This document shows, piece after piece, positions 1-22,781 of a stretch of DNA of 22,781 nucleotides. Every line of letters starts with the position of its first letter. The first letter of the stretch is position 1. The stretch lies in the IMG/VR virus record IMGVR_UViG_3300036770_006261, positions 1 to 22,781 of that record; one strand, 5' to 3'. Below the pieces are notes generated by a model, which saw only the letters and a program-made list of their open reading frames with translations, had not been told where the DNA came from and ran no database searches. A program made the translations under genes and the position numbers. This stretch comes from a virus.

Positions 1-154
1 CAGGGTCGTTCCATCTCTTCAAGTCACGCGCCCCGCAATCACAAATGTATTCGGGTTCGTACTTAGGTTGTTCTTTCTTAGGTTCTTGCCATGTTGCAAT
101 TATCCAAAGCGGATAAACGACACAGGTCAGAACGTAGGCGTAGGCGTATCTCAT
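1..154 (-). CDS. Small membrane protein, 3' end outside the window
   Basis: Reading leftward from the ATG at 154-152, the frame stays open to the window edge (51 codons visible). The start shares one base with the stop of the gene at 154-378 (TGATG), a usual sign of translational coupling. The N-terminus is a hydrophobic stretch, MRYAYAYVLTCVVYPLWIIA, which reads as a single membrane-spanning segment or uncleaved signal anchor. It is followed by a charged Pro/Lys/Glu stretch and then CDCGARD, a possible metal-binding start. The function is not recognised. The C-terminus is missing, so length and domain content cannot be judged. Confidence 0.6.
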   Translation of the reverse strand, partial: MRYAYAYVLTCVVYPLWIIATWQEPKKEQPKYEPEYICDCGARDLKRWNDP

Positions 155-378
155 CAGAAGGGACATTCAATGTTGGGTATCTTCTCCAGTTTCGGTCTTA
201 GCGAAGTCAATGACACGAACTTTCCGCGTATGCAGAATCCTTTGGAACGTCCGTTCAATACCTGTCTGACTATTCTGCCTCTCTTGGTGTTTATGCAGAT
301 GCCATCAGAATCAAACTGGTATTCGTTAGCTTCTTTATGTCGCCACTTTAAATCGTAAGTAGTTGATATTGAATGCAT
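154..378 (-). CDS. Conserved-looking small phage protein, unknown function
   Basis: This is a 74-residue protein starting with ATG in an A-rich context (AAGCAAAATG), typical of Bacteroidota start sites. It resembles, from memory, small phage proteins that carry a pattern of the kind 'cINxKxGxxxxxxLNGxSxGfCIxGKFxSLxxLRxxLxKI' and end in CPF. Here the pattern is visible from CINTKRGR to KIPNIECPF. The three cysteines could be structural. There are no membrane segments. It lies 31 bases downstream of the 410-724 gene and is coupled to the next gene on its left, so these genes probably form one leftward operon. No function is assigned. Confidence 0.7.
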   Translation of the reverse strand: MHSISTTYDLKWRHKEANEYQFDSDGICINTKRGRIVRQVLNGRSKGFCIRGKFVSLTSLRPKLEKIPNIECPF

Positions 379-409
379 TTTGCTTTAGTCTTTATGTACA
401 TATCAGATG

Positions 410-724
410 TTATAAGCCATTTTGAAAGACAGCCACTCGCTTCAATCCATTTGGATCAACTGAAATTAATTTGTATTTATCAGCAAACCTTTTTAAGATG
501 CCATACTCTTTTGATTCGCTCGTTCTTTGTGGCAAAATCACATTGAAATACTTTCTTTCGTTATGTTCTTTTATGCCTGTGAAATAGTCGCATAATTCCA
601 ACTTTAAACCTGTTTGCTCCTTAATCAATTCCAATGTTTCAGGAATAGAAAAACGGCTTATAACAGGTGTTTGGCAAAAGCTGGGCTTCTGTGCTAAATC
701 AACGTTTGTGCTATCTACAATCAT
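410..724 (-). CDS. Hypothetical protein, 104 aa
   Basis: The ATG start follows an A/T-rich leader (TTTAAAACAAATG). The protein is soluble and mixed alpha/beta. The middle (SIPETLELIKEQTGLKLELC) reads as an amphipathic helix followed by a strand, and the C-terminus as strand-rich. The family is not recognised. It is preceded by palindrome E7 at 752-790, and its own stop is followed by a short AT-rich gap with only the remnant TTATAAC. Clean start context and placement in a run of same-strand genes support it as a real gene, but nothing points to a role. Confidence 0.6.
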   Translation of the reverse strand: MIVDSTNVDLAQKPSFCQTPVISRFSIPETLELIKEQTGLKLELCDYFTGIKEHNERKYFNVILPQRTSESKEYGILKRFADKYKLISVDPNGLKRVAVFQNGL

Positions 725-751
725 TTGTTTTAAATTTAAAGTTTTGTACTA

Positions 752-790
752 TTAATGCCCAGCCTTCGCCAAGCACCGATACGTTAGGCG
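752..790 (-). repeat. attC-like element E7
   Basis: Read leftward, GCCTAACGTATCGGTGCTTGG starts at the end of the 784-1020 gene, whose stop TAA lies inside the GCCTAAC box. The first 16 bases from CTAACG match element E3 at all but one position. The right half is short and lacks a clear GTTRGCG box, so the copy may be degenerate. Confidence 0.5.
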
Positions 791-1020
791 TTATTGCTAC
801 ATTTCGCCTCAACATTATTCTGTTCATTTATCCATTCAAGTTTTTCAGTAGCACAACAAGCACATACTTTCCTTCTTGGTTCTTTAGGGTATCGACCTCT
901 AATTTCAGTCAGTTCTTGTCCACAAACCTTGCAGTATTCTTTCCGCAACAAACGCCTAACAATGTGTATAAACCATTGCTTTATAGTGCGTCTGCCAAGT
1001 TTCTTTTTTCTATTAAACAT
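784..1020 (-). CDS. Small zinc-finger-like basic protein
   Basis: This 78-residue protein has a strongly basic N-terminal 28 residues (RKKK, RR, RRLLRK). Two cysteine groups follow: C30-x2-C33 in EYCKVCGQ and C53-x-C55-C56 in KVCACCATE. The 19-residue spacing fits a small zinc ribbon or treble-clef fold that could bind nucleic acid. That is an inference from cysteine spacing only. The stop codon is embedded in the attC-like box of E7. The start lies 30 bases left of element E6. No enzyme motif is visible. Confidence 0.65.
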   Translation of the reverse strand: MFNRKKKLGRRTIKQWFIHIVRRLLRKEYCKVCGQELTEIRGRYPKEPRRKVCACCATEKLEWINEQNNVEAKCSNNA

Positions 1021-1051
1021 ATCTGTATTTTTAAGTTTATTGTTTCAATCA

Positions 1052-1082
1052 CGCAACGGTTCATACACTCGACCGTTAGCAG
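1052..1082 (-). repeat. attC-like element E6
   Basis: A perfect 6-bp inverted repeat, AACGGT at 1055-1060 and ACCGTT at 1072-1077, is enclosed by boxes reading leftward GCTAACGG and CCGTTGCG. It begins a few bases after the TAG stop of the dATP/dGTP diphosphohydrolase-type gene. Confidence 0.5.
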
Positions 1083-1087
1083 CAATG

Positions 1088-1507
1088 CTACGGACACGTA
1101 CACACACCATTTTCATCCCAATTACCACAGCATCGCTTGTTTTTGTCTTTGTGCCTTGTATCAAAATCGGGCTTAAAACGCTGCATATATGATAAGAACA
1201 TTGCATTGCAAAGTATATGCCCTGTGTGTGGTAATCCACTTTCAGGGTCTATATCTTCACCCCTTATGTATGCTGTCATGTGACGCATCATACTTTCAAA
1301 TATTTCGGGTGTTTTAAGCCCTTTCTTCCAGTTATTGTCTGCATACTTTTTAGCCCCAAATTCAAGCACTTTAACCATATCTTCTAAGGCATCAAAGTCA
1401 ACAAGCGACCAACGCAATTTACCTCCATTGTAACGCAAAGCACTGCTGCTAACAGCACCTTGAACGCTATTGGCGGCTTCGTTTTTCAATTTATCTTTTG
1501 TACTCAT
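1088..1507 (-). CDS. dATP/dGTP diphosphohydrolase-type protein (DUF5664-like)
   Basis: This 139-residue protein carries the N-terminal signature of the phage dATP/dGTP diphosphohydrolase family: RYNGGKLRWSLVDF at about 25-38, then LEFGAKKYADNNW at about 49-61. A helical segment with RHMTAYIRGED and SGLPHTGHILCNAMFL follows at about 74-106. Family members hydrolyse dNTPs to dNMP and pyrophosphate, in a fold related to MazG. The likely role is shaping the nucleotide pool during infection. The C-terminus has an unusual cysteine cluster (CCGNWDENGVCTCP) that could bind a metal and is not obviously part of the catalytic domain. The ATG sits after a long AT-rich leader. Elements E5 and E6 flank the gene, as in a cassette. 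Confidence 0.8.
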   Translation of the reverse strand: MSTKDKLKNEAANSVQGAVSSSALRYNGGKLRWSLVDFDALEDMVKVLEFGAKKYADNNWKKGLKTPEIFESMMRHMTAYIRGEDIDPESGLPHTGHILCNAMFLSYMQRFKPDFDTRHKDKNKRCCGNWDENGVCTCP

Positions 1508-1548
1508 ATTAAGTATTTGTTTTTTAATTAAAGTTTAGTAGTTTAAAT

Positions 1549-1582
1549 CGCCAACAGCGTCAAGCTGCGGCACGTTATGTGG
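1549..1582 (-). repeat. attC-like element E5
   Basis: Read leftward this is CATAACGTGCCGCAGC, then a short loop, then GCTGTTGGCG. CAGC at 1555-1558 pairs with GCTG at 1564-1567, and the outer GCC pairs with GGC. It is a short, nearly minimal attC-like hairpin just after the stop of the 1585-1806 gene. Confidence 0.55.
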
Positions 1583-1584
1583 CA

Positions 1585-1806
1585 TTAGCCAATCACTAAC
1601 AATATTCTTCTACTACAACTTACGGGGCTTGTTGTTCCACTATGGCTTTGTATTACCTTTCGTTTATCTCCATCCGCAAAACCCCACATTACTAATGGAT
1701 ACTGTATTAAACTTGGGTGTACCAAATCGTCTAAATACAAGTCATTTTCTTTAATGGGTTTTGCTGTTGTTATATACAACTTTTTATTCATCCAATGTAT
1801 TTTCAT
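1585..1806 (-). CDS. Hypothetical protein, 73 aa
   Basis: A longer reading with an upstream ATG at 1827 exists, but its first seven codons overlap the right-hand box of element E4. The ATG at 1806 (AATTATTATG-like context before MKIHWMNKK) is therefore preferred. The segment KKLYITTAKPIKENDLYLDD resembles, from memory, phage proteins that begin 'KLYIISDxEIKEGDWF'; the function of those is unknown. The rest contains a short basic and serine-rich stretch (QSHSGTTSPVSCSRR). There is no signal peptide and no recognised motif. Confidence 0.6.
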   Translation of the reverse strand: MKIHWMNKKLYITTAKPIKENDLYLDDLVHPSLIQYPLVMWGFADGDKRKVIQSHSGTTSPVSCSRRILLVIG

Positions 1807-1817
1807 AATAATAACGC

Positions 1818-1950
1818 CACATAACACTATTTATAAGCAATAGCCGTGTCAGTGGGCTTATTTAAGCTATTGCTTCTAATTAATATTTTAGCGTAAAGAT
1901 AAGTCAGTGCTTTGAAATCGGCTACTGCTCATACATTTTACGTTACCGGT
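1818..1950 (-). repeat. attC-like element E4
   Basis: A long imperfect palindrome of about 130 bases. GCAATAGCCG at 1837-1846 faces CGGCTACTGC at 1919-1928, pairing 9 of 10; the odd pair is a G-T wobble on the leftward strand. The outer boxes, read leftward, are GGTAACG and GTTATGTGGCG. The size and symmetry match Vibrio-type attC sites better than a terminator. Confidence 0.55.
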
Positions 1951-1954
1951 CAGG

Positions 1955-2185
1955 CTATGACACCATATATCGTTTGACATGCTTCTCATGAGAAACGCTT
2001 CTATCTTCGTTCAAATCGCTTCTTTTTATTAGGCGAAACGAAACTGCACAAGTAAACCAATTCAATGACCATACACGAGTGTATGACCAGCCCTGAACAT
2101 TTTTGGTGAAGCTGAATATTGGCAACAAATCTTTGAAGCGAAATCCTGCATACCAGCTTTTGTAAAAGTTAAATTCTATTGTCAT
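1955..2185 (-). CDS. Aromatic-rich hypothetical protein, 76 aa
   Basis: The ATG at 2185 follows AAATAAAATG, a usual Bacteroidota start context. The first 55 residues are very rich in Phe, Trp and Tyr: FNFYKSWYAGFRFKD, then GWSYTRVWSLNWFTCAVSF. This gives an alternating strand-like pattern, and the family resembles, from memory, small phage proteins with 'GWSYTRV' motifs of unknown function. The C-terminal 20 residues are basic and polar. A membrane or beta-sheet role is possible but unproven. Elements E3 and E4 flank the gene. Confidence 0.6.
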   Translation of the reverse strand: MTIEFNFYKSWYAGFRFKDLLPIFSFTKNVQGWSYTRVWSLNWFTCAVSFRLIKRSDLNEDRSVSHEKHVKRYMVS

Positions 2186-2208
2186 TTTATTTTGATTTGT
2201 GAAGCCCG

Positions 2209-2347
2209 AACCGCTAACATGTGCTATACAATATGGCGGCTGACGTGCTTCGGTTAAACATTTTTACTTAATTCAACTGTGGTGCTTCGTATTGGACTTT
2301 CGTGCTGAAAATCCGCCACATCGTATAGCACCGACACGTTAGCGGTT
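2209..2347 (-). repeat. attC-like element E3, the clearest copy
   Basis: A 139-base imperfect palindrome with two separated arms on each side. AACCGCTAAC at 2209-2218 faces GTTAGCGGTT at 2338-2347. GTGCTATAC at 2221-2229 faces GTATAGCAC at 2323-2331, and GGCGG at 2235-2239 faces CCGCC at 2313-2317. The spacers between arms differ in length (2 versus 6 bases), as in the R/L boxes of integron attC sites. The TAA stop of the lipoprotein gene lies inside the R-type box. The centre contains the direct repeat GTGCTTCG at 2245 and 2282. Confidence 0.65.
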
Positions 2348-2647
2348 ATTAATCCGATAATCAATAATTCCGTTTCTAACAGTAATTCCACTTCTTGATT
2401 TTGTGAACCAATTAGCACCACTTCTATCGTATCGTAATGAATAACTACCTCTGTGAGTGTCAATGAAAAAATATGCGTCTTCTGGTAGCGAATATGTTGC
2501 ACGTATCCATTCGCCATTTATTTTTTGCATACTTATATCAAAGTTTTTTTCATTGACCGATTTTCCGCAACCTGATAAAATAACAACCGCTAACAAGGCA
2601 TAAAAGAAATGCCGAGTTCCTACTAAAATTGATGTTCTGTGTTTCAT
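2339..2647 (-). CDS. Predicted lipoprotein, 102 aa
   Basis: The start at 2647 (AAATATGAAACAC) is chosen because it places a classic lipoprotein signal at the N-terminus: basic MKHRTS, a hydrophobic core around FFYALLAVVI, then the lipobox LSGC with C27 as the predicted lipidated residue. The upstream extension to 2764 would bury this signal and runs through palindrome E2. The mature part of about 75 residues has no recognised domain. Phage-encoded lipoproteins are known to act in superinfection exclusion or lysogenic conversion. That role is only a possibility here. The stop is embedded in attC-like element E3. Confidence 0.7.
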   Translation of the reverse strand: MKHRTSILVGTRHFFYALLAVVILSGCGKSVNEKNFDISMQKINGEWIRATYSLPEDAYFFIDTHRGSYSLRYDRSGANWFTKSRSGITVRNGIIDYRINNR

Positions 2648-2687
2648 ATTTACTTTCGTTTTAAATTCATAATTTGTACTTCTAATT

Positions 2688-2724
2688 TCGGCACTTCTCT
2701 TATGCCCGACCGTTGTGCGCAATG
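2688..2724 (-). repeat. attC-like element E2
   Basis: Read leftward, CACAACGGTCGGGCATAAG is followed after a short loop by GTGCCG; CGGGCA pairs with TGCCG with one bulged base. It starts right after the TAG of the 2725-2922 gene. It shares AACGGTCGG with E6-type boxes and lacks a clear right-hand GTT box. Confidence 0.4.
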
Positions 2725-2922
2725 CTACTTTTCTGCATCTAATTGAGATTTCACAGCCATCCACTTGGCTTTTTCACTTGCCATTATTTCTTCTTTGGTC
2801 ATTTCTGTTTTTAGTCTTGGTTTGTCATTTACATAATCCCAAAGCCAAGTTACTTTTTTACCATTTGCATCACTCACTTCCATTGAGCCATACATTTTAC
2901 AAATTCTTGCTAACCCTCCCAT
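2725..2922 (-). CDS. Conserved-looking small phage protein, 65 aa
   Basis: The ATG follows AATTAAAATG. The N-terminal MGGLARICKMYGSMEV, the central WLWDYVNDKPRLKTEMTKEE and the Lys/Glu-rich helical C-terminus resemble a small protein remembered from Bacteroidota phages, usually annotated as hypothetical. The single Cys and high aromatic content in the middle suggest a compact beta-hairpin followed by a helix. No catalytic motif is seen. It sits between elements E1 and E2 in the leftward cassette-like run. Confidence 0.7.
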   Translation of the reverse strand: MGGLARICKMYGSMEVSDANGKKVTWLWDYVNDKPRLKTEMTKEEIMASEKAKWMAVKSQLDAEK

Positions 2923-2946
2923 TTTAATTAGTTTTTATCGTTAATA

Positions 2947-3040
2947 AACCGCTACTGGCTATAACAGCGGTTTTGTGCAAGCTGCCCGACCGCTCAATGC
3001 CAACGCTTCGCAGCCTGACACAAAGCCGCCAACCGTTGGG
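2947..3040 (-). repeat. attC-like element E1
   Basis: Nested imperfect palindromes. GGTTTTGTG at 2969-2977 pairs with CACAAAGCC at 3019-3027 (9 bp, one wobble). GCTGC at 2981-2985 pairs with GCAGC at 3010-3014. AACCGCT at 2947 pairs with AGCGGTT at 2966. Read leftward it opens with CCCAACGG two bases after the stop of the 3042-3248 gene. Confidence 0.55.
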
Positions 3041-3041
3041 A

Positions 3042-3248
3042 TCAATTGCCTTCGGGCGCAGAATCGTTTAAAACCCATTTAAGTAGGTCAATTTGACCGC
3101 TATAAACACCAACGCCAGTTTGTTTGGCCAACCATAACATCTTTTTGTTAGGGCATCCATTATCTGCTTCCGTAGTTAAGCGTTCAAATTTTTCACGGGC
3201 TAAAAACAGCTCAAGTAATCGAGCCTTAATTTCTTCTTCTGATCTCAT
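3042..3248 (-). CDS. Hypothetical protein, 68 aa
   Basis: An overlapping GTG one codon upstream (3251) is possible, but the ATG at 3248 is preferred. The N-terminal 35 residues (RSEEEIKARLLELFLAREKF) form a charged amphipathic helix. A cysteine-containing turn (GCPNKKMLWLAK) and a second helix (SGQIDLLKWVLN) follow. This helix-turn-helix-like outline is common in small phage proteins; no specific family is recognised. It is the most upstream gene of the leftward run. No TAnnTTTG promoter was found before it. Confidence 0.65.
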   Translation of the reverse strand: MRSEEEIKARLLELFLAREKFERLTTEADNGCPNKKMLWLAKQTGVGVYSGQIDLLKWVLNDSAPEGN

Positions 3249-3297
3249 CACAAATGGGTTTTAAACTTTACTTCTGCTCAATTGATCCATAACGATC

Positions 3298-3316
3298 CGT
3301 GGCCGAATGTGCCACG
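3298..3316. other. Perfect inverted repeat between gene and tRNA
   Basis: CGTGGC at 3298-3303 and GCCACG at 3311-3316 form a 6-bp hairpin with a 7-base loop, downstream of the leftward tRNA-like gene. No T-run follows on either strand, so a processing or weak termination role is a guess. Confidence 0.35.
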
Positions 3317-3340
3317 TCTTACCTTTCTGCAACCTCACTG

Positions 3341-3483
3341 TAATCAGGACAGGATTCGAACCTGTATAACCTATAATAGTTGGTGTAAGTTATTTAATCC
3401 ATTAGATAAGGTAATCAATCCACTAACCAACATTGATAATCTCTCTCTTCTAACTTCTGCGTCTGCCATTCCGCCACCTGACT
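3341..3483 (-). tRNA. tRNA-Leu-like gene (inferred UAA) with about 53 extra bases in the anticodon loop
   Basis: Leftward strand. The 7-bp acceptor AGTCAGG/CCTGATT (one G-T pair) has discriminator A at 3341. TGGCGGAATGGCAGACGC is a textbook Leu/Ser-type D arm. ACAGG-TTCGAAT-CCTGT is a perfect T arm. A long variable region with an ACC/GGT stem marks a type II tRNA. The only anticodon stem that forms is AAGTT/AACTT, and it encloses 60 bases instead of 7. Removing 53 bases leaves loop ATTAAAT, with anticodon UAA and a 90-base body, a normal Leu size. A32 and two bases between D and anticodon stems are atypical. CCA is not encoded. It could be a spliced tRNA, a decaying tRNA or a tRNA-like RNA domain. 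Confidence 0.55.
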
Positions 3484-3539
3484 GTAAAAAAGAAACCATT
3501 CTGTCCACTCCAATGTCTGTAATGAATCAGAACGGTTTC
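3484..3539 (-). terminator. 12-bp hairpin followed by T6 on the leftward strand
   Basis: GAAACCATTCTG at 3492-3503 faces CAGAACGGTTTC at 3528-3539. The one mismatch on the plus strand (A-C) becomes a G-U pair in a leftward transcript, giving 12 continuous pairs. The leftward strand then reads six T. The 24-base loop is long for a terminator. If real, it ends a leftward transcript just before the tRNA-like gene. It may instead be the first helix of the adjacent structured region. Confidence 0.45.
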
Positions 3540-3553
3540 AATAAGATGAGAGA
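3539..3553. repeat. 15-base direct repeat, copy 1
   Basis: CAATAAGATGAGAGA, identical to the copy at 3736-3750. It joins the end of one helix to the 5' strand of the next (TGAGAGAG from 3547). Confidence 0.85.
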
Positions 3554-3623
3554 GCTTCGTGTCTTCCACCCACATTCTCTTAATGTGGTCATTATGGTCA
3601 TTAGCTGATACACGTGTGTGTCC

Positions 3624-3635
3624 ACTCTCTCAATA
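3624..3635. repeat. 12-base direct repeat, copy 1
   Basis: ACTCTCTCAATA, identical to 3867-3878. It supplies the 3' strand that pairs with the TGAGAGA part of the 15-base repeat and ends in the A/T linker. Confidence 0.8.
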
Positions 3636-3641
3636 GAATAT

Positions 3642-3736
3642 GTTCCCGCAAGGTTGCACCTTGAATGCTGTGTCCTGCAACTATTAAGCATTGACAGTCT
3701 CTTGGGAACTAACCAAGCCTGCAATTGGACGGGAAC
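3642..3736. ncRNA. 95-base cloverleaf-like domain
   Basis: GTTCCCG/CGGGAAC (7 bp) closes three arms: CAAGG-loop-CCTTG at 3649-3663, AATGC/GCATT at 3664-3668 and 3688-3692, and CTTGG-7-base loop-CCAAG at 3701-3717. All pairs are Watson-Crick. The first loop TTGCA (3654-3658) can pair with TGCAA at 3720-3724 or 3676-3680, a possible pseudoknot. It lacks tRNA consensus bases in D and T loops on either strand. Confidence 0.5.
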
Positions 3737-3750
3737 AATAAGATGAGAGA
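3736..3750. repeat. 15-base direct repeat, copy 2
   Basis: CAATAAGATGAGAGA, exact copy of 3539-3553, again placed between the end of a closed domain and the start of the next helix. Confidence 0.85.
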
Positions 3751-3866
3751 TCAGAGCAGCATGTCAACTATTCAACTCCTTCATTACAAAGGCATTTATT
3801 GCTGATAGCATCCTAAGCATCGCTGTCAGGACTCTTACTCTGTAAATACAACCTTCACCTGTTGTA

Positions 3867-3878
3867 ACTCTCTCAATA
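3867..3878. repeat. 12-base direct repeat, copy 2
   Basis: ACTCTCTCAATA, exact copy of 3624-3635, closing the fourth helical domain with TGAGAGA at 3744-3750. Confidence 0.8.
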
Positions 3879-4240
3879 AATTATCACCTGCCAGATTGCC
3901 ATCTCTGGATGCTTCATCACAACAACCGAATCGAACGGTACATTCTTGACCTAACTACCCGTTAGTGCCACAGTTGCTCCACACAGAACAACAGACAACG
4001 CTCTTTGGCTAGAACTATCATCAGGGGTTTGAAGAAGATCGTCAACTTCAGGGACACACCTTTAGTGGATGACCGTCTATTGTTCTCAGGTGAATTTCAA
4101 CAAATTGTCTTTCTTTCTTTGTACATATCATTATAGTTTACACTCTCCTGTGTGGTTGGATGCTGCAGCATCTGATTGTTACTATCTGTACAACTTGTTG
4201 CTTTACTCTTTCAACCAATGTGTTGCCACTTGATTGGAAA

Positions 4241-5308
4241 CATCCCAGGTCTTTTTAGGACCTGGGATGTGAAGAAGGGCATTATACCACATGCCAATAC
4301 AGCAACATCATGATATTGATGATGTGCTGTATGAGTGCGATGCTTACAAGAACCGATATTCCAATGCTCCGAAAATAGGAAAGAACACGATGATATAAGG
4401 TGTACTCTCCTCCACTACAATAGATATTGTAGGGATGATCTGGATCGTCTGATGAAATCTCCACATTACAAATGTATTAAAAGGTTAGTGATCACGTGAT
4501 TACTGGTAAAAAAAAATTCATCCATAGGGTACCACTCCCCTATGGATATAGCCCTGATGACCTCACTTATGATGTCATCGGGTTCATATGCAAGCCCGTT
4601 CCTCTTGCAGTATTGCTGAATGGTCTACTTCCGTCAGTGGTGACGGCACACATTGAAATATATGATGCATGGTGTGCACATGCAGCACTGCTCTCCAGAT
4701 GTGGTCAATAGGGAACGATCCTATTTATCGTGAAGAGCCCTGTAAATGATCGTATGTTCAGGGCAGGAAGCTGAGAACATTACGAAAGGTGCGAACAATG
4801 TGAAAAGTGCCTGTATCATGATGTACGGGGATGATGATGTCACCCACAGTATATCGAATTGGAACAGACAGAATGTCCATACCGATACAAGAAGCACAAG
4901 TGGCATTGAACAGATGAACAGAAAATCAAAGATGTAGTATCTCATTGTACTATTGATATTATGAATGATGCAATAAGTTCATAGGTCTATTGCTTAACCT
5001 TCAATCCGATAATCCCTCTGCACTCAGTTGTAATAGCTCTGTTTCTGATGCTATTTAAGTATTCCCTTCCAATTAATAGTTATTGTGCATGTTTCAGCGT
5101 CCTACTAATAAGCTGCATTTTGGCAATTAGACCAAGGCTGCATTAAACTCTGCTTACCACATAGAGTTCACTTTATTAATCAGGTGGTTTCACATCTGAG
5201 TTGAGTGCAGTCTCTCTTGAGCTGGTTGTCTCTCAGAAGTCTTCATATCCACGTGAGAATGGTGCATTAACATAGGGAAGAGAGTCTATCACTTACTCAT
5301 CTCTTCCC
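4241..5308. ncRNA. Hairpin-dense non-coding stretch
   Basis: No supported gene. Notable hairpins: 4241-4269 (11 bp), 4299-4330 (12 bp, one bulge), 4415-4432 (8 bp), 4434-4449 (6 bp), 4487-4504, 4521-4546 (9 bp), 4553-4582 (9 bp), 4589-4609, 4631-4646, 4646-4677, 4707-4725, 4737-4764, 4970-4993, 5032-5055, 5146-5168, 5195-5237 and 5275-5308 (9 bp). Six-bp stems are expected by chance at this length, but several stems of 8-12 bp within 1 kb are not. Wobbles at 4434-4449, 4487-4504 and 4553-4582 are G-U only in plus-strand RNA. It may continue the 3492-4269 RNA or be a separate element. Confidence 0.35.
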
Positions 5309-5370
5309 ATAAGATCTTGAAGACAATGTGAATGCCTTCACCTCTTCATTGGTTCAGAGGATTTAAAGAA

Positions 5371-5399
5371 GGTCACACCCTCCGAAGAGGAGTGCGACC
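5371..5399 (-). terminator. Hairpin with UUCG tetraloop, leftward
   Basis: On the leftward strand GGTCGCAC, a bulged T, CCTC, loop TTCG, GAGG and GTGTGACC form a stem of 12 pairs with one G-T wobble. It is capped by the very stable C(UUCG)G loop and followed by TTCTTTAAAT. The plus strand would have a mismatch and no UUCG loop. It is a plausible terminator for leftward transcripts. Confidence 0.55.
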
Positions 5400-5734
5400 G
5401 ACCAAAATACTGTACACTAACTATGCGTTAGCGTTGATGATGTACTCAACAAGGGTGACAACCCCGTTGATGATGACAAATGTTCTCATGGTCGGAGACA
5501 TATTGTGGTGTGAACAACGGTACACCTGTTCACTTGGTGTGTGTGGAAAGGTCCATATATTAAAGTATACATGAGGTGTGTATACTGGTGATGTAAAGAT
5601 GAGGTATACGCAGGGTGTGGGTTTTTATGCACGTCAAACATACATATAAAGCACACCTGCGTATCCTCAACTGCCTGTCTATCAGTGTAGTACACATCGT
5701 ACATGTGTCGTACACAAGGAAAGACGGGAACAAA
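5400..5734. other. Non-coding stretch with three strong hairpins
   Basis: No supported gene. It holds GTGAACA/TGTTCAC at 5510-5533 and GTATAC repeats at 5565-5585. An 18-pair stem with two single bulges lies at 5600-5619 and 5652-5669 (ATACGCAGG with CCTGCGTAT at its core). GTGTA..ACACAT pairs with ATGTGT..TACAC at 5685-5715 around a 2x2 internal loop and a 5-base loop. It lies downstream of the leftward 5758-6033 gene and its terminator. Confidence 0.45.
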
Positions 5735-5748
5735 GGGGGTTGCCCCCC
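5735..5748 (-). terminator. GNRA-loop terminator after the 91-aa gene
   Basis: Leftward strand GGGGG-GCAA-CCCCC followed by TTTGTT, beginning 10 bases after the TAA stop of the 5758-6033 gene. Five G-C pairs capped by a GNRA tetraloop; the T-run is short. Confidence 0.55.
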
Positions 5749-5757
5749 TGAGGAACC

Positions 5758-6033
5758 TTAGAAGGTTCTCAAGGCAGGCAATCTTCCCTCCTTCTGCTCG
5801 TGAAGCAGGTAGAAGCGACCGTTGGTACCCTCGACCTCGCTGATGCAAACGTCCTCTGCGTCAACGTTGAATTTGGTGGAGACAACGAGACCCTCGATCT
5901 GCTTGCCAACGGAATTGACTGCGAACAGCTTTCCAGTGTGAGGGTTCTTCTTGAGAGCGATGCTGTCGACCCCAAGGACTTTCTTTGCTTCAGACATGCT
6001 GAGGCGGTCAATGAATTCCAGTGTGTTTTCCAT
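5758..6033 (-). CDS. Hypothetical protein, 91 aa
   Basis: Two starts are possible: ATG at 6033 (MENTLEFIDRL) or GTG at 6069 adding 12 basic residues. The ATG is preferred because the GTG extension is Arg/Lys/Pro-rich and has no better ribosome site. The protein reads as a helix (LEFIDRLSMSEAKKVLG), a strand-rich centre with KNPHTGKLFAVNSVGK, then acidic strands ending in GRFYLLHEQKEG. This resembles a small beta-barrel or ssDNA-binding-like outline, but no family is recognised. It is the only gene between the leftward accessory region and the divergent late promoter, with its own terminator. Its G+C and codon use resemble the late genes, not the left-hand cassette genes. Confidence 0.7.
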   Translation of the reverse strand: MENTLEFIDRLSMSEAKKVLGVDSIALKKNPHTGKLFAVNSVGKQIEGLVVSTKFNVDAEDVCISEVEGTNGRFYLLHEQKEGRLPALRTF

Positions 6034-6138
6034 GATATTAGGTATATGTCCCCGTTTACGTTCGGACACCTGGGGGGACTTTCCAGATGCCTTACTCGAG
6101 TAGGGGCTTTATGTCACGGTGGTAACCACCCGCCTATA

Positions 6139-6168
6139 TGAAAAAAATTTTTTTTTGATTTTTTTTTG
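6139..6168. promoter_or_regulatory. A7-T9 and T9 tracts upstream of the late promoter
   Basis: The run reads A7, T9, GA, T9 and ends nine bases before the TTGACA box at 6177. Upstream, GGTGG/CCACC around 6119-6130 can form a small hairpin. The tract could be bent DNA or an UP-like element for the promoter, or a rightward terminator tail shielding it from incoming transcription. Confidence 0.45.
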
Positions 6169-6174
6169 CCCGAC

Positions 6175-6207
6175 ACTTGACATACGGGTTTTCGTGTTGT
6201 ATATTTG
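6175..6207 (+). promoter_or_regulatory. Late promoter P1
   Basis: TTGACA at 6177-6182 and TATATTTG at 6200-6207 with 18 bases between TTGAC and the -7 box. This fits the Bacteroidota TTG/TAnnTTTG consensus. The -33 side is extended as ACTTGACATACGG and is repeated exactly at promoter P3. Transcription should start near 6212-6215. Confidence 0.85.
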
Positions 6208-6210
6208 TAC

Positions 6211-6376
6211 CGTTCCTATTGAGAATGCAGTTTCTGAGACTGCGTAGCCCCGTAAGGCTGATCAAAGGGACGGTATACAGGTCTCAGTTGGAACTTCAGG
6301 TGACCACTCCTGTTGGATCGGGTAGATATTGATATACTCAACAAACTCCGATGTAGGTACAAGGTCTGAGTTTTTG
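6211..6376 (+). ncRNA. Structured 5' leader, possible attenuator RNA
   Basis: About 215 bases separate promoter P1 from the first ATG. CCGTTCC near 6210-6216 pairs with GGGACGG near 6267-6273 (G-U on this strand). It encloses GCAGTTT/GAGACTGC near 6227-6243 and AGCC/GGCT near 6246-6259, a three-way junction. ATCGG/CCGAT near 6317-6352 and CTCAG/CTGAG (6283-6287 and 6366-6370) lie downstream. The leader ends at an intrinsic terminator, so it is either a cis-regulatory RNA or a short stand-alone RNA. Confidence 0.5.
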
Positions 6377-6398
6377 ACTCGCAGAAGCGAGTGTTTTT
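6377..6398 (+). terminator. Intrinsic terminator/attenuator before the first late gene
   Basis: ACTCGC-AGAA-GCGAGT followed by GTTTTT, a compact textbook terminator 28 bases before the ATG at 6427. GAGT at 6368-6371 can instead pair with ACTC at 6377-6380, which would open the terminator; that competing helix is only 4 bp. Confidence 0.75.
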
Positions 6399-6426
6399 AC
6401 GAGGTGAAGTTCAAAACGCAAAAAAA

Positions 6427-6720
6427 ATGGGAGAGGAAGGCGTGGCATACCAGTATCCTGAGATTAAGTTCGAGAGGAGTGAGTCCGTTGTTGACGGTGT
6501 GAGGGTTGTGAAGGTGTTACTGTTCACACATGTGCTCAATACGGAAGATGAGTTCGTATCGGTGGAGCTTACAGGGTACTATCCGATAGAGGAGGGGAAG
6601 GATGTAGATGTGGAGACTGCCATAGGGGAGCAGTTCCATGAGAGATGTATGGATGTATATTATGGTGATAGGGACCGTCAGGATGATGTCGTAGGGGAGG
6701 ACGATGAGAGATTCATATGA
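6427..6720 (+). CDS. Hypothetical protein, first gene of the late region, 97 aa
   Basis: The frame is open from 6391, but that start lies inside the terminator, so the ATG at 6427 after a run of seven A is chosen. The protein is acidic, especially at the C-terminus (DRQDDVVGEDDERF). A beta-rich centre (VDGVRVVKVLLFTHVLNTEDEFVSVELTGYYPIEEG) is followed by a short helix. The length and acidity would fit a small regulator or DNA mimic, but there is no sequence evidence for either. It is expressed from promoter P1 through the leader RNA. A second promoter lies directly after it, so it may be a single-gene unit under its own attenuation control. Confidence 0.65.
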   Translation: MGEEGVAYQYPEIKFERSESVVDGVRVVKVLLFTHVLNTEDEFVSVELTGYYPIEEGKDVDVETAIGEQFHERCMDVYYGDRDRQDDVVGEDDERFI

Positions 6721-6746
6721 GTTTTTAATATTTTCTGTGAGATTGA

Positions 6747-6778
6747 TTGACAGAGTGTGTTATTGGTTCGTATATTTG
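6747..6778 (+). promoter_or_regulatory. Late promoter P2
   Basis: TTGACA at 6747-6752 and TATATTTG at 6771-6778, 19 bases between TTGAC and the -7 box. It lies between the first late gene and the HTH gene. It lacks the ATACGG extension found in P1 and P3. Confidence 0.8.
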
Positions 6779-6795
6779 CAGGGAGAGCAGAGCGG

Positions 6796-7194
6796 ATGGA
6801 GAGGAGATATGAGTTGAAGGGTACTGAGAGATCGTTCTTTACGATGTATGTGGAGCTTATGACCGTTCAGTCCCCGATAGACAGGTTGAGAAGACAGGAA
6901 CGTCAGGTACTTGCCGAGGTGATGTACAGGAACAGCCTGCTTGCCAAGGATTACAGGGACCCTGAGGATCCCAAGAAGTGGAGAGCCTTGTTCTCCTATG
7001 AGAGTAAGAGGGAGATGGCGGAAGCGTTGAAGATGAGTGATGCTGGTTTTGCGAACTGTCTCACTGCTCTCAGGAGACACAGACTGATGGATGCAGACAA
7101 TTATCTGCACAGGGCATTGAGGCTGTATCCAGGGAAGATGAATGCGATAGTGTTCAGTTTCAAGGTGAAGGATGAGGTCGGATCGGAGGTCTGA
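6796..7194 (+). CDS. Helix-turn-helix protein, possible regulator or small terminase
   Basis: The ATG at 6796 follows a purine-rich stretch (GGGAGAGCAGAGCGG); the frame is open further upstream but only through the promoter. The 132-residue protein is mostly helical. After an N-terminal domain with RLRRQERQVLAEVMYRN comes a clear HTH: SKREMAEALKMSDAGFANCL at about 76-95, then TALRRHRLMDAD. A short beta wing ends in IVFSFKVKD. Similar small winged-helix proteins lie just upstream of packaging genes in Bacteroidota phages (from memory). DNA binding is well supported. Whether it recognises the packaging site as a small terminase subunit or acts as a transcription regulator cannot be told. Confidence 0.7.
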   Translation: MERRYELKGTERSFFTMYVELMTVQSPIDRLRRQERQVLAEVMYRNSLLAKDYRDPEDPKKWRALFSYESKREMAEALKMSDAGFANCLTALRRHRLMDADNYLHRALRLYPGKMNAIVFSFKVKDEVGSEV

Positions 7195-7420
7195 GCTCAT
7201 AGATGAGATAGCATCCAGGTACGGTATACCGTCCTATGTGCTTGAGAAGGCCTGGAAGAATCAGTTCCAGGTGCTTAAGAAGGTGATGTCGGAATCTGAT
7301 AGGAACGATGTGGGAACCTTCAAGGTGGTATATATGAGAGGTCTCGGGAAGTTCGTACCGAGATTCGCAGAGATGCTGTACATGAACAGTAGGAAGGATG
7401 GATGTAAGGGCGATAGTTGA
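7172..7420 (+). CDS. IHF/HU-like DNA-binding protein
   Basis: This 82-residue protein overlaps the previous gene by 23 bases. The pattern IDEIASRYGIPSYVLEKAWKNQFQ (about 10-33), VLKKVMSESDRND and then VGTFKVVYMRGLGKFVPRF resembles the IHF/HU-type proteins encoded next to the structural genes of crAss-like phages. These have a helical N-terminus and a short strand with a conserved GKF before the DNA-binding arm. Host IHF bends DNA; a phage copy near packaging genes may organise DNA for packaging or replication. The arm region is short compared with bacterial IHF (about 95 residues), so the assignment is by pattern and context. Confidence 0.65.
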   Translation: MRSDRRSELIDEIASRYGIPSYVLEKAWKNQFQVLKKVMSESDRNDVGTFKVVYMRGLGKFVPRFAEMLYMNSRKDGCKGDS

Positions 7421-7631
7421 GGGGTGGACAAGATATGTCATGAAGGACCCTGTGAATGAGAAGGAGGCTCTGAGAAGGGCGGAGATATGCATCACATGCA
7501 GTGATATGAGGAATGCCATGGGTGTTCTGATCTGCGGACAGTGCGGATGTCCACTTGCTGCAAAGACGAGGAGTTCACTGTCGGACTGTCCGAACCCTGA
7601 GAGCAAAGGAGGATCAAAATGGAAGAGATGA
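7398..7631 (+). CDS. Zinc-ribbon protein, 77 aa
   Basis: It overlaps the IHF-like gene by 23 bases and the next gene by 13. Six cysteines are ordered as a metal site: C31-x2-C34, C46-x2-C49-x-C51 and C64, in the context ICITCSD, ICGQCGCPLAAKTR and DCP. The 'CGCPLAAKxRxxxxxCP' ending is typical of a small zinc-ribbon family widespread in phages, usually annotated as hypothetical. The N-terminal 28 residues form a helix rich in Arg/Glu. Zinc binding is well supported; the partner and role are unknown. Confidence 0.75.
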   Translation: MDVRAIVEGWTRYVMKDPVNEKEALRRAEICITCSDMRNAMGVLICGQCGCPLAAKTRSSLSDCPNPESKGGSKWKR

Positions 7632-7837
7632 TGAGGAATGAACAGTTCATATTGAACGTGTACAGGAACGGTGAGCTTGATGATGTCATCGAGGGTGCTG
7701 CTGCCATACGGAAGTTCATAAAGGATAAGAAGGACGGTCAGAGAAAGGGAATGAAGGAGGATGATGTGGTCATCCCTTTCAAGGGACCGTTCAGTAATGA
7801 TGATATCGGGGAGAGCAATGACAGATGGGGAGCATAG
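7619..7837 (+). CDS. Hypothetical protein, 72 aa
   Basis: It starts at an ATG (MEEMMRNEQ) 13 bases inside the previous gene, preceded by AAAGGAGG, the strongest ribosome-binding site in the area. The N-terminal half is strand/helix (QFILNVYRNGELDDVIEGAAAIRKFIKD). The C-terminal half is Lys/Asp-rich with a possible disordered tail. The first half looks like a minimal ubiquitin-like or arm-strand fold, but no family is recognised. Its position inside the coupled packaging operon suggests a role in assembly or early control. Confidence 0.6.
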   Translation: MEEMMRNEQFILNVYRNGELDDVIEGAAAIRKFIKDKKDGQRKGMKEDDVVIPFKGPFSNDDIGESNDRWGA

Positions 7838-7838
7838 G

Positions 7839-8174
7839 ATGACAGACAGTGGCATACCGTACTTTGAGAAGGACGGGGTGCGACTGTTCGTCAGTAGCGT
7901 GTCGGCAAGACTCGCGGATGAAGGGGAGACCTTCGAGGAGTACAGGCTCAGAAGGAGTATGGCGGACCGACTGTTGAAGAGATTCAAGAAAGGTAGACTG
8001 TCATGGGATCCGTACCCTTTCAAGGGTATGAGCAAAGGGCTTGTGAATACGGTTGATAACAGAGAGGCGATGGAGGCATTCATTGCACAGTACATGAGAC
8101 GGAATGAAGGAGAGATTGAAGGGAGTGACCCCGATGGGGTCGAAAGTGATCACGAAGGCGTATCTGAAGCCTGA
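7839..8174 (+). CDS. Hypothetical protein, 111 aa
   Basis: Three in-frame ATGs exist. The one at 7839 starts one base after the previous stop (7835-7837) and is preferred over 7818 and 7761, which lie inside the previous gene. The middle is Arg-rich and helical (FEEYRLRRSMADRLLKRFKKGRLSWDPYPF), then a second helix (REAMEAFIAQYMRRNEGEIE) and an acidic tail. Charge pattern and length fit a small nucleic-acid or protein-binding accessory; no family is recognised. Its 3' end overlaps the GroES-like gene by 71 bases, or 41 if that gene starts at 8134. Confidence 0.55.
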   Translation: MTDSGIPYFEKDGVRLFVSSVSARLADEGETFEEYRLRRSMADRLLKRFKKGRLSWDPYPFKGMSKGLVNTVDNREAMEAFIAQYMRRNEGEIEGSDPDGVESDHEGVSEA

Positions 8175-8544
8175 GACGACAAAGGGAGGTGTGATAGTGG
8201 ACATCAAGCGTAAGCGTGATGTGGTGCCCTGTGTCGAACTGATGGCAGTAGGTCCAGACGTGAAGCATGCGAAGGTGGGACAGTGGGGACTGTTGAACAC
8301 GAACTGCACACCAGCGGCAGTGATACATGATGGTGAGATGTACCATCTGATACAGGAGTATGACATTGCAGTGCTCTTTGATGAGCAGCCTGACCTTGAT
8401 GATATCGTAGGATCGGACACTTCGATCGTAAGGGACCTTACGGACTATGTGAGATTCGGGAAGATGAAGGCACTGAAGGCGAAGGTGAGTGAGGGCTACG
8501 AGCACGAGTTCGACAGTGACGGCAATCGTATAGTGCAGGAATGA
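8104..8544 (+). CDS. GroES-like co-chaperonin
   Basis: The protein matches the Cpn10/GroES outline in order: a first strand with KVITKAYLKPETTKGGVIV, where the TKGG of the mobile-loop base is diagnostic; then VVPCVELMAVGPDVKHAKVGQWGLLNT, equivalent to 'G.VvAVGpG....vkvGD.Vlf'; then IHDGEMYHLIQEYDIAVLFDE, equivalent to the conserved 'dgeeylivre.diLavi' end. A 40-residue extension follows the GroES fold. An alternative ATG at 8134 (MGSKVITK) gives a more typical N-terminus and is preceded by GAAGGGAG. A phage co-chaperonin, like T4 gp31, can adapt the host GroEL for folding the capsid protein; here that is inferred from context. Confidence 0.75.
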   Translation: MKERLKGVTPMGSKVITKAYLKPETTKGGVIVDIKRKRDVVPCVELMAVGPDVKHAKVGQWGLLNTNCTPAAVIHDGEMYHLIQEYDIAVLFDEQPDLDDIVGSDTSIVRDLTDYVRFGKMKALKAKVSEGYEHEFDSDGNRIVQE

Positions 8545-9101
8545 AGCATCTTTTTGAGATGGATGATGACGGCAGGCTGGTCATCGCACCACAGGTACTG
8601 TTGGTGGATGAGTTCAAACAGCTTGTTGCTGCACGTAAGAGGAAGGATGCTCTGTTCGCAGAGCTGTCCTACATATTCTTCATGGTCGATATGAGGTCGC
8701 CCTATATAAGGCTGTCAGATGGCGAGAGGGAGTCTCAGGTGAGGAATGACCTGATGGGTGATATCAGAGGGTGGGAGCCTGACGGTATCACTGAGAAGTG
8801 CCTGAGAAAGTATAAGGAGTTGAGCCGTACACGTTCGATGGACAGTCTTGACAGTGCATGGGAGGCACAGAGGAAGTTGGACAATTTCCTATTGACAGTG
8901 GATCTCAATGAACGGAATGACAAGGGAGCAGTGGTGCATGATGCCAAGAAGGTGCAGGAGATGTTGAACAGGCTTCCGACAACCATCAAGAGCCTTCAGG
9001 AGACACAGAGGCTCGTGGAGTTCGAGATAGCTGAGAGTCTTGCTCTGAGAGGAGGAAGGGAGAAGGCTGAATTCGAGGATGAGGATATGAATCCAGACTG
9101 A
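8541..9101 (+). CDS. Helical protein next to terminase, possible small terminase subunit
   Basis: It is coupled to the previous gene by ATGA and to the next by TGATG. The 186 residues are mainly helical: DEFKQLVAARKRKDALFAEL, a DxRSPY segment, SLDSAWEAQRKLDNFL, and a coiled-coil-like stretch EMLNRLPTTIKSLQETQRLVEFEIAE before an acidic tail. It resembles an uncharacterised protein that regularly precedes the terminase in related phages (from memory). Position directly before TerL, helical content and acidic tail fit a small terminase or packaging accessory, but no DNA-binding motif is visible, so the role is inferred from neighbourhood. Confidence 0.6.
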   Translation: MKHLFEMDDDGRLVIAPQVLLVDEFKQLVAARKRKDALFAELSYIFFMVDMRSPYIRLSDGERESQVRNDLMGDIRGWEPDGITEKCLRKYKELSRTRSMDSLDSAWEAQRKLDNFLLTVDLNERNDKGAVVHDAKKVQEMLNRLPTTIKSLQETQRLVEFEIAESLALRGGREKAEFEDEDMNPD

Positions 9102-11428
9102 TGGAGCAGGAGAAGGGTATTCTTGATAGCATCATGTTCGATCACAGTATGAGGGTCAACATGATAGAGGATGAGGATGTACGTGCCGATGTGATCGGTG
9201 CGATATCCGAGATACCCTTCATATTCAATCTGGTGAAGAGAGGAAGGAGAAGGGCATGCGATCTCAGAAGGGATGTCAATGGGAGGATCATTGTGAACAT
9301 CACTGAACCGCATCTTCTTGAAGACATGGATTTCTTCAGGGAGAGGGCACTTTATTTCAAGAGGAACGGGGTATACTGTGATATGATACCGAACAGACAT
9401 CCCTCATCGAGGTACATGCAGTTCTGGAAGGAGGAGCAGAGAAGATGCAGGGAGGGACTTGTAAGGCCTTCTGACGGTGAGTGGATACCAGGTTATTACT
9501 ATTGGTATCTGAACTACTGTCCCATACTTCTGACTGAGAACAGGACCGTTGACGGACTGATGCCGATGGTGGAGGGGTTCTCATCCGCTGACACATATGA
9601 GGTGGAGCAGCAGGTCACACGGTCTGTCAAGGCTGACCGTATAGAGGATTTCCCACGTGTATGGGACAGCGACTATCTGTGGTTCCATTATGTCGAACAG
9701 GCTGAGATGAGAGGCAGCCATGCGGTGTGTCTCAAGACGAGGGGTAGGGGATACTCCTTCAAGGGGGGCAGCATGGGATCGAGGAACTATTATCATTTCA
9801 AGAACAGCAAGTCGTTCGCCATAGCATCCGAGGGAGATTACCTCATGGGTGACGGTATCCTCAACAAGGCATGGGACGTACTGAACTTCGTGGACAATCA
9901 CACCCCATGGAGGAAATCAAGGGACTATGCGGACACCAAGATGCACAAGAAGGCATCCTACAGGGATCCGCGTACACGCACTGAGAAGGGTATGCGGAGC
10001 GAGATAATAGGGGTGACCACCAAGGGTGAACCTGAGAAGGCGAGGGGAAAGCGCGGAAAGCTGCTGCTCTTCGAGGAGGCTGGTAAATTCCCTCATCTGA
10101 AGAAGGCGTATGCGATCGCAAGACCTTCTGTGGAGCAGGGCAACAGTACTTTCGGAACGATAGTCACGTGGGGTACTGGAGGTACCGAAGGTGCGGATTT
10201 CGAGGGTATGAGGGAACTGTTCTCGAATCCCAGTGCATACAGGATATACGGTATCAGGAACGTGTTCGACCGCAACTCCCCCGTAGGGACACTGTGCGGT
10301 TATTACTGTGGGGAGTACATGAACCGTGAGGGCTGTTACGACAGTGATGGCAACTCCGATGTCATAGAGGCACTTGTACAGGTGTTCACCGAGAGGAAGG
10401 TGGTATCGTCCAATACGAACGATCCGAATGCACTCGTACAGGAGAAGGCGGACCGATCGATCACTCCTCAGGAGGCGATGATGAGAAGGGAGGGCCATCT
10501 GTTCAATGTGGAGGACCTGAAGATACATCTCTCAGAGATGGAGACCAATCCGAAGAGGTATGATGCCATATCATGGAAGGTGAAGCTGTTCACAAGGGAT
10601 GGGAAGATAGAGTGGCAGCTCAGTGACGTTCCTCCGATAAGACAGTTCCCCATAATGGACGTGAGGGATCTTGAGGGGTGTGTGGAGATATTCGAACATC
10701 CTCTGAAGACGAATGACGGTGTGCAGTCAGGTCTTTACATAGCAGGTGCCGACCCGTATGACGATGACATGTCGACAGGTCCCTCATTGGGGAGCATATT
10801 CATAATGAACCGTCTGACAGGCAGGATAGTTGCGGAGTACACTGGTCGTCCACGTACCGCTGAGGAGTACTATGAGACCTGCTACAGGTTGATGCGGTAT
10901 TACAATGCAAGGTGCAACTACGAGAACAACAAGAAGGGGATGTTCCAGTACTTCGACCGTATAAATGCACTCTATATGCTTGCTGATACCCCAGGGATAC
11001 TCAAGGACATGCAGATGACCCGCAGGAACGGTTACGGGAATGCTGCGAAGGGTACCCATACCACGAAGGCCGTGAACGGTTGGAGGAACAGTCTCATCAG
11101 ATCGTACCTGATGGAGCAGGCGTACGGGAAGGAGGAAGGAGAGAGGAATTATACCACATTGAGTTCATACGGACTCGTGAAGGAGCTGATAGCATACGAC
11201 CCCAATGTGGGCAACTATGACAGGATATCAGCGTTAGGGATGGTACTGATATACAGGGCAGACCTTGAGAAGTACGGAGTGGAGGATGACCTCTATGAGG
11301 TCACGGACAGTTTCAAACGTCCCATAGATCCGTTCTTCCTCAAGGCAAGACCGAGCATGTCATCAAGATTCGTACCCAAGGAGAAGGAGGAAGCTGTTTT
11401 TAAACGTACTTATAGGAAAAGATGGTAA
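9101..11428 (+). CDS. terL: Terminase large subunit (DNA-packaging motor)
   Basis: This 775-residue protein has the two-domain order of TerL. In the ATPase: a Walker A-like KTRGRGYSFK at about 212-221, Walker B LLLFEEAG at 321-328, and a coupling motif VTWGTGG at 355-361. In the RNase H-like nuclease: first acid in GADPYDDD (D551), second in CNYENN (E608), third in NYDRISALG (D707). TerL docks on the portal, cuts concatemers and pumps DNA into the head using ATP. Length and the GADPYD context fit crAss-like terminases. The gene starts by TGATG overlap and its last seven bases overlap the portal start, so expression is coupled. All expected catalytic residues are present. Confidence 0.93.
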   Translation: MEQEKGILDSIMFDHSMRVNMIEDEDVRADVIGAISEIPFIFNLVKRGRRRACDLRRDVNGRIIVNITEPHLLEDMDFFRERALYFKRNGVYCDMIPNRHPSSRYMQFWKEEQRRCREGLVRPSDGEWIPGYYYWYLNYCPILLTENRTVDGLMPMVEGFSSADTYEVEQQVTRSVKADRIEDFPRVWDSDYLWFHYVEQAEMRGSHAVCLKTRGRGYSFKGGSMGSRNYYHFKNSKSFAIASEGDYLMGDGILNKAWDVLNFVDNHTPWRKSRDYADTKMHKKASYRDPRTRTEKGMRSEIIGVTTKGEPEKARGKRGKLLLFEEAGKFPHLKKAYAIARPSVEQGNSTFGTIVTWGTGGTEGADFEGMRELFSNPSAYRIYGIRNVFDRNSPVGTLCGYYCGEYMNREGCYDSDGNSDVIEALVQVFTERKVVSSNTNDPNALVQEKADRSITPQEAMMRREGHLFNVEDLKIHLSEMETNPKRYDAISWKVKLFTRDGKIEWQLSDVPPIRQFPIMDVRDLEGCVEIFEHPLKTNDGVQSGLYIAGADPYDDDMSTGPSLGSIFIMNRLTGRIVAEYTGRPRTAEEYYETCYRLMRYYNARCNYENNKKGMFQYFDRINALYMLADTPGILKDMQMTRRNGYGNAAKGTHTTKAVNGWRNSLIRSYLMEQAYGKEEGERNYTTLSSYGLVKELIAYDPNVGNYDRISALGMVLIYRADLEKYGVEDDLYEVTDSFKRPIDPFFLKARPSMSSRFVPKEKEEAVFKRTYRKRW

Positions 11429-13794
11429 GCAATGAGAGTTTTCCCTCACAGAAGAAGAGTGAGAAGGAGAAGAATGAGAAATGGGCACGTGAGTGCGTAA
11501 GACTCGCAACTGATATGGGACTGTATTCAGACAGTTTCTACACGGAATACCGTGAGGTGAGGACCAACATGGACCTTTACAACAACATACTCGATGTGGA
11601 TGACATGCTCGACATGTGCGATCCGTTCGGTATCAATAACGATGACTTCCCCTTCAAACCTCAGCATTATCCGATAGCCAATACGAAGATAAACCTTCTG
11701 ATGGGTGAGGAGACCAAGAGAAGGTTCGATTGGAAGTTGAAGGTGATCAATCCCGATGCGGTGACAGAGAAGGAGAAGGAGATCATGGACATCATACGTC
11801 AGGAACTGACAAAGGCGATATCCTCCGATCTTCCACCTGAGATGATGCAGAGGAAACTGGATGATCTGAAGAACTATCTTGCATTCGACTATCAGGATGC
11901 AAGGGAGCGTAGGGGAACACATCTCCTGAATCACATGATCGAGAAGGAGAATCTGAAATACAAGTGGAACATGGGGTTCCTTGACGGTCTTGTGGCTGGA
12001 AGGGAGATATACTCGTTCGATATAGTCGGAGGGGATCCGAGGGTACGCAAATGCAACCCTGCGAATGTCAGGGTGATACGCAAGGGATATTCTGCAGATG
12101 TACAGGATGCCGACATCATCGTTGAGTGGGGGTACCATTCAAGGGGGTCGGTTATAGACATGTTCCATGAATATCTCAGACCTGAGGAGGTCACGGAGAT
12201 CGAACGGATGACGATCTCGCTGAACAGTTCCAACGATGAGGCGGTAGCTGTTGAGAAGCAGCCTGATCTGCTTGCAGGGAGTTTCAGTATGGTGCAGGAT
12301 GCCAATGGCAACATGGTGCCATCATATGCATATCCTGCGGAGAACATGCTGTCACCCATAAAGGAGGACGGTTCCGTACTTGTCACAAGGGTGGTATGGA
12401 GATCGTACCGTAAGATAGGTAAGCTGAAGTACTATGACAGGAATACGGGTGAACAGCTTTACAGGTTCGTTGACGAGTTCTATGTTCCCAATGTCAAAAG
12501 GGGTGAGGAGATAGAGAAGTACATCTGGGTGACCGACTGGTGGGAAGGTACACGTATCGCACGTAACATATATGTGAAGATGAGACCCTGGCCTGTAAAG
12601 GCATACAGTATGACCAACCCTACGGGTACGATGTGTCCATATGTGGGAGGTGACTATACGATGGAGGGAGAGCCTACCACCTCTCTGATGGGCAGACTCA
12701 AACCGTACTCATACTATTATGATTTCATGATGTACAAGCTGTGGGAGACCATCAGCAAGCACAAGGGAGTGATAGGCTATCTCGATCTTGCAATGATACC
12801 TGAAGGTATGGAGATGGAGGATGCACTCTATTTTGCAGATAGGATGGGATGGTTGCCGATAGACAGTTTCAAGGAGAGCAGGAAGGGGTCCTCAACAGGT
12901 AGCATAGCAGGGAACATGAACACCAACAGATCCCCTATGAACTTCGATCTGGGCTCATACATGCAACAGAACCTTTACATATTGAACTTCCTCAAGGAGG
13001 AGATAGCCAACATCTCAGGTGTCACAAGACAGCGTGAGGGATCCATATCGAGCAGTGAGCTTGTAGGGAATACGCAACGTGCGGTAATGCAGTCGTCACA
13101 CGTGACGGAGATGTACTTTCATTTCCATGACAGGATAAAACTGGCCACATTGAAAGCTACCCTTGAGGTTGCGAAACATGCATACAGGGGAAGGAAGCTG
13201 CATGTGCAGTACGTCTCTGATGACATGTCACAGGTCATGTCCGAGACAGACGGTGACAGTTTCAGGGAGATAGACTTCGGTCTGACGATCAACACGAACA
13301 TGGAGTATCAGCAGTTGTATCAGACGATGATCCAGCTTGCTCAAGCAGGTCTTCAGAACGATAAGGTGAACTTCTCTCAGATAATGGACATACTCAGTGA
13401 TCCGAGCATCAGTTCAGTGAGACGTAAGATAGAGAATGCGGAACGTCAGAAGCTCGATCAGTTGAAACAGGATGCACAGTCACAGCAGGAGTCCGTTCAG
13501 CAGATACAGCAGATGAGGAATGAGGCCGCACAGCAGGCAGAACAGTTCAAGGCTGAACTGGCACTCCAGTTGGAGAAGATAAGGACCGATGGGAAGATCG
13601 ATCTTGAGAAGGCGAAGATGGAGTTTGAACTCCGTCTCAAGGGCACTCCAAGTGCCGACAATGTTCTGAGCGAACAGAATGAGGTCAGGAAACTCGATAT
13701 GCAATTGAAGCATGAGGCAAAGGAGGGGGAACTCGATAGACGTACAAAAGAGGCCATAGAAGACAGGAAAGAGGCCAAAAAGTCTATAAAGTGA
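11422..13794 (+). CDS. Portal protein
   Basis: This 790-residue protein directly follows TerL with a 7-base overlap. Size, position and composition fit a large podovirus-type portal of the crAss-like group. The helical N-terminal part contains YREVRTNMDLYNN. The central wing/stem has DWWEGTRIARNIYVKMRPWP and YYDFMMYKLWETISKHKG. A segment ANISGVTRQREGSISSSELVGN resembles the portal crown/stem junction. The last 130 residues form a Gln/Glu/Lys-rich coiled coil, about 655-740, ending in a basic tail. The dodecameric portal forms the DNA channel and nucleates capsid assembly. It is the last gene before promoter P3. Confidence 0.85.
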   Translation: MVSNESFPSQKKSEKEKNEKWARECVRLATDMGLYSDSFYTEYREVRTNMDLYNNILDVDDMLDMCDPFGINNDDFPFKPQHYPIANTKINLLMGEETKRRFDWKLKVINPDAVTEKEKEIMDIIRQELTKAISSDLPPEMMQRKLDDLKNYLAFDYQDARERRGTHLLNHMIEKENLKYKWNMGFLDGLVAGREIYSFDIVGGDPRVRKCNPANVRVIRKGYSADVQDADIIVEWGYHSRGSVIDMFHEYLRPEEVTEIERMTISLNSSNDEAVAVEKQPDLLAGSFSMVQDANGNMVPSYAYPAENMLSPIKEDGSVLVTRVVWRSYRKIGKLKYYDRNTGEQLYRFVDEFYVPNVKRGEEIEKYIWVTDWWEGTRIARNIYVKMRPWPVKAYSMTNPTGTMCPYVGGDYTMEGEPTTSLMGRLKPYSYYYDFMMYKLWETISKHKGVIGYLDLAMIPEGMEMEDALYFADRMGWLPIDSFKESRKGSSTGSIAGNMNTNRSPMNFDLGSYMQQNLYILNFLKEEIANISGVTRQREGSISSSELVGNTQRAVMQSSHVTEMYFHFHDRIKLATLKATLEVAKHAYRGRKLHVQYVSDDMSQVMSETDGDSFREIDFGLTINTNMEYQQLYQTMIQLAQAGLQNDKVNFSQIMDILSDPSISSVRRKIENAERQKLDQLKQDAQSQQESVQQIQQMRNEAAQQAEQFKAELALQLEKIRTDGKIDLEKAKMEFELRLKGTPSADNVLSEQNEVRKLDMQLKHEAKEGELDRRTKEAIEDRKEAKKSIK

Positions 13795-13815
13795 TCCCTT
13801 AAAAGGAGAAGAGGG

Positions 13816-13848
13816 ACTTGACATACGGTGTTAATTGAATTAATTTTG
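13816..13848 (+). promoter_or_regulatory. Late promoter P3, capsid unit
   Basis: TTGACA at 13818-13823 and TAATTTTG at 13841-13848, 18 bases between TTGAC and the -7 box. The box ACTTGACATACGG at 13816-13828 is identical to P1. Expected transcription start is near 13853-13856, only a few bases before the ATG at 13859, so the mRNA would be almost leaderless. Confidence 0.8.
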
Positions 13849-13858
13849 TAAATTAGAA

Positions 13859-15037
13859 ATGGAAGATAATCTGTCAACAGTTGACATATTCGATTTCAAT
13901 ATCGATGGTATTGAGAATGATGGTGTATTCACACTTGATGATATGACCAGTACGGACAACGCTGCCCCCATTGCTGCAGATGTGAAGGGAGATGAAGTTG
14001 TCAAAGAGACCTTTGAAGTGGAGCTTGCCGCTCCGAAGTTGCCTGCCGTGGAAGAAACGAAGAGGGAGGAGGCACCTGTGTTCGAGGTCAATGATAAGCC
14101 GTCCCCAGAGAGTGCTCCCTCTTCTCCTCTCTTAACGAGACTCGCCTCGGCACTTTATAAGGACGGTGTACTCTCTGGAGTGGATGAACAGGACATCAAG
14201 GATGTCGATGTTCCCAAACTCGCGGATCTCATCAAGAAGACCATCTCTCACAACGAGTTCTCAGGACTCGATGAGAGGGCAAAGCAGGCACTTGAGGCGA
14301 TACGTGCAGGGGTTCCAGTTGAGAACGTGATAAAGCATCACAACACTGGGATCAAACTCGCTGAGTTCACAGAGGACAGGTTCGTTGAGAACGATCTTGA
14401 TACTGATGAATCGTCCGAGGAGAAACTTGCCGTGAGGAAGAGTCTGATATACAATGATCTCATTGCACGTGGTTTCGATCAGCGTGATGCTGAGAGACGT
14501 ACGGCACAGTCGTTCAAGGCTGGTGATGACGTTGCAGATGCCCGTCTTGCACTTCAGAGTCTGAAGAGGATCGCAGAGGTCCGCAGACAGGAGGAGATCC
14601 AGCAGGCTAAGAGTGAGCAGAAGCGTCAGGAGGACACCCGTCAGCAGCTTTTCACCAATGTTGCAGGGATGAAGGAGGTCATACCTGGTCTGCCAGTGTC
14701 TCAGGAGGTTTCCAAATGGATGGCGGAGGCTATGACCAGTCCTACAGGTAGGACACAGGATGGAAGACTGCGTACAGTGGTCTCCGACAAGAGGTCCGAG
14801 GATCCGTTCAAATTCGACACACGTCTGCATTATTTCATAAAGATGGGACTGTTCGATGAGAAGCCTGACATGTCGTTCCTTGCGAAACGCAACATGAGCA
14901 GCGCGATACAGGAACTTGAAAAGAACCTTTCCAACGAAGGGGTTTATGATGGAGGGAGGGGAGCCTCTCTCGAAAGTATCACTGAAAGGGAGATGAAGAA
15001 CAGGATGTTCAATCTTCTTGACGGTGTTGATATCTAA
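13859..15037 (+). CDS. Scaffold-like capsid assembly protein
   Basis: A 392-residue, highly charged, mostly helical protein between portal and major capsid genes, the usual place of the scaffold in tailed phages. The first 90 residues are acidic and low in complexity (Asp, Glu, Ala, Pro). The centre has repeated helices (DERAKQALEAIRAGVP, RGFDQRDAERRTAQSFKAGDD) and a coiled-coil candidate around EVRRQEEIQQAKSEQKRQED. The C-terminus (SAIQELEKNLSNEG, ITEREMKNRMFNLL) could be the capsid-binding helix pair. No protease signature is visible. Promoter P3 drives it together with the capsid gene, as expected for a protein needed in bulk. Function is inferred from position and composition. Confidence 0.7.
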   Translation: MEDNLSTVDIFDFNIDGIENDGVFTLDDMTSTDNAAPIAADVKGDEVVKETFEVELAAPKLPAVEETKREEAPVFEVNDKPSPESAPSSPLLTRLASALYKDGVLSGVDEQDIKDVDVPKLADLIKKTISHNEFSGLDERAKQALEAIRAGVPVENVIKHHNTGIKLAEFTEDRFVENDLDTDESSEEKLAVRKSLIYNDLIARGFDQRDAERRTAQSFKAGDDVADARLALQSLKRIAEVRRQEEIQQAKSEQKRQEDTRQQLFTNVAGMKEVIPGLPVSQEVSKWMAEAMTSPTGRTQDGRLRTVVSDKRSEDPFKFDTRLHYFIKMGLFDEKPDMSFLAKRNMSSAIQELEKNLSNEGVYDGGRGASLESITEREMKNRMFNLLDGVDI

Positions 15038-15061
15038 TAATTGAAATTCAAACCAATTTAA

Positions 15062-16570
15062 ATGGCACTTCAATTTTCAGAATTTCAGATGTATGATGCA
15101 CAGCATTGGTCAGGATTGACATCTGCCAATCACCTGCACAGCATCTATCAGGGCCGTCCTCAGAAGGCGACCGAGATCATGCGTAGGATCCACACGACCA
15201 ATTTCGGAGTGGACCTCGATTCACAGCTCTCACAGTACAAGGTGAAATACCTTGAGACCGATGATGACTTCACTTGGGAACTTATCGGTAGCGGTAAGAA
15301 GAACGTTCCTCTGATCGAGGCCCGTCTGACCCCTGGTGGCAATGCGGTGGCAGTAGGTGACGAGCCTGGTAAGGTCGTTACCGAGTTCTATCTGGTATTC
15401 CCAGAGAAATGGTTCACGGATGAGCACATCATCGTGGGTCATAAGAATGAACTCTATCCTTTGCAGATACAGGCCGATCCGATCCCTGATGGCAGCAACT
15501 GGTTGTACCCAGTGAAGCTGATCACAGGTGACCTCGATCTTTTCGTACCTGTTGAGGAACTTGCCCCTGGTACACGTTGGTCACGCGATTGGTCACTTGT
15601 GGAGGACACACTGTCCAAGAAGGGCGGAGGTATCAACTTCGAGTCACCTTTCGGTATGCGTAACACGTTCTCAATGATCCGTATGCAGCATACTCTTCCT
15701 GGTAACATGGTGAACCGTCCGTTCGCAACTGGATTCAAGATCAAGGATCAGAAGAACGGTAAACTGGAGACATTCCTTACATGGATGCAGTACGAGGACT
15801 ATGTCTTCGATCAGCAGTACCGTCTGGAAAAGAACCGTCTGTTGATGTTCGCACGTTCAAACCGTGGTGTCAATGGTCAGTACTACAACATCGGTAAGTC
15901 AGGTCACGTGAAGAAGCAGGGTGCAGGTATCCGTCAGCAGATGGAGAGTTCTGGTACCGAGTACTACAGTGACTTCTCGATCGAGTGGTTGTTGAACGTC
16001 CTTACAGATCTTTCCGAAGGAAAACTGCCTACCGACCAGCGTCACTTCGTTGCACGTACAGGTGAGCGTGGTGCGACTCAGTTCCACCTTGCACTTGAGA
16101 ACCATGCACAGTTGTTCCAACCTCTGTTCAATACTGACCGTATGTTCAAGACGAGCAACAACGGAGGCATGTCAGGTGTATCGATGGCCTACGGTTACGG
16201 AGGTCAGTTCCTTGATTACATGGGACCTAACGGTATCCGTTTCTCCATCTCTGTGGACAGCATGTATGATGACCGCGAGCGTAACAAGATCCTTCACCCG
16301 AACGGTGGTGTTGCTGAATCCTACCGCTATGACATCATGGACATCGGTACCACCAACGGTGAGCCGAACATCCAGAAGTTCTATGTGAAGGGTTCTGACA
16401 ACATCTGGGGTTATGAGCCAGGATTCCGTGATCCGTACTCTCCTACAGGTAAGATGAGCGTAATGGCCCATGCTACCGATGGATATACCGTTCACCGTGG
16501 ATGTCAGGTAGGTGTGGCAGTGTACGACCCGAGCCGTACGAAGTCTATCATCCCGAACATCCTGTATTGA
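15062..16570 (+). CDS. Major capsid protein (HK97-type fold expected)
   Basis: This 502-residue protein fits the length and pattern of crAss-like major capsid proteins. There is an N-terminal arm with MYDAQHWSGLTSANHLH and YKVKYLETDDDFTWELIGSG. The segment KNVPLIEAR precedes VTEFYLVFPEKWFTDEHIIVG, KNELYPLQI and DGSNWLYPVKLITGD, a recognisable block. The middle contains the FARSNRG and STEYYSDFSIEWL-like stretches of the axial/peripheral domains. Codon use differs from upstream genes: Arg is mostly CGT and Gly GGT, as expected for very high expression. It is preceded by an A/T-rich start site (CCAATTTAAATG). Hundreds of copies build the head. No cleaved prodomain is obvious. Confidence 0.88.
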   Translation: MALQFSEFQMYDAQHWSGLTSANHLHSIYQGRPQKATEIMRRIHTTNFGVDLDSQLSQYKVKYLETDDDFTWELIGSGKKNVPLIEARLTPGGNAVAVGDEPGKVVTEFYLVFPEKWFTDEHIIVGHKNELYPLQIQADPIPDGSNWLYPVKLITGDLDLFVPVEELAPGTRWSRDWSLVEDTLSKKGGGINFESPFGMRNTFSMIRMQHTLPGNMVNRPFATGFKIKDQKNGKLETFLTWMQYEDYVFDQQYRLEKNRLLMFARSNRGVNGQYYNIGKSGHVKKQGAGIRQQMESSGTEYYSDFSIEWLLNVLTDLSEGKLPTDQRHFVARTGERGATQFHLALENHAQLFQPLFNTDRMFKTSNNGGMSGVSMAYGYGGQFLDYMGPNGIRFSISVDSMYDDRERNKILHPNGGVAESYRYDIMDIGTTNGEPNIQKFYVKGSDNIWGYEPGFRDPYSPTGKMSVMAHATDGYTVHRGCQVGVAVYDPSRTKSIIPNILY

Positions 16571-16598
16571 TAATGACCTACTTTAGAGAAGAGAGAAA

Positions 16599-17498
16599 AT
16601 GGCAGGTAAGAGTAAAAGCAGTGTAGAGGCGGAAGAAGGGGTTGCAACAGCAACTCCTTCCTTCTCGCTTCCACGTAAGAAGGTGAAGGTCATCCCTGTA
16701 ATGAAGAAGGGATGGCTGCCGAAAGGACATGAGGCCGAATTCCTTTATAAACATTCGGTGAACACGTACACGGTACCCAAATCATCATTGACAGGTGTAT
16801 ACATCAATCCGTTGAGTGTGGAGGAGGTAGAGTTCCTTGAGTCACATCCTGGACTGTCTGTCAATGCAGGGGATCTTTCCGTGCACAAGAAGGACAACAA
16901 TTTCTGGAGATCGATATTCAAACCGATCAGACTTTCCAAGGATGAACGTACATTGGACCTTTCGGATCCCATGGACTACATCACATACAAGGTTCTGCTG
17001 TTGAACAAGGATTCGATCGCTCCAGATGCTGAGAGCATCAACAACAAGGCATCCTACAAGTATGCCATCGTTGAGCTTGACTATGAGGACAACAAGAGAT
17101 CGAACACGGCAAATCTGATGACAGATGCCTATGTGGAGTATTCCAAGTTCCGTGAGGACAGACAGACACTTTCAGATGTACTGTTCCTACTCAAGAGTCA
17201 ACGTGTACCTTTGAGTGCTTCACTCACATGGTTGCAGGGACAGGTGGGAGACTTCATCTCTGTCGATCCAGGGAAATTCCTCAAAGTGGTCAGAGACCCG
17301 AATCTGCAGACACGTCTGTTGATAACCAAGGGACTGACGTACAATGCGATACAGAAGGACGGAACAGCATACCGTACGATAGGTGGTGACCTTATGGGTG
17401 TAGACCTTTCAGCTACGATAGCATTCCTGAACAACAAGCAGAACAGTGACCACAGGATCCTCATTGAGGCGATGGTCGCAAGATCTGAAGGGAAGTAA
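16599..17498 (+). CDS. Conserved-type structural or assembly protein, 299 aa
   Basis: It directly follows the capsid gene (28 bases) and is coupled to the next by TAATG. After a Ser/Ala-rich flexible N-terminus (about 25 residues) comes KVKVIPVMKKGWLPKGHEAEFLYKHSVNTYTVP. A folded core follows with GVYINPLSVEEVEFLES, DNNFWRSIFKPIRLSKDERTLDLSDPMDYITYKVLLLNKDSIAP and a C-terminal domain of short helices. The 'L.......PxDYIxYKVLLxNKDxIAP' pattern is familiar from proteins next to the capsid gene in Bacteroidota phages (from memory), with no assigned role. It is probably a virion or head-completion protein. No enzyme motif is seen. Confidence 0.65.
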   Translation: MAGKSKSSVEAEEGVATATPSFSLPRKKVKVIPVMKKGWLPKGHEAEFLYKHSVNTYTVPKSSLTGVYINPLSVEEVEFLESHPGLSVNAGDLSVHKKDNNFWRSIFKPIRLSKDERTLDLSDPMDYITYKVLLLNKDSIAPDAESINNKASYKYAIVELDYEDNKRSNTANLMTDAYVEYSKFREDRQTLSDVLFLLKSQRVPLSASLTWLQGQVGDFISVDPGKFLKVVRDPNLQTRLLITKGLTYNAIQKDGTAYRTIGGDLMGVDLSATIAFLNNKQNSDHRILIEAMVARSEGK

Positions 17499-18223
17499 TG
17501 ACGAACGCAGAGATTCTTTCATATATGAAGCTCCGATACGATGCATTCGCATCTCAGGACGCTCCAGGTTACGATGATCAGGATTATTCCACACTGTTCA
17601 ACAGTGCTCAGAAGATCTTTGAGAAATCGCTGTACAACGAATATGGCAACATATCACGTAAAGGTGCAGAGGAGACCGAGAAGCGTTCCAAGGATCTGTC
17701 AGAGTTGAAGGATCATGCGGTCATCACAGCTCCCTTTTCTTCTGGTGACCATCCGAACTCCTTCTTTGTCAACCTTCCAGATCTTTTCTGGGTGGCACTC
17801 AAGGAGGAATGTGATGTCACCTATACGGACAGTTGCAACAATCAGGTGACTGCACGTATTCAGGTGAAACCTGTGAAGGAAGACTATTATAACGTCAATG
17901 TCAAGAATCCATACAAGCGTCCTTACGAGGAACTTGTATGGAGAATTGACAGAGAGAGAGGCAACACTACGGCACCTCTCAGCGTCAGTAATAGGAAAAG
18001 ACATGAGATAGTATTGTTCCAAGGTGCCCAACTGGTCAACTACAGGATATCATACTATAGGAGAGCAAAGGATGTGGATCTTACTGACAATACCGATTAC
18101 TGTGAGTTCGATCCCATACATCACGAAAGGATAGCTGACATGGCTGTCGAATTGGGAATGCAGACTACCGAAAAGGCATCTTTGCAGACCAAGATAATTG
18201 AAAATTCAAAAATCATTGAATAA
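17498..18223 (+). CDS. Putative head-tail connector / neck ring protein
   Basis: This 241-residue protein is coupled on both sides by TAATG. The N-terminal helices (MTNAEILSYMKLRYDAFASQDAPGYDDQDYSTLFNSAQ) are followed by a beta-rich middle. The C-terminus is CEFDPIHHERIADMAVELGMQTTE. A closing motif of the form 'CxLxPxxHxxIVxxAVxLA' is characteristic of small ring proteins of the neck in crAss-like phages. Together with position after the capsid gene, this supports a connector that extends the portal. Assignment rests on this C-terminal motif and gene order. Confidence 0.65.
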   Translation: MTNAEILSYMKLRYDAFASQDAPGYDDQDYSTLFNSAQKIFEKSLYNEYGNISRKGAEETEKRSKDLSELKDHAVITAPFSSGDHPNSFFVNLPDLFWVALKEECDVTYTDSCNNQVTARIQVKPVKEDYYNVNVKNPYKRPYEELVWRIDRERGNTTAPLSVSNRKRHEIVLFQGAQLVNYRISYYRRAKDVDLTDNTDYCEFDPIHHERIADMAVELGMQTTEKASLQTKIIENSKIIE

Positions 18224-18573
18224 TGAGCGTATTTGCAAAAGTGACCAACTCTAACCATCTTCCTGCATTGGAGGAGGGCAGATTGAAGGTATACTCCAAG
18301 CAGTTCAATGCACTGGTCAGCAAACTGAACTCACTCTTCACCTCTGAAGGCGTACTCACCGCTGATCTTGTAGGTGATGTCACTGGAGGTGTGAACCTTA
18401 CAGTAGTGCCTGTTGCAGACCTTGGGGATGCCGCAGATGCTGTCAACACCGCAGGGAAAGTGATAGGCAAGATAGTGGTAGGTGACGATGGTCTCATCTA
18501 CAGTGCACTCGGTACCTCTGCCACAAGTGTATGGGCAGCTTCAGACGGAGCGTCCGATATTACCCCATCCTAA
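18223..18573 (+). CDS. Small virion-type protein, 116 aa
   Basis: It starts by TAATG overlap. The first 45 residues form a helix (ALEEGRLKVYSKQFNALVSKLNSLF), then Gly/Val/Thr/Asp-rich strands with TADLVGDVTGGVNLTVVPVADLGDAADAVNTAG, and a Ser/Ala-rich end. A helical trimerisation-like start followed by a small beta domain is the design of short fibre bases and decoration proteins. No family is recognised. A short palindrome (ACCTTTAAAAGGT) follows the stop before the next gene. Confidence 0.55.
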   Translation: MSVFAKVTNSNHLPALEEGRLKVYSKQFNALVSKLNSLFTSEGVLTADLVGDVTGGVNLTVVPVADLGDAADAVNTAGKVIGKIVVGDDGLIYSALGTSATSVWAASDGASDITPS

Positions 18574-18624
18574 CCTTTAAAAGGTCGGACAATAGATCAA
18601 TTCTTAACTTAAAACTCAATTGAA

Positions 18625-20010
18625 ATGAGCGCACCAAGTGCAATTAACAATTCAAAGCAGATCCTTGTGGGTGGAACCCCTTCGTCTGCTATCACCACCA
18701 CCACAATCAAGAATGCCACATTTCTGGCAAACGCTGGTGAGGTGGGAATCTTCACCCCTCAGGGACTACGTATCCTTGAAACTGCATCTCCCTCTGCTGT
18801 ACTAGGAGTATCTTTGGTAGCCACTCCAGGCATGGATTTCGTACTTGCAGTAAGTCGGGGAGCAAATGAGGCCCCTCTTGTATCGGACGTGATCAAAGGA
18901 TCTACCGTCACCGTTGCAAAGAAGAAGGCATATGCGGCAGCAACCGAACAGTCTACAGCTATCGGTTACAATGGTACAAGCGGTCTTATCGCTGATGTTG
19001 CCACATACGCAGGCGGACTTTACAAGGTAGGTGTACTTGTACATCAGTTCCTTTCAGGTACCGACAGTGAGAAGATCAAGGCAGGTTACTACCAGTCTCA
19101 ACTTACTGACAGTCAGGCAGACATCGCATTGGGACTTGTAAAGTCACTCGTGCAGAATTTCAGCCGTGAGGTGAGCAATGCCAACGGACAGAAGCCTGTG
19201 GAGTTCAAAGCAGTGGTGAATACACCATTGGCAAATGACTTTGTTTTTGATAACTCCAACTTCAATATGACAGTCACCAAAGGGGCAAAACAGATTCTTG
19301 CTGAGAATACTGGTCCTACCTATAACACAGGTACGTTGCTTGCAGTAGGTGACTTCCTACGTATAGGAACCGCTGCTGGTGCTGTAGGTACGGTAGCCCT
19401 TCTTTCAGATGTTTACAAGGTGGTCAGTATCGTAGGTACTGTGATCACACTTGACCGTGAGGTTTGGGCTGCATCAGGTACATACGTTGACAACTCTGGT
19501 AATATCACTGTCATCCCTGCATCTGTAGGTGAGGCTGCAAACTGGGGTATCATCTCTTCAGGTACTGCACTTCCTTTCGATGTGAAGAAGAAGCGTTACG
19601 CAAAGGTGCGTTTCGATGTGACATTGAACGAGAACTTCGGTTCAACCGCTGTCACTACCATCACAAGTGCATCTGAAGGTAATGGTACATATCAACAGGT
19701 TGCCCAATTGGAGAAATTCCTTAACGGGTTCCGTGCAGAGCAGTATGAGATGGGAGAACCGTTCCTGTTCAATTCAGATCAGGATCTTCTTGCAGATCCT
19801 GCAGTTACGGGTTCAGGGTACAATCAGATCTCTTTGATCTTCTCGAACACTGTATTCAACTTCCAAGGTGAAGTATCTCCTAAAGAGCTGATCATTGCAG
19901 TGCCTGCAACTACCCCTGGGTATGCTGGAGCATCTGCCGATGACATCACTGATGTCCTGGAGGATATCATTCCAGTAGCTGCTCAGGTTGATGGTGACCT
20001 TGCCATCTGA
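18625..20010 (+). CDS. Large beta-rich virion protein, tail-tube or capsid-auxiliary candidate
   Basis: This 461-residue protein is low in charge and rich in Thr, Ala, Val and Gly, as for an exposed virion protein. It starts at an ATG in TCAATTGAAATG. The C-terminal 140 residues have a recognisable layout: KRYAKVRFDVTLNENF, TYQQVAQLEKFLNGFRAEQYEMG, then VSPKELIIAVPATTPGYAG. The 'LExFxxGxxxxxYxxG' and 'xELxIAVP' patterns recall, from memory, abundant structural proteins of Bacteroidota phages. Whether it is a tail-tube, sheath-like or head-decorating protein is undecided. It ends before a strong hairpin at 20022-20062, perhaps to shape its expression. Confidence 0.6.
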   Translation: MSAPSAINNSKQILVGGTPSSAITTTTIKNATFLANAGEVGIFTPQGLRILETASPSAVLGVSLVATPGMDFVLAVSRGANEAPLVSDVIKGSTVTVAKKKAYAAATEQSTAIGYNGTSGLIADVATYAGGLYKVGVLVHQFLSGTDSEKIKAGYYQSQLTDSQADIALGLVKSLVQNFSREVSNANGQKPVEFKAVVNTPLANDFVFDNSNFNMTVTKGAKQILAENTGPTYNTGTLLAVGDFLRIGTAAGAVGTVALLSDVYKVVSIVGTVITLDREVWAASGTYVDNSGNITVIPASVGEAANWGIISSGTALPFDVKKKRYAKVRFDVTLNENFGSTAVTTITSASEGNGTYQQVAQLEKFLNGFRAEQYEMGEPFLFNSDQDLLADPAVTGSGYNQISLIFSNTVFNFQGEVSPKELIIAVPATTPGYAGASADDITDVLEDIIPVAAQVDGDLAI

Positions 20011-20021
20011 TAATTGATAAT

Positions 20022-20062
20022 GATCTGGGGGAAGGGTATCATATTGCCCTTCCCCGAAGATC
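20022..20062 (+). terminator. Strong 14-bp hairpin between virion genes
   Basis: GGGGAAGGG at 20028-20036 pairs with CCCTTCCCC at 20047-20055. Outer GATCT (20022-20026) pairs with AGATC (20058-20062) across a small internal loop. No T-run follows, so it may be a partial terminator, an RNA-stabilising hairpin or a processing site. Confidence 0.55.
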
Positions 20063-20077
20063 GAATCATATCTGCCA

Positions 20078-20644
20078 ATGGGACTTAGACCGATAATAAA
20101 AGCATGCTCTTTGAACAGTTGCACAGGACTGCGTGTGACAGATGCCACAGGTGTCTATGATGTAGCGACAAATCCTGGAGGATGGGGGTCCCCTAATCCT
20201 GATTACGATTCATCAGGTCTTGTGATATCCATGGAGATCACTGCATCTGACGGAACGGTAACACAGATAAACGATCTTGAGGATCAGGTGACATCCACCG
20301 TAACTGGTGCTTTCACCTATAATGATATTGAGGTGGATCTACCTGACGGGTGGACCACCATAGAATACACGGTTGCCACTGATTCCACGTCAGTAAGTAC
20401 TACCATAAAGATATTCACTTACTGTAAGATACAGTGCTGTGTATTCAATAAGATGCTTGATATGAGAACCTTCGACCTCTGTGAGGAGAAGGAGAAGATT
20501 GCAGCGTACATGCACATGTGGATGCTTTACAAGGCATTGCAGTTTGCAGCTAACGGTTGCAACGACTCAGCGGCATCTGATATTCTTTCACGATTGAAGT
20601 CACTCTGCGAGGTATCCACCTCTCCAGACTGTGGCTGTAAATGA
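20078..20644 (+). CDS. Cysteine-rich virion-associated protein, 188 aa
   Basis: After an N-terminal CSLNSC pair comes a beta-rich immunoglobulin-like stretch (SGLVISMEITASDGTVTQINDL, DLPDGWTTIEYTV). The C-terminal helical part contains CKIQCCVFNKMLDM, LYKALQFAANGCN, DILSRLKSLCEV and ends in CGCK. A domain of the 'TxCxIxCCxxKxxD...C...LxxALxxAAxCG...IxxxLxxxC' kind is familiar from proteins encoded next to fibre genes in gut and environmental Bacteroidota phages (from memory). Disulfides or metal binding would suit a particle exposed outside the cell. It follows the 14-bp hairpin. Confidence 0.6.
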   Translation: MGLRPIIKACSLNSCTGLRVTDATGVYDVATNPGGWGSPNPDYDSSGLVISMEITASDGTVTQINDLEDQVTSTVTGAFTYNDIEVDLPDGWTTIEYTVATDSTSVSTTIKIFTYCKIQCCVFNKMLDMRTFDLCEEKEKIAAYMHMWMLYKALQFAANGCNDSAASDILSRLKSLCEVSTSPDCGCK

Positions 20645-20650
20645 TACGAT

Positions 20651-21328
20651 ATGTCAACAGGATGTTCAGGATGCAATGACGGATGCTTCGATGAAAGTGT
20701 TCAACTTGCACAGGGTCCAGCGGGACCTACTGGAGCAACAGGTCCTCAAGGGCCTGAAGGAGACGAAGGGCCAGCAGGACCAGAAGGCCCTGCAGGATTT
20801 GTTCTCATAGATACGATAACTGCTCCCGTTGCGGTTTCTGCCACCAGTTATTCAAACGCAACAGGAGGAGCATGGACCATCCCTGCTGATACTTTCATAG
20901 ACAATAAGGACACTGTAAGATTCGAGTTCACAGTCGTACCTACACCTCATGACACGAACACATACTCAATGAAGTTGTATGTGGGCGGTCAACTGATAGA
21001 TCTGGGATTTCTTTCAGCCTCTTCACTTCAAATAAAAAGTGAGTTCATGACATCCATAGTCACAGATATCATAAGAACATCGGCTACAACACTGAAGGTT
21101 GAGACAAGTTATACCGTGTATCAAGGGGCAAGCGGGTACTCAGATCCTCTGTATCTTTACGTAGGAGGACTTGGCCAGATAGGTCATTTTCACAGATCCT
21201 CACAGACCATAACAGTGGCTGATGTGGAAGCATTGATGTATGCTGATTTTCAGGTAGAGGTGTCAAGTGCTTCGTATCCTGTGAAAACGACTGTTGGTAA
21301 GATGTACTTCATGAAAAAACTTGTATAA
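20651..21328 (+). CDS. Collagen-like virion fibre protein
   Basis: This 225-residue protein opens with a short Cys cluster (C5, C8, C12), then nine Gly-X-Y triplets at residues 22-49 (GPAGPTGATGPQ and on), a collagen-like triple helix. A C-terminal beta-rich domain of about 175 residues follows, with alternating Thr/Ser/Tyr strands. Collagen-like segments in phages make trimeric stalks in head or tail fibres. The C-terminal domain may attach to the host surface. It is coupled to the next gene by TAATG. Trimer formation is known for this repeat type; the attachment role is inferred. Confidence 0.75.
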   Translation: MSTGCSGCNDGCFDESVQLAQGPAGPTGATGPQGPEGDEGPAGPEGPAGFVLIDTITAPVAVSATSYSNATGGAWTIPADTFIDNKDTVRFEFTVVPTPHDTNTYSMKLYVGGQLIDLGFLSASSLQIKSEFMTSIVTDIIRTSATTLKVETSYTVYQGASGYSDPLYLYVGGLGQIGHFHRSSQTITVADVEALMYADFQVEVSSASYPVKTTVGKMYFMKKLV

Positions 21329-22329
21329 TGGCGATAAAACAATATGCGGCACTCACATCAGGTACTATAAGCATACCTGTTGATTACACCACGTCATACC
21401 CTGATTTTCCGCGTCAGGACAATCTCATCACAGGTACAGTAACACTTGTGGGTAATCTGGTAGTATCTCCGAGCGGGACACCTACATCAGGACAGAGAGT
21501 GAATGTGATATGGGATGCAGCAGTAACGCCATCTGGCAGTACTGTTACCGTATTCGGAAAGACCATCAATGATGAAGCCCTTACAGGGTCGTTCGTGGTT
21601 GAATGCATATACAATGGATCCTCATGGTCTGTTGATGTCCTATCAGATTCATCATCAATAGGCACGATAGCTGGAAAGCAGTTGGCTGACCAGTCGATAA
21701 CCTACGCTAAGTTTCAGGACGTTGCAGCTAATTCGATCCCTGTAAGAGATGCTGGTACAAATGGTGTACTGAGCGCAAAGGCACTGACATCCGCTCAGAT
21801 ACTCATAGGGAACGGTGCTGGATTCAATGCGGCAGCCCTGAGTGGTGATGTGACAATGACACCCGCAGGGGTGGTATCGCTTGGTAGCTCGGTAGTTGAT
21901 ACTGCTGAACTTGTCGATGAGGCAGTTACAACAGCAAAGATCGAAGATGCTGCCGTGACCCCTGGTAAACTGAGCGCGTCCTCAAGAAAGGAAATGGTTG
22001 CGATACCTGTTTCATTTGCAACCGCTGGAGAGATAGGTGTATTGAAGTATACTATGTGCTACGATTGTACTGTTGACGCAATTCATGCAACTGTGACAAA
22101 GCCTGCCACTTCAGATACAGCCACTATCGTATTCAAGGATCACGGAGGTACTGTTCTTACTGGTTCTCAGGTCGATATAACCACAAGTCTTGTGCTTGGG
22201 AACATCGTGTCAACAACCCCATCAGCGAACAATACGTTCAGTGCTGGTGAGCAGATAACATTCGAAACAAGTAAATCAACTGCGGGTAGCGGTGACTGCA
22301 CAGTGATATTGTGCCTGACTCGTGACTGA
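21328..22329 (+). CDS. Fibre or receptor-binding-type protein, 333 aa
   Basis: It is low in charge and rich in Ser, Thr, Val and Gly. The middle has typical trimeric fibre shaft repeats: GTIAGKQLADQSITYAKFQ, then VDTAELVDEAVTTAKIEDA and AVTPGKLSASS ('VxtAKIxDgaVTxxKl' type). These form stacked coils in phage fibres. The N-terminus (AALTSGTISIPVDYTTSYP) and the C-terminal 110 residues are beta domains, the latter ending in CTVILCLTRD. Location among collagen-like and fibre genes agrees. It overlaps the next gene by TGATG. Host range may be set here; the exact virion position (head or tail) is unknown. Confidence 0.7.
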   Translation: MAIKQYAALTSGTISIPVDYTTSYPDFPRQDNLITGTVTLVGNLVVSPSGTPTSGQRVNVIWDAAVTPSGSTVTVFGKTINDEALTGSFVVECIYNGSSWSVDVLSDSSSIGTIAGKQLADQSITYAKFQDVAANSIPVRDAGTNGVLSAKALTSAQILIGNGAGFNAAALSGDVTMTPAGVVSLGSSVVDTAELVDEAVTTAKIEDAAVTPGKLSASSRKEMVAIPVSFATAGEIGVLKYTMCYDCTVDAIHATVTKPATSDTATIVFKDHGGTVLTGSQVDITTSLVLGNIVSTTPSANNTFSAGEQITFETSKSTAGSGDCTVILCLTRD

Positions 22330-22781
22330 TGGGCTACAGGATAGAAAATAAGGCGACAGAACTTCTCATCTATGATACGGATGGGAAGAACATCACCTAT
22401 TATCCTAAATCCGATCTTACAGTTGCTGTAAAGGATGGAAATCTTATCATTTACAGTACTGGAACTGTGATCCTTAATTCAGAACCCTCAAAGATAAATG
22501 ACCCGTCTGTGAATGGTCTGTATGAACTTGTTACAACAATAAAGGCATATCTACAGAGTGATGGTGGTGACAACTTCTCAGGAGGATGGGCTGACTACAA
22601 TGATAATGCTACGTCAGGAACACCATTGAGTGTAACTGGTGGAGGCTCGGCAGTAGTCCTGACAAATGATACTCTAGGTGCTTACACTAACGTGTCAAAC
22701 CTTCCAGATGGAGTTACATCATTATGGAATTCTTCCACAAATAAATTCGTGTGGACAGACCTGAAAGTAGGTGATATGGTT
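22329..22781 (+). CDS. Fibre/appendage protein, 3' end outside the window
   Basis: It starts at the ATG of TGATG and stays open to the window end (151 codons). The N-terminus (GYRIENKATELLIYDTDGK) is strand-rich. The end of the visible part, LPDGVTSLWNSSTNKFVWTD followed by LKVGDMV, matches a phrase common at the start of C-terminal jelly-roll-like domains in phage appendage proteins ('xLWNxxTNxFxFxxLKxGDxVxxR', from memory). It is coupled to the fibre gene before it. C-terminal content is unknown. Confidence 0.65.
   Translation, partial: MGYRIENKATELLIYDTDGKNITYYPKSDLTVAVKDGNLIIYSTGTVILNSEPSKINDPSVNGLYELVTTIKAYLQSDGGDNFSGGWADYNDNATSGTPLSVTGGGSAVVLTNDTLGAYTNVSNLPDGVTSLWNSSTNKFVWTDLKVGDMV

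Follow-up and report, generated by a model that had tools for sequence, protein, structure and literature searches.

Few large, ornate RNAs of phages are known, and their functions are not established. One account (PMC12286853) presents GOLLD as a large structured noncoding RNA of phages that often lies near tRNA islands and is conserved in one part and variable in another, and ROOL as an RNA of phages and prophages with an elaborate structure, also near tRNA islands; both form RNA-only cages according to the same text. These cages are the nearest working models for the RNA described here, although no sequence family common to them and it was found. The locus lies in an IMG/VR record of 22,781 bases (the window, that is, the whole stretch of DNA analysed). 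On its minus strand, homologues and covariance models point to a predicted RNA gene of about 613 nt at 3486-4098, whose 5' end would lie near 4098 and whose 3' end would lie at a run of U. Like GOLLD, it is a large phage RNA in a tRNA setting with conserved and variable parts; it differs in having no Rfam match and in its core of 164-293 nt, which is common to nine phage contigs and has other helices. It resembles ROOL as a phage RNA near tRNAs, and again differs in the missing Rfam match. Judging from the comparison of homologous sequences, 3486-4098 is almost certainly a real structured RNA. We consider it fairly probable that it represents a new family of structured noncoding RNA in crAss-like and other phages, acting in trans as a separate molecule and not as a leader.

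The window is assigned to a crAss-like phage because its terminase, portal and major head protein match PHROGs families and because its terminase, compared with INPHARED by tblastn, matched 158 records, with several phages named or annotated as crAss among the 20 matches listed. Bases 1-8,500 recur unchanged in an 87,417-base IMG/VR contig (IMGVR_UViG_3300035670_000112, the twin); the two are counted once among the nine members of the family. According to the open reading frames, the late genes run rightward from about 6,400, and small genes and the tRNA run leftward from about 6,070. The other members are L094 (also called G007; IMGVR_UViG_3300025066_000116), L098, L102, L104, L105, L106, L107 and L112. 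CrAss-like terminases are present on four carrier contigs, namely the window, G007, L098 and L106, the last three being 56%, 33% and 35% identical to that of the window; among the seven later contigs tested, the terminase was matched in two and the head protein in the same two. L102, L105, L107 and L112 carry phage-type replication, helicase, ligase or lysis genes (PHROGs), and the one protein of L104 compared with PHROGs had no match. No cultured phage carrying the core RNA was found. CrAss-like phages are a major group, and as far as we found their gene-free stretches have been little studied; in a Crassvirales review (PMC10136315), ribozymes are mentioned a single time, in connection with introns, and the words noncoding, non-coding and intergenic do not occur.

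A first-pass annotation of the window had pointed to a row of helices, each closing its own domain, in a stretch without genes at 3492-4269. Both observations hold, as no credible gene was seen there and the helices are present: 3492-3503/3528-3539 (12 bp, with one G-U on the minus strand), 3547-3554/3625-3632 (8 bp), 3641-3648/3730-3737 (8 bp), 3744-3750/3869-3875 (7 bp), 3884-3890/4087-4093 (7 bp), 3985-3999/4072-4086 (15 bp including G-U) and 4241-4251/4259-4269 (11 bp). The last of these, the hairpin at 4241-4269, lies outside the RNA and does not belong to it. The rarity claimed for such helices was overstated, since stems exceed those of shuffled sequences only modestly. Watson-Crick stems of at least 7 bp number 12 vs 5.7 ± 2.5 in shuffles (reached by 2 of 100), and those of at least 8 bp number 4 vs 1.7 (reached by 6 of 100). 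With G-U allowed, stems of at least 9 bp number 15 vs 11.4 on the minus strand (reached by 21 of 100 shuffles) and 4 vs 8.1 on the plus strand (96 of 100). The mean folding z of 150-nt pieces is -0.96 for 3480-4130 on the minus strand (nine pieces), compared with -0.68 for a late-gene set (35 sampled pieces). Folded as a whole, the 613 nt reach -189.7 kcal/mol on the minus strand (z -2.2, 20 shuffles) and -152.2 kcal/mol on the plus strand (z -0.75, 20 shuffles). The stem counts and folding energies of the window itself are too weak for a claim of RNA, and it is the homologues that settle the case.

G007 matches window positions 3718-3911 at 83% DNA identity, with a predicted gene on either side of the match, both pointing the same way. 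In the downstream predicted ORF, the first ATG falls within the end of the aligned region, so the RNA region and that ORF overlap unless a later ATG, which is available, is used. RNAalifold on the window and G007 gave 73 pairs for the minus strand, 12 of them double-changed and kept, and 58 pairs for the plus strand, 11 of them double-changed; given these similar counts, the comparison established pairing and not yet the strand. L098 was found by a pattern taken from block B1 (described below) and has the order B1, core, D1 and tRNA-like gene, and L102, L104, L105, L106, L107 and L112 were found by two degenerate core patterns. In the alignment of all nine sequences (A9), a five-helix structure of 35 pairs is paired in 97.4% of 306 cells, compared with 31-52% in slid controls. 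Double changes, the covariation that the first-pass annotation had proposed to look for in homologues, occur in 12 of the 35 pairs and in 22 cells vs 4.3 and 6.4 in shuffles (0 of 500), counts that lean towards the structure because it was derived from the same nine sequences and L094 was realigned by hand after a wrong first register. When the window and L094 are left out, double changes are still found in 7 pairs (reached by 2 of 500 shuffles) and 11 cells (0 of 500).

A held-out model points the same way. Model R3, built from the seven sequences other than the window and L094 and run over 15 sources (320 kb), recovers exactly 3866-4098 of the window on the minus strand, comprising the conserved core and the start of the first site-3 module (152.4 bits, E 1.1e-37), and gives L094 a score of 73.6 bits. 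On the minus strand, the pair cells of the nine sequences comprise 268 Watson-Crick, 30 G-U, 3 A-C and 5 other. The excess of G-U over A-C cells, 30 to 3, is what a minus-strand RNA should show and argues against a DNA structure or a plus-strand RNA, and the conflict in strand evidence among the helices that was noted earlier is thereby resolved; the assignment to the minus strand is nearly certain. Pairwise identity of the core is 66-95%, while that of the terminases falls to 33-35%. A small core common to phages whose terminases are only about one-third identical suggests strong selection or repeated transfer.

The core is closed by P1, in which UCACCUG (4087-4093) pairs with CAGGUGA (3884-3890), both on the minus strand as are all elements below; one P1 pair is C-G in four of the nine sequences, U-A in three and U-G in two. 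P2 (4074-4085 with 3986-3997) has 12 pairs, five of them double-changed, with 99.1% of cells paired. P3 (4017-4073, with 4068-4073 paired to 4017-4022) has six pairs, three of them double-changed, and encloses insertion site 1. The hairpins P4 (4000-4015, with 4011-4015 paired to 4000-4004) and P5 (3891-3908, with 3904-3908 paired to 3891-3895) carry loops, GCCA and UGGC respectively in most members, that can pair with each other in all nine sequences. Matched changes occur in L112 and L094. The loops of L112 are AGCCA/UGGCU, in place of the UGCCA/UGGCA pairing, a longer one or its G-U form present in four of the nine members. In L094 they are UACCU/GGGUA, and its fit to the P5 loops of the eight remaining members is poorer. 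Support for this putative loop-loop contact is moderate, because variation is limited and because some other members' P5 loops would fit the P4 loop of the window equally well or better.

Unrelated helical modules are inserted around this core at three sites. At site 1, within P3 (4017-4073), where sequences are exchanged, identity among members is 16-58%, except that L107 and L112 are 100% identical. At site 2 (3910-3980, between P2 and P5) it is 32-59%, except that L098 and L112 are 100% identical and the window and L106 are 93% identical; the window's site 2 is 34-56% identical to the other seven. Since L112 thus has the site 1 of L107 and the site 2 of L098, both at 100%, we read the pattern as exchange by recombination. 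Unlike modules could also have arisen through rapid change without exchange, which does not explain those shared at 100%. Site 3 holds four modules in a row in the window (D4, D3, D2 and D1), D1 alone in L098, and one or two modules in the others. D4 (3744-3875) is closed by UGAGAGA/UCUCUCA and contains conserved inner hairpins, whose helices show double changes relative to G007; its model R1 found the window and G007 and nothing else among 80 loci (2 of 26 records). D3 (3641-3737) is closed by UGUUCCCG/CGGGAACA, with three closing pairs double-changed in G007. D2 (3547-3632), closed by UGAGAGAG/CUCUCUCA, has borders that repeat those of D4; no homologue of it was found, and its helix is known from the window sequence alone. 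The last module, D1 (3486-3539), is a 12-bp hairpin followed by UUUUUU and is terminator-like. A hairpin with 5-6 U is present in all four members that have D1 (the window, L098, L106 and L112), its interior varying in length, and one D1 pair is G-U in the window and L106, A-U in L098 and G-C in L112. Borders of a TTATTG type are common to several modules. The proposal of a large modular structured RNA is therefore backed by covariation, by the held-out model and by module exchange.

Modules of the form GAGAGAG...CTCTCTC with a hairpin resembling a tRNA T arm were also observed in L102 (from 2946 onward) and in L107 (after 11949, minus strand). A circularly permuted tRNA is a conceivable reading of the L102 module at 2946, as a T arm and a 7-bp acceptor stem can be drawn; ARAGORN reported no tRNA in the rotated sequence.

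The neighbourhood likewise bears out the setting beside a tRNA-like gene that had been described. In the window, the hairpin and U-run end just before a tRNA-Leu(UAA)-like gene with an intron-like insert (3341-3483, minus strand), which is probably a separate product from the RNA. It scores 32 bits with the Rfam tRNA model (cut-off 29), and its acceptor stem, D arm and T arm are present; the anticodon arm is interrupted, and ARAGORN reports nothing by default and tRNA-Leu(taa) when an intron is allowed. The corresponding gene of L098 has a Leu-like D arm, yet ARAGORN calls it tRNA-Gly(ccc) with an intron, and it has no Rfam match. Two fragments have the RNA embedded in a tRNA array, namely L104 (four tRNAs by ARAGORN, four by Rfam) and L112 (nine by ARAGORN, ten by Rfam).

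This arrangement invites the main rival reading, that the RNA serves as a leader in cis: as an attenuator or a riboswitch-like 5' region, it would use its last hairpin and U-run to switch transcription of the downstream tRNA or gene. Such a role would suit the D1 hairpin and U-run directly before the tRNA-like gene in the window, L098 and L112, and, in L102, a last module with a U-run at its end directly ahead of a protein gene. However, what lies downstream varies, from a tRNA-like gene or, in L104, a normal tRNA-Leu to protein genes in L102, L105 and L094 and a second conserved RNA, RNA-B, in L106 and L107. Several members lack a clear U-run, and large exchangeable modules would be superfluous for a switch. 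The varied neighbours weaken the leader role, which we regard as rather unlikely. Modules gained and lost as units with TTATTG-type borders, and tRNA processing next door, would also fit a precursor from which each closed domain is cut out to act alone as a small RNA; we think this improbable, as the P1-closed core and the loop contact join distant parts, and neither a cleavage site nor, in the window, a match to a ribozyme family was found.

Pairing in single-stranded DNA, at an origin, packaging site or recombination site, could draw on a change of sign in GC skew near 4200, on the recombining modules and on the attC-like palindromes seen by eye at 1-3300. It is very improbable, as the excess of G-U over A-C cells fits an RNA of one strand and not DNA. 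The weak stem counts and folding energies of the window sequence by itself would fit chance helices in spacer DNA; covariation among homologues and the held-out model make that the least credible account of all, and chance is ruled out for the core and D4, D2 standing apart as it has no homologue. T-even-like promoter/stem-loop elements (PeSL) were set aside as an explanation of the conserved intergenic blocks, since these are unlike one another and there is covariation in the core.

Under the favoured reading of a separate trans-acting RNA, the gene would be read leftwards along with the tRNA and the small genes beside it. A separate transcript of roughly 300-600 nt would result, its 3' end made by the D1 terminator or by processing beside the tRNA. 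During infection the RNA may then serve as a trans-acting scaffold, in which the core would hold a fixed fold or link copies through the GCCA and UGGC loops, and the exchangeable modules would face changing partners, for example, host RNA-binding factors or defence nucleases. By analogy with GOLLD and ROOL, a particle of several RNA copies is conceivable, though we hold it doubtful. We also advance, tentatively and as something short of probable, the idea of a combinatorial phage RNA, with a fixed core and three docking sites at which recombination would shuffle helical modules from phage to phage, as with tail-fibre domains, giving each phage its own set against changing host factors. Because the outer modules are exchanged, natural recombinants offer a direct way to find the parts of the RNA that meet the host. 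If this is true and RNA-B is built alike, mosaic RNA genes would be a wider habit of these phages.

The first-pass annotation made no claim of a sequence match to GOLLD or ROOL, and the searches gave none. Rfam 15 returned only the tRNA and matches far below family cut-offs for window 3000-6400 (E ≤ 5), nothing for L098 (E ≤ 1), and only tRNAs at curated cut-offs for L102, L104, L105, L106, L107 and L112. The covariance models of GOLLD, ROOL, OLE and HEARO, named in the first-pass annotation as those to check, did not match the window at gathering score or 3000-6400 at E ≤ 5, nor did GOLLD or ROOL match L098 at E ≤ 1; Hatchet, RAGATH and other Rfam ribozyme families are absent from the matches in window 3000-6400 and L098. 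BLAST against INPHARED gave no match for window 3300-5800, window 3600-3960 or L106, only short matches to tRNA parts for L098 (20 of 21 matches listed) and, for L105, nothing beyond four weak matches of 28 bases. L104, taken together with the tRNAs that flank it, matched 379 records, of which the annotated ones among the 20 matches listed were nearly all tRNA-Leu. PLSDB plasmids gave no BLAST match, and two D4 patterns had none in a bacterial genome collection. Exact D4 18-mers occurred only in the window twin and G007, apart from a chance match in L095, and the D4 hairpin pattern only in the window twin and G007. No credible match to the core model came from L011 1000-7500, from 42 kb taken from cr127_1, cr115_1 and cr53_1, or from the initial 50 kb of Cellulophaga phage phi14:2. 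Weak core-model matches in window D3 (20 bits), L021 (18 bits) and L060 (12 bits) and a partial second copy in L102 (24 bits) were not counted, and L099, L103, L111 and L113-L118 were dropped as chance matches after reading. No description of the core RNA was listed by full-text searches of the openly available literature. Judged against Rfam 15 and that literature, the core RNA appears to belong to a family of structured noncoding RNA not described before.

Other structured RNAs, Hatchet, RAGATH-9 and RAGATH-14, occur in parts of the Crassvirales genomes cr115_1 and cr53_1 where a tRNA-Leu is also present, and Hatchet occurs in the relative L021; none of the three was found in the window. Rfam places three Hatchet copies in L132 (cr53_1), two in L131 (cr115_1) and one in L021, RAGATH-9 in both gut phages (L131 and L132), RAGATH-14 and a permuted tmRNA in L132, and DUF805b RNA in L011 and L029.

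Further noncoding elements lie nearby. Block B1 (4096-4228, minus strand), just upstream of the core and not part of it, is 87-91% identical in L011 and about 89% in L098 and contains the palindrome GATGCTGCAGCATC; B1 beside the core was not seen in the other loci read, and it is possibly a leader or a separate element. In L011, B1 is followed by RNA-B in place of the core. RNA-B was located at L098:1912, L106:10467, L107:11868 (minus) and L011:2834 (minus), with conserved blocks (AAAGGTCAAACCTACGACC...) around variable helices; it is itself mosaic, one insert being common to L106 and L107 and the other not. At 4930-5560 the window has more conserved noncoding blocks (4939-5001, 5340-5415 and 5406-5558), and in L011 the blocks matching these are separated by small leftward ORFs that are missing from the window. 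Upstream of the late genes, at 6177-6412 on the plus strand, a promoter-like sequence TTGACA...TATATTTG, presumably of the Bacteroidetes type, precedes a conserved structured element of about 200 nt that ends in a terminator-like hairpin (11 sequences, 52 predicted pairs, 13 double-changed).

In window 1-3300, palindromes that end in GTTAGGC/GTTAGCG-like sequences (e.g., 2209-2347) lie between small ORFs of the minus strand. On inspection by eye the palindromes resemble integron attC sites, whose ends are GTTRRRY and RYYYAAC, and the region is possibly a cassette cluster without an integrase; a PF00589 integrase was found in none of five contigs, including the 87-kb twin. Integron-like cassette clusters in virulent phages have already been published (PMC9892861). 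One ORF of this region (1088-1507) matches the N-terminal domain of a dATP/dGTP diphosphohydrolase.
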